From Ignavibacteriota bacterium (lineage in GTDB: Bacteria > Bacteroidota > Ignavibacteria > Ignavibacteriales > Melioribacteraceae), in assembly GCA_013112585.1 (NCBI GenBank), contig JABFGH010000012.1, forward strand, positions 1 through 64,000: a stretch of 64,000 nt of DNA. Reading direction: 5' to 3'. This document shows, one piece after another, positions 1 through 64,000 of the stretch. The first letter of the stretch is position 1, and each line of letters starts with the position of its first letter. A program made the position numbers and the translations under genes. The notes under the pieces were generated by a model. It saw only the letters and a program-made list of their open reading frames with translations, was not told the origin of the DNA and ran no database searches.

Positions 1-72
1 TTTTCCTTCTAAAACCGAGTTTATTACTTTTATTTTAAAGGATTCACTATACTTTCTTTTTTGTTTTTTCAT
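1..72 (-). CDS. IS3-type transposase OrfA, 5' end only (window edge)
   Basis: Reading leftwards from an ATG at 72, 24 codons stay open to the window edge. They encode a lysine-rich start (MKKQKRKYSESFKIKVINSV) that resembles the first helix of IS3/IS911 OrfA helix-turn-helix proteins, where a basic lead is followed by an F-K-x-x-V-I motif. Only the amino end is visible, so domain, completeness and IS group cannot be judged. The DNA just upstream (73-128) would be the end of the element and carries an inverted repeat. The call is from motif resemblance only. Confidence 0.55.
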   Translation of the reverse strand, partial: MKKQKRKYSESFKIKVINSVLEGK

Positions 73-135
73 ACTTTTGTCCTGGTTTTTGTTGACTTTT
101 TTAGTCAACCTATTTCAGGACTATACAATTCTTTT
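73..135. mobile_element. probable terminal region of the edge insertion sequence
   Basis: This is the non-coding stretch between the OrfA start and unrelated flanking repeats. It holds a perfect hairpin, GTTGACT...AGTCAAC (about 89-108), which would lie near the IS end. The exact IS boundary cannot be fixed because the other end of the element is outside the window. Confidence 0.35.
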
Positions 136-280
136 AATTGAACTATCCCCGCAAAAAAGCTGCGGGGCAAGACTAGAATAGATGCTTCGACGGGGCTCAG
201 CATTAATGTTTTGGTCACTGAGTTTATCGAAGTGTTAATTGAACTATCCCCTCAAAAGGCTACGTGGTAAGACTAGAATA
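134..280. repeat. direct repeat pair with hairpin and inverted TCGA-type repeat
   Basis: A unit of about 46 bp starting TTAATTGAACTATCCCC and ending GACTAGAATA occurs at 134-180 and again at 235-280. The first copy has a perfect CCCCGC/GCGGGG hairpin (147-152 with 162-167), which is degraded in the second copy. Between them, 184-233 contains a CTTCGAC..CTCAG / CTGAG..ATCGAAG inverted repeat. Similar TCGA-containing repeats recur at 25289-25333 and 27666-27690. Confidence 0.75.
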
Positions 281-565
281 TTTAACGTGAAACGTCGAGA
301 TGTGAAAAGTAGAACGGTAACAGACAATACAGCTGCTGAGCTTCTCTGTTTACTTTTGCCTTTTTCCTTTTTACCTTTGCCTTCTCACCAGTCACATTAA
401 AAAATGTTAGCCGGTTATTTAGTAATCCCAATGCCTTTTATTGGGATGTATCGAAGTAAAGGCGGTAGATGCCGAAAGTCGAATCTGCCATAAATTAGTT
501 CCAGCATACCAAGCAATCATTCATCCATGCATTCATTCATCCATGCAGTCATTCTCAGTTAGTGA

Positions 566-1200
566 CGGTTGTTTCGATACATGCCGCCAAACTACAGCGG
601 CACACTCAACCCCCTTTGTTGTTAGTTATAATGAAGCATCCATTCTACACTCCTACACTTCAAACTTCTTCATTCTGTTCTTTTCGCCTCTCACCACCAA
701 GGAGGCTGAGTTGCTTTTTAGTATCGAAGCCGGTGCAGCATTGAAAAGCCTTTCACGCAAAGCCGCCAAGCCGCAAAGAAAAGAGCCAGAATCCAGAATC
801 AAGTATCCAGACCGGTAGTTTCGATACATGCCGCCAAACTACAGCGGCACACTCAACCACCTTTGTTGTTAGTTATAATGAAGCATCCATTCTACACTCC
901 TACACTTCAAACTTCTTCATTCTGTTTTTTCGCCTCTCACCACCAAGGAGGCTGAGTTGTTTTTTAGTATCGAAGCCGGTGATTGCATTGGAAAAGCCTT
1001 TCACGCAAAGCCGCGAAGCCGCAAAGAAAAGTGCCAGAATCCAGCATCAAGAATCCAGTATCCAGTCCGGTTGTTTCGATACATGCCGCCAAACTACAGC
1101 GGCACACTCAACCACCTTTGTTGTACGTTTTACTGAAGCATCCATTCTACATTCCCGCACTTCTAAACTCCTACATTCTGCTTTTCCTTTCGCACTTTCA
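566..1200. repeat. tandem repeat array, about 250-bp unit, about 2.5 copies
   Basis: Nearly identical units start at 566, 813 and 1068 (periods 247 and 255); the third is truncated and diverged after about 1130. Each begins CGGTTGTTTCGATACATGCC, passes a pyrimidine-rich tract and ends with a CACGCAAAGCCGCCAAGCCGCAAAGAAA segment followed by CCAGAATCCAG. Open frames here (for example 441-818 and 979-1278) are repeat-borne and change frame between copies, so I do not call genes. The whole stretch 281-1330 otherwise shows no gene. Confidence 0.85.
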
Positions 1201-1340
1201 CCTTTCCCATCTCACCTACCAAACACGCCCGCCTCTATTATTAGAGGAAGAAACAAAAAACACTTTAATATTAAATAATATAAATTATAAACACCGCCCG
1301 CACTAACCCATTTGTTTATAGTTAGTTACAGAAAGTATAA

Positions 1341-1371
1341 TTGTTTTTACGGTCAAAAATGCTTAACTTTG
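1341..1371 (+). promoter_or_regulatory. Bacteroidota-type promoter for mnmE operon
   Basis: TTG at 1341-1343 and TAACTTTG at 1364-1371 are separated by 20 nt. This matches the -33 TTTG / -7 TAnnTTTG promoter of Bacteroidota. It lies 55 bp upstream of the mnmE ATG and is the only good match in the region. Confidence 0.6.
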
Positions 1372-1426
1372 CACTTTTATTTTTAAAGTTTTTTGCAGAA
1401 AAGCTTCTGCTAGTTTAAGTGAGTTT

Positions 1427-2785
1427 ATGTTAATTAATCATGAAGATATAATTGCGGCATCGGCAACCCCTCAAGGCGTTGGAGCCCTTTCAATAATTAG
1501 GGTCAGCGGTAAAAACTGTTTTGATGCTGTTGATAAAATATTTAAAGGTAGTCAGAAATTAAGCAGCGCAAAAAGCCATACAATTCATTACGGTAAAATT
1601 TATTCACACAATGGCAATGTTATTGATGATGTGCTCGCTTCAGTTTTCCGCAGTCCGAATTCATATACCGGGGAAGATTCGGTAGAAATAAGCACTCACG
1701 GCAGCCAGTTAATAAATCAAAAAATTTTAGAAACGCTATTAAAATTTGATGTTCGTTTAGCTGAGCCGGGCGAGTTTACAAAAAGAGCGTTTTTAAATGG
1801 CAAGATAGATCTCGCTCAAGCGGAAGCTGTTGTTGATGTTATTAATTCAAGAACCGAAGCCTCACTTAAAGGTGCGCGAAATCAGCTCGACGGGCTCCTT
1901 TCTAAAAAGGTTAATTCATTACGAGAGGAATTAATAAATAGTTCTTCACTTATTGAGCTGGAGTTAGACTTTGCCGAAGAAGATTTAGAGTTTATTAATC
2001 TTGATCAAATAAAATTAAAAATTGAAAAAATTATAACTGAAATAGATAAACTTCTATCAACATACTCATTCGGCAGAGTAATAAGGGAAGGGGTTAATGT
2101 TGCGATTGTTGGGAAACCAAATGTAGGTAAATCCTCGCTGCTTAATTATTTTTTAAAAGAATCACGCGCAATAGTTAGCGAAATTCCCGGAACAACAAGG
2201 GATATAATTAGAGAAGAGCTTTCCATAGATGGAATTTTGTTCAGACTTTTTGACACCGCCGGGATCAGACTAACGGAAGACATAATAGAAAAGGAAGGCG
2301 TTTTGAGAAGCAGGCAAGCCGTGGCTGATGCTGATCTTGTAATTTTTATGAATGATTTTGAATCCGGTTTTGCCGGTGAAATATTTAACGAATTGAAATC
2401 CTTATCCGGCACTGAAAGAATAATTACAATCTTTAACAAAGTTGATTTAGCAAAAAACGCAGATGTTCAATCCGACCTAAATATTTCCGCATTAAGCGGC
2501 GAGGGGATTGAGGATTTATTAAAACTGCTGAAAGAAAAAGCAATTGGAACGGAAACCTACAGCGAGCAGACTGCAATAATTTCAAATGCGCGTCACTATG
2601 CCGCACTAGAAAAAGCAAAGCAAAACTTGCTTGCAGGAATTAATTCCGTCGAGGAAGGAATGTCCGGAGAATATATTTCCGTTGACTTAAGAAATGCCGA
2701 ACAAGCACTTGGCGAAATTATTGGCGAAGTAACTACTGATGATATTTTGAATAATATTTTTGAAAATTTTTGTATAGGAAAGTAA
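1427..2785 (+). CDS. mnmE: tRNA modification GTPase MnmE
   Basis: With MnmG this GTPase makes the 5-carboxymethylaminomethyl group on wobble U34 of several tRNAs. The 452-residue length is normal. Residues 1-118 form the formyl-THF-binding domain, which opens with the conserved D-x-I-x-A-x-x-T-P-x-G pattern. The inserted G domain shows the P-loop GKPNVGKSS (229-237), IPGTTRD (253-259) and DTAG (276-279). The protein ends in the invariant FCIGK, whose Cys is catalytic. The ATG fits the conserved start of the family. It is the first gene of a run with mnmG, rsmG and murQ, a typical origin-proximal arrangement. Nothing is missing. Confidence 0.97.
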   Translation: MLINHEDIIAASATPQGVGALSIIRVSGKNCFDAVDKIFKGSQKLSSAKSHTIHYGKIYSHNGNVIDDVLASVFRSPNSYTGEDSVEISTHGSQLINQKILETLLKFDVRLAEPGEFTKRAFLNGKIDLAQAEAVVDVINSRTEASLKGARNQLDGLLSKKVNSLREELINSSSLIELELDFAEEDLEFINLDQIKLKIEKIITEIDKLLSTYSFGRVIREGVNVAIVGKPNVGKSSLLNYFLKESRAIVSEIPGTTRDIIREELSIDGILFRLFDTAGIRLTEDIIEKEGVLRSRQAVADADLVIFMNDFESGFAGEIFNELKSLSGTERIITIFNKVDLAKNADVQSDLNISALSGEGIEDLLKLLKEKAIGTETYSEQTAIISNARHYAALEKAKQNLLAGINSVEEGMSGEYISVDLRNAEQALGEIIGEVTTDDILNNIFENFCIGK

Positions 2786-2787
2786 TG

Positions 2788-2803
2788 TGTTCCACGTGAA
2801 ACG
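2788..2803. promoter_or_regulatory. parS-like ParB binding site 1
   Basis: TGTTCCACGTGAAACG differs from the perfect parS palindrome TGTTTCACGTGAAACA at two positions and keeps the CACGTG core. It lies 3 bp after the mnmE stop and 48 bp before an almost identical second site. Confidence 0.8.
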
Positions 2804-2835
2804 AATTGGTTCAAAAATTTTGAATGCTTAAAGAG

Positions 2836-2851
2836 TGTTCCACGTGAAACA
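2836..2851. promoter_or_regulatory. parS-like ParB binding site 2
   Basis: TGTTCCACGTGAAACA differs by one base from the canonical parS consensus. It ends 11 bp before the mnmG ATG, close to the ribosome-binding AAAGGA. Together with the first site it marks this region as a likely chromosome segregation centre. Confidence 0.85.
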
Positions 2852-2862
2852 GAAAGGAATAA

Positions 2863-4740
2863 ATGAAGGAATTTGATGTAATTGTAGTCGGCGGTGGTCA
2901 TGCCGGCATAGAAGCTGCAATCGCTGCTGCAAAAATGGGCTGCTCGGTAGGGTTGTTTACGACAGATAAAAATGCGATGGGAAGGTTATCATGCAACCCA
3001 TGTATAGGCGGCAGCGCTAAAGGGCATCTCGTTCATGAAATTGATGCTCTCGGCGGAGCTATGGGGCTAATTGCAGATAAAACAGGAATTCAATTTAGAA
3101 CGCTGAATAAATCTAAAGGTCCCGCTGTTTGGGCAGGAAGATGTCAATCAGATAGAAAGCTCTACTCGCAAGAAGCATCTCGAGTTGTTCAATCAACAAC
3201 TAATTTGGAAATTGTTGAAGATACCGTTGTTGAAGCAATTCAAGAAAATAATGAAATTGCCGGAATAATAACTGGAAAAGGAGTAGAGGTAAAATGTAAA
3301 GCACTTGTTGTATGTTCGGGTACTTTTTTAAACGGATTGATGCATACCGGAATGACAGCCACAAAAGGGGGGCGTTACGGCGAACAGCCTGTTGTAGGGT
3401 TATCTGCTTCATTTGAAAAAATGGGCTTTGTTTCGGGCAGATTAAAAACGGGAACTCCGCCCAGATTGGATAAAAATACAATCGATTTTTCTGTTTTAGA
3501 AGAACAGCCCGGCGATGATTTTCCCGAACCATTTTCTTTAAGAACACCCAAAGAACTGTTTCCTTTTTTACCGCAAATCAGTTGTCACATCACTTTCACT
3601 GATAAAGCTGTTCATAATGTTCTTGAAAAAGGATTTGATAATTCTCCTCTTTTTAGAGGACTAATTGATGGAGTTGGTCCAAGATACTGCCCTAGTATTG
3701 AGGATAAAATTGTTAGGTTTGCTGATAAAAATCAGCATCAGCTTTTTCTTGAACCGGAAGGGCTGGATGACGACTTAATTTATCTTAACGGATTTTCTAC
3801 ATCGCTTCCGGAGGATATTCAGAATGAAGCAATTAAATTAGTTAAAGGATTAGAAAACGCAGTGATGGTAAGACCAGGCTATGCAGTTGAATATGATTAT
3901 TTTCCTCCTTATCAAGTTGATTTAACTTTAGAGACAAAACTAATTAGCGGTCTTTATTTTTCGGGTCAAATTAATGGAACCTCGGGCTACGAAGAAGCTG
4001 CCGGACAAGGACTGGTTGCCGGAATAAATGCCGCCTTAAAAATTCAAAAAAGAAAAGAATTTACACTTACCCGCGGCGAAGCTTATATCGGTGTTTTAAT
4101 TGATGATCTTGTAGGAAAGTCAACCGATGAACCTTACAGAATGTTTACTTCGCGGGCGGAACATAGATTAGTTTTAAGGCAGGATAATGCTGATAGAAGG
4201 CTGATGAAATACGGTTATGAATTGGGACTTATTCCAAAAGAAATGTATGATGAGCTTAAAGAACGGGAAACATTAATAAGCCTCAGTAATAAAATTGTTG
4301 GTGAAGCCAGACTAAAACCCGATGCGGCAAACAGAGCTTTAGAAAAAAATAACTCGCCGAAAATTGAGCAGTCAGAGACAATAAATAAACTTTGTAAACG
4401 ACCTAATGTAAACCTAAGAGACCTTCTCAATCAGCTTGACAAAAGCAAATATCCCCTTGCCGAGGCTCTTCTTAAAGATGAAAAAGCTATGCAGCAGGTT
4501 GAAATTGAAATGAAATATGAAGGATATATAAAGCGTCAATCAGATTTAATAATCAAAATGGAAAAATTAGAAAACGTTCAAATACCATTAAGTTTTAATT
4601 ATAAAGACTTAAACACTATATCAATGGAGGGGAGAGAGAAGCTGCACAGAATAAAACCCCGTTCAATTGGGCAGGCATCACGTATTTCGGGTGTTTCCCC
4701 TTCTGATATATCTATTTTATTAGTATATTTAAAAAACTAA
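2863..4740 (+). CDS. mnmG: tRNA uridine-34 modification FAD enzyme MnmG
   Basis: This is the FAD- and NADH-binding partner of MnmE in cmnm5U34 formation. The length of 625 residues is normal. Residues 5-15 contain the dinucleotide-binding strand and GGGHAG motif. The family signatures NPCIGGSAKGH (about 45-55), LKTGTPPR and GTSGYEEAAGQG are all present, as is the C-terminal helical domain that binds MnmE (Y-x-G-Y-x-x-R and the Q-A-S-R-I-S-G-V-x-P-x-D end). AAAGGA precedes the ATG. The 77-bp gap after mnmE holds two parS sites. rsmG follows within 3-15 bp. Confidence 0.97.
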   Translation: MKEFDVIVVGGGHAGIEAAIAAAKMGCSVGLFTTDKNAMGRLSCNPCIGGSAKGHLVHEIDALGGAMGLIADKTGIQFRTLNKSKGPAVWAGRCQSDRKLYSQEASRVVQSTTNLEIVEDTVVEAIQENNEIAGIITGKGVEVKCKALVVCSGTFLNGLMHTGMTATKGGRYGEQPVVGLSASFEKMGFVSGRLKTGTPPRLDKNTIDFSVLEEQPGDDFPEPFSLRTPKELFPFLPQISCHITFTDKAVHNVLEKGFDNSPLFRGLIDGVGPRYCPSIEDKIVRFADKNQHQLFLEPEGLDDDLIYLNGFSTSLPEDIQNEAIKLVKGLENAVMVRPGYAVEYDYFPPYQVDLTLETKLISGLYFSGQINGTSGYEEAAGQGLVAGINAALKIQKRKEFTLTRGEAYIGVLIDDLVGKSTDEPYRMFTSRAEHRLVLRQDNADRRLMKYGYELGLIPKEMYDELKERETLISLSNKIVGEARLKPDAANRALEKNNSPKIEQSETINKLCKRPNVNLRDLLNQLDKSKYPLAEALLKDEKAMQQVEIEMKYEGYIKRQSDLIIKMEKLENVQIPLSFNYKDLNTISMEGREKLHRIKPRSIGQASRISGVSPSDISILLVYLKN

Positions 4741-4743
4741 ATT

Positions 4744-5436
4744 TTGAGGACTTTGTTGGATAATCAAGATCAATATTTACGAGAATTGAAACAATTTTTT
4801 TGGGAAAACAGTTTAAGCCCCGATTTATATCAGCTCGAAAGACTAGCGCATTTTGCATCTTTGGTTGAAGAAAAAAATAAAGATGTAAACCTTATATCAA
4901 GAAAAGACATTTCAAAAATTATTGAGAACCATGTATTTCTTTCAGCCTATATGAGTGAATATTTACCGAACGATTTAATGCGGTTTTTAGATATTGGAAC
5001 CGGCGGAGGTTTCCCTGGAATTCCGCTTGCAATTACCCGACCATTGCTTAGAGGTGTTTTGGCAGATTCGACCTCTAAAAAAGTTGAGGCGGTTTCGGAG
5101 TTTGTGGATAAACTTAAACTTAGCAATGTAACAGTAGAAAACGGCAGGGTTGAAAGTGATGAGTTCAAAGAAAAATATGCCAACTCATTCGACTTAATCG
5201 TCAGTCGTGCAACTGTTCCCCTAATTATATTGTTCAGATATGCAATTCCTTTAGTTAAAGAAAAAGCATACATTGCCGCAATTAAAGGGGGTAACTTAGA
5301 AAACGAATTTAAGACAGCGGAAACGAAGTATAAATCATATATTAAAAAATCAACTATATTTGAACTAGCCTATAAGCCTTCTAACATACGTAATGAAAAA
5401 GGCAAAAAGCTCATTCTTGTGGAACTTACTAAATGA
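4744..5436 (+). CDS. rsmG: 16S rRNA (guanine-527-N7) methyltransferase RsmG
   Basis: It methylates G527 of 16S rRNA with SAM. The SAM-binding motif GTGGGFPG is at residues 85-92, preceded by F-L-D-I, and the N-terminal D-V-N-L-I-S-R segment is typical of the GidB family. The first possible start is TTG at 4744, but GAGGA at 4746-4750 sits 5 nt before a TTG at 4756 (2 nt before one at 4753), so 4756 is the more likely start and gives about 226 residues. The stop overlaps the murQ ATG by 4 bp, which indicates translational coupling. Confidence 0.94.
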   Translation: MRTLLDNQDQYLRELKQFFWENSLSPDLYQLERLAHFASLVEEKNKDVNLISRKDISKIIENHVFLSAYMSEYLPNDLMRFLDIGTGGGFPGIPLAITRPLLRGVLADSTSKKVEAVSEFVDKLKLSNVTVENGRVESDEFKEKYANSFDLIVSRATVPLIILFRYAIPLVKEKAYIAAIKGGNLENEFKTAETKYKSYIKKSTIFELAYKPSNIRNEKGKKLILVELTK

Positions 5437-6365
5437 CAACTGACTCCCAAAAGTTATTTGCCGAAATATCAAAATTATCTACCGAGCAGCGTAATCCGAG
5501 GTCTATGGATATTGATGCCCGCTCAACTATTGAAATCCTTCAAATAATAAATGAAGATGATAAATTAGTTCCGCTTGCAGTAGAAAAGGAAATTCCCTGG
5601 ATAGCAAAAGCCGTGGATAAAATTGTTGAAGCCTTAAATAACGGCGGCAGACTGCTTTATTTTGGAGCCGGAACAAGCGGCAGACTCGGCGTTCTTGATG
5701 CATCCGAATGCCCGCCTACCTTTGGTACGCCTTACGGTTTAATTGAAGGCTACATGGCTGGCGGAAAAGATGCAATGTACCGCGCGCAGGAGGGAGCAGA
5801 AGACCATGAAAATCACGGTGCGGTTGATGTAATGAACGCAAGTGTTACCGCCGTTGATGTAGTTTGCGGAATTGCTGCAAGCAGGCGTACACCTTATGTT
5901 ATAGGCGCAGTTAAAAAAGCTAAAGAGCTTGGCGCAACAACATTATTTATTACCTGCACACCAAGGGAAACTTTTAATATTGAATCTGTTGACATTCCAA
6001 TCTGTCCGTTTGTTGGTCCCGAAGTGATTATGGGTTCAACAAGAATGAAAAGCGGCACAGCCCAAAAATTAGTTTTGAATATGCTTACAACCGCTTCTAT
6101 GATACGCATGGGCAAGGTTTATGAAAACATGATGATAGACTTGCAAATGACAAATAAAAAACTCGTAGAGCGTTCTAAAAGAATTGTAATGACAATTACC
6201 GGGCTCGATTATGAAGAGGCTACCGAGTATTTAGAAAAATCTAATGGGCATGTTAAAACTGCATTGGTTATGATTCGCGCCGGAGTTACCGCAGAAGAAG
6301 CTCAAGAAAGATTACGTAAGTCCGATGGATTTGTACGTGCTGCAATTGAAGGCAAGTTTGACTAA
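5433..6365 (+). CDS. murQ: N-acetylmuramic acid 6-phosphate etherase
   Basis: It cleaves the lactyl ether of MurNAc-6-P to GlcNAc-6-P and D-lactate during cell wall recycling. The single SIS domain shows the family signature FGAGTSGRLGVLDASE (about 77-92); E92 corresponds to the catalytic acid. It also has the M-G-S-T-R-M-K-S-G-T motif near residue 205 and the C-terminal UBA-like helices. The length of 310 is standard. It overlaps rsmG by ATGA. No MurNAc-6-P kinase or transporter is adjacent, so the pathway partners lie elsewhere. Confidence 0.94.
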   Translation: MTTDSQKLFAEISKLSTEQRNPRSMDIDARSTIEILQIINEDDKLVPLAVEKEIPWIAKAVDKIVEALNNGGRLLYFGAGTSGRLGVLDASECPPTFGTPYGLIEGYMAGGKDAMYRAQEGAEDHENHGAVDVMNASVTAVDVVCGIAASRRTPYVIGAVKKAKELGATTLFITCTPRETFNIESVDIPICPFVGPEVIMGSTRMKSGTAQKLVLNMLTTASMIRMGKVYENMMIDLQMTNKKLVERSKRIVMTITGLDYEEATEYLEKSNGHVKTALVMIRAGVTAEEAQERLRKSDGFVRAAIEGKFD

Positions 6366-6470
6366 TTGCTGATATTGTTTTTTAATAAACTTCAATCTTA
6401 ATTTTTACCAATTCAAATATTTGCGGCATCATAAAATCGATTTTATTTTTCATTATCAAAAATTTATGAT

Positions 6471-7595
6471 ATGAACCTTCATTCACAAAATAAATTTTTA
6501 AGCTACCCGGATAAACGTGATGTTACTTTTGTTATGGGTGCAGGCACCTCTCACCCCGACGGCGTACCCCTGCAGAAGCATATTCTGCCGCAAATTATTC
6601 ATGGCGGAATTGAAGAAATTTATTCATCGGATTTGGGCAGGGGAGTAATTGATTTTGTTAGTGATAATTTTGAATTTCAAAGTAAAACACACCAATACCC
6701 GCAGCTCGAAGCTGTGTTCGGCTTCCTCGATTATTTTATTCAGCAGAACGAAAGTTTGAGTTCAAAATATACAAATCTTAAGATTCATGAAATTAAGGAA
6801 TCCTTAATCAAACTAATTTATTATATCGTAAATCATCAAACCGGCTCTTCAAGTAAGTATTATCATCACCTGTGGGAAGCTGTTAAAAAGTTCAACACTA
6901 ATGTTTCGTTTATCACGCTAAACTACGATACTTTGCTTGAGCAGGCGTTTGACTTTATGTTCAAAAAATTTGGTTACATCGATTACTGCATTCACTTAAT
7001 GAATTATGAAAAATCAGAAAAACTTAAGCAGTTTAATTTTTGGACAAACCCCCGCGAGCCGATAGAAGTACATAAAGATGAAGACCCGAACCTGTATAAA
7101 ATTATTAAACTGCACGGCAGCTTAAATTGGAAGTACTGCAACTGCTGCGGACAAACACTCCTTACTCCGTGGGATAGAGCAATTGATTTGAAGCGGGGTA
7201 AATTTTTGGGCTATACATATCCCGATAAACAAGAGTATGAATACTTCTGCCCAATTGACGGAACTGAATTTCAGACTTTAATTATGCCGCCTTCATCAGT
7301 TAAGTTTTTAACTCACCCGGTAATTAATCAATTATTCGGCGAGGCTTCACGCGAGATCCGTTCCACTAAAAAAATTATTTTTGTCGGGTACTCACTATCC
7401 AGTTCGGATGTGCACATAAAAGCCTTGTTCAAAAAACAGCTCCCCGGTGATGTAGAAATTATTGTTGTTAACCGAAAAAATTCACCTCAACTCAAAAACA
7501 AGTATCTCTCATTATCGAAAGAGATACAATTTATTGATTGTGCTTTTGAAGATATGGTAACGGATGAAAACTTGATGAAGAAGTTGCTGAGCTAA
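6471..7595 (+). CDS. SIR2-like domain protein
   Basis: Stand-alone SIR2-family protein of 374 residues. Visible elements are the NAD-binding VMGAGTSHPDG (21-31), TLNYDTLLEQ (149-158), the KLHGSLNW motif (213-220) carrying the family His, a CxCCG cluster (223-227) paired with C260 in a likely zinc knuckle, and VGYSLSSSD (305-313). SIR2 proteins of this group often have NADase activity in phage defence systems, but there is no partner effector or sensor gene alongside. The right neighbour is the convergent mobA. It may therefore be a solitary deacylase/NADase. The start is ATG without a strong ribosome site. Confidence 0.85.
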   Translation: MNLHSQNKFLSYPDKRDVTFVMGAGTSHPDGVPLQKHILPQIIHGGIEEIYSSDLGRGVIDFVSDNFEFQSKTHQYPQLEAVFGFLDYFIQQNESLSSKYTNLKIHEIKESLIKLIYYIVNHQTGSSSKYYHHLWEAVKKFNTNVSFITLNYDTLLEQAFDFMFKKFGYIDYCIHLMNYEKSEKLKQFNFWTNPREPIEVHKDEDPNLYKIIKLHGSLNWKYCNCCGQTLLTPWDRAIDLKRGKFLGYTYPDKQEYEYFCPIDGTEFQTLIMPPSSVKFLTHPVINQLFGEASREIRSTKKIIFVGYSLSSSDVHIKALFKKQLPGDVEIIVVNRKNSPQLKNKYLSLSKEIQFIDCAFEDMVTDENLMKKLLS

Positions 7596-7933
7596 AATTG
7601 ACTTACGTGAAGTCGGGTAAGCTCTAACTTGCAGGCAATTATTGGCATACATGATTAATTATTAGGCTCAAGGTTCATATTAACTTGTGTTTTCGTCACT
7701 GCCTTAAAGCGTCTCACACAGTTATTAAATTTATCAACAAATTAACTTTTAAGCTGATATCCCGTGTTTAAATTTGAAATGTGTTTATTTGAAATAAGAA
7801 AAATAATAGCGGAAGTATCAGTGTCTAATTTATTGCCAAACCGAAAGGAAAATACAGCTTTACTTTTTACTTCAAGAATGAATAACTGCACCTCCTCAAA
7901 AATTAATTGTAAGTAAAAATTAAACCTCGACAA
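7596..7933. other. gene-free spacer between convergent genes
   Basis: The stretch of 338 bp separates the SIR2 gene from mobA. A 63-codon frame on the minus strand (7742-7933) starts with TTG directly after mobA and has no recognisable features. I see no clear terminator or RNA gene. Confidence 0.5.
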
Positions 7934-8530
7934 TCAACTATAATTAGCAATCAGCCATTCATAATCTTTTGGTCCATTCATATTAAAAAATATTTCATCT
8001 TTGTAAAAAGATTTTTCCTGCGGATGAATGATCTCTGAATTAATTTCTTTAAGAAAATTATGAAATGGCTTTTCAATATTCTTATCACTACTTGTTATCA
8101 CCGTTTCCAGTTCATTTAATATAGCCTTTGTATAATATCCAGCCATCGGCTGATGATAGCCCGCCGCTTCACAATACTTAACGGGTTTGTCACTTTTATA
8201 TTCAATAATATATTCAATCATTTCCCTCGTCATTAGAGGCACATCGCAGGAGATTACAAAATTTTTTTCTGTGGATGAATGGGTTAAGCCGGAGTGAATA
8301 CCCCCCATAGGTCCCTTGCCCACATAAATATCTTTGAACACCGGAACACCAAGCGAGACATATTCTTCGGGAGTATTTGTGATGATAATTACTTTATTGA
8401 AAATAGAGTTCATCAATAAAAATATACGTTCGATAATTGTTTCATCTCCAATTTTCAGAAATGATTTATTGACACCCATACGTGTACTTTTTCCGCCTGC
8501 TAAAATAATTCCGGTTATATCAGAAAACAT
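7934..8530 (-). CDS. mobA: molybdenum cofactor guanylyltransferase MobA
   Basis: It transfers GMP from GTP to molybdopterin-Mo to form the MGD cofactor used by DMSO-reductase family enzymes such as NarG. The nucleotide-binding LAGGKSTRMG (10-19) with the following Lys at 22 is diagnostic, as is the CDVP metal-binding strand. The length of 198 is normal. The start overlaps the end of moeA by 16 bp, so the two are co-transcribed. The nitrate reductase genes a few kb away are the obvious client. Confidence 0.93.
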   Translation of the reverse strand: MFSDITGIILAGGKSTRMGVNKSFLKIGDETIIERIFLLMNSIFNKVIIITNTPEEYVSLGVPVFKDIYVGKGPMGGIHSGLTHSSTEKNFVISCDVPLMTREMIEYIIEYKSDKPVKYCEAAGYHQPMAGYYTKAILNELETVITSSDKNIEKPFHNFLKEINSEIIHPQEKSFYKDEIFFNMNGPKDYEWLIANYS

Positions 8531-9717
8531 TTTACTCTTTCTCCCTTCACAGGATTTAATTTTTCTTCCTCAAGTACAATTAAACAATTGGCTCGACTCA
8601 TCTCAACAAGGCTGCCTGAGGACTGAGAATATTTTGAAGTTACACTCCACTCACCGCTTCCTTTAAAAATAAAGCCGCGCGAAAAGTGACGTTTATTATC
8701 CCTCTTCTTTAAGTCTTCCTGTAAAACCGCCGTTAAAAAAATTATCGGTGTTTGGTGATACAAATAATCGATAGCCGGTTTTATGAAAACATTAAAATTA
8801 ACTAATGATGAAACCGGGTTACCCGGTAATCCGAAAACCAGAATTTTCTTCTTCTTATTTTCATAAACGCCGAAATAAAGCGGCTTGCCGGGTTTGATAT
8901 TTACTCGCCAGAATTTTTCTTTCACACCGAGTTCTTTAAATAATTCTTTAAGGAAATCATACTTCCCCACAGAAACTCCGCCTGAGGTGATTAGTATTTC
9001 AATGTCCATCTCAAATGCATCTTTAATTTTCTGTCGAACAATATTTTTGTCATCCTTTACAAAACCAAGATTTATTGGTGAATGATCCACTTCAGCAATT
9101 GCTGCATATAGGGAATAGTTATTTGACGATCGTATTTTATCCTCTGATGGTTTTTGTATGACAGGGATTAGTTCATCGCCGGTACTTAATATTGCGGCTT
9201 TAAGTTTTTGATACACCTTCACTCTTTCTTTTCCACAACTGGCAAGTGCCGCAATAACTTTCGGACCTATTTTCGTGAATTGATTAACTGCAATTTGTCC
9301 GCTATGCAAGTCGCTTCCTTTTTCTCGAATGTTTATTCCTTTTTTATATTTAGCAGCAGGTTTTAAGCTTACAGTTTTCCCTTCAACATCTAAATCTTCA
9401 ATCGGAATAACGGTATCAGCGCTGGCTGGAATTTTACTTCCGGTTGTGATTAAGACCGCATCACTTTTTGTTAGTGTTATTGAAGAATAATTTCCTGCAG
9501 ATATTTCTCCGATAATGTTCCACTTTTTTCTCTCGCTAAATTTTACTGCATATCCATCCATTGCAGAATTATTAAATGGGGGCATATCGGTATCGGCTGT
9601 TACATCTTCTGCAAGAATGCGATTTATAGAATCAAGCAGATCAACTTCTTCCTGATGGAGAGTTAATTTCTGAATTTCATTTTTAATTATTTCTAAGGCG
9701 TCTTTGTATGATACCAA
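8515..9717 (-). CDS. moeA: molybdopterin molybdenumtransferase MoeA
   Basis: It inserts molybdate into adenylated molybdopterin. The 400-residue length and motifs fit: NSAMDGYAV (50-58) in domain I/II, LSTGDEL (177-183), TSGGVSVGKYD (244-254) in the MPT-binding domain and GLPGNPVSS further on. The ATG gives the usual N-terminus. It is first of a moeA-mobA pair on the minus strand, 21 bp downstream of the CMD-family gene, so all three may be one transcript. Confidence 0.95.
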   Translation of the reverse strand: MVSYKDALEIIKNEIQKLTLHQEEVDLLDSINRILAEDVTADTDMPPFNNSAMDGYAVKFSERKKWNIIGEISAGNYSSITLTKSDAVLITTGSKIPASADTVIPIEDLDVEGKTVSLKPAAKYKKGINIREKGSDLHSGQIAVNQFTKIGPKVIAALASCGKERVKVYQKLKAAILSTGDELIPVIQKPSEDKIRSSNNYSLYAAIAEVDHSPINLGFVKDDKNIVRQKIKDAFEMDIEILITSGGVSVGKYDFLKELFKELGVKEKFWRVNIKPGKPLYFGVYENKKKKILVFGLPGNPVSSLVNFNVFIKPAIDYLYHQTPIIFLTAVLQEDLKKRDNKRHFSRGFIFKGSGEWSVTSKYSQSSGSLVEMSRANCLIVLEEEKLNPVKGERVKCFLI

Positions 9718-9738
9718 CTTCGCTATCCTTATTCGTCT

Positions 9739-10056
9739 CTATTTTTTATTTTCAATAATATCATCTATCCAGCTTAGTGCAGCCATCATAGAAGGAAGCC
9801 CGATTGTCGGTAATGATAACAAGGCAACCTGGCGCATTTCCTCTGCGGTGCATTCTGCATCTAATGCCTTACGTGCATGCGAATGTGCAGCACCCTCTAA
9901 TCGAGCACCGGTTGAAATAGCAAGTTTAATTAATGCACGCGTCTTTTCATCAAGCGGTCCTGCCGAATGAACAGCGTCACCAAGTTTTTCATAAGCTTCT
10001 GCAACTTGCGGATAATCTTCTGTAAACTTTATAAATCTTTTAGGTATTTGCTGCAT
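9739..10056 (-). CDS. carboxymuconolactone decarboxylase (AhpD-like) family protein
   Basis: This small helical protein of 105 residues has the CMD pattern: L-D-E-K-T-R-A-L-I-K-L-A-I (35-47), then G-A-R-L-E-G-A-A-H-S-H-A (50-61). The CxxC redox pair of true AhpD is absent, so it is a cysteine-less CMD protein of unknown substrate. It sits between a hemerythrin gene and moeA on the same strand. A role in redox or metabolite handling is only suggested by the fold. Confidence 0.8.
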   Translation of the reverse strand: MQQIPKRFIKFTEDYPQVAEAYEKLGDAVHSAGPLDEKTRALIKLAISTGARLEGAAHSHARKALDAECTAEEMRQVALLSLPTIGLPSMMAALSWIDDIIENKK

Positions 10057-10086
10057 TGTGAACTCCTTTTAATTTTTTTTGAAAAA

Positions 10087-10113
10087 CAAAACCCCGCGCT
10101 GCTATGCCGGGTT
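10087..10113 (-). terminator. hairpin terminator between hemerythrin and CMD genes
   Basis: AAACCC at 10088-10094 pairs with GGGTTT near 10108-10113 through a GC-rich stem. On the minus strand the hairpin is followed by GTTTTTC. This fits a terminator, or attenuator, for the hemerythrin gene upstream. Confidence 0.5.
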
Positions 10114-10240
10114 TAAATAATTGTAATGATTATACTAATCATATAAAAACTCTCCTATCAGTTGAAGAATCATATTCATTTAAATCAATGATTCATCAAC
10201 TCGGAGAAAATAGTTTAATGAACAAAAACATCTTACTATT

Positions 10241-10891
10241 TTATTTCGATTCTAATTTTTCAAATTCTTTTGAAGTGAACAATTGCATTGCCTGCGAAAA
10301 TAAAATAGTCTCCTCTCTAAATATATGCAGCTTCATAGTTTCAACAATGGCTATTCCCTGATCGAATGCCGCCTCATAGGTAATTTCCCGCGATTGCTGA
10401 TCCGGAAGTCTTGAACCTAAGCCTAAAAAATTAAAGACTATTGCCGCCGCCTGTGCAACTTTAATGTGTTCATCTTCCATTAAATTTATTCCGGTGATAG
10501 ATGCATCAAGGGAATTATGTTCACCGCTTTCAATTAATTTTTTATTAAGTAGTGGAAACAATATCTTTTCTTCTTTTTGATTATGAACCGGTACTTTCTC
10601 ATCAATAAACTCAAAAAATCTTTTAAGTTTTTCGTCAATCTCCTTATTGAAAATCCATTTATTTTCACGCCATTTAATTAATGCTTCTTCAAACCCGCTT
10701 AAAACAATTGTGAATGCTTTATGTTCATCAACAAGTTCCTGCAGAAAAGGATTTAATTTTTCGTATGGAACAGATTCAATGTTCTGCGGATCGTATGCCT
10801 CCGGCGGATCGAATGGCGACATTTCCTCATCGGAATCTTTTTCTACAAATCGTTTTATTGGATCATCCTTTTTGTTTTTACTACTATTCAT
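10241..10891 (-). CDS. hemerythrin domain protein
   Basis: The protein has 216 residues with a charged N-terminal extension of about 50 residues and then a four-helix hemerythrin-like bundle. Candidate di-iron ligands are H57 (DEHK), H103 with E107/E108 (HNQKEEKILFP), H142 (EDEH) and H189 with E193/E194 (HIFREETILF). Such proteins bind O2, NO or iron. Lying next to Mo-cofactor and nitrate reductase genes, a role in NO/nitrosative stress or iron-sulfur repair is plausible but inferred. The gene diverges from the TehA-like transporter. Confidence 0.88.
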   Translation of the reverse strand: MNSSKNKKDDPIKRFVEKDSDEEMSPFDPPEAYDPQNIESVPYEKLNPFLQELVDEHKAFTIVLSGFEEALIKWRENKWIFNKEIDEKLKRFFEFIDEKVPVHNQKEEKILFPLLNKKLIESGEHNSLDASITGINLMEDEHIKVAQAAAIVFNFLGLGSRLPDQQSREITYEAAFDQGIAIVETMKLHIFREETILFSQAMQLFTSKEFEKLESK

Positions 10892-11202
10892 TTCGAAACC
10901 TCTTTTAATAATTTATTCAAAAGTTTATTCCTGAGAAAATATTATAACTTTATTAATGTGAAAAAAAACTTCGGTGTTTACTATTAGATTTTTATTACTT
11001 TACTTCATAATATACTTTTATTGTTAACTATGTTCATAATTCGAAACCATAATTTGCAATTCATCATTGATCAAATATAGGTTATATTTTTATTTAATTT
11101 TTTGCGTATAAAATAATACAGCTTTTAAAAAGTTTTTAATTACGATTGATAGTTGTTTTCATTGCCATTAAATTCACAATCAATTAAAAGAGTAAATAAA
11201 AA
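10892..11202. promoter_or_regulatory. divergent intergenic region with TTGATCAA palindrome
   Basis: The region is 311 bp, strongly AT-rich, between divergent hemerythrin and transporter genes, so it must hold both promoters. A palindrome ATTGATCAAAT lies at about 11066-11076. It shares FNR/CRP half sites but without the N4 spacer, so I do not call it an FNR box. No clear TAnnTTTG was seen. Confidence 0.3.
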
Positions 11203-12279
11203 TTGAAAGACATCTATAAAGCAAATTTTTTCTCCCGCATTCCAAACCTTGCTAAAAAATTACACCCGGCATATTTTGCAATGGTAATGTCCACGGGAAT
11301 AATTTCCATCGCGTGCTATCAGTTAGACTTGAAAACAATTGCCCACTTTCTGTTCTGGCTAAATCTTTGGTTTTATCTTTCACTCTGTTTTTTTTCAATA
11401 CTTCGAATCATTTTCGATTTTAAAAACTACTTTAGCGATCTTATTGATCATCAGCTAGGTCCGGGATTCTTTACAACAGTAGCGGGATCGTGCATACTCG
11501 GTAGTCAGTTTGTAATAATAAAACAAGATTATTCATCTGCATTTATACTTTGGATAATAGGTCTTACACTTTGGATAATACTCAACTATACAATTTTTAC
11601 AGGCTTTACTGTAAAGGAAAACAAACCGCATTTAGACAGGGGCATAAGCGGTGCTTGGCTTTTAGCAGTAGTTGCTACACAATCAATTGCGGTTTTAAGT
11701 GCATTAATAGCCGTTCAGTTAGGGCAGCCATACAAATTGCAGATGAACTTTTTAGCTCTCTGTATGTGGCTTTGGGGCGGAATGCTTTATATCTGGATGA
11801 TTTCCTTAATCTTTTACCGCTATACTTTTTTCAAGTTTTCACCTGCCGATCTTTCACCGCCGTATTGGATAAACATGGGTGCAATGGCAATCTCCACTTT
11901 AGCCGGTTCGTTATTAATAATTAGTGTTGATCATGCACCTTTTCTTGTTTCAATACAACCGTTTTTAAAAGGCTTTACTATTTTTTATTGGGTAACAGGC
12001 ACCTGGTGGGTCCCAATGTTATTCATTCTGGCAGTTTGGCGGCATGGCTATAAACGCTTCCCTTTAAAATACGACCCTCTATACTGGGGTGCTGTTTTCC
12101 CTTTGGGGATGTACACAGCCTGTACTTACCTTATGGCGAAAGCAATGAATATGAGTTTCTTAAACCAAGTACCGGAATATTTTATTTACATTGCTTTAGC
12201 TGCATGGAGTTTAGCCTTTATTGGATTTCTGCGTTCCGTATATTACCAGTTAGCAGAACTGCTTGCCCTTAAAAGATAA
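11203..12279 (+). CDS. TehA/SLAC1-type (TDT family) membrane transporter
   Basis: The protein has 358 residues with about ten hydrophobic segments. The opening L-H-P-A-Y-F-A-M-V-M-S-T-G-I (20-33) is the signature of the tellurite-resistance/dicarboxylate transporter family, which includes SLAC1 anion channels and TehA. Substrates in the family include C4-dicarboxylates, sulfite and small anions, so nitrate or nitrite cannot be excluded. Start: TTG at 11203 after AAAGAG; an internal ATG at 11281 would remove the first conserved helix. It is convergent with narK. Confidence 0.85.
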   Translation: MKDIYKANFFSRIPNLAKKLHPAYFAMVMSTGIISIACYQLDLKTIAHFLFWLNLWFYLSLCFFSILRIIFDFKNYFSDLIDHQLGPGFFTTVAGSCILGSQFVIIKQDYSSAFILWIIGLTLWIILNYTIFTGFTVKENKPHLDRGISGAWLLAVVATQSIAVLSALIAVQLGQPYKLQMNFLALCMWLWGGMLYIWMISLIFYRYTFFKFSPADLSPPYWINMGAMAISTLAGSLLIISVDHAPFLVSIQPFLKGFTIFYWVTGTWWVPMLFILAVWRHGYKRFPLKYDPLYWGAVFPLGMYTACTYLMAKAMNMSFLNQVPEYFIYIALAAWSLAFIGFLRSVYYQLAELLALKR

Positions 12280-12347
12280 AGCATGCTTACTTTATTCACG
12301 AATTTTATACTGTAAAAATTATCAATATTTAGAAGAACAATTTACTG

Positions 12348-13838
12348 CTAACCGGCAGATTCAAATTTGCTGATAAGTTCCGGTGAATTGCTGTTAAGCA
12401 TTTTTGTTACAACCGAATGAAACCATGCAAAACATATTAGAGAAAGAACAAACAATAATACCCAGCTTGAAGTCCATATTCCTGAAAAACTAAGTGCGTA
12501 GCCAAAAATAATCGGGAAGAAAAAACCACCGAGACCGCCGAGAACACCTACAGCACCGCCAACAACGCCAACTTCATTCGGAAAATATTCGGGAATAAAT
12601 TTATATACGCCGCCCATTCCAATTCCCCATGTAATTCCAATCAGAAAAACCAGTCCTGAAAATATCCAAACATTTGCCTGGAAGAATATTCTTGTTACAC
12701 CCCTTGCTACTAATTCTTTTCGTTTAACTTCTTCACCAACAGAAACAACGGGCTCCTGCCACGCTTCAATTCTCGGTAAAACTAAAATGTTGTTGTTCTC
12801 ATGATATGATTCGATATCTTTTTTGGCTAACTCAATTTTGTTTCCTTCAATCTCAACATATTCTTCAGTAACATCTGTTACCTTTCCATTTTGATTGGCA
12901 GTTATACCATAGCCCGGTGAATATAATTCCATTCGAGGAAAGATTAGAAGGAAAGATAGAATAATTGAAGCGCTGAAAACACCGTACATTACTTTTCTTG
13001 CGCCGAATTTATCTGCAAGCCATCCGCCGAGTGCGCGAAACAATCCCGCAGGCATACTGAATAGCGAAGTTAAAAATCCTGCCGTGATTAAAGGAAGATA
13101 ATATGCATTCACAAAATAAGGCACCAGCCATTGTGAAAAAGCTACAAAACATCCGAAGACGAGAAAGTAATATAACCCGAACCTCCAGAGACGAATATTT
13201 TTTAATGGATGAAATAATTCATTAAACGATTTTCTTTTTTTGGGCAATCTATTTTTTGTGAATAAAATAAATAGTATTCCAACAATGAAAAGAACAAGCG
13301 CATAAATTTGAGGTAATAATCTCCAGCCTTCAATATGCGCACCGTTTTCCGTTAAAAAATCTAAAAGGCTTGGAGCAATAAGTGCGGTTAATGCTGTCCC
13401 TGCAGTACCTACACCAAATATTCCCAAAGCCGTTCCCTGCTTATCTTTCGGAAACCATAGAGAAGTAAAAGCAATTCCGCTTGCAAAACTAGCCCCGGTA
13501 AGCCCGAAGAGAAAACTAAGAATAGCAAACATGATAAAGCTGTTTACATAGGCTAAAAAAAACATTGGTATGCAGCAGAAAAACAACAGAGCACTGAAAA
13601 CCACTTTTCCGCCGTATCTATCAGTTAACATCCCAATAGGAAATCTGAAAATTGAACCTGAAAGTATTGGAAGACCGAGCAGCCATCCTACCTGAACACT
13701 GCTCCATTCAAAAGTGCCGGCATCTACTAGGAAGGTTACTAAAACACCATTGATTGTCCACGCTGCAAAACAAATCATAAATGCAAAAGTATTCATGAAT
13801 AAAATCTGATAGGATTTTCCGCTTGTCTTTTCTAACAT
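12348..13838 (-). CDS. narK: NarK-type nitrate/nitrite transporter (MFS) with extra domain
   Basis: This MFS permease of 496 residues has typical NarK signatures: W-x-x-x-G-V-L-V-T-F-L, the F-R-F-P-I-G-M-L-T-D-R-Y-G-G segment (65-77), and a glycine-rich G-G-x-x-G-x-x-G-G-L-G-G-F-F-x-P-I helix in the C-terminal half. Between predicted helices 8 and 9 there is an insertion of about 80 residues (303-385) that is polar, contains a V-x-V-G-E-E-V-K-R-K-E-L-V-A-R-G stretch reminiscent of biotinyl/lipoyl-like beta hammerheads, and is unusual for NarK. It is last gene of the nar locus, 166 bp after narI, and may have its own promoter. Confidence 0.9.
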   Translation of the reverse strand: MLEKTSGKSYQILFMNTFAFMICFAAWTINGVLVTFLVDAGTFEWSSVQVGWLLGLPILSGSIFRFPIGMLTDRYGGKVVFSALLFFCCIPMFFLAYVNSFIMFAILSFLFGLTGASFASGIAFTSLWFPKDKQGTALGIFGVGTAGTALTALIAPSLLDFLTENGAHIEGWRLLPQIYALVLFIVGILFILFTKNRLPKKRKSFNELFHPLKNIRLWRFGLYYFLVFGCFVAFSQWLVPYFVNAYYLPLITAGFLTSLFSMPAGLFRALGGWLADKFGARKVMYGVFSASIILSFLLIFPRMELYSPGYGITANQNGKVTDVTEEYVEIEGNKIELAKKDIESYHENNNILVLPRIEAWQEPVVSVGEEVKRKELVARGVTRIFFQANVWIFSGLVFLIGITWGIGMGGVYKFIPEYFPNEVGVVGGAVGVLGGLGGFFFPIIFGYALSFSGIWTSSWVLLFVLSLICFAWFHSVVTKMLNSNSPELISKFESAG

Positions 13839-14004
13839 ATCTTTTTCAGTTTAATGAATGAATTTTTTAGCATGCTTAATAATGCAAAAATTTTATTTGC
13901 ATTTTCTCTATATAAAATTTCTATTTACTTCAGCGTGGTAATTATGTTAACTAAGTTTGATAACTTTTATTAAGAAATTTCCGCAAAAGCTGTTAACCAT
14001 TTTA

Positions 14005-14733
14005 TTAAGTGTTATTAGGCTTATGAATATTCCACTTCGCACGGGAATTTCTAACTTGCCTCCTGTTCCAATTCCAAATTACTTTTTGATATGGACGCCA
14101 TAAATAACTAAGAGGGAATACAAGTAAGTGAACCAAGCGGGTAAAAGGAATAATCATAAAAATAATAAATGCTAAAATTATATGAAGCTGCACAACAAGC
14201 GGCAGCGCAATTACTGCATCGATATTTGGATTAAAACTAAAAATTGAATTTAAGTACGGAGTCAATATTGAAGCAAACCAAGATGAGCCCCATCTATAAC
14301 CGTACGCCACCCAAAGACCCAAAAATATTTGAATGATAAGTAACAGTTCAAGAATGTTATCCATATAGTTTGTTACTTTACGAATACGGGGGTTTGTTAA
14401 TCTTCTGTATAATAAACTTATAATTCCCACAAAAGCTATTATGCCGCCTACAAAAGCACTAATTTCTAAAATTGCGAGTCGAACGGGCTGCTGGTTCCAA
14501 AGCAGAATACTGCTTGGAAAAAGGAAGGCAATTAGATGACCGAAAAATAAAAATAAAATTCCCCAGTGAAACGGTACAGAGCCCCAATAAAGTTTTCTTG
14601 TTTCTAAAAATTGTGATGACAATGAAGAAAACTTGAACTTGGTTGCTTTATAACGGTAAATTGTGCCCACAAAAAACATTAAAAGAGCTGCATAGGGCAG
14701 CGCAATAAAAAAGAAATTATCAAATGCATTCAT
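14005..14733 (-). CDS. narI: respiratory nitrate reductase gamma subunit NarI
   Basis: Membrane cytochrome b subunit that anchors NarGH and carries quinol electrons inwards. It has 242 residues with five hydrophobic segments. Haem-ligand histidines lie in F-H-W-G (about 57), G-H-L-I (about 66), Q-L-H-I and R-L-V-H-L-L near the end, as in the NarI family. A basic cytoplasmic tail follows. It starts 4 bp after narJ, so the subunits are co-translated. Presence of NarI argues for a membrane-bound, quinol-linked enzyme even though a c-type cytochrome is also encoded. Confidence 0.94.
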   Translation of the reverse strand: MNAFDNFFFIALPYAALLMFFVGTIYRYKATKFKFSSLSSQFLETRKLYWGSVPFHWGILFLFFGHLIAFLFPSSILLWNQQPVRLAILEISAFVGGIIAFVGIISLLYRRLTNPRIRKVTNYMDNILELLLIIQIFLGLWVAYGYRWGSSWFASILTPYLNSIFSFNPNIDAVIALPLVVQLHIILAFIIFMIIPFTRLVHLLVFPLSYLWRPYQKVIWNWNRRQVRNSRAKWNIHKPNNT

Positions 14734-14737
14734 GTTT

Positions 14738-15412
14738 TTATCCTAATTTTTCTATCTCTAATTCACTGGAAATTTTTTGTGAAAAGTCTTTACCGGAATT
14801 TACATTCAGAATTTTTTCCGTAAAATCTTTTTCAATCATTTTAATTAATGCTTTTATCGGACTTATATAAATTAGAAAAAAAGATTTGTCCTGCTCAATT
14901 ATAGTACGATGATGCTTCTTATAAATTTTCGTCTTTTTTTCGATATGCTTCATTTCAAATTCACCTGCAATTTTTACAAGTGCAGGATATATTATTATTT
15001 TTATTAAATCTGCAAATAAGTCTTCATCTGTTAATTTTCCGAGAAGCCTTAAAACATTTGGAAGATGATCTGCTAATTCATTATGGCAGGGGTTATTCGC
15101 TTCTTTATGCTCTTTGCTCAAATTAACAAGCAGTTCACCCCGTTTATAATCATCTCCAAAAAGCACATATCCCAGGTCTAAAGTTGTTAATGCCTGCACA
15201 TCAAAAGATCGGGTGTAGATCTCTTCCCATTTACATATTTCAATAGTTTCTGAAAAGTTAGTAAATGGAATAAAAATTTCAGCTGCTTCGGGATAACTAT
15301 CATTTAATAAATTTTGAACTCGTTTAATTTTTTTTCGTAACTCTTCGCCGGGATATGTAAATATATCGGCTATAAGTTCGTAGTTTTCAAATAAATTTTT
15401 ATTCTTTTCCAT
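14738..15412 (-). CDS. narJ: nitrate reductase molybdenum cofactor assembly chaperone NarJ
   Basis: The protein is a TorD/NarJ family chaperone of 224 residues that holds apo-NarG until cofactors are inserted. Helical, acidic sequence with A-D-I-F-T-Y-P at 15-21 and the L-A-D-H-L-P-N-V-L-R-L-L segment matches the family consensus. It starts on the base next to the last base of narH and ends 4 bp before narI. There are no cofactor ligands, as expected for a dedicated chaperone. Confidence 0.92.
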   Translation of the reverse strand: MEKNKNLFENYELIADIFTYPGEELRKKIKRVQNLLNDSYPEAAEIFIPFTNFSETIEICKWEEIYTRSFDVQALTTLDLGYVLFGDDYKRGELLVNLSKEHKEANNPCHNELADHLPNVLRLLGKLTDEDLFADLIKIIIYPALVKIAGEFEMKHIEKKTKIYKKHHRTIIEQDKSFFLIYISPIKALIKMIEKDFTEKILNVNSGKDFSQKISSELEIEKLG

Positions 15413-16966
15413 TTATAAACCTCGTTTAGGTGCTTCTTTAAAACCAAATCCGGTTGAACCTTTAACATCACCTGTGTTTTCGAGCATTTCAAAAGCCTGT
15501 TCTCTATGTGCGGGAGGAATATTAAATCTATCTTCGAACTTAGCAAGCGAAGTAAGCTTATAAATATCATCGGCAATTTCAGCAGTTAGATTGACTTCAT
15601 TTAATGTACTGTTTGTTAATTCAGGTCCAACATCTCCCACAGTTACCTCCCTTCTGTGAACTCTAACGGCAAGTTGTTTTTTCAGTACTTCCATTACTTT
15701 CTCTTCATTTCCTGCTCCGAACATATTTGCCATATATTTAACCGGGAATCTTGCCTGTTCAACCGTCTGCAATATCGATTCGGAAGTTGTATCGTATAAA
15801 TTATTTTTATCCCAGAATTTTGCAATGGGGTCTAACTTTTCTGCTTGACTGCTATTATCGGTTTGGCTGAGTGATGCCATAATCGGCAGCATCGGCGGAA
15901 CATAAAAAAGCATTGGGAGCGTTCTATATTCAGCATGCAGCGGAAGACCTATTTTCCACTCCTTAACAAATTTATAAACAGGGCTTGTTTGTGCGGCATG
16001 GATTGTCGTATCGGCAACACCATTGGCTTTTGCACTTTCAATTATGTTTTCATCAAAAGGATCTAATATCAAATCAAGCTGCCTGTCAATTAATTCGTCT
16101 ATCGGTGCCGATGCGGCTTCTTCAATCTTATCTGCATCGTAAAGCATTACACCTAAGTAACGAATTCTTCCAACACAGGAGTGCATACATGCGGGAGTTA
16201 ATCCTGCTTCTAATCTTGGATAACATAAAATGCATTTTTCCGATTTACCGGTATCCCAGTTATAATAAGATTTTTTATAAGGACAAGCCGTAACGCACAT
16301 TCTCCAAGCACGGCAAACTTTCTGATTGATCAAAACAACGCCGTCTTCTCCCCGTTTATATATTGCACCTGATGGACAAGAAGCAACACATGCCGGATTA
16401 AGACAATGGTTACAAATTCGGGGAAGATAAAACATAGCCATTTTTTCAAGCTGGAACATTGCTTCCTGTTCTGCAGGGCTTAGATTTTTTAGATTCGGAT
16501 CGTGCCGTGCATATTCGGGAGTTCCGCTTAAATCATCATCCCAATTTGGTCCGCCTTTAATATCAATCGGTTTTCCGGTTACTAAGGATACCGGTCTTGC
16601 AGTCGGCTGATCGTCTCCGGCGGGTGATTCTATAAGATCGAGATACTTATATGTCCAGGGCTCGTAGTAATCTTCTAATAGCGGTAAGTGCGGATTATGA
16701 AAAATATTTAGCAACCCTTTATACTTACCTGAACCTGTTAAAGAAATATTCCCTTTAGCGTTTCTATCCCAACCGCCTTTATATATTCCCTGGTCTTCCC
16801 ATTTGGTTGGATATCCAGTTCCCGGTTTTGTTTCAACATTATTCCACCACATGTATTCAGCACCTTTTCTGTCAGTCCAAATATTTTTACATGCCAGCGA
16901 ACATGTGTGGCAGCCTATACATTTATCCAGGTGAAACAACATCGAAATTTGTGATCGTACGTCCAT
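15413..16966 (-). CDS. narH: respiratory nitrate reductase beta subunit NarH
   Basis: Iron-sulfur electron-transfer subunit of 517 residues. Cluster motifs are C16-x2-C19-x2-C22-x3-C26, a central C-N-H-C-L-N-P-A-C, C-R-A-W-R-M-C-V-T-A-C-P in which Trp replaces a Cys (the NarH hallmark giving one 3Fe-4S cluster), and C-I-L-C-Y-P-R with C-M-H-S-C. The C-terminal NarH-specific domain is present. A 199-bp gap separates it from the upstream haem-binding protein gene, longer than other spacings in the locus, and it could hold a secondary promoter. Confidence 0.96.
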   Translation of the reverse strand: MDVRSQISMLFHLDKCIGCHTCSLACKNIWTDRKGAEYMWWNNVETKPGTGYPTKWEDQGIYKGGWDRNAKGNISLTGSGKYKGLLNIFHNPHLPLLEDYYEPWTYKYLDLIESPAGDDQPTARPVSLVTGKPIDIKGGPNWDDDLSGTPEYARHDPNLKNLSPAEQEAMFQLEKMAMFYLPRICNHCLNPACVASCPSGAIYKRGEDGVVLINQKVCRAWRMCVTACPYKKSYYNWDTGKSEKCILCYPRLEAGLTPACMHSCVGRIRYLGVMLYDADKIEEAASAPIDELIDRQLDLILDPFDENIIESAKANGVADTTIHAAQTSPVYKFVKEWKIGLPLHAEYRTLPMLFYVPPMLPIMASLSQTDNSSQAEKLDPIAKFWDKNNLYDTTSESILQTVEQARFPVKYMANMFGAGNEEKVMEVLKKQLAVRVHRREVTVGDVGPELTNSTLNEVNLTAEIADDIYKLTSLAKFEDRFNIPPAHREQAFEMLENTGDVKGSTGFGFKEAPKRGL

Positions 16967-17165
16967 AATTTATTATTTATTATTTATGATTGATTATTTT
17001 TTAAATTTTGTTGTATCGTTTTTCTTGAAGCAATAAGTAATGATGTTAATGTCAATCATCTAATTAATTGACTTTACAAAGGTCATTCTAAAAATTGAAT
17101 CTGATAAACTCAATGCAAATTTGACACATCTGTATACAAAAATTTTTGTATTTCTCTATGTTTTT

Positions 17166-17609
17166 TTATTTATAGGCAATATCTTTTTTATCCGTCCAGT
17201 CCTTAATTACCTGTTTTTCATTTTTAGTTAAATCAGCACTTGGATGAGTGATCAGATATATTTTCATTGGCATTTTACCTTCTGCTATCTCTTCATAGAT
17301 CTCATTAATTTTTTTGTTCTGTTTTTTACTATCATATTTATTCCACTCGGAGAAGTTAAGCTCTTCCCGTCCCTCATTAACATCATTAGTAACTAACCAC
17401 GATACTGGTGCTATATAGCTGTAAAAATGCCAATCGGTTTGATTGGAATGACAATCGTAACATGATCTTTGTAATATATTTTTTACTTCGGAAGGGGCAG
17501 TAATTTCGCCAGTAATCGGAGGGTTGTGTCTATCAACTGGTATAAACTGTATGGCAATAAAAATAATTGTCAGTCCGATTATTGAATATTTAATAATCTT
17601 TTTTCTCAT
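17166..17609 (-). CDS. haem-binding domain protein within the nar operon
   Basis: The protein has 147 residues with one N-terminal membrane helix or uncleaved signal (about 7-23) and a single haem c attachment site C50-Y-D-C53-H54, followed by S-N-Q-T-D-W-H-F-Y-S-Y-I-A-P-V-S-W. This is the pattern of the periplasmic Haem_bd family found in Bacteroidota. A second axial ligand may be Met in G-K-M-P-M. It lies 22 bp after narG and before narH, so an extra haem protein is wedged between the two core subunit genes. A role passing electrons to or from the complex is inferred from position only. Confidence 0.85.
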   Translation of the reverse strand: MRKKIIKYSIIGLTIIFIAIQFIPVDRHNPPITGEITAPSEVKNILQRSCYDCHSNQTDWHFYSYIAPVSWLVTNDVNEGREELNFSEWNKYDSKKQNKKINEIYEEIAEGKMPMKIYLITHPSADLTKNEKQVIKDWTDKKDIAYK

Positions 17610-17631
17610 AACAAAACCTTCGTTTAATAAT

Positions 17632-20600
17632 TTAAAACACTACTTTGTTCATCTTCTTAACCACTACATGTGTATCACGGTTGGGTGCAGAAGGTCCCCA
17701 ATAATTAAAGTGATAACTAAACTGACCATAACCGCCGGCAAGTAAATTTGGTTTAAGATGTATTCTTGTAATACTATTATTCATTCCTGCTCTTTTATTT
17801 CCGCGTACTTGAGATTTAGGGATTGATATAGTTCGCTCTACTGTGTGATAAACAATACATACACCTTTAGGTATTCGAGTGCTTACCACGGCGCGTGTAC
17901 AGTAAACTCCATTATCATTATAAACTTCAACCCAATCATTATCTTTTATATCGAGTTCTTCAGCATCTTCTTCACTCAGCCAGCAGGGTTCCATTCCTCT
18001 GCCAAGCGTAAGCATTCTTAAATTATCCATATAAGTAGAGTGAATATGCCATTTACCATGCGGAGTTAAGCAGCTTAGCACTTTTGCATTACTATTTTTT
18101 AATGTTTCCTTTAAGTCGCCGTATGCTTCCGGTTTGGGCGAAGGCTTAAATGTTGGAAGATGTTCGCCGTATGCAATATACATTTCGTGGTCTAAATAAA
18201 TATGCTGTCTTCCTGTCAGGGTTCTCCACGGAACTAATCTTTCAACATTATATGTAAAAGCTGAGTAAGCTCTTCCATCGTTCATTAATCCTGACCAAAC
18301 CGGTGAGGTGTTATATCTTTTCGGCTGAGCTTGTAAATCTTTGAAGTTAATTCTTACATCGCGGCTCCCTTCGCCGAGATCAGTAAGTTTCAGCCCCGTT
18401 TTGTTTTCCATAAATTTATATGCACGGTTAGTAAGCTCTCCGTTTGTTAAAGATGATAAATAGAGAACTGCATTTACTGCAGACCTATCTTCTTTTAATG
18501 ATGGATAAATTTCATTTTTAATTTTCTCGGTTGGAAAATGATTAGACTCTATCATATCATCATAAAAATCATCACATTTATAATGATTGCCGTGTGCACC
18601 AAGTCCTTTAGTTTTTACATTTGGTCCAAGTGAAATATACTTCTCATAAATTTTTGTGTAATCCCTTTCAACTTGTACAAATTTATGAGTTGATTTACCG
18701 GGTATAGGATCACATTCGCCAAGATACCAGTCTTTCATTGAAGGCTGCGTAATTTCATCGGGTGAATCGTGGGAAAGCGGAACCGTAACAATATCTTGCT
18801 GCGGTTTGTTAAAATGTTTTTCCGCTAACTTGCTTGTTGCAAGCGCAATCTCTCTAAAAATTACCCAGTCAGTTTTTGATTCCCAAACAGGAGCAATAGC
18901 TGCAGATAACGGGTGTATGAATGAGTGCATATCTGTACTGTTTAAGTCATCTTTTTCATACCACGAGGCTGCCGGTAAAACAATATCAGAATAGAGTGCT
19001 GATGAATCCATTCTGAAATTCAAATCAACCACTAAATCCATTTTACCCACCGGGGCAGTATCGTGCCACTTAACTTCGTCAGTTTTTTCTTCATTATCTT
19101 CTGCAATTGAATTGTGATGAGTTCCAAGATAATGTTTAATTGCAAATTCATGTCCTTTCATACTGCCTGCTATTGCATTGCCCCTCCAGATATACCAAAC
19201 TCTTGGAAAATTAATTTCAGCATCAGGATCGGCAACAGAATACTCTAACTCTTTTGACTTCAGTTGATCTAAAATAAACTTTTTTAATTCATCGGGGTTA
19301 TCGGTTTCTGCCTCTTCGCTTAATCCTAAAATGTTTTTATTAAATTGAGGATAATAAGGCATCCATCCCATTCGCACGGATTTAAATATTAAATCTGCCG
19401 TATGTTTTTTTGTTAATTCATTTTCGGGTGCGGTATTATATTTTGAAGTACGACCATCATAGCGGTATTGACATGTATTTAAGTAATGCCAAAGCGGTGC
19501 TTGCTGAAGCCGGGAAGCATCAACCCAATCTCTTGCAAAAGCAATAGTTGACCAAGAATCGACCGGAGCTAATTTTTCCTGCCCCACATAGTGGTTTAAT
19601 CCTCCGCCGTTTTTACCAACACAGCCGCACATCATTAAAGCCATAATACCTGCGCGGTACATTAGATTATTATGGAACCAGTGATTTACTCCGGCTCCAA
19701 TAATTATCATACATTTGCCTTCGGTGCTTATTGCTGTATTTGCCCATTCACGCGCAAAACTAATAACTGTTTTTGAATCTGTACCTGTGAATATTTCCTG
19801 CCATGCCGGCGTATAGGCTGAATCTTTATCTGAAAAATCTTTTGGATATTCACCGCCTAAATCACGGTCAATTCCAAATTGAGACATTGTAATATCATAA
19901 ACTGTAGTTACTGCAATCTTTTTTCCTTCGAGGTTTTCAATATATTTTACGGGTACTCCCCGCAGCTTTTTCATATTTAAGCCGAACTCCTGAAATTCAA
20001 CCTGCAGTATATCATCCGGGTTATCAATTAAACTCAATAAGGGATCGTAGGAAGTATCATCATTTGAGTTTTCAAATTTAAGATTCCAATCGCCTTCTTT
20101 TTTATCCCACCTGTGTCCAACGCTGCCTTTAGGTACAACAAGTTTTCCGGTTACTGTGTCTATATTTAAATATTTCCACTCACCGTTAGAAATATCTTTG
20201 TATTCTGAAATTTGATTTGCGCGAACGAGCCTGCCTGCTTTATAAGTTCCGTTGTCATTAACAAGTTCAACAAGATAAGGTGAATCGGTGTATCTTTTAG
20301 CATATTCAATAAAGTAAGGTGTTTTAGTTTGGTAATGAAACTCCTTAAGGATAACATGCGTCACAGCCATCCAAAAAGCGCCGTCGCTGCCTGCATGAAG
20401 CGGAACCCACTGATCTGCATATTTTGAAACCTGACTAAAATCCGGTGAGAACACAACAGATTTAGTTCCATTATGCCGCGACTCTGCAAAAAAATGAACG
20501 TCGGGAGTCCGGGTCATATTTAAGTTTGCACCCATAACCGCAACCATTTTTGCATTATACCAATCGGCACTTTCGCCAACATCTGTTTGTTCACCCCAAA

Positions 20601-21246
20601 CTTCGGGAAATGCATTCGGCAGATCACAATACCAATCGTAAAAACTTAAATTAACCCCGCCGAAAAGCTGCAGAAATCTGTTGCCTGCGGCATGACTTAA
20701 CATTGACATTGCAGGTATTGGTGAAAACCCAACAACCCTATCGGGACCATATTTTTTTGCTGTATAAATATTAGAAGCGGCAATAATTTCAAGTACCTCG
20801 TCCCAGGAAGTTCTTCTAAAGCCGCCTTTTCCGCGCGCGGTTTGATATCTTTTTCTTTTAGCTTCATCCTTCTGAAGATTTTCCCATGCTGAAAGGGGAT
20901 CGCCGGTTTTTCTTTTTTCTTCCCTGTAGGCATCAATTAAAGCACCGCGAATAAGGGGATATTTAATTCTAAGCGGGCTATACAAATACCATGAAAATGT
21001 TATCCCTCTTTGGCATCCTCTTGGTTCATAAGGGGGAAGCTTATCTTCCAACAAAGGATAATCTAATTGTTGAGTTTCCCAAACAACTATTCCATCTTTA
21101 ACATGAATCTGCCAGGAACATCCGCCGGTGCAATTTACGCCGTGGGTACTCCTCACTATTTTATCATGTTGAAATCTGTTCCTATAAAATTCTTCCCATT
21201 TTCTTGTATCGGGAGAAACAATGTCCTTAATCCAACTCATATTCAC
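17632..21246 (-). CDS. narG: respiratory nitrate reductase alpha subunit NarG
   Basis: Catalytic Mo-bis-MGD subunit of 1204 residues. The FS0 4Fe-4S ligands H35, C39, C43 and C78 are in the usual [13 protein letters not shown] context, and D208 (D-W-Y-C-D-L-P) matches the Asp that ligates Mo. There is no twin-arginine motif at the N-terminus, which points to a cytoplasm-facing enzyme rather than the periplasmic-facing type. The start is GTG 21246 or ATG 21240. It needs MoeA and MobA, whose genes lie nearby. Confidence 0.97.
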
Positions 21247-21268
21247 ACACTAATTATTATTATTAAAA

Positions 21269-22096
21269 TTACCGAAAAGAATTAACACTATTTTTTTTAA
21301 CTCGATTCCACTTAAACAGGAAAAGAACAAACACAAAGTTCAGTCCTAAAATAACCGCAAATATTAAAACAATATCATTATTACCTGAGTACTTTTTTGT
21401 TTGATTCCACTGATCTGCATCGTAAAGGAATGCAAGTAAATCTTTCACTTCTTTATCTGTTAATGGATTTTCACCAAAGCTGTTAATCATTGCCGGGAAG
21501 GGCGGAGTTCTGATTATAGCGTCCACTCCCGCGGCTCCCATTCGTGAAAACACCATAGTAATATCTTTCGCAAGCATTCCGCCGTTAAATACACCCGGCA
21601 TCTCAACAGCATGACACGATATACATGATGCACCCCCGTTCTCAAATTTTTCTGTGCCTTCAAATAAATTTTTACCCCTATCAATATCTGCCTGTGTTAT
21701 TGAAGTCGGATCAAAAATCTGTTTTGGAGTTTTTGTGTTAGGGTTGTTAGGGTCGGGACTATTGGAAGATATATAATCAATTACTGCTTTAGCCTCTAAC
21801 TCGGTTAACGGCTGATCCGGCATTAAAATTTTATTATTCTCTTCAAATACGGCAATTGCAAGTGAATCGCCGGACTCAATAAGACTATTTGAAGATTGGA
21901 TAAATTTAATCAGCCACTCTTCATTTCGTCTTTGATGAACATTAGCTAAATCAGGACCTACTCTTTTTCCTTCGCCAATGGTGTGGCAGGCAAAACAAGT
22001 TTTTGAAAAAATATCCTGCCCCGTTGACTGAGCAGAAGTTAAGTTAAATGAAATCAGGAGAAAGAGGAGTGCTGTTTTTTGAACAAAGCATTTCAT
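21269..22096 (-). CDS. diheme c-type cytochrome of the nar operon
   Basis: The protein has 275 residues with a cleavable signal peptide (1-22), cytochrome c domain 1 with C34-F-A-C37-H38, domain 2 with C158-I-S-C161-H162, and a C-terminal membrane helix (about 246-265) ending in a basic tail. It is thus a tail-anchored periplasmic diheme protein. It precedes narG by 22 bp and is first in the operon. This resembles the arrangement of NarC-type cytochromes in some nitrate-respiring bacteria, though sequence homology was not tested. It may let the reductase exchange electrons with periplasmic donors. Confidence 0.88.
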   Translation of the reverse strand: MKCFVQKTALLFLLISFNLTSAQSTGQDIFSKTCFACHTIGEGKRVGPDLANVHQRRNEEWLIKFIQSSNSLIESGDSLAIAVFEENNKILMPDQPLTELEAKAVIDYISSNSPDPNNPNTKTPKQIFDPTSITQADIDRGKNLFEGTEKFENGGASCISCHAVEMPGVFNGGMLAKDITMVFSRMGAAGVDAIIRTPPFPAMINSFGENPLTDKEVKDLLAFLYDADQWNQTKKYSGNNDIVLIFAVILGLNFVFVLFLFKWNRVKKNSVNSFR

Positions 22097-22526
22097 GTAG
22101 AACGACCATTCATTTTGTTTAGAATAATATTTATTATTCAGATAAAAAATTCTGATTATAAATAAAGAAAATATTTCTATTAGTCAAGTGTTATTTTATA
22201 ACGAAGGGAGAGAAGATGTTTTATTGTATTATCATGAAAACGATCGGAGCGGTGTTGCAGAAAAGAAAGTGAATGGGTAACAGAAACAGAAATACGCGAA
22301 CCATTTTATTCACTTCTTAAAAATTAATTTTTTACTTTATATATGTAAGTTTTAATTAAGTTGTTAAGCAGGCAAATGAACGCTCCTAACATAAAATTTG
22401 TATCGATAACTTTCTTAACAGTCAGCCGAAGAACATGGCAGAAATTCACTCCAAAATTCAATCGAAGAAAATCCGCAGCAAAATTATTAAGCACCGAAAC
22501 TAATTGTTTAACAAAAAGAATATAAA
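22097..22526. other. 430-bp divergent spacer with two doubtful micro-ORFs
   Basis: It separates the nar operon from the DsrE-like gene and must hold the nar promoter, but I cannot find a convincing FNR, NarL or TAnnTTTG site. Two small plus-strand frames occur: 22216-22272 (18 codons, preceded by GGGAGAGAAG) and 22376-22525 (49 codons, basic), the latter ending one base before the DsrE ATG. Neither resembles a known protein. Confidence 0.3.
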
Positions 22527-22886
22527 ATGCAGAAAATATTAATTATTATTAATGACGCTCCCTACGGGACAGAGAAAGCATATAATGCTTTAAGAATGGC
22601 TATGACTTTGCAGAAGGAACAGGGCGATAACGTGGAGGTAAAAATATTTTTACTTGCCGACGCAGTCTTTTGCGGTTTGCCGAATCAGAATACACCAAAC
22701 GGATATTACAATATCGAAAGAATGTTAAAATCTGTAATACTAAAAGGAGGAGAAGTTAAAAGCTGCGGCGGATGTTCAGAAGCACGCGGGATTAACAAAA
22801 TCTCATTTATTGAAGGAGTTAAGTTGAGCAATATGAAAGAATTTGCTCAATGGACATTTGACTGTAATAAGGTTTTAACATTCTGA
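22527..22886 (+). CDS. DsrE-like sulfur-relay family protein
   Basis: The protein has 119 residues with a Rossmann-like DsrE/TusD fold: a beta strand ILIIIND followed by A-P-Y-G-T-E-K-A-Y-N-A-L-R-x-A, then F-L-L-A-D-A-V, and the cysteine motif C-G-G-C-S-E-A-R-G (about 80-88). The paired Cys suggest persulfide or redox chemistry. Alone, without dsrFH or tusE neighbours, its substrate is not known. It diverges from the nar operon. Confidence 0.82.
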   Translation: MQKILIIINDAPYGTEKAYNALRMAMTLQKEQGDNVEVKIFLLADAVFCGLPNQNTPNGYYNIERMLKSVILKGGEVKSCGGCSEARGINKISFIEGVKLSNMKEFAQWTFDCNKVLTF

Positions 22887-22990
22887 AAAATAAATGTTTT
22901 AAAAAACTCAAACAACAATTGCATAAATAGCAGCTATCGGATAAACAGTAATTGCCAATAGATTACTAAAAATAAAATTTAGGTCGTAAT

Positions 22991-24400
22991 ATGAAAAAAA
23001 AAGTTAACAGGAGAGAAGCAGTTAAAAACATGGTTGTTATGGCTGGAGGCATTCCTCTAATCGGCAATTCTATCTCAAACTTAGCGGCAAATAATATTAA
23101 AGCAAATCCAATCCCGGTTACACCTTTAGGCAATAGAGATATTAAAAACCCTGTTACCGCCATAGTATTAGGAGCCGGGTCCCGCGGTAATACATACGGC
23201 AATTACGGACTCAAGTTTTCAAATGAGCTTGATATAGTTGGGGTTGCCGAGCCGATTGAAATTAGAAATGAACGATTTTCAAAAAAACATAATATACCTG
23301 AAGAAAACAGATTTGTTACATGGGAGCATGTATTTGAAAAACCAAAATTTGCCGATGCAGTAATTATAACTACACCGGATGATTTACATTATGGACCATG
23401 TATGAAAGCCCTGGCTATGGGCTACGATGTATTATTAGAAAAACCAATTGCACCCACTGAAAAAGAATGTAGAGATATTCTTGCTCTTGCAAAAAAATCG
23501 GGCAGAATTGTAGCAGTGTGTCATGTACTGCGTTATGCGCCTTATTTCATTAAGCTGAAGGAAATGATTGATTCCGGAACAGTTGGCGAACTTGTAAGCA
23601 TTCAGCATTTAGAACCGATACAGCATATACACATGTCGCATTCGTATGTAAGAGGCAACTGGCATAATTCAAAAAAAACTACGCCTATTATTCTCGCTAA
23701 ATCTTGCCATGATCTCGATATTCTTAGATGGATGGTTGGAAAACCATGCAAAAGTATTTCTGCCTTCGGTAACTTAAAATGGTTCAAAGAAACCAATGCG
23801 CCAAAAGGAAGCACTAATAGATGCACCGATGGCTGCCCTGTAGAATCTGAATGTCCTTATTCCGCATTAAAAATCTATCACAGAGATCGTGATTACACTT
23901 ATGTTTTTGATTTCCCGGAGGACAAATCAAAGCATAGCGAATTTATTTTAGAGCAGCTTAGAACAACTAATTATGGTCGCTGTGTTTACAAAATGGAAAA
24001 CGATCAGCCGGATCACTATGTTACCTCAATGGAGTTTGAAGATGACATAACCGTAAATTTTTCCATGGAAGCATTTACTTCTTACCACGGTCGCAGAACA
24101 AGAATCATGGGTTCGCATGGCGACATTGTGGGCGACATGAAGGAGTTTGTTCATACCGATTTTTTAACTAATAAGGTTACCAGATGGGATGTTAATGTTG
24201 AAGATGTGAGTAATTATAAAAATAGCGGTCACGGCGGGGGTGACTACGCCCTGGTATCCGATTGGATTAGAGCAGTAAATAAACAAGACCCAAATTTACT
24301 TACTTCAACAATTGATGCTTCAATAGAAAGCCATATCATTGGTTTTAAGGCTGAGAAAAGTAGATTAACAAAGCAAACCGTTGCTGTTGATTTGAATTAA
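22991..24400 (+). CDS. Gfo/Idh/MocA family oxidoreductase with Tat-like leader
   Basis: The protein has 469 residues. The N-terminus N-R-R-E-A-V-K-N-M followed by a short hydrophobic stretch looks like a twin-arginine leader, so it may be exported. The NAD(P)-binding G-A-G-S-R-G occurs near residue 58, then the family motif E-K-P-I-A-P-T (about 152-158) and H-D-L-D-I-L-R-W-M. An insert with C-T-D-G-C-P-V-E-S-E-C-P (about 278-289) is a cysteine-rich loop that may bind a metal. The substrate is probably a sugar or inositol derivative but cannot be fixed. There are no operon partners. Confidence 0.88.
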   Translation: MKKKVNRREAVKNMVVMAGGIPLIGNSISNLAANNIKANPIPVTPLGNRDIKNPVTAIVLGAGSRGNTYGNYGLKFSNELDIVGVAEPIEIRNERFSKKHNIPEENRFVTWEHVFEKPKFADAVIITTPDDLHYGPCMKALAMGYDVLLEKPIAPTEKECRDILALAKKSGRIVAVCHVLRYAPYFIKLKEMIDSGTVGELVSIQHLEPIQHIHMSHSYVRGNWHNSKKTTPIILAKSCHDLDILRWMVGKPCKSISAFGNLKWFKETNAPKGSTNRCTDGCPVESECPYSALKIYHRDRDYTYVFDFPEDKSKHSEFILEQLRTTNYGRCVYKMENDQPDHYVTSMEFEDDITVNFSMEAFTSYHGRRTRIMGSHGDIVGDMKEFVHTDFLTNKVTRWDVNVEDVSNYKNSGHGGGDYALVSDWIRAVNKQDPNLLTSTIDASIESHIIGFKAEKSRLTKQTVAVDLN

Positions 24401-24429
24401 ATTGCATGAAGAAATCTGCTAAACTATAA

Positions 24430-24474
24430 TCTTAGGGTTTTATTTTTCATTTTTTATATAATAAAACTCTAAGA
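24430..24474. terminator. long inverted repeat after the oxidoreductase gene
   Basis: TCTTAGGGTTTTAT (24430-24443) pairs with ATAAAACTCTAAGA (24461-24474), 13 of 14 positions, across a T-rich loop. It lies 30 bp after the stop and is likely a transcript end, though no strong T tract follows. Confidence 0.5.
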
Positions 24475-24618
24475 ATCATAATTGAAATATTTAAATATTT
24501 TCATTTTGCTGCTGCTGATTTTTAAGCTCAAATACTCAATTATTGCAAAAACCACTTGCAAAGTATGCGTAAAATATTTAATTTTGTCTTCTTAAATTTT
24601 TTGTTCTTAAAAATTATT

Positions 24619-24693
24619 GGGGTCGTAGTTCAGTTTGGTTAGAACGCCTGCCTGTCACGCAGGAGGTCGCGAGTTCGAGTCTCGTCGGCCCCG
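24619..24693 (+). tRNA. tRNA-Asp (GTC)
   Basis: This 75-nt cloverleaf has a 7-bp acceptor stem GGGGTCG/CGGCCCC (24619-24625 with 24686-24692, one T-G pair), D arm AGTTCAGTTTGGTTAGAAC, anticodon arm CCTGCCTGTCACGCAGG with anticodon GTC, and T arm with GTTCGAGTC. The discriminator is G and CCA is not encoded. It decodes aspartate GAC/GAT. Confidence 0.95.
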
Positions 24694-24700
24694 CATTAGA

Positions 24701-24733
24701 AAAAGCTCTGGAATTATTTTCAGAGCTTTTTTA
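24701..24733 (+). terminator. Rho-independent terminator after tRNA-Asp
   Basis: AAAAGCTCTG, a short loop, then CAGAGCTTTTTT form a perfect stem with a run of six T, starting 7 bp after the tRNA. Confidence 0.85.
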
Positions 24734-24916
24734 TTAACTAAATAAAAAATTAATTAAAACTTGTGAAGCGGCAGATTTAAACAATTAAGCAGCCTCTTCG
24801 GTAGTTCAGTATTCATCTTCTTAATTGAAGATTTTTCCCTTCAGTTTCCTTTTTCCGGTATTTATTAAAAACAAGTTTGAATTAAAAAGTATATTTAATA
24901 TAGGAGGTTAAATAAA

Positions 24917-25228
24917 GTGTCAATTAAAAAACAATACTTCAAAACAAAAGATGTTTGTAAAGTTACTTTCAGAATTCCCAAAGAGGTTGGCAAAGACTTT
25001 AAGAAAGCTAGCCTGGTTGGTGATTTTAATAATTGGAATCATACCGCTCACAAAATGAAAAAGCTGAAAAAAGACGGTTCTTTTTCAATAGTTGTTGAAT
25101 TGGATAAAGGCAAAGAATATCAGTTTAGATATTTACTTGATGGCGAGCATTGGACAAACGAAGCCGATGCAGACAAACATGTAACAACTCCTTTCGGTGA
25201 TTCTGAAAATTCAGTTCTAAGTTTATAG
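24917..25228 (+). CDS. small CBM48/isoamylase early-set domain protein
   Basis: The protein has 103 residues, a single beta-sandwich glycogen-binding-like domain. It contains the A-S-L-V-G-D-F-N-N-W motif (about 31-40), then Y-Q-F-R-Y-L-L-D-G-E-H-W-T-N-E (74-88), typical of AMPK-beta/isoamylase N domains. There is no catalytic part, so it probably binds an alpha-glucan or regulates a glycogen enzyme. Start: GTG at 24917 with a near perfect AGGAGG at 24902-24907, the strongest ribosome site in the neighbourhood, which suggests high expression. Confidence 0.85.
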   Translation: MSIKKQYFKTKDVCKVTFRIPKEVGKDFKKASLVGDFNNWNHTAHKMKKLKKDGSFSIVVELDKGKEYQFRYLLDGEHWTNEADADKHVTTPFGDSENSVLSL

Positions 25229-25288
25229 TATTTTAGATAGTTCATTTTATAGAAAGAGGCTTTCTTAAAAGTAAAAATATTCAATTCT

Positions 25289-25333
25289 TGTCAGTTTGAG
25301 CATGCCCGCCGAATTTTGCGGGCTTGTCGAAAA
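25289..25333. repeat. TCGA-type hairpin repeat
   Basis: GTCAGTTTGAGC ... GCTTGTCGAAAAC contains an inner GCCCGC/GCGGGC hairpin (25304-25309 with 25318-25323). The outer halves resemble the repeats at 184-233 and 27666-27690, a dispersed short repeat family. Confidence 0.6.
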
Positions 25334-25367
25334 CTTTCAATTAGAATTAAAAGCACATTTCGATAAA

Positions 25368-25592
25368 CCCAAATTATGCAAAAGAGAAAATTGCACGGTG
25401 CTTTAGCTCCGTGAATATTGAGCAAACAAGTACATTGGGTTTTAACCCAAAAGGTTTTGGGCTAAAGCCCTCTCAGATTTCTTAATTTTTACCACCGTCA
25501 TACCCGCCTGCCGGACGGGCAGGAATGACGGTGCAATTAAAATGACAATTTTTAATTAGATTTTATAAATTACTTCTAATGCATAATTCGGG
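25368..25592. mobile_element. MITE-like element, copy 1
   Basis: The element is 225 bp and non-coding. The ends CCCAAATTATGCA and TGCATAATTCGGG are inverted repeats (12 of 13). An ATAAA sits directly outside both ends, which fits a 5-bp target duplication. Internal hairpins are CACGG..CCGTG, TTGGGTTTTAACCCAA, and a CCGTCAT/ATGACGG stem around CCTGCC..GGCAGG. A second copy lies at 58310-58509. Confidence 0.75.
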
Positions 25593-25671
25593 ATAAACTC
25601 AATGTGACAGTGATTATTACTTTTGAGAGAGCCTCTTTCCTTTTTACAATAATAAATGTTTTATCAGTAAT

Positions 25672-26271
25672 CTAATCCCAATCCAAATAATCATCTTCCC
25701 CCAGCAGTTCCTGCACTCTTCTTCTAATTATCTCTGTTTTATTTTTGCTTCTAATATCAAGCTCTTTTTTAAGGCTTGCAAGCTCACGTTCCAATTCTTT
25801 CACCTGTGATTGTCTATTCAACTCCTTTAAGTCAAAAAGCTCGCTTATGGTTGACGTAAGCTGAGATTTGAGTTTACTTTTATCAGCCGACTTATCCGAG
25901 TTATATTTTGATGAGAGCGAACGCGTAGCAACCTCAAGTTCAAATATTTTCTTCTCTCTCTGCAGCATTTCCTTTTCTTTTTTTGTGGCAAACGGGTAAC
26001 GCATGTTCCTGTATTGTGATTCCATCAGCAGTTCAAAATATTCTTCCGTGTCATACTTTTTTAATTCGGCAAAATTTTTCTGTAATTCTGCATTTAGTTT
26101 CTGCAGCAGTTTCTGCTCTTCCTGTTCATTAAGCTCAAAGAAGTGTTTAAATTCTCTAACCCTTTCGTGAACAGGTGCAGGCGTTTCAGGCGGGGACGGT
26201 TCTTCCTGTGCCATCAAAAACAGTGGTGATATAAAAAAAAGTAATGCTAATAATAATGTTTTCCTTTTCAT
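25672..26271 (-). CDS. exported coiled-coil protein of the sigma factor operon
   Basis: The protein has 199 residues with a signal peptide ending M-A-Q (about 21), a short proline-rich linker and then almost continuous charged helix rich in E, K and L (about 35-195), with predicted coiled coil. It resembles small periplasmic sensor or chaperone proteins of the Spy/CpxP type in general character, but I see no LTxxQ motif. It ends the operon sigma factor, anti-sigma, this gene (17 bp after), so it may signal envelope state to the anti-sigma. Confidence 0.6.
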   Translation of the reverse strand: MKRKTLLLALLFFISPLFLMAQEEPSPPETPAPVHERVREFKHFFELNEQEEQKLLQKLNAELQKNFAELKKYDTEEYFELLMESQYRNMRYPFATKKEKEMLQREKKIFELEVATRSLSSKYNSDKSADKSKLKSQLTSTISELFDLKELNRQSQVKELERELASLKKELDIRSKNKTEIIRRRVQELLGEDDYLDWD

Positions 26272-26288
26272 AATAACCTCGTGTTAAT

Positions 26289-26894
26289 CTATAATGATTT
26301 ATCTTCTAATTCTTCTTTTAATTTTTGTATTCCATTGCTGATTGAAAATATATCTCTATCCAGCTTTTCTTTGCTTCTTTTATCTATTAAAAATTCTTTA
26401 AAGTTCTCATCTTTAATTAATGATATTGAAGTACTCATCTCACTAATCTGCTGCGAAATTTCTTCTGAATTCCAATCAAGAATTTCGTTACTTAAATTTT
26501 TAACAGGATTAGGCTTATTTGAAAGAAGTAAAATTACTATTGCAGCCGCAGCCATTGCTCCGCCGAATGCAATTTTAACCGGACTAAGTATTCTATCATT
26601 TTCAATCTTAAACGGATTTATTTTTTGAATGAAAGCTGAAATAGTGTTTCTCTTTTTAACCGCCTGTGAAACAACTTCAGAATAGCGGGCTTCACTAAAT
26701 TCATTAAGCGGAATATTTTTGTATAACTCTGTCAATTTTTTATTTTCATCAAGCAGCAATTGTAATTCGTTGTGCTCAACAATTTTTTCGTTCCAAAACT
26801 GCATTCGTTCGGGTGATAAATCTTTATCAAGATAAAGCCAAACCTCACGCTCAAATTGTTCAACCAAGTGCTTTGTATTATTTAACATTTTCAT
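26289..26894 (-). CDS. probable anti-sigma factor (single membrane helix)
   Basis: The protein has 201 residues. The N-terminal cytoplasmic region (about 1-90) opens L-V-E-Q-F-E-R-E-V-W-L-Y-L-D-K-D-L-S-P-E, like anti-sigma N domains, but lacks the zinc HxxxCxxC motif. One membrane helix (about 105-125) is followed by a periplasmic helical tail. It overlaps the sigma factor gene by 17 bp, which is the standard coupling for an ECF sigma and its regulator. The call depends on position and topology. Confidence 0.7.
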   Translation of the reverse strand: MKMLNNTKHLVEQFEREVWLYLDKDLSPERMQFWNEKIVEHNELQLLLDENKKLTELYKNIPLNEFSEARYSEVVSQAVKKRNTISAFIQKINPFKIENDRILSPVKIAFGGAMAAAAIVILLLSNKPNPVKNLSNEILDWNSEEISQQISEMSTSISLIKDENFKEFLIDKRSKEKLDRDIFSISNGIQKLKEELEDKSL

Positions 26895-27438
26895 TCCTCA
26901 GCATCAATTTTAATTTTTTTACAGCATAGTGCATATGTCCAAGTACTGTATTTATTGGCTCCCCCGTTAGTTTTGCAATTTCTTTAAATGGCATATTTCC
27001 GTGCATTCTTAATAAAAAAACTTCTTTTTGTTTTTTTGAAAGTGTTTCTATTGCTTTCTCCAACTGTAGTTCAATTTCTTTTGAAACATAATCTGAATGC
27101 GGATTGCTGCCGCTTGATAAATCTGTAATTTCATTTACATCAACAGTATATTTTCTGTTTTTTATTTTTCTATACGAATCTAAAGCAACATTATGTGCAA
27201 TTGAAAATAACCAGGAGGAAAACTTGTTCTGCTCTTTATATTTTTTTATTCCGCTCCAAACTTTTACAAGAGTCTCTTGAAATAAATCCTCGGCAGTCGT
27301 TTTATTTCCGGATAACCGGTTTAAGTATGTTATCAAGTTTTCTCTATGCGGAAAAATCAAATCAGCAAATGCAGCCGAATCACCATTTTGGCATTTTTTT
27401 ATCAAGTCCGGTTCCTTTGTAATTTCCTGTGGTTGCAT
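26878..27438 (-). CDS. ECF-type RNA polymerase sigma factor
   Basis: The protein has 186 residues with sigma region 2 (A-E-D-L-F-Q-E-T-L-V-K-V-W, about 49-61, and W-L-F-S-I-A-H-N-V-A-L-D) and region 4 (L-S-K-K-Q-K-E-V-F-L-L-R followed by the helix-turn-helix F-K-E-I-A-K-L-T-G-E-P-I-N-T-V). Regions 1 and 3 are absent, as in group 4 sigma factors. It is first gene of a three-gene operon with an anti-sigma and an exported coiled-coil protein. Confidence 0.93.
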   Translation of the reverse strand: MQPQEITKEPDLIKKCQNGDSAAFADLIFPHRENLITYLNRLSGNKTTAEDLFQETLVKVWSGIKKYKEQNKFSSWLFSIAHNVALDSYRKIKNRKYTVDVNEITDLSSGSNPHSDYVSKEIELQLEKAIETLSKKQKEVFLLRMHGNMPFKEIAKLTGEPINTVLGHMHYAVKKLKLMLRNENVK

Positions 27439-27750
27439 ATTCTAATATAGTAAACGCAGTAATTTTAATTTTATTGTATTGAGGTAAGAGATTTTTTTAG
27501 AGGCGTGTTTTTAATTCCAACGATAAATAATATTGTGCTATTTAAACTGACTTTCAATAATTACAACTTTTAGAAATGAATAGGATGCACTGGGATTATG
27601 GATTGGAGATATAGTTGAAATAATAATAGCACCGCCATTTAGAGGCTGTGTGAAAATCGACATTTTGTCAGATTGAGCTCGTCGAAATCTGCGATTACTC
27701 GCCATAAATAAACTTCGATGAACCCGCCTTTGCCAAAAGTTAAAAACTCT

Positions 27751-27825
27751 TTGGGTTAAAACCCGAGATGCTTTTTCTCCCAATATTCACGGAGCTAAAG
27801 CACCGTGCAATTGTATCTAATTCGC
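27751..27825 (-). repeat. MITE-like element, decayed copy 3 (inverted)
   Basis: Read on the minus strand, TGCGAATTAG, AATTGCACGGTGCTTTAGCT, CCGTGAATATTG and GGGTTTTAACCCAA match the left half of the elements at 25368 and 58310. The right half and its terminal repeat are missing. Confidence 0.6.
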
Positions 27826-27834
27826 AATCAGGAC

Positions 27835-27863
27835 AAAAAACCCGACTGATAACGCCGGGCTTA
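27835..27863 (-). terminator. terminator of the nucleoside kinase gene
   Basis: On the minus strand AAGCCCG, an 11-nt loop and CGGGTTTTTT form a 7-bp stem with a T run, 13 bp after the stop codon. Confidence 0.75.
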
Positions 27864-27875
27864 AAACTATTTTAA

Positions 27876-29216
27876 TTAGTACTTCAAACTGCTTCCGCCA
27901 ATAAACTCACGCAGTACAGAATCGTGCGGCACAGGTGAATCATCTTTAATTGGTTCAACTTGTTTCAGCATATTATAAACTCTGTTGGCGCGCTTATGAG
28001 AATCTACTCTAACCGCATCACCCTTGTATTTATCTTTCCATTCTTCAAATAAGTGAAACATTCTCGACCGATAAAGCGGCAGTTCATAAGGCATGGCGCT
28101 GTTAACAATGTAATCGGCAGTATTTATATATGGGATTATATTTCGCAACTCACTTGCCCTTACGTAATGCCAATGCTCTAATGTTTGCTGCGGGTTATAA
28201 GCACGATGTACGGAATCGCGCAGCATTCTTCTTATTAATCGTATGTCAGTCCACTGAACATAGTTGTCGTCCGCATCTTTCATCTGCATCAGCGGTTCCA
28301 GATAAAGTTTAAACTTTTGATCATTCGGAATATCCTCACTCATCTTGGGGTAAAGTCCATGCAGACTGTCAATCAATAATATCTCATCATCCTCCAGATG
28401 CATTGGGGTTCTATCGGGGTATTGTGTTCCTGTTTTAAAATCATAATATGGAATCTTTACTTCCTCACCGGCAGCAAGTCTGGTAAGGTGGTTGTCAATC
28501 ATTTCCAAATCCAATGCCTGCGGAGTTTCAAAATCATAATCACCGAATTCATCTTTTGGGTGCATCTCTAAATCATGAAAATAATTGTCAACAATCAATG
28601 CTCTAAACTTTAACCCTGCATCATTTAACCGCTGTTCCAGTTTAAGTGTCGTGGTGGTTTTTCCTGATGACGAAGGTCCGCTGATGAAAACCATTTTCAG
28701 TTTATCTTTTCTTTCAATTATCATTTCCGATGCTTGATAAATCTGTTCATTGTATCGACGTTCCGATTCATGAACTATCTGCGGAAATTCACCGTTGCGG
28801 ATTCTTTCATTCATCGATTCGATAGTATTGAGCTTATATTTTACTGCCCAGTTGAGTACGCGCCAAATTTTTGCCCAGGGTATAACTTCGGATGGACGGG
28901 AAGCGTGTTTTGCATCTTCTTCCCGTGCACGGGTTCTTTCATCACGATAAAGTATATATTCTTTCGCAACTGTTGAATGTCCATGTTTAATTAATACTTT
29001 TTCAACAACATCTTGTATTTCTTCAATATGCGGCATGTGACCATCGGGGAAACTCGCCTCCATTACTTCAATAACTTTATCTGCTAATTTCTCCGCCGTC
29101 TCTTTATCCCTTCCGCCAACTGAAACTGCTGAACGGTAAATTGCGTTCATAACTCTTTCTCTTTTGAAAGGAACGATGGCGCCGCTTCTTTTAATTACAT
29201 GTGTGAATTTACTCAT
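27876..29216 (-). CDS. ATP-cone plus uridine kinase-like nucleoside kinase
   Basis: The protein is a two-domain fusion of about 446 residues. Residues 3-95 are an ATP-cone (V-I-K-R-S-G-x-I-V-P-F-K-R-E-R-V, then H-S-T-V-A-K-E-Y-I-L-Y-R), a nucleotide-sensing module best known from ribonucleotide reductase. From about 180 there is a P-loop kinase domain, F-I-S-G-P-S-S-S-G-K-T-T-T-T, of the uridine kinase/phosphoribulokinase family, with Y-D-F-E-T-P-Q-A-L-D later. The start at 29216 is chosen because AGGAGA lies 4 nt upstream; an in-frame codon at 29243 has no such site. It likely phosphorylates a nucleoside under ATP/dATP control (inference). Confidence 0.85.
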   Translation of the reverse strand: MSKFTHVIKRSGAIVPFKRERVMNAIYRSAVSVGGRDKETAEKLADKVIEVMEASFPDGHMPHIEEIQDVVEKVLIKHGHSTVAKEYILYRDERTRAREEDAKHASRPSEVIPWAKIWRVLNWAVKYKLNTIESMNERIRNGEFPQIVHESERRYNEQIYQASEMIIERKDKLKMVFISGPSSSGKTTTTLKLEQRLNDAGLKFRALIVDNYFHDLEMHPKDEFGDYDFETPQALDLEMIDNHLTRLAAGEEVKIPYYDFKTGTQYPDRTPMHLEDDEILLIDSLHGLYPKMSEDIPNDQKFKLYLEPLMQMKDADDNYVQWTDIRLIRRMLRDSVHRAYNPQQTLEHWHYVRASELRNIIPYINTADYIVNSAMPYELPLYRSRMFHLFEEWKDKYKGDAVRVDSHKRANRVYNMLKQVEPIKDDSPVPHDSVLREFIGGSSLKY

Positions 29217-29263
29217 ACTTTCTCCTATATAAGCATCAATCAATTTTGCTGCATCTTTAACTG

Positions 29264-29271
29264 CAAAGTTA
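29264..29271 (-). promoter_or_regulatory. TAnnTTTG-type -7 element for the nucleoside kinase
   Basis: TAACTTTG on the minus strand, identical to the -7 element of the mnmE promoter, about 50 bp upstream of the start. The -33 region is only T-rich. Confidence 0.45.
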
Positions 29272-29356
29272 TCATAAAAATTTTAAAAAGTGAATTTATT
29301 GCAGCGATAGAAAGATGAAAATATTTTAGTATTTTAAAAGAAAACAAAACGAGAAG

Positions 29357-30457
29357 ATGGAAGATAAAGCAATTATATTCATACCCGATATTAGCGGGTT
29401 TACAAAGTTTGTAACACATACGGAAATTCAGCATAGCAACCATATTATTTCGGAACTGATTGAGGTAATAATTAATGCTAACGACCTGAATTTTGAAGTT
29501 AGCGAAATTGAAGGCGATGCAGTTTTGTATTATCGGTTTGGGGAATTCCCATCTATACGAGAGCTGTTTCTTCAATCAAAAAAAATGTTTTTAGAATTTC
29601 ATAAATATCTCAATATTATTGAACGGGATACTGTTTGTCAATGCGGGGCTTGTCAATCGGCTTCGGGACTCACATTAAAGTTTATTGCACATGTTGGGGA
29701 GATAAAAGAAGTAGCAATAAAAAACTTTAAGAAGCTGATGGGCAGCGATGTAATTCTTGCTCACTTGCTTTTAAAAACCTCGCTAAACTTTTCGGAGTAT
29801 CTTCTATTTACGAGTAATTATTTAGAAACTCAGATTGAACGTGACGGCTTAGATGAATGGATTGAATTTAAAAAGCATAAAGAAAGTTTTGATAATTTTG
29901 GTGAAGTAAATATTGAAGTTATTCCTTTTAAGGAACTTCAAAAACAGATACCCGCCGCCGAAAAAAAACAAATTGAATCCAATAGTAATACAGTTCACGA
30001 TGCCGCCGTTACTATTAATGCACCGATATTAAAAGTACATGAACTGCTTATAGATAATGAGTTAAAATTAAAATGGGTCCCCGGAATAAAAACTATTAAA
30101 TCCAATTCGCCGATTAATAAAGTAAACTCTTCGCATACCTGTGTGTTCGATAATCTGGAAATTCATTTTGTCACTCTGCACAATCAGCGGGAAAAAAATC
30201 AAATTAAATATTCGGAATCCGGTGAACTTAGTTCGGGACTTAGTTTTGTGAGTGATTATGTTTTGGTTGAAGAGGATGGCAAAACTAAATTAGGGTTGAA
30301 TATAATTCCAGGAAAAATTAAAGACGAAAATCTTTCTAGGATAAAACAAATTTATCGTTCACAAAAATTAAAATTGATAATTTTCGCCGCGAAAAAAAGA
30401 TCACAAAAAAATCTGAATAAATTTAAAGAGTTTGTTGAGGGCTATACTGCAGAATGA
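29357..30457 (+). CDS. DUF2652 cyclase-like protein with SRPBCC domain
   Basis: The protein has 366 residues. The N-terminal part (1-190) begins F-I-P-D-I-S-G-F-T-K-F-V and has E-I-E-G-D-A-V-L-Y-Y, which is the layout of class III nucleotide cyclase homology domains; this is the DUF2652 family. A C-Q-C-G-A-C cluster (about 94-99) is present. Residues 215-360 form an SRPBCC/START-like ligand-binding fold. I infer a degenerate cyclase or a ligand sensor; catalysis is unproven. The gene is divergent from the nucleoside kinase. Confidence 0.82.
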   Translation: MEDKAIIFIPDISGFTKFVTHTEIQHSNHIISELIEVIINANDLNFEVSEIEGDAVLYYRFGEFPSIRELFLQSKKMFLEFHKYLNIIERDTVCQCGACQSASGLTLKFIAHVGEIKEVAIKNFKKLMGSDVILAHLLLKTSLNFSEYLLFTSNYLETQIERDGLDEWIEFKKHKESFDNFGEVNIEVIPFKELQKQIPAAEKKQIESNSNTVHDAAVTINAPILKVHELLIDNELKLKWVPGIKTIKSNSPINKVNSSHTCVFDNLEIHFVTLHNQREKNQIKYSESGELSSGLSFVSDYVLVEEDGKTKLGLNIIPGKIKDENLSRIKQIYRSQKLKLIIFAAKKRSQKNLNKFKEFVEGYTAE

Positions 30458-30642
30458 AATCGACCAAAGACTTAAGTCGTTGGTTAAGAAAAAAAATAAA
30501 ACTCATAACCGTTTCAATTTATGCGCCGGGGCGTACGGTTTATATCTTTAGTAAAATATTAAAGCAAACAGATTACTTCGATTTGAAAAGATTAAGAATA
30601 AACAGCAAAGTAAAAACTCCGCCGCAGGCAGCAATTAAATAG
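30454..30642 (+). CDS. doubtful small ORF downstream of the DUF2652 gene
   Basis: A 62-codon basic frame starts in an ATGA overlap with the upstream stop, which is the usual sign of coupling, but its last 70 bp overlap the convergent MFS gene and it has no recognisable motif. It may be real or chance. Confidence 0.2.
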   Translation: MKSTKDLSRWLRKKIKLITVSIYAPGRTVYIFSKILKQTDYFDLKRLRINSKVKTPPQAAIK

Positions 30643-31733
30643 GTAGTTTGTAAACCAAAAACATCTCCAAGCAATCCGACACAAAAAACACCAATTGCAC
30701 CAAAAGAAAAATTTACCGTCATAAATATTCCATTAATAAATGACGGATGTTCACTCCGCGTATCGTTTACTAATGCAAGAAGAACCGGGGTGCTTGCAAA
30801 TAAAAACAAACCGAGCGTAAGAAGTATCGGAAAACGCATAACATCATTTGCATAAACAAAGGATAGCAAAAGAATTGGATTTACAGTTGCCATAATCAGC
30901 AAGGTTTTTTTGCGTCCAATTCTATCGGAAATAGTGCCTGATGTAAAAGTACCTATTGCACCGGCAAGCTGTAAAGTAGATAAAGCAATACCGCTGAACC
31001 ACAATGTTTCCCCTTCCGAAGTAAGATAAATTGGGAGAAATATTGTAAGTGAACCTTTGATAAGTGAGTTAAAAAAAACTATCCCGCCGATTGAAAAGAA
31101 GAGTGGTAAATGATTTTTGAATGTCGGAAGTAAACCGATCTCACTTTTACGTTCCTTCAGTTTATCTGAAATTGGAATTTTTCTAAATCGTAAAAACAAA
31201 ATGAATGAGGCGAGCAACCCGAAAGGAATTAACTTCCATGTACCTTCCAGACCCCAAACCGAGACTGCGCCAAGTATTACCAGCGGACCCAAACTTCTGG
31301 CAATTTCACCGCCGAACATATAAAAGCTCATTCCTTTTCCAATGCGCGATCCTGCAACTTCCTTTATCATTACAGGTGAGGGAACATGAAATAATGATGC
31401 GCCGATGCCCATCATAAAAAGTAAAATTGCCAAAGCAGTGTAGTGCGGTGCAACGCCAAGCAGACTCATGCTTACAGCAGTTATGGATGGTGCAATAATC
31501 AGTAAATAACGCACACTAATTTTATCCGCAACTATGCCAACCAGCGGATTAAACAAGGAAGGAATTCTTTGAAAGACCGTGAGAAGTCCCACCATTGAAT
31601 AGGAGATGCTGAGTTTTTCAATTAATAAAGGAAGGATTGGTGCAAGAAAAGATGAATAAATATCATGCACCATATGTGCAATTGAAATTGTAAGAACATT
31701 TCCGGTTTGAAACTTCTGCTTATTTTCTTTCAA
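30573..31733 (-). CDS. MFS transporter, fosmidomycin-resistance-like
   Basis: The protein has 386 residues with twelve hydrophobic segments. H-M-V-H-D-I-Y-S-S-F-L-A-P-I-L-P (19-34) is the typical first helix of Fsr-like exporters, followed by the MFS motif G-I-V-A-D-K-I-S-V-R (about 66-75) and D-R-I-G-R-K-K between helices 8 and 9. The substrate is unknown. It begins 1 bp after the stop of the 5'-nucleotidase gene, so they form an operon, hinting at nucleoside-related export, but this is guesswork. Confidence 0.87.
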   Translation of the reverse strand: MKENKQKFQTGNVLTISIAHMVHDIYSSFLAPILPLLIEKLSISYSMVGLLTVFQRIPSLFNPLVGIVADKISVRYLLIIAPSITAVSMSLLGVAPHYTALAILLFMMGIGASLFHVPSPVMIKEVAGSRIGKGMSFYMFGGEIARSLGPLVILGAVSVWGLEGTWKLIPFGLLASFILFLRFRKIPISDKLKERKSEIGLLPTFKNHLPLFFSIGGIVFFNSLIKGSLTIFLPIYLTSEGETLWFSGIALSTLQLAGAIGTFTSGTISDRIGRKKTLLIMATVNPILLLSFVYANDVMRFPILLTLGLFLFASTPVLLALVNDTRSEHPSFINGIFMTVNFSFGAIGVFCVGLLGDVFGLQTTYLIAACGGVFTLLFILNLFKSK

Positions 31734-31734
31734 T

Positions 31735-33522
31735 TTATTTTTTGTTATTAAACATTAAATCATAGTCGCGTTTAACTGCTTTTTGATACCAATCTTCCGG
31801 AACAACTTTCCAGTTTTTAGTTTCCACCGGGGTAACGGTTTCTTTTTCTTCAATCCATTTCATCATATAATACCGTAAATCTTTTTCAGTTGAATTGATA
31901 ACGCGATCAGAAAGATTTTCCTTTTTAATTCCGGCACCGCTTTCTAAATGTCCGCCTCCGCCGTTGCCTCTATAACTGTTAACCGCAACTTTGTATTTTT
32001 TATCTAAGCTAAACTCATTTCCATTAGAGAACGAACTAATTGATATTCGCTTGCCCGCAGGTTTGCTAACATCAACAATGTACTCAATACCTTCGGCTGA
32101 ATCGAAATTATAGTAACGATGTTTGAGTGTGGCGGCACCGCTCCTTTTTGAAATTACCGGTTTTCCGTTTTCATCAAGAATAAACTTTAATAAATTATCA
32201 TCTTCCGATTGCATTGTATCGAACCAAAGGGAATATGAAAATTCCAGGTAATCCTTAATTTCCTTTCCGGTTAGCTCCATTGTATAAAGTAAATTTTCAT
32301 AACGATAAAGATTAAACATATCGCGTACGTAAATCTTGCCTTCATCCAGTTTAGAATAAAGTGAGAGGGGCGCTGTAAAAGAAATATCGGCATTTGTTAT
32401 TTCTAATTGAATATTATGAATTAAATCCGTGAATGTTGAATTTGAAAAGATAGATTCTTTTGCATCAATAGTTTTTGTAAATGTGCCTATCTCGCGCGAA
32501 ACATAATTTTTCACTTCATTAAATTCCGAATTAAAATTATTCATGAATTTTTCATCGGGTTTAATGTTTTTCATTTCTACTATACTGCCTGTAATTGTGT
32601 TATCCCATTTTTCATTTTCAGCGTTATAAGTAAAATCAATTTCGGCAACAGTTACTGTTCTTGCTCTGCTGGGGGGACCAAGAATTAATACCTCTTCTCC
32701 AGCGGGACCTTTAACTATTTTATTCCACTCAAGATGATCATGCCCGACAAACACAATATCAAACCCGGGCACTTGCTCGGCAACAAGTTGGGATGCATTT
32801 TCATTCCTCGGCATATCAGCAGTTTGGTTATCGTAAGTATGATCAATGCCGGAATGAAAAAGTCCTACCAGCAAATCGGGCTTTTCTTTTTCTTGAATAA
32901 TTGCCGACCATTTTTTTGCTGTAACAATCATGTCTTCAAACTCAATCCCTTCCCATATTTTTTTAGGAAGCCAGTTTGGTATGCCGGGTGTAATTAAACC
33001 AAGCACTGCAATTTTAATTCCCTGCTTTTCTATTATGTGATAAGGTTTGAAGTACGGCTTCCCTGTTTTCGTATCAACGGCATTTGCTGCAAGCCAGGGA
33101 AAGTTTATCTCATCATTAAATTTATCATAAACCGGGTGCCCGGTTTCAACATCATGATTACCGACTGTTCCCGCATCGTATTTCATGTAGTTCATTACCT
33201 CGGCATAAAGATGCGGCACATTTGTTTTTTCATAATTGTAATAATAAACCGCGGGATCCCCCTGAAGTATATCACCGTTATCAACCAATATTACTGATTG
33301 ATCCTCTTTCGCTCTCTCGCTCTCGACATAAGCATGCACTTGCGCCAAAGAATTATTTGACGGTTTATCATTTACAAAATTGTAAGGAAAAATTGCGCCG
33401 TGTACATCGCTGGTTTCTATGATTTTAACTTTTACGGTTTGTGCATTAATACTGATAGAAATCAGAAATGTTGAGACAAAAAGAAAAATGAAAGTGGATT
33501 TAATTATTTTATGTTTAATCAT
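31735..33522 (-). CDS. periplasmic 5'-nucleotidase/metallophosphatase
   Basis: About 595 residues with a signal peptide (F-I-F-L-F-V-S-T-F-L-I-S-I-S-I-N-A-Q). The calcineurin-like domain carries the metal motifs S-D-V-H-G, D-N-G-D-I-L-Q-G-D-P, G-N-H-D-V-E-T-G, and V-G-H-D-H-L-E; the C-terminal 5'-nucleotidase substrate domain follows (R-G-N-G-G-G-G-H near the end). Probable role: hydrolysis of nucleotides or cyclic nucleotides outside the cell membrane. The frame stays open to 33612, but the ATG at 33522 places the signal peptide at the N-terminus and is preferred. Confidence 0.93.
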   Translation of the reverse strand: MIKHKIIKSTFIFLFVSTFLISISINAQTVKVKIIETSDVHGAIFPYNFVNDKPSNNSLAQVHAYVESERAKEDQSVILVDNGDILQGDPAVYYYNYEKTNVPHLYAEVMNYMKYDAGTVGNHDVETGHPVYDKFNDEINFPWLAANAVDTKTGKPYFKPYHIIEKQGIKIAVLGLITPGIPNWLPKKIWEGIEFEDMIVTAKKWSAIIQEKEKPDLLVGLFHSGIDHTYDNQTADMPRNENASQLVAEQVPGFDIVFVGHDHLEWNKIVKGPAGEEVLILGPPSRARTVTVAEIDFTYNAENEKWDNTITGSIVEMKNIKPDEKFMNNFNSEFNEVKNYVSREIGTFTKTIDAKESIFSNSTFTDLIHNIQLEITNADISFTAPLSLYSKLDEGKIYVRDMFNLYRYENLLYTMELTGKEIKDYLEFSYSLWFDTMQSEDDNLLKFILDENGKPVISKRSGAATLKHRYYNFDSAEGIEYIVDVSKPAGKRISISSFSNGNEFSLDKKYKVAVNSYRGNGGGGHLESGAGIKKENLSDRVINSTEKDLRYYMMKWIEEKETVTPVETKNWKVVPEDWYQKAVKRDYDLMFNNKK

Positions 33523-33793
33523 AATTATTGTGTGTTGTTTATAAGATTTTTTATAAAGGAAATTACAAAAGTTGCGGGAAAGAATTATAGAATTTTTTAA
33601 TACTTGCTGCAATAAGAGGTTTTGTTTTAAGTATTTGAAATTACTCTGAACAATGATTCAATAATAAAATAGTAAAGTAGATTTCTTGCTTCGCTAGCAT
33701 AGCTTTATAGCAATCTACTTGTAAATAAACTGATTGCAAGCAATCCGTTTTACTTTAATAAGCTAAATACTTTTTTGCTTCTCTAATCAAGAA

Positions 33794-34459
33794 CTATTTC
33801 ATCCCCTTTTGCAAAAACTTATTCATTGGTTTACCTGCGTGGTAATATTTCATTAAAACATCGGCAAAGTTTTTTGCTAATATTTTTGAACTATCGAGTT
33901 TAGTAAAAAAGTAAAATTGTTTGTTTGCTATAAGGGGCTGAGTTTCTGCGACTTCTTTAAATTCTTTTGGTATTCTTTTATTTTGCTCACCTAAAATTTC
34001 ACCAAAATATTTTTTAAAATTTTTCTCCTTCATCAAGGATTCAAATTCTTTTAAGTTAGATACAATATGCTCTCTCAAGTTCTGAAGCTGATTTTTTTCT
34101 AAAAAGTGAGCACCTCCATAAAAGCGAACTTCATCAGAACGCAGCTCCAAATAGTAGCCGGGTACTGTAAAATTCTTTCTCCCGGAAGATGAAAGTATAG
34201 CCGAAACACATGTTTTGTAAGGTGTTTTATCCTTACTGAAGCGGACATCTTTGTAAATTCTAAAAATAGCTTCGCGTGGAGTTATGTTTATCGATTCGTC
34301 ATCTTCATGCATTCTATGCAGCATTTCTTGAATGAAATCTTCGAATGGCTGTTTTACATTTTCAAAATATCGGGGCTTGTTTTTTTCAAACCATTCACGG
34401 TTATTATTTTTTTCTAACTGCTTAAAAAACTTTATAAAATCTTCATTGAAGTGTGACAT
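33794..34459 (-). CDS. DUF2461 family protein
   Basis: The protein has 221 residues and matches the TIGR02453/DUF2461 pattern: F-L-K-x-L-x-x-N-N-x-R-E-W-F-E-x-N-K near the start, R-I-Y-K-D-V-R-F-S-K-D-K-T-P-Y-K-T (67-83) and G-Y-Y-L-E-L-R-S-D-E. The family is widespread and has no established function. There are no close partners; the gene is 69 bp downstream of a VOC protein on the same strand. Confidence 0.9.
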   Translation of the reverse strand: MSHFNEDFIKFFKQLEKNNNREWFEKNKPRYFENVKQPFEDFIQEMLHRMHEDDESINITPREAIFRIYKDVRFSKDKTPYKTCVSAILSSSGRKNFTVPGYYLELRSDEVRFYGGAHFLEKNQLQNLREHIVSNLKEFESLMKEKNFKKYFGEILGEQNKRIPKEFKEVAETQPLIANKQFYFFTKLDSSKILAKNFADVLMKYYHAGKPMNKFLQKGMK

Positions 34460-34528
34460 TTGAGCTCCTCATTTTTTAATTAGTCCCGCAATAAATTACG
34501 GAACTACTAAAGGTAACAAATTTTAAAA

Positions 34529-34897
34529 CTATTTAGGAGAATGAAATGCCATCCGGTTACCTTCTGAATCTATAAACACTGCCATAAAACCAATTTCATC
34601 ACTAATTTTAGATTTTTCCATAATAATTTTTCCGCCTGCGCTTTCCACTTTTGAAAGAGGTTCAGATAGGTCTTCACCACCGTTAAGGTAAAGCAGCGCG
34701 CTGTTTTGGGAGGGCACATACCCCTCGCCCTGGCATAACGAACCTCCAACTCCTTCCCCTTCCATAGGAAAGAATGCCATTTTGATTCCGTTCATTTCCT
34801 GCTGCTGTAAATCACTTCCTAAAATTTTTTTATAAAACTCAACTGCACGGTTAATGTCTTCGGCAGGAATTTCGAACCAGTTTATTAAGTTAGCCAT
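34529..34897 (-). CDS. VOC (glyoxalase/bleomycin resistance-like) family protein
   Basis: The protein has 122 residues with two beta-alpha-beta-beta-beta modules. W-F-E-I-P-A-E-D-I-N-R-A-V-E-F-Y opens the first, and F-M-A-V-F-I-D-S-E-G-N-R-M-A-F-H-S closes the second. The E and H positions suggest possible metal binding. The start at 34897 is chosen because GGAG lies 5-8 nt upstream; an ATG 12 bp earlier overlaps that site. The substrate is unknown. Confidence 0.88.
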   Translation of the reverse strand: MANLINWFEIPAEDINRAVEFYKKILGSDLQQQEMNGIKMAFFPMEGEGVGGSLCQGEGYVPSQNSALLYLNGGEDLSEPLSKVESAGGKIIMEKSKISDEIGFMAVFIDSEGNRMAFHSPK

Positions 34898-34995
34898 TAT
34901 ATACTCCAATTTGGTTTGTGGATATAATTTTGACGGTTGAATCGCAAAAAAGATTTGTTGTCTTGAAATAAAGATGAGATAATATGGACAGATTT

Positions 34996-36141
34996 TTAAT
35001 GATACTCAATATCAAAAAGTGCCTGCAGCTCTTGAGTACCGAGCACGCCGTATTTACTGACGTTGCTTAAAACAATAATTGTTTTTTCTTCATGCAAATC
35101 CCTTATAAAATAAGTTCGAAAACCTTTCCACCAGCCGGTGTGGTGCACAACCTTTGTTGAATCGGGCTTTGTATTTATACGCCAGCCGAAACCGTAATTG
35201 TCACTGTCCCATAAATCGGGGTGAGCAGGTTTGTAAGCTTCTTTCATTTTTTCTGCAGGTACTAATTTGCCTAAATACAGCGCTTGATCAAACTTAAATA
35301 AATCTTCAACGGTTGAATAAATTCCTTTATCGCCGACAACGCCGTTAAGATAAGAATCATAAGCACTTCTTCTTCTTGTCTTATATCCTCTTACTTGATG
35401 GTCTTTAATGGTTTGTTCACCTTTTCTGTAAACAAAAGTATTGTTCATTTTCAGCGTATCAAAAATTTCATCTTTCATAAAATCTTCAAACGGCTGATTT
35501 GAAACTTCCTCGATAATGGAGGCAAGCAGGCAATAGTTAGAGTTGTTGTAATTGTATCTTCTATTCGGCTTATAGTATTGAAGCGGTTCATACTCAATGA
35601 ATAAATCTATAACATCATTATTGGTTATTGTAATATTTCTTTTGTCCCGCCAATAATCATCGGCTAAATACATATAGTTAGGCAAACCGGAGCGGTGTGT
35701 AAGTAAATTTCTAACGGTAATATTGTCATAGGGAAAATCAGGAAAGAATTTGCGCAGACTGTCCTCGTAAGTTATCAACCCGCGATGTTCAAGAAGCATA
35801 ATTGCGTAAGCCGTTAAGGGTTTTGTTACTGATGCAAGCTGAAATTGTGACTTGAGAGTTAGTGAATCTTTCTTTTTAAAGTTCGCAAACCCGAATGCTT
35901 TTTTATAAACCACACTTCCCTTTTCGGCAAAAAGGGCTGCGCCGTTAAATAGTCCCCGTTTATTTCTATTCTTAAAAAAGCTGTCAATTTTTGCCGCTTG
36001 CTGGGCGTATCGGTTATCTATCTTTAAGTTAACTGTATCAACTTCAATTTTAACGGGTTCTTTTTTTTTGCTTTCAACTTTTGAACATGCAAGCTGAAAA
36101 AGAAAAAGCGGAACAAGTATTAAATATATATATCGTTTCAA
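34996..36141 (-). CDS. class C beta-lactamase-like serine hydrolase, lipoprotein
   Basis: The protein has 381 residues. The signal peptide ends in a lipobox Q-L-A-C (C19). The S-x-x-K motif is S-V-T-K (about 104-107), Y-x-N is Y-N-Y-N-N-S-N-Y near 205, and the KTG-equivalent is H-H-T-G-W-W-K-G. This is the serine hydrolase/beta-lactamase C family, which includes esterases, D-aminopeptidases and PBP-like enzymes. The function is probably hydrolysis of a peptide or ester in the periplasm; antibiotic resistance should not be assumed. Confidence 0.9.
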   Translation of the reverse strand: MKRYIYLILVPLFLFQLACSKVESKKKEPVKIEVDTVNLKIDNRYAQQAAKIDSFFKNRNKRGLFNGAALFAEKGSVVYKKAFGFANFKKKDSLTLKSQFQLASVTKPLTAYAIMLLEHRGLITYEDSLRKFFPDFPYDNITVRNLLTHRSGLPNYMYLADDYWRDKRNITITNNDVIDLFIEYEPLQYYKPNRRYNYNNSNYCLLASIIEEVSNQPFEDFMKDEIFDTLKMNNTFVYRKGEQTIKDHQVRGYKTRRRSAYDSYLNGVVGDKGIYSTVEDLFKFDQALYLGKLVPAEKMKEAYKPAHPDLWDSDNYGFGWRINTKPDSTKVVHHTGWWKGFRTYFIRDLHEEKTIIVLSNVSKYGVLGTQELQALFDIEYH

Positions 36142-36314
36142 ATCTATTCTAAAATTTTGATGCTAAAGTTAATAATTATGAGCTATAAAAACAGAGGCAA
36201 AATTATCAAATTTTTTAATTAAAAATAAGTTTTGTAATTATTGAAAAATTAAACTACTCTTATTTTTATAAGTAGTGAAAATGGTTAATAAATAATTTTG
36301 ATCGAGAGATTGCA

Positions 36315-36830
36315 ATGAAAAATTTAATTTATCTACTAACAATATTATTAACTATCAGCTGTCAATCAGGTGAAATAAAAACTCAGCCGATTGAAAACCA
36401 CCCCATAGAAGGCGTTTGGAAAGTCACACAAATTATTACTCAAACGCCGGGCAATCATTTTGCAAATCCTAATCCGCAAGCAGGCGTATTTATTTTCACA
36501 AAAAATTATTACAGCATTACGTGGAATCCGAATGATGCAAAACAGGAAGACTATAAAAATAAATGGCGACCAACTGATGAAGAAAAAATTGCAAGCTATA
36601 ATTCAATAATCAGTAATTCCGGTAAGTATGAAATTAAGGAAGGTAAATTGATAACTAACCCAGTAGTCTCTAAAACCCCCTCCTTTATTGGCGGAAAAGC
36701 TGTTTACGATTTTCTTGTTAACGAAAAAACTTTAACGCTTACATTAAAAGAGGTTATTTCCTACGATGGCGTTTATGATAAAGAAATTAAAAATTACAAA
36801 ATAACAATTAAATTGAAGAGGGTTGAATAG
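36315..36830 (+). CDS. lipocalin-like lipoprotein, unknown function
   Basis: The protein has 171 residues. The signal ends L-T-I-S-C, a lipobox with Cys at 16. The mature part begins I-E-G-V-W-K-V-T-Q-I and shows alternating beta strands, with S-G-K-Y-E-I-K-E-G-K-L-I in the middle and K-T-L-T-L-T-L-K-E-V-I late, the usual look of small beta-barrel lipocalin-like proteins of Bacteroidota. No ligand can be named. It is a single gene, with AT-rich spacer on both sides. Confidence 0.65.
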   Translation: MKNLIYLLTILLTISCQSGEIKTQPIENHPIEGVWKVTQIITQTPGNHFANPNPQAGVFIFTKNYYSITWNPNDAKQEDYKNKWRPTDEEKIASYNSIISNSGKYEIKEGKLITNPVVSKTPSFIGGKAVYDFLVNEKTLTLTLKEVISYDGVYDKEIKNYKITIKLKRVE

Positions 36831-37023
36831 CCTAACAGCATCGCTTTCGACTCGTCAAGCCAGAACAGAGATGCGAAAATTGTTAAACTATTTTTATAAA
36901 CAGAAATATTTCTTATAGAAAAACTAACTCGAATAAAAAACTTGAAAACGGAAGGATTAATAATAAATTTTTGAAAATGCCTAAAGCAAAATCGCTGGAG
37001 TTATGAGTTATCAGATATGCGTT

Positions 37024-38244
37024 TTAATATTTAATACCTAATTGTGCATTTAATTTTGAAATTGAACCATAATGCTTTCTTACCGCTGAATCAACATTAT
37101 TAATTAAACGCTTCTCTTTCTCAGACAGGAACATTTGTTTACGTCTTAATTTGCCTCTAAGTTGACCCGTAGTTAAATTATATTTATTAAATATATTTTC
37201 ATATTCTTTAACTGCATTTTTCTCATTCCATTTTCTTGTGCTATTCTCAGGTTGACCTAGTATTTTCCTTAATTTCCGAATGCCACCAATCCAAGTTTTT
37301 ATATAGATCGACAAAGTATTATAAGCTTCGCCATCTCTATGTTTCCATTTCCCTCTTTTTCTTAACCATTCTTCAGTCGGGAAAATTCCATTTGGCATTT
37401 TTTGAGCAAAATTTTTACAATATAATATCAACTCGTCTGCATTTGACCAATGAGTTGTTGGAATAATTTCATCATAAGGTTTTTCAAAATTGAATGGTGT
37501 GATAATACCAATGTATTTTTTTAATATATTTTCTAAAACCTTCTCGTTGTAACAATCACTAAAATGCACGCCGAGAAAATTCTTTTTATTTTCGTTAAAA
37601 TTTAATTTAAGTTTTTTAGTTTTCTCATATTCTATTTCTGCATGACCATGTGGTCTATCCCCCCATATTTCAACATTAATTTTATCTTTATTTCTTGTTA
37701 CAAATTGCAAATCATAATATCCATAGTTTTTTTTTGATTCTACTGAATATTCTGGAGGATACTTTTTCCCTTTACAATGTTTTATCCCACGAGAAAATAA
37801 AAAATTTGATAATGAGGCTTCCGGATGACTTCTCCAACGAAGTTTATTACGAGAAATTACAAAAGAACTATTTTCGTAAGAATTAAATTCTTTTCGTAGA
37901 TCATCCCAATTTTTACCTAAGGAATATAATGCCTGAATTAAATGTGATTTGTTGTTGTTTTGAAACCATGATGCAGGTGGAAGAAAATTTTGTTTTTTGA
38001 CAATTGGTTTAATTTCTTCAATTAATTTTGTCCAATTCCATTTAGCAATACTTAATTTATAATGTTTAAATTCACATTCTAAATCTAATTTTTTAATCAC
38101 ATCTGAAAGAGTTAATCCATTTTGATAGAGTCTGAAATATAGTTTCTTATCAATATTTTTATATAAAAAAGTTGATATACCTTTGTTATTATATAAGTTT
38201 CTGCATTCCGATAGTAAATCATCAACATAATATCTTTTTTTCAT
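37024..38244 (-). CDS. putative nuclease with homing-endonuclease-type repeats
   Basis: The protein has 406 very Lys/Asn-rich residues. Four modules that look like homing-endonuclease-associated repeats (W-x-x-x-x-L-I-x-E-I..., ending G-x-x-W/I-x-x-L-R) occur at about 4-50, 67-120, 265-330 and 338-403. Between them (132-245) lies a compact domain with E142, D178 (G-Y-Y-D-L-Q-F) and E192 (I-N-V-E-I-W-G-D) followed by H198 and H201, which resembles the active site spacing of PD-(D/E)xK or Vsr-like endonucleases. Lower GC than its neighbours suggests transfer. It is 33 bp downstream of a HEPN-like gene. Confidence 0.6.
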   Translation of the reverse strand: MKKRYYVDDLLSECRNLYNNKGISTFLYKNIDKKLYFRLYQNGLTLSDVIKKLDLECEFKHYKLSIAKWNWTKLIEEIKPIVKKQNFLPPASWFQNNNKSHLIQALYSLGKNWDDLRKEFNSYENSSFVISRNKLRWRSHPEASLSNFLFSRGIKHCKGKKYPPEYSVESKKNYGYYDLQFVTRNKDKINVEIWGDRPHGHAEIEYEKTKKLKLNFNENKKNFLGVHFSDCYNEKVLENILKKYIGIITPFNFEKPYDEIIPTTHWSNADELILYCKNFAQKMPNGIFPTEEWLRKRGKWKHRDGEAYNTLSIYIKTWIGGIRKLRKILGQPENSTRKWNEKNAVKEYENIFNKYNLTTGQLRGKLRRKQMFLSEKEKRLINNVDSAVRKHYGSISKLNAQLGIKY

Positions 38245-38277
38245 AAAATGTTTCCATTCAACTGGATATAAAACAAA

Positions 38278-38850
38278 CTAATTTTTACCGAACAATTGAT
38301 TTATCAAATGTCGACAATCGTCTATTATTAACATTTCGCTATTTAATATACTATTGCTACCATGTGCAAATTGGTTTCTTAAATCCGGAAAGAAATTCAC
38401 CAATATTTTTGTATGTTTTTGTAGATCTTCTTCTATTTCATCAGGTAAATTTGGTCTAAATTCTTCTCTGTATTTTTTTTTCTGTTGTTTCCTTTCTATA
38501 ACCCTAGGAAAACCCTCATCTACAATCCATTTATTTCTAACTGCATACTCAAGAAGGTTTTTTAAACCTCTTTTTGCACACTTTTTATTTGTTGCAATTT
38601 CAATTTTTGTTCTGATTGCAAGTTCGATAGAAGAAAACGCATGTAATTCTGCAACTTGCCTAAATTTACTTACAAACCATGAATATAACATTAAGTTTCT
38701 TGCTGTTTCAAAATGCGTTTTAATATTTTCGGGGACACTACTGTTTAATTTGATTTTTGAAACTTTAACATAAAAACTTTCAAAAGTGAGATTTCTTTTA
38801 ATATCCGTTTCAAATATCTCATCAATATTTTTAAACATCTCTCTTGACAC
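38278..38850 (-). CDS. HEPN-like domain protein
   Basis: The protein has 190 residues, mostly helical, with an R158-N-x3-H163 motif (L-R-N-Q-F-A-H-G), the R-x4-6-H signature of HEPN RNases, which often sit in toxin-antitoxin and phage defence loci. A helical region with A-F-S-S-I-E-L-A-I-R-T (about 71-81) precedes it. Start: GTG at 38850, with GAGGG 6 nt upstream; an ATG at 38838 is the alternative. It is paired with the nuclease gene downstream. The family was not recognised beyond the motif. Confidence 0.55.
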   Translation of the reverse strand: MSREMFKNIDEIFETDIKRNLTFESFYVKVSKIKLNSSVPENIKTHFETARNLMLYSWFVSKFRQVAELHAFSSIELAIRTKIEIATNKKCAKRGLKNLLEYAVRNKWIVDEGFPRVIERKQQKKKYREEFRPNLPDEIEEDLQKHTKILVNFFPDLRNQFAHGSNSILNSEMLIIDDCRHLINQLFGKN

Positions 38851-38870
38851 TAAATTCCCTCAGCATATAA

Positions 38871-39215
38871 CTAATTCTTTACCTCAACCCCATGTGCATG
38901 AAATCCCGCGCCGCTGAAGTGACCCATAATTTCAATAGCATTTGAAACTTTAAAACCAACGGGCAGTTCTGCCGGACCGTTTACGAGATATTCTTTGCCC
39001 GTTCTATCAACAACATAAAACGTGGAGCCTTCTGAATTTATCTGAACTCCTTTTTCCGCAACATATTTAACAACAATAGGAATGCTGGCGTTGCTGTCTC
39101 TATCAAAATTTGCGAATGATCCTAATTCATCGGTGGGAGCAAAGTAGAAGAAGTATAAAAGTGCAACAACTATAACTATTAATCCGGGAAGTATAAATTT
39201 TTCTATCTTTTTCAT
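38871..39215 (-). CDS. membrane-anchored OB-fold protein, CcmE-like
   Basis: The protein has 114 residues. One N-terminal membrane helix (7-25) is followed by a small beta domain with F-Y-V-V-D-R-T-G-K-E-Y-L-V (66-78), P-V-G-F-K-V-S-N-A-I-E-I-M-G-H-F (86-101) and G-F-H-A-H-G-V-E-V-K (about 103-112). Layout and end resemble the OB fold of CcmE haem chaperones, but the conserved haem-binding H-D-E-N-Y segment is absent; the His pair in F-H-A-H could substitute. The call is low-certainty homology by eye. Other ccm genes are not present. Confidence 0.5.
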   Translation of the reverse strand: MKKIEKFILPGLIVIVVALLYFFYFAPTDELGSFANFDRDSNASIPIVVKYVAEKGVQINSEGSTFYVVDRTGKEYLVNGPAELPVGFKVSNAIEIMGHFSGAGFHAHGVEVKN

Positions 39216-39411
39216 ATTCTCTTACTATTAGTTTTACAATTCAATTTTTACGAACAACAATATAATAATTACTATAAAATTATTTATCAAATAATTAACT
39301 GATTAAATTAAATCCCACACCTTGTCTGAATTAATTTGCTTTATAAATATTTAATAGATTGATATTAAATTATTATTTTGAATCAACTGTTCAAGAAAAT
39401 TTGAGGATAAA

Positions 39412-40488
39412 ATGAATCTTTCAAAACTGATTTTTGTTATTATAAGTTTCCTGATGTCATTTTCAATTATTGCTCAGGATACAAATGAAAACCCGGTAGT
39501 AAAGAAACTCAAAAAGGATAATGAAAATCTTAAACACAGACTTGATGAAATTGAAAGGATGGTAGATGATGTAATTTGGCAGCAGCGTGTTGGTGATGCT
39601 GCATTTGTTGATAAAGTCTATATTACAGGTCCGCCCCTTTGGAAAGAGGAAAACCCAACCGGACAGGGATATGGTAATCCCACAAAATTTTGGTCGTATG
39701 TTTTTATTCCAAACAGTATTGATTATGATAAAAAATATCCGCTGATAGTTTTACCTCACGGCGGTGTGCACGCAAATTTTACAACTTATTACACACATAT
39801 TATTCGCGAATTGATGGCGCAGGAATATATTGTAGTAGCTGCAGAATACCGCGGAAGCACAGGCTACGGTAAATCTCATTACGAAAAAATTGATTACGGC
39901 GGTTTGGAAATTGAAGACGTGAATGCGAGCCGCCAATACATGATTGACAATTACAATTTTGTAGATGAAGACAGAGTAGGAATAATCGGTTGGAGCCACG
40001 GCGGGTTAATTGCCCTGCACAATATTTTTGAGCATCCGGAAAATTACAAGGTAGCATTTACCGGCGTACCGGTTAGTGATCTAATTGCTCGCATGGGTTA
40101 CAAAGATCAATCTTACAGAGATCTATATTCTGTTGATTATCATATTGGTAAACCCGCTGATGAAAATGTTGAGGAGTACCGAAAGCGATCACCTGCTTGG
40201 CAGGCACATAAACTGCAAACTCCTTTACTAATTCATACAAACACAAATGATGCTGATGTAAATGTACTTGAGGTTGAGCATCTAATAAAATCATTAAAGG
40301 CTGAGGGTAAAAAGTTTGAGTATGAAATTTTTAAAGATATACCCGGCGGACATTCATTTGATAGAATTGATACGAAGCATGCAAAGCAAACTCGTACAAA
40401 AATTTATAAATTTTTAGCAAAGTATTTATCACCGCCAAAGGTTTTAGATTCGGTGGAGAAAATTATGAAGGCAGCTTATTTGAAGTAG
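39412..40488 (+). CDS. secreted alpha/beta hydrolase, prolyl oligopeptidase-like
   Basis: The protein has 358 residues. A signal peptide ends S-I-I-A-Q (about 21) and a short coiled coil follows (about 30-55). The S9-type catalytic domain shows Y-R-G-S-T-G-Y-G (oxyanion region), the nucleophile elbow G-W-S-H-G-G, an Asp near N-T-N-D-A-D-V and His in G-G-H-S-F. There is no N-terminal propeller, so it is a truncated-type S9 peptidase or esterase. An exported enzyme acting on peptides or esters is likely. Confidence 0.88.
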   Translation: MNLSKLIFVIISFLMSFSIIAQDTNENPVVKKLKKDNENLKHRLDEIERMVDDVIWQQRVGDAAFVDKVYITGPPLWKEENPTGQGYGNPTKFWSYVFIPNSIDYDKKYPLIVLPHGGVHANFTTYYTHIIRELMAQEYIVVAAEYRGSTGYGKSHYEKIDYGGLEIEDVNASRQYMIDNYNFVDEDRVGIIGWSHGGLIALHNIFEHPENYKVAFTGVPVSDLIARMGYKDQSYRDLYSVDYHIGKPADENVEEYRKRSPAWQAHKLQTPLLIHTNTNDADVNVLEVEHLIKSLKAEGKKFEYEIFKDIPGGHSFDRIDTKHAKQTRTKIYKFLAKYLSPPKVLDSVEKIMKAAYLK

Positions 40489-40837
40489 AGTAATTATTAT
40501 CTGTAATTCAAGTTCCTTAAAACTAATATCCTCCGTCCTTAAGGAAGGAACTATTTTTATGTTTGATTTCCTAGTAACTTCGCCTTTAAGGCGGAGATAA
40601 ATTGAACCAGGTTTACCAGGGATTTTTCCGAAGGGATCGCTTTGCGAAGCCCAAAAACAAAATCTGCCTGATAAATAAATTTCCAGGCATTCGCATATAA
40701 TATTCAGGCATTTATAAATTTTAGAATGTTTTGTATTTTACTCCAATTAAAATTAAATGGGCAATTTTATCATTGGTATGTTTATTGGGAAACTTATACG
40801 AACAACTTTAGTTATAAATTAATTTGCAGGGATTAAA
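40489..40837. repeat. spacer with inverted repeat
   Basis: The spacer is 349 bp before the T9SS protein. CTCCGTCCTTAAGG (40531-40544) and CCTTTAAGGCGGAG (40582-40595) are imperfect inverted arms, and both contain a self-complementary core. Between 40660 and 40837 it is plain AT-rich DNA that presumably holds the promoter of the following run. Confidence 0.5.
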
Positions 40838-41686
40838 ATGATTAAAAGGGTCTTTCCATTTTTAGTTTTATTCATACTTTGTACAACAGTCAACGGGCAG
40901 TGGGCAAGCGAATGGTCAACTTCAAACATATCATCCACAAGTTCTTCGGGATGGTTAAGCTTCCAAAAATCCGGCGATGAATGGAGCAATCGCTTTTATG
41001 AAATAAGCAGTGAAAATTTTAGAATTATGCAGTCGGCATATTCGGGCACGACAATTTATACTTATACTTTTACAGCGCCGGAAGTCCTGGCAGGCAGTCA
41101 AGTATATTCGCTTGGTGCTGATTTAACGGGCGATAATATTACAGAGTTTTATGTGCTGGGATATTACGGTTCAGCGGAGCCGTATCGCCAATCGATGAAA
41201 ATTTTTGACATTACTACCGGCAGCACTCTGTTTGAACGAAATGATGCGGCATACTATTTTACTTACCCTGTAATTTGGGATGTTGATAATGATGGGGTTT
41301 TAGAGTGTACATTTTCGCGCTATGATTATCCAAATTTTGCCGGATACATTTATGAAGTTTATAACACGAACGTAACTACAAATGTAAAATCTGATATTCC
41401 ATTTCAAACAAAATTTACACTTGAACAAAACTATCCTAATCCCTTTAACCCAAGCACAAATATCAATTACAGCGTAGATAATAGAGAGCATGTACTTCTA
41501 AAAATTTATGATGCTAAAGGCGAGCTGGTTAAAACATTAGTCAATAATGAAATGGCTGCAGGCGATTATTCAATTAAGTGGGACGGTACAAATCATAATG
41601 GCTTTAAGGTTTCATCCGGTACTTATTTTTATCAAGTTAAAGCCGGACAATCTATACAAACAAAGAAAATGATAATGATAAAATAG
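40838..41686 (+). CDS. T9SS-exported protein with FG-GAP-like calcium motifs
   Basis: The protein has 282 residues with a signal peptide (1-22). The middle part shows D-L-T-G-D-N-I-T-E-F-Y-V-L and W-D-V-D-N-D-G-V-L-E, the D-x-[DN]-x-[DN]-G pattern of FG-GAP/VCBS calcium-binding repeats. From about 192 the Por/type A sorting domain begins with F-T-L-E-Q-N-Y-P-N-P-F-N-P-S-T and ends G-T-Y-F-Y-Q-V-K..K-K-M-I-M-I-K. This marks export by the type IX system and surface anchoring or release. It is only 34 bp upstream of the PqqD-like gene, so it may be the first gene of that operon. Confidence 0.88.
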   Translation: MIKRVFPFLVLFILCTTVNGQWASEWSTSNISSTSSSGWLSFQKSGDEWSNRFYEISSENFRIMQSAYSGTTIYTYTFTAPEVLAGSQVYSLGADLTGDNITEFYVLGYYGSAEPYRQSMKIFDITTGSTLFERNDAAYYFTYPVIWDVDNDGVLECTFSRYDYPNFAGYIYEVYNTNVTTNVKSDIPFQTKFTLEQNYPNPFNPSTNINYSVDNREHVLLKIYDAKGELVKTLVNNEMAAGDYSIKWDGTNHNGFKVSSGTYFYQVKAGQSIQTKKMIMIK

Positions 41687-41720
41687 TATTTTATGATGCA
41701 AAAATAATTAAGGTGGAACA

Positions 41721-41975
41721 ATGAGTAAGATAACAATATCATCAAACCTGGCAGTAAGCGACAACGGATTTCTATTTCTGCCGTCAACCGGAGAATCATT
41801 TACGCTGAACCCAATTGGCAAATTAATTCTTACCGCACTCAAGGAAGGAAAAGAACAGAAGCAAGTAATTGATTTGATAACCAAAGAATATGATATAGAC
41901 AAAAGTTCAGCAGAAAAAGATTTGGAAGATTTTATTAGTCAGCTAAAGAATCACAAATTGATAATTGAACAATGA
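41721..41975 (+). CDS. PqqD-like peptide-binding protein
   Basis: The protein has 84 residues with the PqqD pattern: F-L-P-S-T-G-E-S-F-T-L-N-P-I-G-K-L-I-L-T-A-L (19-40), then Q-V-I-D-L-I-T-K-E-Y-D-I and S-A-E-K-D-L-E-D-F-I-S-Q-L. PqqD is the prototype RiPP recognition element that holds a precursor peptide for modifying enzymes. It overlaps the ATP-grasp gene by 4 bp. No radical SAM gene or obvious short precursor is present, so its partner here is probably the ATP-grasp enzyme. Confidence 0.8.
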   Translation: MSKITISSNLAVSDNGFLFLPSTGESFTLNPIGKLILTALKEGKEQKQVIDLITKEYDIDKSSAEKDLEDFISQLKNHKLIIEQ

Positions 41976-43015
41976 AAATTGCAGTAACAGGATTAAATAA
42001 TATTGATAGTCCGGGTCCCGGCGTTCCTGTAATTAGAGGAATAAAAGACTCGAACAATTTTGATGGTGAAATAATCGGATTAATTTACGACTCACTTGAA
42101 CCGGGCGCTTATATGGAAAATGTTGCCATTCGCAGTTATCAAATTCCATATCCCTCCGGCGGGCTTGATGTTTTGTTCGAACGAATAAAAGTTATAAATG
42201 AAAAAGAAAAAATTGATGTAATTATACCAACTCTTGATGCAGAGTTATACGGCTTTGTTAAACTTTCGCCAAGATTGGAGTCACTTGGAATTAAAACTTT
42301 TCTTCCAAGTCAGGATCAGCTTAATGTTAGAGCAAAGGATAAACTGTTTGATTTTTGTAAAGCGAATGGAATTAAAACGCCTAAAAATATTCTCGCAAAT
42401 TCTATCAGCGACCTGCAAAAAATTCCATCTGAAATAAAATACCCCGCCGCCATTAAAGGAATATTTTACGATGCATACATTGTAAATAATTTTGATGAAG
42501 CAGTTGCTGCTTTCGAAAAGATGCGATATAAATGGGGACTGCCGATCATCGTTCAGGAATTTGTAAAAGGAGATGAGTACAATGTTGCCGCACTCGGCGA
42601 TGGTTTAGGCAGCACTATCGGTGCCGTTCCGATGAAGAAGCTCTACATTACCGATAAAGGCAAAGGCTGGGCAGGCGTTACAATTGATGATTCCGTTTTA
42701 ATTAATCTTTCAAAAAAAATAATTGAAAACTTAAAATGGAAAAGCGGTGCAGAGTTAGAGTTTGTAAAAGTGAAAGACTCCAACGAATATTATTTATTAG
42801 AGATTAATCCCCGCTTTCCGGCATGGGTTTATCTTGCAGCCGCCGCTGGGCAAAATCTGCCTTACGCTTTACTGCAATTAGCCAATGGCGAAAAAGTAGA
42901 ACCGTTTGACGAGTATGACGTTGGAAAAATATTTATCCGTTACTCGTGGGATTTAATAACAGACATAAAAAGATTTGAAGAAATTAGTGTAAAAGGAGAA
43001 CTGAATCATGGATAA
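41972..43015 (+). CDS. ATP-grasp ligase
   Basis: The protein has 347 residues. The pre-ATP-grasp domain (1-105) is followed by an ATP-grasp fold with A-A-I-K-G (near 153), the hinge I-V-Q-E-F-V-K-G-D-E-Y and the metal-binding L-L-E-I-N-P-R-F-P (about 285-293), as in CarB-like and amino-acid/peptide ligases. It forms a carboxylate-amine bond at the cost of ATP; substrates are unknown. It overlaps the PqqD-like gene (4 bp) and the decarboxylase gene (8 bp), a strong sign of one functional unit. Confidence 0.9.
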   Translation: MKIAVTGLNNIDSPGPGVPVIRGIKDSNNFDGEIIGLIYDSLEPGAYMENVAIRSYQIPYPSGGLDVLFERIKVINEKEKIDVIIPTLDAELYGFVKLSPRLESLGIKTFLPSQDQLNVRAKDKLFDFCKANGIKTPKNILANSISDLQKIPSEIKYPAAIKGIFYDAYIVNNFDEAVAAFEKMRYKWGLPIIVQEFVKGDEYNVAALGDGLGSTIGAVPMKKLYITDKGKGWAGVTIDDSVLINLSKKIIENLKWKSGAELEFVKVKDSNEYYLLEINPRFPAWVYLAAAAGQNLPYALLQLANGEKVEPFDEYDVGKIFIRYSWDLITDIKRFEEISVKGELNHG

Positions 43016-44369
43016 GAAAATTTATGAAAGACCGTTAATAATAAAACAGCAATCGGGTTTGATGAATAAATTTGGTTCTTCAACTATAAATGCGCCGGTA
43101 ACGGAAATTGACAGAGTACCGGTTAAAGATATCGTTGAAAAATTTGGTTCGCCGGTGTTTGCATTTTCCGAACGCAAAATTAGAAACAATCAGCGGGAGA
43201 TGTTTAGAATTTTCAAAACACGATATCCCAAAGTTCAATTTGCATGGTCGTACAAAACAAATTATATGAATGCTATTTGTTCAATCTTTCATCAAGAAGG
43301 ATCATGGGCGGAAGTAGTATCTGAATTTGAATATGAAAAAGCCCGCCAGCTTGGCGTTGAAGGCGAACATATTATTTTTAATGGTCCGGCTAAAACCGCC
43401 GCGGGATTAGAAAGGGCGATCAAGGAAAGAGCAAAAATTCACATTGATCATTTTGATGAACTTTATTTACTGATTGAGTTAACGGAAAAATTAAACTTAA
43501 CAGCCGATGTGGCAATTCGTGTAAATATGGATGTTGGTATTTATCCAAAGTGGGATCGGTTCGGATTCAACTACGAAAATGGTGAAGCAGATCAGGCATT
43601 AAAAAGAATTGTACTGAATGATAAATTAAATTTGATTGGACTGCATACACACATCGGCACTTACATAATGAGCACCGAGCCATACAAAATAGCTGCAACA
43701 AAGCTCGTAGTTTTAGCTAATAAGCTGAAAGAAAATCATAATATAACTCTTGATTATATTGACATGGGCGGCGGCTTGCCATCAAAAAATACTTTGAAAG
43801 GACAATACCTTGAAGCCGAGCAAATACTTCCGAGCTATGAACAATATGCCGAAGCGATCACCTCTCCCTTTTTTAATTTAACAATGCCGCCGAATGAATT
43901 CCCCACATTAATTATTGAAAGCGGCAGGGCGCTGATAGATGATGCCGGATTTCTTATTAGTTCTGTGATCGCAAATAAAAGATTATCGGATGGAAGAAGA
44001 GCCGTGATAATTGATGCCGGAGTGAATTTGATGTTTACAAGTTTTTGGTTCAAACACAGAGTTGCTCCCGGGCAAAACGCCGGCAGCTTTACAGAAAACT
44101 CATCACTTTACGGACCATTGTGCATGAACATCGACTGCATTAGGGAAGAAATAGTTTTACCTGCTCTTAAAAAAGGTGAGCTTGTTGTAATCATGAATGT
44201 CGGTTCATACAGCGTTACACAATGGATGCAGTTTATTTCTATGCGACCGAACATTGTGTTGGTAACGGAGGAAGAAGAAGCCGTGCTCATCAGAGCAAAT
44301 GAAAATTTAGAATATTTAACATCATTAGAAGTTGTACCGGAAAAACTTAAAACATTCACTCTGCATTAA
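43008..44369 (+). CDS. fold-III PLP-dependent decarboxylase (DapDC/ornithine type)
   Basis: The protein has 453 residues with an N-terminal extension of about 30 residues. PLP lysine: K83 in F-A-W-S-Y-K-T-N-Y. Further motifs are L-H-T-H-I-G-T (like LHCHIGS in diaminopimelate decarboxylases), D-M-G-G-G-L-P-S phosphate loop, E-S-G-R in place of EPGR, G-P-L-C-M-N-I-D and a G-S-Y-S loop. The divergence at these positions indicates a specificity other than DAP. In the operon it follows an ATP-grasp ligase and likely acts on the same intermediate. Confidence 0.88.
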   Translation: MDKKIYERPLIIKQQSGLMNKFGSSTINAPVTEIDRVPVKDIVEKFGSPVFAFSERKIRNNQREMFRIFKTRYPKVQFAWSYKTNYMNAICSIFHQEGSWAEVVSEFEYEKARQLGVEGEHIIFNGPAKTAAGLERAIKERAKIHIDHFDELYLLIELTEKLNLTADVAIRVNMDVGIYPKWDRFGFNYENGEADQALKRIVLNDKLNLIGLHTHIGTYIMSTEPYKIAATKLVVLANKLKENHNITLDYIDMGGGLPSKNTLKGQYLEAEQILPSYEQYAEAITSPFFNLTMPPNEFPTLIIESGRALIDDAGFLISSVIANKRLSDGRRAVIIDAGVNLMFTSFWFKHRVAPGQNAGSFTENSSLYGPLCMNIDCIREEIVLPALKKGELVVIMNVGSYSVTQWMQFISMRPNIVLVTEEEEAVLIRANENLEYLTSLEVVPEKLKTFTLH

Positions 44370-44382
44370 TTTCAAAAATAAA

Positions 44383-46515
44383 ATGTCAAAATCCATTGAT
44401 TCAATATTGTACAGTTATGCACAAATTTTTTTCTCGAACAGAAAATGGTTTGGCGCTATTGCTATGTTCTCAACATTCATCGTTCCGCAAATTGGAATAA
44501 TGGGTTTGGGCGGAGTAATGCTGTCAAACCTACTTGCCTACTTACTAAAGTTTGATAAGGACAAAATTGAAGCGGGCTACTACGGATTTAACGGATTGCT
44601 TTTTGGAGCTTCTGCTGCTTACTTTTTTGAGATCACTCCATTTTTAATTTTTATTATAATTCTCTTTATTATCATCTGTTTTTTTATGTCGGCAGCACTT
44701 GAGCATTTACTTGCTAATCTTTTTAATCTGCCCGGTTTAAGTCTACCATTTATTATTACCCTATACATATTTTTTGTGTTCACAACAAACTACAACACAA
44801 TATTTTTTAAGGGATTAAATTTTGAGGATTATCAATTCCTAAGTTTCATTCCCGATTTTATTAAGATTTATCTTAAATCATTTTCTCTTATTCTCTTTCA
44901 ATCGAGTTTAATTTCCGGTTTCATTCTGGCAGTTGCGGTACTGTTATTTTCACGTGTGCATTTTGTTAACAGCGTATTGGCATTCACGTTCAACTACTTC
45001 TTTGTGAATTTAATTTTCCCGGAGGTCTCAACTGACTTACTGATATTGACTTCCTTCAACTCAATTTTAACAGCCTTTGCCCTGGGCGGAAGTCTTGTTA
45101 TAGTTTCGCGTAAATCTATCTTTTTGATAATTCTTTCCTCTCTGATGATAATTGTTTTTGCGGGATTCTTTTCGAAACTGCTGGTAAATTATTTGCTGCC
45201 GGTACTTGTACTGCCCTTTAACTTTGTTGTGCTTTCAACTATCTACAGTTTAAAGTTTAGAAAAGATCAAACTGATATGGTGCTGCTATACTTTAAGCCC
45301 GGCTCGCCTGAAGAAAATTATTACTATCACGATAACAGAAAGAACAGGTTTGCAAAGTTTAAGTTTGTTTTTCCCGAACTGCCCATTTTTGGTGAATGGA
45401 AAATTTCACAGGGAGTTGATGGGAAAATTACTCATAAAGAATCGTGGAAACATGCCTGGGACTTTGTAATTACTGAGGGCGGCAAGGAATATAAAACTGA
45501 CGGCATGCAGGTAGAAGATTATTATTGCTTTGATACGCCTGTTGTTAGTCCGATGGATGGTGAGGTTGCAAGAGTAATTGATAATGTTGATGATAATAAA
45601 ATTGGCGAGATCAATCATAAACAGAACTGGGGCAACACAATTATTATTGATCATGGTGAAGGATTGTTTTCTTCCTTGTCTCATCTGAAGCTTAACTCCA
45701 TCAAATTTGATAAGGGAGATAGCGTTAAGAAAGGGGAGATAATTGCGCATTGCGGCAACAGCGGTCGATCGCCTCAACCGCATCTGCATTTTCAATTTCA
45801 ACTAACAGATAAACTCGGTGATAAAACTTTTGAATTTCCGATCTCGCATTTTCTAGAAAAAGATGACTCGAAGTTTGTATTAAAATCATTTGATTACCCG
45901 GAAGAAAATACCTTTGTAAGAAATATTGAAACTCATAAAGCGCTTAAAAAGGCATTCGATTTTCAGCTTGGGGATGAATTTATTGTTGAGTATAATTTTA
46001 ACGGTGAGGAGAAAAGTGAAAAGTGGGAAGTTGATGTTGATATGCTGAACAATGTATTTATCCAAACCGATAATGATGCAAAAGTATTTCTCTATCCGCG
46101 TGAAAAAGTTTTTTACTTAACTCATTTTATAGGAAATAAAAAATCAGCACTCTATTATTTTTATCTATCGGCTCTCAGCGTGCCTTTGGGATATCTTGAT
46201 AATTTAGAATGGCAGGATAAATATCCAATTTCCACAACGGTGAATAGTTTTGTAAAATATTTATCGGAGCTGACCTTAATGTTTGCGCCTTCATTAAAAT
46301 CTTATGCAGATTTCAAATTTGAAAAAAGAATTAATGGTTCAAAAAGCTTTATCATTAAAAATCATTTAGTAAATGAAGGAAGGGGATTATATAAACTATT
46401 CGGCGAAGAAGGCAATGGTGAAGTAGAAATTAATTTTGACGGAGAGATAAAATCATTTTCGTTTAAAAAGAAGAATTCAAATATTACTGCCAAAATAAAA
46501 ATTAAAGAGGATTAA
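44383..46515 (+). CDS. urea-transporter-like membrane domain fused to M23 peptidase
   Basis: About 710 residues. Residues 1-300 are hydrophobic with about ten helices and the urea transporter (UT) layout, including the G-Y-Y-G-F-N-G-L-L-F-G-A loop near 65-76. Residues 330-490 are an M23/LytM metallopeptidase: H357-A-W-D360, W-G-N-T-I-I-I-D-H-G, and H467-L-H469. A C-terminal domain of about 220 residues is unassigned. The start ATG 44383 lies 13 bp after the decarboxylase stop; an upstream in-frame start overlaps that gene. It joins a channel-like membrane protein to a peptidoglycan or peptide-cleaving domain in one chain. Confidence 0.85.
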   Translation: MSKSIDSILYSYAQIFFSNRKWFGAIAMFSTFIVPQIGIMGLGGVMLSNLLAYLLKFDKDKIEAGYYGFNGLLFGASAAYFFEITPFLIFIIILFIIICFFMSAALEHLLANLFNLPGLSLPFIITLYIFFVFTTNYNTIFFKGLNFEDYQFLSFIPDFIKIYLKSFSLILFQSSLISGFILAVAVLLFSRVHFVNSVLAFTFNYFFVNLIFPEVSTDLLILTSFNSILTAFALGGSLVIVSRKSIFLIILSSLMIIVFAGFFSKLLVNYLLPVLVLPFNFVVLSTIYSLKFRKDQTDMVLLYFKPGSPEENYYYHDNRKNRFAKFKFVFPELPIFGEWKISQGVDGKITHKESWKHAWDFVITEGGKEYKTDGMQVEDYYCFDTPVVSPMDGEVARVIDNVDDNKIGEINHKQNWGNTIIIDHGEGLFSSLSHLKLNSIKFDKGDSVKKGEIIAHCGNSGRSPQPHLHFQFQLTDKLGDKTFEFPISHFLEKDDSKFVLKSFDYPEENTFVRNIETHKALKKAFDFQLGDEFIVEYNFNGEEKSEKWEVDVDMLNNVFIQTDNDAKVFLYPREKVFYLTHFIGNKKSALYYFYLSALSVPLGYLDNLEWQDKYPISTTVNSFVKYLSELTLMFAPSLKSYADFKFEKRINGSKSFIIKNHLVNEGRGLYKLFGEEGNGEVEINFDGEIKSFSFKKKNSNITAKIKIKED

Positions 46516-46517
46516 AA

Positions 46518-47141
46518 ATGAAATCGAAATTAGTTGTGTTTGTTTTGCTGATGCTGTTTGCAAACTACTCGGCAAATACAATTTTGTCCGATAAAAAATT
46601 AATTGCTTTTCAATCATCAATCTCTGCCGAAAGCAGCGGCAACTATGATAGTGCTATTAAATTTTTAGAAGATATTTATAAAGACTTTAGTGATGACTAC
46701 TTAATCAACTTGCGGCTTGGCTGGCTTAATTATGTTAAAAAGGATTATGATAAGTCAGTTAAGTACTACAACAAAGCAATTAAAATTTGTGATAACTGCA
46801 CGGAAGCCCTGCTGGGGCTTACTTATCCATTAGCCGCTCAAAATAAATGGAGCGATGTTGAAAGTATTTATCAAAAAATACTTGAGAAAGATGAAAATAA
46901 TTATGCGGCAAATTTGAACTTGGGAAAAATAAAGTACAACGAGGCGGCTTACTTAAATGCTAAAATTTATTTAGAAAAAATTTATGAAAATTTTCCAAGC
47001 GATGTGGAGACAAATATTTATTTAGGCTGGACATACTATCAGCTCGGCAACGCTTCAAAGGCTAATCATCATTTTACCGATGCATTAATTAATGATCCGG
47101 ATAACAGCAGCGCATTGGAAGGGATTAACTTAACGAGATGA
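46518..47141 (+). CDS. exported TPR protein
   Basis: The protein has 207 residues with a signal peptide ending near A-N-Y-S-A-N. It has about five tetratricopeptide repeats (for example L-R-L-G-W-L-N-Y-V-K-K-D-Y-D-K-S-V-K-Y-Y-N-K-A and N-I-Y-L-G-W-T-Y-Y-Q-L-G-N-A-S-K-A). It serves as a binding scaffold in the periplasm. GAGG lies before the ATG, and the gene begins 2 bp after the fusion gene and overlaps the next by 4 bp. Confidence 0.85.
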   Translation: MKSKLVVFVLLMLFANYSANTILSDKKLIAFQSSISAESSGNYDSAIKFLEDIYKDFSDDYLINLRLGWLNYVKKDYDKSVKYYNKAIKICDNCTEALLGLTYPLAAQNKWSDVESIYQKILEKDENNYAANLNLGKIKYNEAAYLNAKIYLEKIYENFPSDVETNIYLGWTYYQLGNASKANHHFTDALINDPDNSSALEGINLTR

Positions 47142-47947
47142 TGAAAAAAATCACCAAAATATTTTCTGCCATGATTTTTCTTTCTGTAATTGTAAGCGGA
47201 CAAGTACAGTTTACACCCTCACTCTATTATACTTACGGCAATTACTCAAATCAAAATTATTCAAATAGTTTTGCAGGCTATGTAACCCTTGCTTTTAAAA
47301 ACTCCGACTTTATAACCGGTGCTTTTGAACAGTTACAAATCAATAATGATGAATGGACATATAGCCAAACTATGCTCACCGCCGGTTACACAAAAACAAT
47401 TTTTCCTTTCTATTTCAAGTTCAATTATTCACATGTAATGGGTAAGTTTGATTTTTTACCTTTCCCGTTTTCATATAAAGACTATTTGAATATTTACAAT
47501 GCAAATCTGATTTACAATTACTACTTATTTTATTTGGGGACCTCATTCACATATCAAGATCTAAACGGATTCAAACCTGTGGTTGTAAAACAATTCAAAT
47601 TTAACATTGATTGGATCGCTTCGTCAAAATTTACTTTCTCAGTATCGCCGCTTTACACAACAGTAACCGACGGACGTTCACTAACTTCGGTGTATGCCAA
47701 TCTGAAATATACCCCGGTAAAGATGCTCACAATAACACTTGGAGCAATGGCTGGTAAACGCGCCTACTACTTTGACGAAAATCTTTTAACAATATTCAAT
47801 CAGGATGAGACACAAAAAAAATTGTATGGTGCAAAAGTAGAACTAAATCTTACCAAACAATTTATTCTGCCTGTTGTTTTTCAATACAGCGAGTTCGAAA
47901 CATATAACATTAAGTATTTTACCGCCGGCATCAAGTATAAACTGTAA
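47138..47947 (+). CDS. outer-membrane beta-barrel-like protein
   Basis: The protein has 269 residues, with signal peptide (to about G-Q at 22) and then many aromatic-rich amphipathic strands (F-T-P-S-L-Y-Y-T-Y-G, Y-N-Y-Y-L-F-Y-L-G-T-S-F-T-Y), ending F-T-A-G-I-K-Y-K-L, a typical outer membrane beta signal with an aromatic three residues from the end. The barrel would have about 14 strands. It closes the cluster and its ATG overlaps the TPR stop. It may be the outer membrane exit or receptor for the product of the cluster (inference). Confidence 0.75.
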   Translation: MMKKITKIFSAMIFLSVIVSGQVQFTPSLYYTYGNYSNQNYSNSFAGYVTLAFKNSDFITGAFEQLQINNDEWTYSQTMLTAGYTKTIFPFYFKFNYSHVMGKFDFLPFPFSYKDYLNIYNANLIYNYYLFYLGTSFTYQDLNGFKPVVVKQFKFNIDWIASSKFTFSVSPLYTTVTDGRSLTSVYANLKYTPVKMLTITLGAMAGKRAYYFDENLLTIFNQDETQKKLYGAKVELNLTKQFILPVVFQYSEFETYNIKYFTAGIKYKL

Positions 47948-48049
47948 CTGAATTTTTTGTTTCACCAAGCTATTAACATTTTACTAAAACAATAATTTTA
48001 TTGATTTATTACAATTGTTATACGATAATTACTTATTACAAAATGAAAA

Positions 48050-48535
48050 ATGAGTAAAATGATGATCAAGTTTTTAAGCGACTTTAAAACCACTTTAGAT
48101 TCCGCCGAGAAGGCTTTGCTGATATATACCGAAGAAGAAAGCTTAGAGCCATATAACCCGGGTAAGTGGAACAAGAAAGAAGTAATAAGTCACTTGATTG
48201 ATTCGGCGTGTATTAATCGTTTTCGTTTTGTAACTGCGCAATTTAAAGATGATTTAGTTTTCTCAACTTATAACGAAACTGACTGGGTTAAAGCCCAGGC
48301 TGCGTCGGAACAGAGTTGGAAGTTTTTGGTTTCTTTCTGGAAAAATTATAATCATCATCTATACCATTTGCTTTCAAGTATTCCCGATGAAATTGTTAAC
48401 CGCACAGTAAGCAAACATAACTATGATTTTATTTGCTGGAAACCGATACCTGCCGATGAGCCGGTTACATTGAAATATTTAATGCATGATTATTATAGCC
48501 ATCTTAAACATCATTTAAGTCAGATACTTACGTAG
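48050..48535 (+). CDS. DinB-superfamily protein
   Basis: The protein has 161 residues, a four-helix bundle of the DinB/YfiT type. Putative metal histidines are H-L-I-D-S-A (about 50) and H-L-K-H-H-L-S-Q (near 152-156), with W-N-K-K-E-V-I-S-H-L-I-D-S-A as the most conserved stretch. Some DinB-fold proteins are thiol-dependent transferases (bacillithiol/mycothiol type). No specific function can be given. Confidence 0.85.
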   Translation: MSKMMIKFLSDFKTTLDSAEKALLIYTEEESLEPYNPGKWNKKEVISHLIDSACINRFRFVTAQFKDDLVFSTYNETDWVKAQAASEQSWKFLVSFWKNYNHHLYHLLSSIPDEIVNRTVSKHNYDFICWKPIPADEPVTLKYLMHDYYSHLKHHLSQILT

Positions 48536-48611
48536 AAAAATTATTACTATTATCGATCTGAATACGATTCGGTAAATTGCAAACCATACTACTCAATTAT
48601 TTTAGATACAC

Positions 48612-49097
48612 ATGGATTATCTTTTAATATTTTTAGGACTGGCATTTACAATTGCAGGATTGATAGGCTGCATTATTCCATCCATTCCGGGTCCGCCGCT
48701 AAACTTTATTGCATTGCTTTTATTAAACTGGGTTGATTCATCGATCTTTTCAAATGAGTTTATGCTCATCTTTTTCTTTTCTGTTGCTACGGTAACTTTT
48801 GGTGATTACATGCTGCCCCTAAGCGGTAAAGCTTTTGGTGTTTCACGTTACGGAATTTGGGGCTCCATGCTTGGTATGCTTGCCGGAATAATTTTCTTTC
48901 CTCCTTTTGGAATGCTGATTGGAATAGCGGTTGGCGCTGTAGTCGGAGAACTTTATGCCGGAAAGGAAAACTCAGAAGCATTAAAGGCGGGGCTATTTAC
49001 TTTTTTGGTAAGTATTTTAATGATAGTGGTTAAACTTGTTCTATCGGTGATAATGAGTTACCACTTTTTTAAGGAAACAGTGAAATATATTTTTTAA
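48612..49097 (+). CDS. DUF456 membrane protein
   Basis: The protein has 161 residues with four to five hydrophobic helices. The start L-G-L-A-F-T-I-A-G-L-I-G-C-I-I-P-S-I-P-G-P-P-L-N-F is the family signature, and the glycine-rich G-I-W-G-S-M-L-G-M-L-A-G-I-I-F-F-P-P-F-G-M-L follows. The function of the family is not known. Confidence 0.88.
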   Translation: MDYLLIFLGLAFTIAGLIGCIIPSIPGPPLNFIALLLLNWVDSSIFSNEFMLIFFFSVATVTFGDYMLPLSGKAFGVSRYGIWGSMLGMLAGIIFFPPFGMLIGIAVGAVVGELYAGKENSEALKAGLFTFLVSILMIVVKLVLSVIMSYHFFKETVKYIF

Positions 49098-49207
49098 TTT
49101 TCCTCTGTGTCCTTTGCGAAGTCTTTCTTCGTGATCTTTGCGGTTAAAAGCCTTAACCACAAAGAACACCAAGCATGCACAAAGGCCACAAAGAAAAGAT
49201 GAAGCTT
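49098..49207. repeat. CACAAAG-type palindromic repeat
   Basis: CTTTGCGGTTAAAAGCC ... TTAACCACAAAGAACACC with further CACAAAG boxes forms a large imperfect palindrome. The same short-word family (CAAAGCCGC..GCAAAGAAA) is present in the tandem array near the left edge. It lies between convergent genes and may act as a terminator. Confidence 0.6.
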
Positions 49208-49594
49208 TTATTTCTTTTTCTCCCCATCCAGCTTAAACTGAATTGGAATTGTAACTACAGCCTTTACTATTTCACCATCATTAGTTGCCGGACTAAACTT
49301 TGTCTTGGTCACCGCAGCTTCCGCCGCCTCGTCACAGCCGTAACCAATGCCTTTCAGTATTGATGTTTTAGTAACATTGCCTTTTTCATCAATCGTTGCT
49401 TCAACAAAAACTCTGCCCTGTATGCCGGCAATCTTTGCCTCTTCCGGATAAACAACATTTTTAGCAATTGCCATAATTCCGCCTTCCGGAGACGGCATTA
49501 CATCAGCATCCTTTGTTTGGGCAAATTTGTTATAGTTTAGTGCAAGTACAAATATTATTGAAAACAGTACTGTAATTTTATTTAATGGATTCAT
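49208..49594 (-). CDS. TonB C-terminal domain protein, short
   Basis: The protein has 128 residues with a signal or anchor at the N-terminus (about 5-25) followed almost directly by a TonB C-terminal domain: Y-P-E-E-A-K-I-A-G-I-Q-G-R-V-F-V and the end V-V-T-I-P-I-Q-F-K-L. There is no proline-rich spacer long enough to cross the periplasm, so it is not a classical energy transducer. The domain is closely similar to that of the next gene, indicating duplication. Confidence 0.85.
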   Translation of the reverse strand: MNPLNKITVLFSIIFVLALNYNKFAQTKDADVMPSPEGGIMAIAKNVVYPEEAKIAGIQGRVFVEATIDEKGNVTKTSILKGIGYGCDEAAEAAVTKTKFSPATNDGEIVKAVVTIPIQFKLDGEKKK

Positions 49595-49636
49595 AAAGAA
49601 ATCCCCCCATTTATGTTTATTGAAATAATTAGTTAT

Positions 49637-50488
49637 TTATTGCAGCTTAAATAAAATTGGTATTGTTACTTGAACTTTTACGGGTTTGCCTCTTTGTCTA
49701 CCCGGTTTAAATTTTGATTGCATTACGGCTTCCATCGCAGCTTGATCACATCCGGCACCAATACCCTTGATAACAGATGTCCCTGCAACAAACCCTTTTT
49801 CATCAATTAATGCTTTCACAAAAACTCTTCCTTGTATGCCTGCTCTTTTTGCTATTTCGGGATAACGCACCTTTTCAGCAATTCCCACTATTCCGCCAAT
49901 TGGTTCAGGCATTTCTTCAACGGCTATATAAAAATCTTCTTCATTTAACAGATCATAGTTGGTACTTTTTAATTTAGCTTTTGCAGCAAGAAAAAATTTA
50001 TCTTCTGCAGCAAGTAAATCGGGAAGAAATACTCTCAAACTATCGTTGAAAGTTTCAAAACCTATTTTAAAATCTTTTCTAAAATTAACTGGTTCCCCGA
50101 CTTTCTTTGCGGGTGTGATTTTTTTCTTGCTTAATAAATCACCAATTTTTTCCATCAATTCATTTTCAATAATTTTATTTTCTTCGATGGGTTGTTTAAG
50201 TTTTTTTAATGCAACAACTTTCCCTTTTTCATTTATAAATACTCTAAAATATAGAGCAATTTTATCAGGAAAATTTTTATGACTCTGCTTAACCTCATTG
50301 GCTACGAAGAGAATTTCTGAATTTTCTTTTTTCCAATCATCATTCGTTAATGTGGCGGGATTATCAACCTCATCATCAGTAAAATAGTCCAACTCAGGGT
50401 TATTTAGTATTTCAACTTTATTGCCTTTTTCTTTACAGCCGATAGCTAATAATATTATAGCAATTATTAAAAATAGTTCAAGTTTCAT
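49637..50488 (-). CDS. lipoprotein with TonB C-terminal domain
   Basis: The protein has 283 residues from the ATG at 50488 (GAGG 5-9 nt upstream). The signal M-K-L-E-L-F-L-I-I-A-I-I-L-L-A-I-G-C gives a lipobox with Cys at 18. A middle domain of about 150 residues with F-R-V-F-I-N-E-K-G-K-V-V-A may be a degenerate first TonB-like module; the C-terminal domain has Y-P-E-I-A-K-R-A-G-I-Q-G-R-V-F-V and a G-C-D motif. A lipid-anchored TonB-fold protein is not a normal transducer. Confidence 0.82.
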   Translation of the reverse strand: MKLELFLIIAIILLAIGCKEKGNKVEILNNPELDYFTDDEVDNPATLTNDDWKKENSEILFVANEVKQSHKNFPDKIALYFRVFINEKGKVVALKKLKQPIEENKIIENELMEKIGDLLSKKKITPAKKVGEPVNFRKDFKIGFETFNDSLRVFLPDLLAAEDKFFLAAKAKLKSTNYDLLNEEDFYIAVEEMPEPIGGIVGIAEKVRYPEIAKRAGIQGRVFVKALIDEKGFVAGTSVIKGIGAGCDQAAMEAVMQSKFKPGRQRGKPVKVQVTIPILFKLQ

Positions 50489-50495
50489 AACAACC

Positions 50496-50963
50496 TCATA
50501 GTTTAGCATTAACAATTACCTGGTTTTCCAGTTTTGTATCTACCTCTGCTGCAGGCAGACTGTGATATAGCAATTGAATCATTTGATTCTGCGTATTTAC
50601 TTTTTCAATTGTTGTTTCCAATTTTTGTTTGTACTCATTGTTGCTTGTATAAAAGAATACTGCCACAATAAGTAAAACTGCCGCAGCAGCATAAGCGGCT
50701 ATTGTATAATTCCACTTTCGGAAAAATGAATTGTTCCGTTTCTCACCCACATCCCCCACCGATAAAAGAATTCTTTCCTCAAGCTCGTTCGGCATTTCTT
50801 CAAATGATTCTTGAATAACATTTGTAATTCGGCTGCAGTCCTTAAAATAATCGCGCGCTTCTTCATTATCCGAAAGCTGACTAAACAGCAGTGCTTCTTC
50901 GGCTTTGTTTAACTCGCCGTCAAAGTATTGACTGATTTTAATTTTTAATTCTTCTGTATTCAT
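50496..50963 (-). CDS. probable anti-sigma factor
   Basis: The protein has 155 residues. The N-terminal helical domain (I-S-Q-Y-F-D-G-E-L-N-K-A-E-E, 10-23) is like the zinc anti-sigma family but has only one Cys (C43) and no HxxxC. One membrane helix at about 90-106 (A-A-Y-A-A-A-A-V-L-L-I-V-A-V-F-F-Y) is followed by a short periplasmic coiled coil. It follows the ECF sigma gene on the same strand after a repeat-filled gap and precedes a TonB-domain lipoprotein, which overlaps its upstream signal. Confidence 0.72.
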   Translation of the reverse strand: MNTEELKIKISQYFDGELNKAEEALLFSQLSDNEEARDYFKDCSRITNVIQESFEEMPNELEERILLSVGDVGEKRNNSFFRKWNYTIAAYAAAAVLLIVAVFFYTSNNEYKQKLETTIEKVNTQNQMIQLLYHSLPAAEVDTKLENQVIVNAKL

Positions 50964-51295
50964 TTTAAAACCTTATTTATCTTTTACTTTTAATTTAACT
51001 GTCTAGCTTTCTTATGCGTAACTCTAAATATTGTCATTGCGATCCCGGTGTTCTTTATCGGGAGAAGAAATCTCCGTCTTGGGATTACTTCGTCATCCGT
51101 CGACTGACGGATTCCTCGTAATGACAACCAATGCCGACAACATTAAACTGTCATTGCGATTCCGATGGTTTTTATCGGGAGAAGCAATCTCCGGTTTGGG
51201 ATTAATTCGTCATCCAAAAACGATTCCTCGTAATGACAATGCAAACATTTTTGCAGCACACCTTTTCACCAGACATTTATTCATAGTTCATTTAA
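50964..51295. repeat. two tandem TGTCATTGCGA palindromic repeats
   Basis: Copies of about 90 bp run from TGTCATTGCGAT (51034 and 51149) to CCTCGTAATGACA (51113-51125 and about 51226-51238). The ends are inverted repeats of each other (TGTCATTGCGA / TCGTAATGACA), so each unit can fold into a hairpin. The pair sits between the sigma factor and anti-sigma genes. An apparent open frame at 51031-51315 is made of these units. Confidence 0.8.
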
Positions 51296-51820
51296 TTACG
51301 TTTCAACCTTCCTGATCAAACTAATTAATTTTTGTCGTGTTTTATAAAGCCTGCTCTTCACCAGATTTTCGTCAATCTCCATAATTCCGGCAACCTCTTT
51401 GTAACTTAGTCCGCCGTATTCTTTAAGCAGGTAAATTTCTTTTTGTTCGTCGGGTAAATTATCAAGCTCATTCAATACTATATTCTTCAACTCACGTTTT
51501 TCATATTCAATTTCCAAATTTTCCGATGACGCCTTATTTACTTCGTCAACATCCAACACATTAAATTGGTCGGACTTTACTTTTTTACTTCTAAAAAAAC
51601 TATAAATATCATTACGCGCCGTTTTGAATAGCCAATAGCTTATGCTGTTTTTGTTTTTTATCAAGTCCATATTTTCATAAAACTTTAAAAAAATGTTTTG
51701 AACAATATCTTCACAAAGCATTTTATCCGAAACCATTTTAAGAACGTAATTATAAATCCGCAGCTTATATTTATTATAAGTGATGGTAAATTCTATTATC
51801 TTTTTCGGGGTCTCTTTCAA
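51296..51820 (-). CDS. ECF-type RNA polymerase sigma factor
   Basis: The protein has 174 residues. Region 2: L-C-E-D-I-V-Q-N-I-F-L-K-F-Y-E-N (about 35-50) and W-L-F-K-T-A-R-N-D; region 4: L-P-D-E-Q-K-E-I-Y-L-L-K-E-Y-G-G-L-S-Y-K-E-V-A-G-I-M-E-I-D-E. It is a group 4 factor. The downstream anti-sigma and two TonB-domain proteins probably form its regulon-sensing operon. Confidence 0.92.
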   Translation of the reverse strand: MKETPKKIIEFTITYNKYKLRIYNYVLKMVSDKMLCEDIVQNIFLKFYENMDLIKNKNSISYWLFKTARNDIYSFFRSKKVKSDQFNVLDVDEVNKASSENLEIEYEKRELKNIVLNELDNLPDEQKEIYLLKEYGGLSYKEVAGIMEIDENLVKSRLYKTRQKLISLIRKVET

Positions 51821-51907
51821 TTCGATAAATTCAATTTATTATTAAAGATGATCGAGTTATCAAAAAGTTGCCTGGAGGAAAAATTTATTTATTAAAGTTA
51901 ATCAATT

Positions 51908-52675
51908 TTGATTTTGATTACTTTATCTACAATTTTGTTCAAAAAAAATATTGCTTTGGATACAACCTTTATAATTACAGCGCTAATACTTTTTCTTGCT
52001 GCATTTACGCAGGGCTTTTCGGGATTCGGATTTGCGCTGGTTTCAATTCCGCTTCTCTCATTGTTCGTTGATATTAAATATGCAATTCCCCTTGGCGCGC
52101 TTAGCGGGTTCACAGTAAATGCTTACCTGGCTTTTCAGCTTCGCCGACACATAAAATACTTTGAATTAAAATATCTTCTAACCGGTTCTATCATCGGAAT
52201 TCCAATCGGCGCTTACATCCTTTCGGAATTTGATCCGCATTTGCTAAAATTGATACTTGGAATAATTGTATTGGTTTTTGTTGTTTTAACACTTTGCAAC
52301 TTAATTAAAACTATAAATATCAATCGGCGTTGGGGATATTTGTTCGGTCTCCTTTCCGGAACATTCGGCGGGGCATTTAATACTAACGGTCCGCCTGTGC
52401 TTATTTACTTTTACATGCAGGGATGGGATAAATTAAAATTTAAAAGCATGATAACGGGATTCTTCCTTATTGCATCAATCCTAATCGTTGTCTCGCATGC
52501 CGTAACGGGACTAACAACAAAAATTATTTTTTATGATTTTCTATTTTTTCTTCCAGTAATTTTATTGGGAATATTTTTAGGTACAAAACTTTTTAATAAT
52601 GTTTCCTCCGAGCTATTTAAAAAAATTGTTCTAACTGCTTTAATTGTAATTTCATTTCTTCTCATTTTTAATTAG
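51908..52675 (+). CDS. TauE/SafE family permease
   Basis: The protein has 255 residues with eight to nine hydrophobic helices. The family motif T-Q-G-F-S-G-F-G-F-A-L-V-S-I-P-L (34-49) and the repeated G-x-F-G-G-A-F-N-T-N-G-P-P-V (about 156-169) match sulfite/organosulfonate exporters. The start is uncertain: TTG at 51908 or a later TTG near 51951, with no strong ribosome site. Substrate unknown. Confidence 0.87.
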   Translation: MILITLSTILFKKNIALDTTFIITALILFLAAFTQGFSGFGFALVSIPLLSLFVDIKYAIPLGALSGFTVNAYLAFQLRRHIKYFELKYLLTGSIIGIPIGAYILSEFDPHLLKLILGIIVLVFVVLTLCNLIKTININRRWGYLFGLLSGTFGGAFNTNGPPVLIYFYMQGWDKLKFKSMITGFFLIASILIVVSHAVTGLTTKIIFYDFLFFLPVILLGIFLGTKLFNNVSSELFKKIVLTALIVISFLLIFN

Positions 52676-52711
52676 TTTTAATTAGGGTTACAAAAAAAGA
52701 TAGGTGAATTA

Positions 52712-53035
52712 ATGAAATTTTTATTAGCAATTCTTTTAATACCATTTCTCATTCAAGCACAAGATTCAACTGAAGCAGATAATTATGAATTGAAAATTGA
52801 GAAGGCATATAAAAACGCAATGAAGGGAGTTTACTGGGCACTTGATAATATTCCCGATTCTAAAAGTAAAATTTCTAAGGATCTAATTAGTGAAGATAAA
52901 CTTATTTCGGAAGTATCACTGGAAAAAGAAGTAAACGGTATTCGTGTTGAAGCAAAGGGGTTTTACAATTCATACGAAATAGAAATAAAATTATATCGCT
53001 CGAATGATTCGCTTCGTAAGGAGGGGCATCTTTAA
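52712..53035 (+). CDS. small exported protein of unknown function
   Basis: The protein has 107 residues; a signal peptide ends I-Q-A-Q (about 17). The mature part is charged, with a V-Y-W-A-L-D-N-I-P-D-S-K-S-K motif. The last codons (R-K-E-G-H-L, stop) lie in a GGGCATCTTTAAAC word repeated at 54268-54282, so the carboxy end may derive from a repeat. Confidence 0.55.
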   Translation: MKFLLAILLIPFLIQAQDSTEADNYELKIEKAYKNAMKGVYWALDNIPDSKSKISKDLISEDKLISEVSLEKEVNGIRVEAKGFYNSYEIEIKLYRSNDSLRKEGHL

Positions 53036-53120
53036 ACGGATGTGAAAAGGGAAAGGTGAAAGGGCAGGGTTGGGCGGTAATCGGTAATCCTGCCTAATCG
53101 GCAGGCAGGCGGTAATCGAA
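53036..53120. repeat. AAGGGAAAGGTGAAA and CCTGCC/GGCAGG repeats
   Basis: GTGAAAAGGGAAAGGTGAAAGGGCAG here matches 54290-54318 in part, and CCTGCCTAATCGGCAGG (about 53088-53104) is a hairpin. Both belong to dispersed short repeats of this genome. Confidence 0.5.
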
Positions 53121-53214
53121 AATATTATTGTTAAATGAACCTCAAACCTGATTCTATTAATGTACTAATAGTCTGAGTAATGAGAAAAAAACAGTTTAAA
53201 CAAAGGAGCTTAAA

Positions 53215-53721
53215 ATGAAAAAAATCACTGCTATTATCCTACTAAGCTGGATGGTAATTGCATGCAACAGCAAACCAATTCATTATCCTAATGTTGACAA
53301 CAATCAAATAATAACTCAATTAAACTGGGGAATGAATTATAGTTCTACCGCAAAGGTGTTTACTGACAATTTTAAATTAGATTTTTCACGTGAATTAGAA
53401 CAAGGCAAGAAAAACGAATCTGCTCGAGTCTATGAATTTAGCGGGGGCAAGTATAATAATATTAATACCGCTAAATGGGTTTCGGCATTTGAAAATGACA
53501 GTCTTCAGTTTATTACAATTATGTTAGCCGAATCTGAGAAAGCAAATGATTATTTTTTTAATGTTCTAACTGAAAAGTTTAATACTGATCATATTTCTTT
53601 GGATAATAGTGCCGGCGATGAGCAAAGATGGCATATTGAAAAAGCGGGTAAAAACATTGCCCTCGTAATGCTTAACAAAGATGGGGTTGTTTTAATTTCA
53701 AAACCATTTTTAGAAAATTAG
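53215..53721 (+). CDS. lipoprotein of unknown function
   Basis: The protein has 168 residues. The signal I-T-A-I-I-L-L-S-W-M-V-I-A-C carries a lipobox, Cys at 17. The mature part is a mixed alpha/beta sequence with N-W-G-M-N-Y-S-S-T-A-K-V-F near 38-50 and no family I recognise. AAAGGAG precedes the ATG closely (AAAGGAGCTTAAAATG), so expression is likely. Confidence 0.65.
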   Translation: MKKITAIILLSWMVIACNSKPIHYPNVDNNQIITQLNWGMNYSSTAKVFTDNFKLDFSRELEQGKKNESARVYEFSGGKYNNINTAKWVSAFENDSLQFITIMLAESEKANDYFFNVLTEKFNTDHISLDNSAGDEQRWHIEKAGKNIALVMLNKDGVVLISKPFLEN

Positions 53722-53779
53722 AATAACATTATTGGTTTGAGAACTTATCCCCGACTTAAATAAGACAAGGTGATTCCCA

Positions 53780-54231
53780 ATGAATAGGAAGTATTTAATT
53801 TTAAGAAAACATTTAGGATTATTTTTATCTCTCGCACTGCTATATTCAATGCTTAACTTGTCTTGCTATACAAAAGTCGCGCTTTTAAAAATGCACCAAA
53901 GTACGAACTTTTTAATACTTGGCGTAGATCTACTGGCTGGGAGAGTAAACACGATGGAGTTAGTAGTTTATATACTATTGATCATTCAATTATATTTTTC
54001 GAGGATTTTTCTTATAAATATTTTTGTCAGAGTTTCTCCTGGGATGGGCAATTTGAGTTGGTAAAAGATACAATATTGATAAAAAGGTCAGATAAACTAT
54101 TTAGCAAATACCGCTACAGATTTGAAGGAGAAAAGTTACAGTTTTTCAAACTTGACAGTAACTTAATTCCCAACTGCGATATGGGAAGAGAGAAGGATTT
54201 TATTGAGGGGGTTTGGTACATAAAGAAATAG
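53780..54231 (+). pseudogene. frameshifted small lipoprotein gene
   Basis: Frame one starts at 53780 and codes a lipoprotein signal (S-M-L-N-L-S-C, Cys at 29) followed by Y-T-K. The next frame, open from 53863 to 54231, codes a plausible mature domain (N-T-W-R-R-S-T-G-W-E-S-K, D-G-Q-F-E-L-V-K-D-T, E-G-V-W-Y-I-K-K) similar in style to nearby lipoproteins. A one-base shift near 53866-53900 (around CAAAAG and TTTTAAAAA) would join them into about 150 residues. Mutation, programmed slip and sequencing error cannot be told apart here. Confidence 0.6.
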
Positions 54232-54419
54232 AACAAAAATTTACAGCTCAAATGATTCTCTTAATAGGGAAGGGCATCTTTAAACTAAGGTAAAAAGGGA
54301 AAGGTGAAATGGAAGATGAAAAACGATAATCGAAGAATTGGTAAGTTTTCCACTTGACATGATTCAAATACTTTTTTATCATTGGTGTGTCTATAAGGCA
54401 CACAATTAAATGGTTGGAA

Positions 54420-54698
54420 ATGAAATACTTTGATTGGGATGAAAGCAAAAATAATCTACTTAAAAAAACAAGAAGCCTATCATTTGAAGAAGTGATTTTA
54501 GCAATATCTAATGAGAAATTGCTTGAAGTTGTCGAACATACTAATAAGGAAAAATATCCAAATCAAAAAATGTTTATTGTAGAAATCAGAGAATATGCTT
54601 GCATCGTTCCTTTCGTTGAAGATGAAGAAAAGTATTTCTTAAAAACAATTTATCCAAGCAGAGAAGCAACAAAAAAGTATTTAAACAAAGAGGATTAA
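54420..54698 (+). CDS. BrnT-like toxin component
   Basis: The protein has 92 residues. It opens M-K-Y-F-D-W-D-E-S-K-N-N-L-L-K-K-T-R-S-L-S-F-E-E, which is the W-D-x-x-K-x-x-x-N-x-x-K...F-E-E pattern of BrnT/DUF497-like ribonuclease toxins, and ends with K-T-I-Y-P-S-R-E-A-T. The ATG at 54420 is used rather than an in-frame codon at 54387 because it gives the family N-terminus. The antitoxin gene follows 1 bp after the stop. Confidence 0.78.
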   Translation: MKYFDWDESKNNLLKKTRSLSFEEVILAISNEKLLEVVEHTNKEKYPNQKMFIVEIREYACIVPFVEDEEKYFLKTIYPSREATKKYLNKED

Positions 54699-54699
54699 A

Positions 54700-54963
54700 A
54701 TGAAGTATCTAGATAAAGATGAAAAGGAACTAGTTAATTCGTTTGAAAAAGGCGAATGGAAACCGGTTAAAAAGAAAAGCCAAAAAGCTTATGTAGAAGC
54801 GGCAAAAGAAAGCATGGCGAAAAGTAAGCGTATCAATATTCGCCTAACTTCAAAGGATTATCATGATATTCAAGTTAAAGCAATTGAAGAGGGTATTCCG
54901 TATCAAACTTTGATCTCAAGCATAATTCACAAATACAATAAGGGTGAATTAAAGTCCACATAA
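54700..54963 (+). CDS. CopG/BrnA-like antitoxin
   Basis: The protein has 87 residues. An N-terminal acidic/basic toxin-binding tail is followed by R-I-N-I-R-L-T-S-K-D-Y-H-D-I-Q-V-K-A-I-E-E-G-I-P-Y-Q-T-L-I, the ribbon-helix-helix motif of CopG-family antitoxins. It would repress its own promoter and neutralise the upstream toxin. Toxin first, antitoxin second matches BrnTA order. Confidence 0.82.
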   Translation: MKYLDKDEKELVNSFEKGEWKPVKKKSQKAYVEAAKESMAKSKRINIRLTSKDYHDIQVKAIEEGIPYQTLISSIIHKYNKGELKST

Positions 54964-54977
54964 TTCATTAACAAAAA

Positions 54978-55745
54978 TTATTTCAAAAACTCAATCACCT
55001 TAGCATGAACGCCCGGCGCAGCGGCAATAATGCTCTCATCTTCCAATGGGCTTCCGCCGGAATAGTTTGTAATCTTTCCGCCTGCACCTTCAATTATTGG
55101 TATCAACGCAAGCTTATCCCACTCCGACATTATCGGGTCGATCATAATATCGGCGTAACCTGTTGCAACTAAGTAGTAGCCGTAGGCATCGCCCCAATTT
55201 CTGTAGAGAAAACACTTTTTAACAAGTGCATCAAATTTTTGCTGATCATGATATTTGCCCACTTTAAAATGGTCTGTGGTCAATAACACAGCATCTTCTA
55301 AATTTTTGCATTGCCTCACTTTTGCCGGTATTCCGTTTAGCTCAGCGGTGTTTCCATCACCAATTAAAAATTCATTTAATATCGGCTGATTGATTACACC
55401 CAATACAGGATTGCCGTTTTTGAGCAAGGCAATCAGCGTACCGAAGCTTTGAGCCCCGCAGATGAAGCTTTTTGTACCGTCAATCGGGTCAAGTACCCAC
55501 TTATATTCAGCAGCCGGGTTATCCTCTCCAAACTCTTCACCTAAAATTCCATGATCGGGGAATTCCTTCTTTATCATCTCCCGCATAATTTCTTCTGCGC
55601 GTTTATCGGCAATAGTAACGGGGCTTTTATCATTCTTGCGTTCAAAATTTACATTTGTCCGAAAATATTTTTTTATTACTGCCGCACTTTTTAATGCAAG
55701 CAGCTTTGAAAATTCTTTATACTCTTTTAATTCTTGTTTATCCAT
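54978..55745 (-). CDS. inositol monophosphatase family (histidinol-phosphatase-like)
   Basis: About 255 residues. Metal-binding motifs are G-E-E-F-G-E-D (Glu pair), W-V-L-D-P-I-D-G-T-K-S-F (near 85-96) and the late S-E-W-D-K-L-A. The sequence style, with F-I-C-G-A-Q-S-F-G-T-L-I-A-L, resembles histidinol-phosphatases of the HisN type, but inositol- or PAP-phosphatase is also possible. The ATG at 55745 lies just past the cyclase stop, so an upstream in-frame start at 55805 inside that gene is rejected. It is the second gene of an operon with the cyclase. Confidence 0.88.
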   Translation of the reverse strand: MDKQELKEYKEFSKLLALKSAAVIKKYFRTNVNFERKNDKSPVTIADKRAEEIMREMIKKEFPDHGILGEEFGEDNPAAEYKWVLDPIDGTKSFICGAQSFGTLIALLKNGNPVLGVINQPILNEFLIGDGNTAELNGIPAKVRQCKNLEDAVLLTTDHFKVGKYHDQQKFDALVKKCFLYRNWGDAYGYYLVATGYADIMIDPIMSEWDKLALIPIIEGAGGKITNYSGGSPLEDESIIAAAPGVHAKVIEFLK

Positions 55746-55746
55746 A

Positions 55747-57039
55747 TCAAGCCAGTTTAAAAATGTTAATTGGTTTTTCTCTTCCCTTAACCTCAACTTC
55801 CCCAAGGGGTGTGTTTTGAAATCCGGTAATATTTAATTCGTTCAGCACCTCTTCCGAGATCAAGACTTGTGAATTATAAGTTTTATTTAATTGTTCAATT
55901 CGCGATGCCAATATAACAGTATTCCCCGAAATAGAATATTGTTTTCGAGCGGCGGTTCCTACATTTCCGGCAACAACATCACCGGCGTGTATTCCAATCC
56001 CAATTTTTGTTTCTTCAACCTCACGGGATTTATTTTTCTGTTCTAATACTTCAATTATTTCCAACGAAGCATTGACGGCGTTATCGGAATTATTTCCAAT
56101 TGAAACCGGGGCGCCGAACGTTGCCATAAATCCATCCCCCAAAATTTGATTTACAATACCATGATGCTTAATAATTGATTCAATCATAAATCCGAAAATT
56201 GAATTTTGATAAGCAACAATGTCTTCAGGTTTTTTATTTTCAGAAAAAGGAGTGAAACCGCGAATGTCTAAAAACATTATGGCAACATGTTTCTGTTTAC
56301 TTTTAAGTTCGCTTTCTTCACCAAGCAATTCATCTGCAATTTGCTGCGATACTTGCTGACTGAATAAATTTGCAATTCTGTTTCTTTCAATAATTGTTTT
56401 ATGTGTGCTGTAAATTCTTTTTCTTAATTGCTGAGCAACAACTCCCGCCATTACGCCGCTAAGTAAAATTGCAATTGCCTTACCTATATATATAAACGGT
56501 TCGTGTAAAATAGTTAAGGCAGAGTTTGCCGGTGCAGAGCTCAAGGCATAAAATACAGATAAGCCATATCCTATTGCGGCTGCTAATGCCGCTGTTATCG
56601 AAATTTTTATATCCAAGCTAAGTGTAGTCAGAATCATTATAACAAAGTAGAACAGAACAACGGGTGTTGATAAAACAAAAAGATTGTTGTAGTAAAAAAT
56701 TAGAATAGCAAGTATTACCGTTGGAACACTGATTTCGCTAATTACATTTAGGTAGCGAATGCTGTTTTTTACCTTACCTCCCTTCTCAATTGTCCGCTTT
56801 AAGTAAGCTCGAATATTAAATTCGCGAGCAATAAAAATTATAAGTACAAACTGCATCCAGTAAAATGGTGTTAGTGATTTAAAATGGCTGACAAAAAACG
56901 AATTAAATAGTAACAGCAAAATTGAAAATCCTAAAAACAAAACAATACCCACAATACCGAGCAGTGTAGCTTTTAATTTTTCGTTAATTAATATTTCTTT
57001 GGATAAAGCTTCTTCCAGAAATTTTTCGCTATCATGCAT
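55747..57039 (-). CDS. membrane-bound class III adenylate/guanylate cyclase
   Basis: The protein has 430 residues with six predicted membrane helices (about 24-50, 60-72, 106-121, 123-145, 148-167, 184-203) and a short coiled coil. The cyclase domain (about 248-430) has the metal Asp in M-F-L-D258-I-R-G-F and L-G-D302-G-F-M-A-T-F-G. Transition-state residues are partly visible (N-A-V-N-A-S and I-G-I-H-A-G-D-V-V-A-G-N-V-G). It is likely an active nucleotide cyclase with a membrane sensor; nucleotide preference is unknown. Confidence 0.9.
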   Translation of the reverse strand: MHDSEKFLEEALSKEILINEKLKATLLGIVGIVLFLGFSILLLLFNSFFVSHFKSLTPFYWMQFVLIIFIAREFNIRAYLKRTIEKGGKVKNSIRYLNVISEISVPTVILAILIFYYNNLFVLSTPVVLFYFVIMILTTLSLDIKISITAALAAAIGYGLSVFYALSSAPANSALTILHEPFIYIGKAIAILLSGVMAGVVAQQLRKRIYSTHKTIIERNRIANLFSQQVSQQIADELLGEESELKSKQKHVAIMFLDIRGFTPFSENKKPEDIVAYQNSIFGFMIESIIKHHGIVNQILGDGFMATFGAPVSIGNNSDNAVNASLEIIEVLEQKNKSREVEETKIGIGIHAGDVVAGNVGTAARKQYSISGNTVILASRIEQLNKTYNSQVLISEEVLNELNITGFQNTPLGEVEVKGREKPINIFKLA

Positions 57040-57119
57040 AAATTAATCTACTTGATTTTTTAGATGCTTCCAAAATATTTTAATTATGTCTAAATGCCAA
57101 TAAAAGATTATAAGGGTTG

Positions 57120-57175
57120 CAAAGTTATAAAGTTTAAAAGTTGAAAGGTTGAAAGGTTGAAAAGTCAAATTGACA
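57120..57175. repeat. GAAAGGTT microsatellite-like tract
   Basis: AAGTTGAAAGGTTGAAAGGTTGAAAAG-type reiterations of an 8-9 bp unit occur between the cyclase and Sua5 genes. The tract is AT- and purine-rich and shows no gene. Confidence 0.6.
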
Positions 57176-57292
57176 AATGGTTCGATTGTTCAGAGATTTT
57201 CTAGTTTAAACTCCAATGCTGCTAAACTTCTCCCCTTCTAAACTACTATACTTCTCCTCTTCAATCCTTTCAACGTTTCCAGGTAAAAGTCG

Positions 57293-57300
57293 TATATTTG
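57293..57300 (+). promoter_or_regulatory. TATATTTG -7 element for the Sua5 gene
   Basis: TATATTTG matches TAnnTTTG and lies 23 bp before the ATG. The -33 region around 57268-57280 is only a weak match (TTTC). Confidence 0.45.
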
Positions 57301-57322
57301 CAAATCGAAAAAATAGTTACGA

Positions 57323-58291
57323 ATGAAAAAATTAAACGCAAATAAAGTTGATATAGAAAAAGCCGCCCAAATTATTAAAGCCGGCGGACTTGTTGCATTT
57401 CCCACCGAAACTGTTTACGGTTTGGGTGCGGATGGATTAAATCCAATTGCAGCAGCAAAAATATTTGAAGCGAAAAATCGACCTTCCTTTAATCCTTTGA
57501 TCCTTCACATATCTAAAATTGAGCAGCTTAAAGAAATTGGCGAGTGTAAAAATCCGGCAATAAATAAATTGGTTGATAAATTTTTCCCCGGACCGCTTAC
57601 TTTGGTAATACCTAAAAAGGAAAATGTGCCCGATATTATTACCGCCGGAAATGAAACCGTGGCGATACGGATGCCCGATCATCCCGTTGCACTTGAACTT
57701 ATTGAATCTGCCGGAACACCAATTGCGGCACCGAGCGCTAATGTGTTCGGACAGTTGAGTCCCACTGATGCACAGCATGTTGTTAACCAATTGGGCAATA
57801 AAATTGATGCGGTTATTGACGGCGGAAAATGCAAGGTTGGTGTTGAATCTACAATACTTGAAATTACTGATAACGAAATATTTTTACTGAGACACGGCGG
57901 TTTGTCTGTTGAGGAAATTGAAGATACCGTTGGAAAGATTAAAATAAAAGAGCATGATAAAAACAAACCAAATTCGCCGGGACAATTACTTCAGCACTAT
58001 TCGCCAAATATTCCATTGCGCATATTGACCGATAAAATTTTAGAGCAAAACAAAAATAAAAAAGTCGGCGCCCTTCTTTTCAAAAATAATAGTTATGATT
58101 TTGAATTTGAATCGGTAAAGCTCCTTTCCCCTAATGGTGATTTCAGGGAAGCTGCGGCGAACTTTTTTGGGATGCTGCATCAACTTGAAAATGATAATAT
58201 TGATATGATAGCGGCAGAACCGGTTGAAGAAATTGGATTAGGCAGAGCAATTATGGATAGACTTAGGAAAGCTGAGTACAAGTACAAATAA
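57323..58291 (+). CDS. sua5: L-threonylcarbamoyladenylate synthase, Sua5 type
   Basis: It makes threonylcarbamoyl-AMP from threonine, bicarbonate and ATP for t6A37 tRNA modification. The 322-residue length indicates the long Sua5 form: YrdC domain (1-200) with P-T-E-T-V-Y-G-L-G (27-35), K-N-R-P-S-F-N-P-L (51-59) and S-A-N-V-F-G, then a C-terminal Sua5 domain. The linker includes K-P-N-S-P-G-Q-L-L-Q-H-Y-S-P, the conserved hinge. It is followed by a MITE-like element. Confidence 0.94.
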   Translation: MKKLNANKVDIEKAAQIIKAGGLVAFPTETVYGLGADGLNPIAAAKIFEAKNRPSFNPLILHISKIEQLKEIGECKNPAINKLVDKFFPGPLTLVIPKKENVPDIITAGNETVAIRMPDHPVALELIESAGTPIAAPSANVFGQLSPTDAQHVVNQLGNKIDAVIDGGKCKVGVESTILEITDNEIFLLRHGGLSVEEIEDTVGKIKIKEHDKNKPNSPGQLLQHYSPNIPLRILTDKILEQNKNKKVGALLFKNNSYDFEFESVKLLSPNGDFREAAANFFGMLHQLENDNIDMIAAEPVEEIGLGRAIMDRLRKAEYKYK

Positions 58292-58309
58292 TTATTTAGT
58301 ATGCTTAAT

Positions 58310-58509
58310 CCCGAATTAGGCAAAAGAGAAAATTGCACGGTGCTTTAGCTCCGTGAATCCTGCTCGTCCGGCAGGCGGGATTGAGTAAACAAGTACATTG
58401 GGTTTTAACCCAAAAGGTTTTGGGCCTGCCGGACGGGCAGGAATGACGGTGCAATTAAAATGACAATTTTTAATTAGGTTTTACAAATTACTTTTAATGC
58501 ATAATTCGG
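58310..58509. mobile_element. MITE-like element, copy 2
   Basis: The element is 200 bp. The left end CCCGAATTAGGCA and right end TGCATAATTCGG are inverted; flanks read CTTAAT and CTTAAA, an imperfect duplication. The interior is about 90 percent the same as copy 1 (25368) with one 20-bp CCTGC-rich insertion and a deletion of about 45 bp. The right end touches the stop codon of the downstream convergent gene. Confidence 0.75.
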
Positions 58510-58510
58510 C

Positions 58511-59260
58511 TTAAAAAACCTCCAGCAATTTTAAAGACATTATAAGTATTGCAGCGATTAAAACTCCCTTAATTAATTTTTCACCTTTTTTAACTGCTAT
58601 TTTTGCCGACCACCATCCGCCAAAAGCATTACCCGCAGCAAGTGCCAATCCAAGCTGCCAATTAACATTATCGGTGACAATAAAAATCACAAGTGCGGGA
58701 AAAGTATAAATAAGTACAATGAAAACTTTGTGCATATTTACTAGAACCAAATTTATCCGCATCAAATACTGCAATGCCGCCATCAGCAGAAAGCCAACTC
58801 CCACTTGAATGAATCCGCCGTAAAACCCAATACCGAACATTGCCAAATAAACTACCCATGATGTTTTCTGCGCGGCATCATTTTCTGTATTGTTTTTCTT
58901 CTTTGGAACAATCATGCTGATAATTATTCCTATCATTACAATTGCTAATATTTTTTCAAACAGCTCCCCGCTTACCCGAACTGCAAATAAGGCACCAATA
59001 ATTGCACCCGGCAGAGCAAATAATGCCATCTTAAAACTTATTTTAAATTCAGAGTACTGTTCATTTTTAAAACTTTTAATTGCAGCAATATTTTGAATAA
59101 AAATAGCAATACGGTTTGTTCCGTTTGCAACAGTGGCATCGAGCCCAAGAAAAATTAAAATGGGAAGTGTAATAGTGGAGCCGCCGCCTGCCATCACGTT
59201 TATAAATCCGGCAACTATACCGGCAGCAAATAAAATTATAATTGAAGTTATATCAGGCAA
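58511..59260 (-). CDS. TauE/SafE family permease
   Basis: The protein has 249 residues with about eight membrane helices. The two half-repeats show A-G-F-I-N-V-M-A-G-G-G-S-T (17-29) and G-F-Y-G-G-F-I-Q-V-G-V-G (148-159), a good match to the family. It is unrelated in detail to the other permease in the window (51908-52675). It is a single gene whose stop codon abuts a MITE-like element. Substrate unknown. Confidence 0.88.
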   Translation of the reverse strand: MPDITSIIILFAAGIVAGFINVMAGGGSTITLPILIFLGLDATVANGTNRIAIFIQNIAAIKSFKNEQYSEFKISFKMALFALPGAIIGALFAVRVSGELFEKILAIVMIGIIISMIVPKKKNNTENDAAQKTSWVVYLAMFGIGFYGGFIQVGVGFLLMAALQYLMRINLVLVNMHKVFIVLIYTFPALVIFIVTDNVNWQLGLALAAGNAFGGWWSAKIAVKKGEKLIKGVLIAAILIMSLKLLEVF

Positions 59261-59433
59261 AAGAATTCCAAATAAAATTTTTGTAATATCAAAATAATAA
59301 AAGCGGGTTATAATTAAATCATCTTTTATAACTTAAAAGTCGAATTGCAAAAGAAATTTTTTAATATTACTTTCGATAAGAAATTGGAGAAAAAATATTT
59401 TTAAAATATTATACTTTAATAAAGGGAGAGAAA

Positions 59434-59883
59434 ATGAATAAAATAAATATAAAATTTGTAATGGCATTATTAGCCGCTTCATTATTGCTGCTTACAATCG
59501 GCTGCAACAAAGATGATAATCCCGTTGGCGGTACCGAGTCTAAACTTACAGGTTCTTGGAAACTGACAGAAGCCACAATTAATCCCGGTACAGATTCTGC
59601 ACGAGTGTTTAACCAAACATTGCTGCAGCTTGCGGGAGTATCAATGCTGCTGGATGTTAAGGAGAACGGCACTTATACATTTACAACGTCTGACTCAAGC
59701 GGGCAATCAACAGAAACAGGAACATGGTCGGTTTCGGGGAGTAACATTACTATAACTCCCGATGGAGATACGGGTGAGACACTTCCGTTTAATTTAGATG
59801 GAAATACTTTAACATTAACTGTGGCTGCGTTAGAATTCGGTACAGATATTTTTCCCGCAATACTTAAGTTTACAAAACAATAG
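59434..59883 (+). CDS. lipocalin-like lipoprotein
   Basis: The protein has 149 residues. The lipobox L-L-T-I-G-C has Cys at 24. The mature domain opens L-T-G-S-W-K-L-T-E-A-T-I (lipocalin G-x-W motif) and consists of beta strands with G-T-Y-T-F-T-T-S-D and G-T-W-S-V-S-G-S-N-I-T-I-T-P-D-G. The pattern fits small lipocalin-family lipoproteins of Bacteroidota. Ligand unknown. GGGAGA lies just before the ATG. Confidence 0.75.
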   Translation: MNKINIKFVMALLAASLLLLTIGCNKDDNPVGGTESKLTGSWKLTEATINPGTDSARVFNQTLLQLAGVSMLLDVKENGTYTFTTSDSSGQSTETGTWSVSGSNITITPDGDTGETLPFNLDGNTLTLTVAALEFGTDIFPAILKFTKQ

Positions 59884-59887
59884 ATTG

Positions 59888-60733
59888 TTAATAATCGACA
59901 ATTATTTTTTCGGGTCTTAACAATTTTACAGCATTTGATAAAAAGCCTGGCAGTACCGTTTTTCTTGTAAGCGGAATGCTGTCCGGCTTTTCTAATAAAT
60001 TAAGCATTTCAAAATATTTTTCCTCGCCGTACTTACTTACAACCTGTTCTTTTCTTTCGGGCTTACGAAAATGATAATACATACTCGCCGGATCAGCCTC
60101 GGGATGAAATTGTGTACCAACAATCTCATCCGAAATTCTAATTCCCATTAGTGCTCTCTCAAATTCAACATGCGGGCGTTCTTTTTCAAGACATATAATT
60201 TTTGCACCAAGTTCATTCAATACTTTTTCGTTTGGCTGAACTACCTGCCAATCTCTAAAATCTGCTGCAAAAAATGGATCGGGCAAACCTTTTAAGATAG
60301 GATCGTTTTCACCTTGCTCTGTTTTATGAACAGGCATAACCCCAAACGACTTTGAATTACGGGGGATTACCTCGCCGAACTTAAAATACCTTGCCATTAT
60401 TTGGAATGAATGACAAATAAAAAAAAGATGCTTTTTTGAATTACTGCTATTTTTATTATTTGCCCAAATTTTATCCATCAAGTTAAAGTAATCCTTTTCC
60501 CAAACTTTACCCTCTCCTTCAAATGGGCTTCCCGGTCCGCCGGATGAAATGTAAATATCATACGAATCATCGGGCACTTCATTTTTATATCGTGAATCAT
60601 AAATTTTATAATCAATTGGTATTTCGGGAAAATTGCAATCAGTTTCGTTTAAAATATCCTGAATACAGCGCATACCCTGATTAGCTTCGTTATCATATAA
60701 GTCTATTACAGCAACTTTTAGTGAATTATTCAA
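59888..60733 (-). CDS. class I glutamine amidotransferase-like protein
   Basis: The protein has 281 residues. Nucleophile: C107 in F-F-I-C-H-S-F, where the usual GxCxGxQ is altered to ICHSFQ. Oxyanion strand: S-S-G-G-P-G-S-P (63-70), and the catalytic His pair is in G-T-Q-F-H-P-E-A. It has no synthetase domain and no adjacent partner, so it may be a stand-alone amidase/peptidase of the GATase1 group, similar to GMP synthase-type domains. Specific reaction unknown. Confidence 0.85.
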   Translation of the reverse strand: MNNSLKVAVIDLYDNEANQGMRCIQDILNETDCNFPEIPIDYKIYDSRYKNEVPDDSYDIYISSGGPGSPFEGEGKVWEKDYFNLMDKIWANNKNSSNSKKHLFFICHSFQIMARYFKFGEVIPRNSKSFGVMPVHKTEQGENDPILKGLPDPFFAADFRDWQVVQPNEKVLNELGAKIICLEKERPHVEFERALMGIRISDEIVGTQFHPEADPASMYYHFRKPERKEQVVSKYGEEKYFEMLNLLEKPDSIPLTRKTVLPGFLSNAVKLLRPEKIIVDY

Positions 60734-60937
60734 ATCTATTCCTTTAATACAAATTCAAAACAATTATTTTTAAGTATGAAAATATACTAAATATCCGAAT
60801 TTGAGTCTATGTAAATAGAGACACAATTAGTATAAATTATAAAACTTAATTATCACAAAAATATAATTATTATTTTTGAACTATAGACATACATGGTATA
60901 TTCAAATATTACTACAAATAATTCTTAGGTGAGCTAA

Positions 60938-61537
60938 TTGAACAATATTAAATATTTTATTAAAACAACTTTCATTGGAGGTGCATTAGTTGTTCTTCCG
61001 CTTGTAATTTTGATTTCGGTATTTAGCTGGCTTTATGAGTTTATATCTGATAAAGTTAAACCCCTTACATTTCTATTATCAGAAACTGTGCAGCGGCAGG
61101 AAATTTTGGCATCTGCAATTGCTTTAATAATTATCCTATTTACATTTTTTATTGTAGGCTTAATTGTTAAAACCCGGTTCGGTCAATTTTCGTTTGAGTA
61201 TTTAGAAAATAAATTCCTATTCAGAATACCACTTTACAAAATAATAAAAGATACCACGCTTCAGCTTTTAGGAAGCAATAAAAATTTATTTAAAGGTGTT
61301 GCCTTAGTTAATATTTTCGGCAGCGAAACGAGAATGACTGCCTTTATTACAGAAGAACATGACAACGGCTCATATACAGTCTTTGTTCCTTCGGGTCCGG
61401 CGCCAACTGCAGGGTTTATTTATCACGTGGCAAAAGAAAATGTGGAGAAAATTAATTACCCAACAGATAAAGCAATGAAAACAATTTTTAGCCTTGGGTC
61501 AGGTTCAAAGGAATTATTTCAAAATGCTGAAAAATAA
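60938..61537 (+). CDS. DUF502 membrane protein
   Basis: The protein has 199 residues with two membrane helices (about 9-30 and 53-78). G-G-A-L-V-V-L-P-L-V-I-L and F-V-P-S-G-P-A-P-T-A-G-F-I (146-158) are the family signatures. Start: TTG at 60938 following AGGTGAG. The function is not established; the family is common in Bacteroidota and Proteobacteria. Confidence 0.87.
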   Translation: MNNIKYFIKTTFIGGALVVLPLVILISVFSWLYEFISDKVKPLTFLLSETVQRQEILASAIALIIILFTFFIVGLIVKTRFGQFSFEYLENKFLFRIPLYKIIKDTTLQLLGSNKNLFKGVALVNIFGSETRMTAFITEEHDNGSYTVFVPSGPAPTAGFIYHVAKENVEKINYPTDKAMKTIFSLGSGSKELFQNAEK

Positions 61538-61660
61538 AAACATAAATTGAACGAATTATTTCTGTAACATTCTCGGACAAAGACTCCGTGATGCACCCGA
61601 AATCGAACCATTGATAGTTTATAAATTTTATTCTAATTTTAAAATAAAATTTGGGTCTAT

Positions 61661-63430
61661 ATGGGTGGGTCAAAACAAATTATCATTTCAATCAAAATCA
61701 TCAAAGCAATTGCAATAGCTTTTTTGCTGCTATCCATTAGTCTATTAAGCGCGCAAAGCAATAACCAAATTTATCTTTTCAACAATAATAATTTATTTAT
61801 TGATTTGGATAATAAAGGAAATATCTCCGAAAATGAAGGGAAGATAGGCGGACAAAATGGAATTGAAATTCTTTTCTGCTCGGGATTTTTTCTTTCCGGT
61901 TATGATGATGAAAATCATGATGGACGGTTGACTATAACAGAGCTTTGGGCAAATGCAATGATGCTATCATCACGCATAGAGGATTATAAAAGCGGTGTAT
62001 ATGAAAAAAATAACAGCAAAGCAGAAAAGTTTTATAAGATCAGAGAGATCGAGGAACCATTTTCCGATTCGTGGATTCGCTGGATAGATGCTGTAAATTT
62101 CGGGGCAGGATTTTACGATGGAAATAAGGATGGAATTTATAATCCCGTTGACTTAAACTCCGACAATAAATGGGATTATAACGAAGATAGACCCGATAAT
62201 TTTTTAGGTACGCAAGCATGGTGTGTTTATCACGATGGCGTAAATAAAGATCTAAGACGGTTTTCCGTTTACCCCAAAGGTATTGAAATTAGGCAAACAG
62301 TTTTTGCAAAAAGTTTCACAAACCAATTAAACAATATTTTGTTTGTTCGATATGCGCTGCTGAATACAGGAATTGCAGCTGATACACTTCATGACCTATA
62401 TTTTTCAGTTTTTTCAGATCCCGATATTATTGATGATAATAAGAATTTAATCGGTTGCGATACCGTTTATAATCTGGGTTACAGCTATTATCCCGAGGGC
62501 GACACACTGCCTAATGAAAAATATGCTGCCTTCGGTACAGTGTTGTTAAAAGGACCAACGGTAAAAATTCCCGGTGTAACATATTTTGATAATAATAGTG
62601 ATAAGATTTTTGATCCGGATATAGATACACCTTTAGATTCTGCTATTAATTATAAAGGTTATTTAGGTATCGATACGGTAGCCGGAGCGGTAAATTTAGA
62701 AATGACATCATTCAACCATGGTCCTTCTACGATAAATCCCTGGCATGACCCAACTATTGCCGAACATAGAAAATGGCAGTATGGTGAAACTATGCATGGA
62801 CCAATACATATAAGCACATGGGAGTTTGGTAATGGAGCGGAGCTGGGTGAAGATACTGTTGGCATCAACACAAAATTTATGTACTCAGGCAACCCCGTTA
62901 CGGGAAAAGGCTGGCTGAACACAGAACCGATTGATCAAAGATTTCTGCAAACTACCGGAACATTTAATTTAGTTAAAGATGAGCCGCAAGAAATTTTCGT
63001 GGCGTATATTGCTTCTGCAGATACGAGTTTTGATCAAACAATTATTCAATTGAAACAAACCGCAGAGTTAGCTCACAAAGCTTATCAAAGAAACTTTGGA
63101 ATTGAGCCTCCTCCCCAAAGTAACATTTCAGCACCGACAGTTATTAAGAGTTATAAATTATTTCAAAATTACCCTAATCCTTTTAACCCTACTACGAAAA
63201 TAAAATTTAGCATTCCCGGCAGCGAAGAGATGTTTGGGAATACATCTCAGGTAAAACTAAAAGTTTACGACATACTGGGAAATGAGATTACAACGCTTGT
63301 AAATGAAAAGAAAGCACCCGGCAATTACGAAGTAGAGTTTGACCCCGTGGGGCTTGCCAGCGGAGTATATATTTACAGATTGGTAACCCCGGAATTTAGT
63401 AGATCGATGAAAATGTTATTGATGAAATAA
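61661..63430 (+). CDS. large T9SS-exported surface protein
   Basis: The protein has 589 residues with a signal peptide (about 1-31, S-L-L-S-A-Q). A long middle region (about 60-490) includes several Asp-rich loops (D-D-E-N-H-D-G-R, D-G-N-K-D-G-I-Y, D-N-N-S-D-K-I-F-D-P-D) that look like EF-hand/dockerin-style calcium sites; no enzyme is recognised. From about 505 it has a Por sorting domain, F-Q-N-Y-P-N-P-F-N-P-T-T-K-I, ending S-M-K-M-L-L-M-K. It is probably a secreted adhesin or structural protein. Confidence 0.88.
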   Translation: MGGSKQIIISIKIIKAIAIAFLLLSISLLSAQSNNQIYLFNNNNLFIDLDNKGNISENEGKIGGQNGIEILFCSGFFLSGYDDENHDGRLTITELWANAMMLSSRIEDYKSGVYEKNNSKAEKFYKIREIEEPFSDSWIRWIDAVNFGAGFYDGNKDGIYNPVDLNSDNKWDYNEDRPDNFLGTQAWCVYHDGVNKDLRRFSVYPKGIEIRQTVFAKSFTNQLNNILFVRYALLNTGIAADTLHDLYFSVFSDPDIIDDNKNLIGCDTVYNLGYSYYPEGDTLPNEKYAAFGTVLLKGPTVKIPGVTYFDNNSDKIFDPDIDTPLDSAINYKGYLGIDTVAGAVNLEMTSFNHGPSTINPWHDPTIAEHRKWQYGETMHGPIHISTWEFGNGAELGEDTVGINTKFMYSGNPVTGKGWLNTEPIDQRFLQTTGTFNLVKDEPQEIFVAYIASADTSFDQTIIQLKQTAELAHKAYQRNFGIEPPPQSNISAPTVIKSYKLFQNYPNPFNPTTKIKFSIPGSEEMFGNTSQVKLKVYDILGNEITTLVNEKKAPGNYEVEFDPVGLASGVYIYRLVTPEFSRSMKMLLMK

Positions 63431-63471
63431 CGACATAAGCCGGAATTGTAATTACAACATTAAAGCACAGA

Positions 63472-64000
63472 TCAATTCAAATGAACCGCTTCAATCAAAT
63501 TCAAGCCGCGGGTAATTGTAAAATTTTCAACAACTTTTTTACTCAAAATATTTCCGTTCCCGCCTAAAAACCTGATTTCAATATTATATTTTCCGGGCTC
63601 AAGATCATACTCCCCAACAAAGGAATAACCGGGCATTGTCCGCCATGAGCGCAAGTCGGCGTTTTCGGTTGCATCAACAGCGGCATTTGCAATTCCCGCT
63701 AAAATATCTCCGAATAATCCGTCGGCTTCTTTTTTAATTGTTCTTCCCAATGCTGATGAACTTATACCTTTTGCAATTGCTCTTGTAATAGTTTTGAAAA
63801 AAATCAAACTCTTATTCGATTCAAAAGTTTTACGGGCAACGCTGCTCATGTTTTCAAGCAGTTCAAGCTCTCCATATTTCTCACCATTTATGTAAACTTC
63901 AATGTCATAAACCTCTGTGCCTTCTTCATGCAGAGTAGGAAACTCAAATTTAAAGTTCCATCCGTATTTTATACCCGGGATAATTATCGGCTGAATGTGA
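63472..64000 (-). CDS. COG3014-like protein, 3' part only (runs off window)
   Basis: The frame is open from the window edge, so the annotated 176 codons are the C-terminal part. They include I-P-G-I-K-Y-G-W-N-F, then S-V-A-R-K-T-F-E, the alpha segment A-I-A-K-G-I-S-S, and near the end L-R-S-W-R-T-M-P-G-Y followed by L-E-P-G-K-Y-N-I, which resembles the end of COG3014-type lipoproteins. The internal ATG at 63849 is not the real start. Confidence 0.65.
   Translation of the reverse strand, partial: HIQPIIIPGIKYGWNFKFEFPTLHEEGTEVYDIEVYINGEKYGELELLENMSSVARKTFESNKSLIFFKTITRAIAKGISSSALGRTIKKEADGLFGDILAGIANAAVDATENADLRSWRTMPGYSFVGEYDLEPGKYNIEIRFLGGNGNILSKKVVENFTITRGLNLIEAVHLN

Follow-up and report, generated by a model that had tools for sequence, protein, structure and literature searches.

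RREs of lasso peptide pathways are the nearest solved relatives of the recognition protein analysed here. TbiB1, TfuB1 and PbaB1 are lasso RREs solved with their leaders, and discrete lasso RREs read the motif [Y/W]xxPx[L/V/I/F/A], according to the available part of PMC13381572. The same part of that source gives the leader contacts for PbaB1 and LppB, including a hydrogen bond from LppB D70 to the leader Tyr. A survey of RREs (PMC12710340) does not contain the word 'decarboxylase' in its main text, and a survey of graspetides (PMC8939145) names PqqD twice and urea, M23 and decarboxylase never.

For the enzymes, FigC, SbnH, AcsE, MccE and BtrK share a clade with the DAP decarboxylases, and the substrates named for this clade in the available part of PMC7857480 are citryl conjugates, a modified microcin and carrier-bound glutamate. 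CPSases are placed in a single clade with BtrJ-like ATP-grasp enzymes in the available part of PMC4431377.

The operon described here lies in a stretch of 64,000 nucleotides from an Ignavibacteriota bacterium (the window). It is real, widely conserved and, as far as the literature was searched, undescribed, and in it RiPP-type peptide recognition seems to hold metabolic enzymes together in an arrangement widespread in Bacteroidota. Its genes and their parts are as follows.

40838-41686, plus strand: T9SS-sorted secreted protein, 282 aa (FlgD_ig 1.8e-14, Por_Secre_tail 1.5e-08)
41721-41975, plus strand: PqqD-like protein, predicted discrete RRE, 84 aa (PF05402 1.9e-13, above the gathering score)
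41808-41810 and 41919-41921, plus strand: codons for Asn30 and Asp67 of the PqqD-like protein
41972-43015, plus strand: ATP-grasp ligase, CPSase-like/PRK12767 type, 347 aa (PF15632 6.1e-12)
43008-44369, plus strand: alanine-racemase-fold PLP decarboxylase, 453 aa (PF02784 3.3e-30 and PF00278 1.4e-14, Orn/DAP/Arg decarboxylase)
43008-43076, plus strand: leader-like N-terminal tail of the decarboxylase, residues 1-23, with YxxPxI at 43023-43040
44383-46515, plus strand: UT-M23 fusion (UT PF03253 5.2e-47, Peptidase_M23 PF01551 1.9e-16), with a urea-transporter-fold channel at about 44386-45336, an M23 domain at about 45355-45894 and a C-terminal region at 45895-46512
46518-47141, plus strand: TPR protein with a signal-peptide-like start (TPR_2 2.2e-14)
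47138-47947, plus strand: putative outer-membrane barrel (no Pfam family)

From the PqqD-like gene onwards the genes are tightly packed, with overlaps of 4 bp between the PqqD-like and ATP-grasp genes, 8 bp between the ATP-grasp and decarboxylase genes and 4 bp between the TPR and barrel-like genes. The list of open reading frames starts the UT-M23 gene at TTG 44332; we preferred ATG 44383, since the gene then lies 13 bp past the decarboxylase gene and 2 bp ahead of the TPR gene. A scan for promoters and terminators gave no clear excess over shuffled sequences. The last gene had no match in Pfam and nothing convincing in NCBIfam, and we infer that it encodes an outer-membrane barrel.

The recurrence of this arrangement was followed in loci L033-L228, with 175 non-identical decarboxylases in all; at least 2.5 kb of upstream and 6.5 kb of downstream sequence is available for 131 of the loci. 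Among the 131 loci, the PqqD-like and ATP-grasp genes are each present in 131, the UT-M23 gene in 129, the TPR gene in 123 and a barrel gene or TPR-plus-barrel gene in 122; where members of the set were missed, divergence may be the reason instead of absence. The order is PqqD-like, ATP-grasp, decarboxylase and UT-M23, followed by the TPR and barrel-type genes in either order, with extra genes inserted at L130, L135, L141, L150 and L162 (Bacteroidales loci and a few others). The original prediction had taken the six adjoining genes as one operon and had named a lack of joint conservation of the neighbours as a finding that would overturn it. The opposite was found, and coordinates, overlaps, gaps and recurrence as a set in the 131 loci all support one operon, of which the envelope genes are conserved members; its domain calls for the PqqD-like, ATP-grasp, decarboxylase, UT-M23 and TPR proteins were all matched by Pfam. 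What probably does not stand is the PqqD-like gene as the first gene. The transcription unit probably begins at 40838, with the T9SS-sorted gene as its first member, since this gene ends 34 bp ahead of the PqqD-like gene on the same strand, and 28 of the 175 other loci have a homologue on that strand no more than 200 bp upstream of the PqqD-like gene (row L066, which looks unrelated, was taken out of this count by hand). Five Bacteroidales loci carry another secreted-looking protein between the PqqD-like and ATP-grasp genes. Because of these insertions and the 28 upstream homologues, a secreted protein may belong to the system in some lineages.

With strict E cut-offs, the window's class yielded the decarboxylase in 46 of 294 sampled genomes, a second class of the same phylum in 74 of 395, and a phylum-level sample in 27 of 296; three narrower groups gave 1 of 98, 8 of 128 and 12 of 29. 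The samples behind these counts overlap. In the order to which genome G316 belongs, G316 was the sole member among the 98 genomes. The cultured Mucilaginibacter myungsuensis and Hufsiella ginkgonis both have the operon decarboxylase. Among the best 80 of 209 relatives, taken from titled genome contigs, 79 are named as Bacteroidota, Chlorobiota or Ignavibacteria groups; one is labelled Desulfobulbaceae, which is possibly a binning error. Of 58 genomes of relatives (the window's own among them), at least 19 encode the UT-M23 protein, in one case in two pieces and in two cases in a divergent form (31-33% identical); among the matches listed, the other genomes have the M23 part or the UT part only. 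At L110 the decarboxylase stands in one frame with a start-less UT, a single deletion-like case to which we give no weight. Apparent fusions of ATP-grasp enzyme and decarboxylase at L064 and L142 were dropped, as their translation has stop codons between the genes.

The match of the decarboxylase to solved decarboxylases starts at residue 31 and is preceded by an N-terminal tail, YERPLIIKQQSGLMNKFG, which carries the motif read by lasso-peptide RREs. The tail consensus is K-x-x-[YF]-E-[RK]-P-x-[IVL]-x-[KR]-x-x-x-G-x-x-N-K-[FY]-G, and the pattern [YF]xxPx[ILV] is found in all 174 intact tails and in 119 of 119 in a smaller locus set; L118 was left out of the tail counts, since the contig end truncates its start and its pattern match is accidental. 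Across 170 aligned sequences, window included, P9 is kept in 170, K21 and G23 in 169 each and G17 in 164, and position 6 is Tyr in 158 and Phe in 12. As a control, the pattern was sought within the first 25 residues of 1,461 other open reading frames of at least 150 aa from the loci, and it occurred in 15, three of them also with the Gly. One point against a lasso-type ligand is that the spacing from Tyr to Gly is two residues longer in the tail than in typical lasso leaders. The LysA-like paralogue of the window's genome has no such tail, and the short tail alone had no match in NCBIfam or the PDB.

A RiPP cluster with a separate precursor gene was considered and set aside: a same-strand small-ORF scan of the loci for the YxxP pattern gave, by eye, no recurrent candidate for a free precursor. 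At one locus only, L048, a free 64-aa duplicate of the tail lies between the ATP-grasp and decarboxylase genes; the other rows of the scan look like noise by eye. A search of 56 genomes with the L048 peptide gave, besides the peptide itself, four weak rows (E 0.002 to 0.08), of which three contain internal stop codons.

Among solved chains, TbiB1 (1.3e-10), TfuB1 (1.4e-06) and PbaB1 (1.1e-04) come closest to the PqqD-like protein, and the PqqD fold is thus supported by sequence through both Pfam and TbiB1. The leader contacts of PbaB1 and LppB were mapped by hand through the alignment before counting and correspond to F27, L29, N30, I32, I36, I53, Y57, I59, D67, F71, L75 and L80. The counterpart of LppB N33, N30, is present in 170 of 170 sequences and D67 in 156 of 170. 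In a set of 115 sequences, position 36 is Ile in 112, position 57 Tyr or Phe in 115, position 71 Phe in 104 and position 75 Leu in 109; L29 is found in 44 and I32 in 67. The leader-pocket residues of a lasso-type discrete RRE are thus present overall, with positions 29 and 32 varying. Together with the tail, this suggests that the PqqD-like protein is a lasso-type RRE that would bind the YxxP leader of the operon's decarboxylase. No natural PqqD fusion was found, and the B2 protease and asparagine-synthetase-like cyclase of lasso pathways are absent from the six proteins and the tested neighbours (Pfam). The original prediction had called for a RiPP-recognition-type protein and had seen no classical precursor; the closest solved relatives are indeed lasso RREs, and a leader-type motif is located instead on the decarboxylase N-terminus, with no conserved precursor in the YxxP scan.

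Position 67 was picked before counting for its correspondence to LppB D70, the residue that hydrogen-bonds the leader Tyr. In the 170 sequences, a Tyr tail goes together with Asp (156) or Asn (2) at this position in 158 of 158 cases, and a Phe tail with Ser (6), Tyr (5) or His (1), Asp being found in 0 of 12. When column pairs are ranked by normalised mutual information (average-product correction), tail residue and position 67 come first among 29,568 (z 25.1); once near-invariant columns are taken out, they are again first, among 23,579 (z 28.8). Ranked by plain corrected mutual information, they come sixth, or fifth in the reduced column set, and in our reading the pairs ranked above them mark deep lineage splits. 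On a FastTree tree built from the decarboxylase without its tail and the ATP-grasp enzyme, the tail residue changes three times, position 67 four times and the joint state four times; therefore position 67 changes wherever the tail residue does. All these switches fall within one 15-member clade (support 0.986, inner nodes partly weak), and thus the independent events are few. Among 486 pairs of slow columns, this pair and PqqD 75/decarboxylase 148 alone share all changes of the slower column; if only one slow column is required, 111 of 6,233 pairs do so, mostly through fast partners.

Further loci were judged by a rule fixed beforehand with nine named loci. Of 20 loci fetched, 11 were unnamed; after removal of three duplicates and of two named loci without a PqqD-like gene near a contig end, seven named and eight unnamed loci were usable. 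All seven named loci have a Phe tail and a residue other than Asp at position 67 (Tyr 5, Ser 2), and all eight unnamed loci have a Tyr tail with Asp. Since the Phe-tail loci come from lineages already known, these 15 loci add consistency and not many new events.

The solved chain closest to the decarboxylase is 7kh2, an N-citrylornithine decarboxylase (4.9e-58 over residues 31-431). Identity with FslC or LysA was rejected, the FslC model NF041039 (N-citrylornithine decarboxylase) scoring 226.1 against a cut-off of 500 and the LysA model TIGR01048 (diaminopimelate decarboxylase) 222.6 against 297.9. The ATP-grasp fold is supported by PF15632, PF02655 and the predicted structure (pLDDT 89.0; top fold 2pn1, Z 28.6, rmsd 2.4, 286 aligned), whose fold matches pick out no single subfamily; the enzyme is CPSase-like, with a match to NF009405 (2e-26) below its cut-off. 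Since relatives of the decarboxylase use conjugates and the ATP-grasp enzyme is CPSase-like and grouped with BtrJ-like enzymes, we favour, by analogy, ligation as the first step and decarboxylation of the conjugate as the second. It is plausible on the same grounds that ligase and decarboxylase yield an amino-acid-derived product.

The model of the UT-M23 protein (pLDDT 90.4) matches the UT fold of 3k3f (Z 37.4, rmsd 2.2, 304 aligned), in agreement with Pfam, and the M23 fold of 7qrl (Z 14.7). The pore residues of the bacterial urea transporter dvUT are Gln24 and Glu187. The first place is Gln in 113 of 164 sequences and in the window, and the second is Ala in 76, Ser in 38 and Leu in 33 (147 of 164 together), with Leu in the window, so the pore lining of UT-M23 is retained in part but the Gln/Glu pair is not. 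Urea is not favoured as cargo, and as the pore Glu place is altered, a cargo other than urea is likely. In the M23 domain, H350, D359, H433, H466 and H468 are each conserved in at least 95% of 164 sequences. The first zinc ligand of M23 peptidases is usually a His four places ahead of the Asp; this place is Lys355 in the window, and H350 may substitute for the displaced ligand.

Our best explanation, to which we give a probability of about 60%, is a conserved biosynthesis operon in which the RRE docks the tailed decarboxylase, ligation is followed by decarboxylation, and the envelope half acts on the product or the wall. The PqqD-like RRE would take the YxxPx[ILV] tail of the operon's own PLP decarboxylase as ligand and thereby dock this enzyme to the ATP-grasp ligase or another partner. 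We infer the docking through the PqqD-like protein from motif, pocket and covariation; the ATP-grasp enzyme is one candidate partner, and another protein may take this place. The chemistry and the export are conjecture, drawn from analogy: the ligase would couple an amino acid with another compound or with a carrier, the decarboxylase would strip the alpha-carboxylate from the conjugated amino acid to give an amine-type product, and the UT-M23 channel fusion, together with the TPR and outer-membrane proteins, would act in the envelope on the product or the cell wall.

Behind the RRE motif, the tail has a second conserved block (K21 169, G23 169, G17 164 of 170), and it might also be read as leader plus core, with GxxNK[FY]G modified or loaded by the ATP-grasp enzyme, for example at Lys21, and the decarboxylase as its own precursor or carrier. 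The free tail duplicate of one genome would fit this, as would BtrK, which works on a carrier-bound amino acid (available part of PMC7857480). However, the duplicate is limited to one locus, the tail is still attached in every intact decarboxylase, a hypervariable core is absent, and no leader-peptidase family was found in the six operon proteins (Pfam, NCBIfam); we consider this reading unlikely. Bolder, and distinctly improbable, is that RiPP leader recognition has shifted onto an enzyme that is its own carrier, GxxNK[FY]G being loaded by the ATP-grasp enzyme with an amino acid, which is decarboxylated in cis or trans and then released into the envelope. If true, the carrier would be ribosome-encoded and borne on an enzyme, with no precursor peptide involved.

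It might also be that the client of the PqqD-like protein is a precursor peptide encoded at an unlinked site of the genome, the tail being no more than a structural arm of the decarboxylase, since RREs normally serve peptides and the covariation stems from few independent changes. The motif match, the conserved pocket, the pre-chosen residue pair and the 15 further loci that agree argue against this; moreover, a 31-residue tail query at E up to 10 matched only the decarboxylase in the window's genome, and the same-strand scan of the loci showed no recurrent YxxP small ORF by eye. We regard this possibility as very unlikely. Also unlikely is that the operon is mainly a cell-wall system, in which an amine from the decarboxylase and ligase is linked to peptidoglycan or to a protein of the envelope and the M23 domain edits the wall. 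Amine-modified peptidoglycan is known from other systems, the five M23 residues are kept in at least 95% of sequences and a T9SS-sorted protein adjoins the operon in 28 of 175 loci, but the M23 ligand set is non-canonical and no wall-transferase family was found in the six operon proteins (Pfam, NCBIfam).

Literature on the gene combination, and on RREs in docking or leader-like contexts, was searched and contained nothing on the system; the literature covered included few subscription papers, and to this extent the claim that no described pathway has this gene set holds. If the docking proposed in our best explanation is right, an RRE does not safely indicate a peptide product, the leader code can double as a docking tag between enzymes, and a testable function is at hand for an operon whose decarboxylase was detected in 46/294 and 74/395 sampled genomes. 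The operon points to a small molecule linked with an unusual channel-peptidase fusion.

Compared with described systems, the operon combines known parts in a different manner. The folds of dvUT and of M23 peptidoglycan endopeptidases are both predicted in one UT-M23 chain; unlike in these proteins, the two are fused in one operon protein, and the place of dvUT Glu187 is changed. In butirosin, a CPSase-clade ATP-grasp enzyme (BtrJ) and an alanine-racemase-fold decarboxylase (BtrK) act on a ligated amino acid, as proposed for the operon; BtrJ loads the carrier BtrI, whereas the operon proteins include no carrier protein (Pfam) and are joined by an RRE and envelope genes. The FslA/FslC (FigA/FigC) route to rhizoferrin contains the nearest characterised decarboxylase and likewise conjugates first and decarboxylates second; the operon differs by having no NIS synthetase (Pfam) and by its score below the FslC cut-off. 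The protease and cyclase domains of the lasso pathway are not found among the operon proteins (Pfam). With the lasso RREs TbiB1, TfuB1 and PbaB1 and with LppB-LppA from the linear polyphosphorylated peptides, the operon shares the PqqD-type RRE, the pocket with residues equivalent to LppB N33 and D70, and the leader motif YxxPx[ILV], which is the same as that of the tail. In those systems the motif is located on a precursor peptide, whereas here it is located on the N-terminus of a decarboxylase.

In one of the operon loci from relatives, L048 (genome and contig G024:C13), a separate open reading frame of 64 amino acids with a TTG start is sited between the ATP-grasp and decarboxylase genes and is coupled.

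-206 to -14 relative to the decarboxylase match, G024:C13: small open reading frame of L048, 64 amino acids

Its N-terminus repeats the leader-like tail of the decarboxylase (KKYHKPIIEKV...SKYG), and the remainder resembles the first 60 residues of that enzyme. The frame may have arisen by tandem duplication, or it may encode a precursor-like peptide that is free of the enzyme. At another locus, L110, one reading frame spans the decarboxylase and UT-M23, the latter without approximately its first 34 residues; this joined frame is probably the result of a deletion.

Secreted-looking proteins were observed in or beside the operon at several loci. In five loci (L130, L135, L141, L150 and L162), the insert between the PqqD-like and ATP-grasp genes is such a protein of about 275 amino acids, with the sequence HTYTGVSAAYINLP... 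and a sorting-like C-terminus, and L130 and L135 have additional secreted-looking proteins after the ATP-grasp gene. The regions upstream of the operon in L070 and L071, two divergent loci, encode small proteins that look secreted and are related to each other (GISLYP...GTFEAAVW).

In the window itself, two adjoining proteins have similar C-terminal stretches, which by eye look like TonB C-terminal domains.

49208-50515, minus strand: two adjoining proteins with similar C-terminal stretches (PEGG...IQGRVFVEATIDEKG)

On the 3742376-base contig G161:C1, equal-score matches were found at 2574 and 3733990, close to opposite ends, and they probably represent redundant ends of a circular assembly and not a duplication.

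Signalling genes recur immediately upstream of the PqqD-like gene in Bacteroidia loci, for example L151, L138 and L220. Among the 175 loci with non-identical decarboxylases, gene clusters named by eye placed a LytTR-type response regulator upstream of this gene in 27; histidine-kinase-like and AraC-like genes were each found there in 19.
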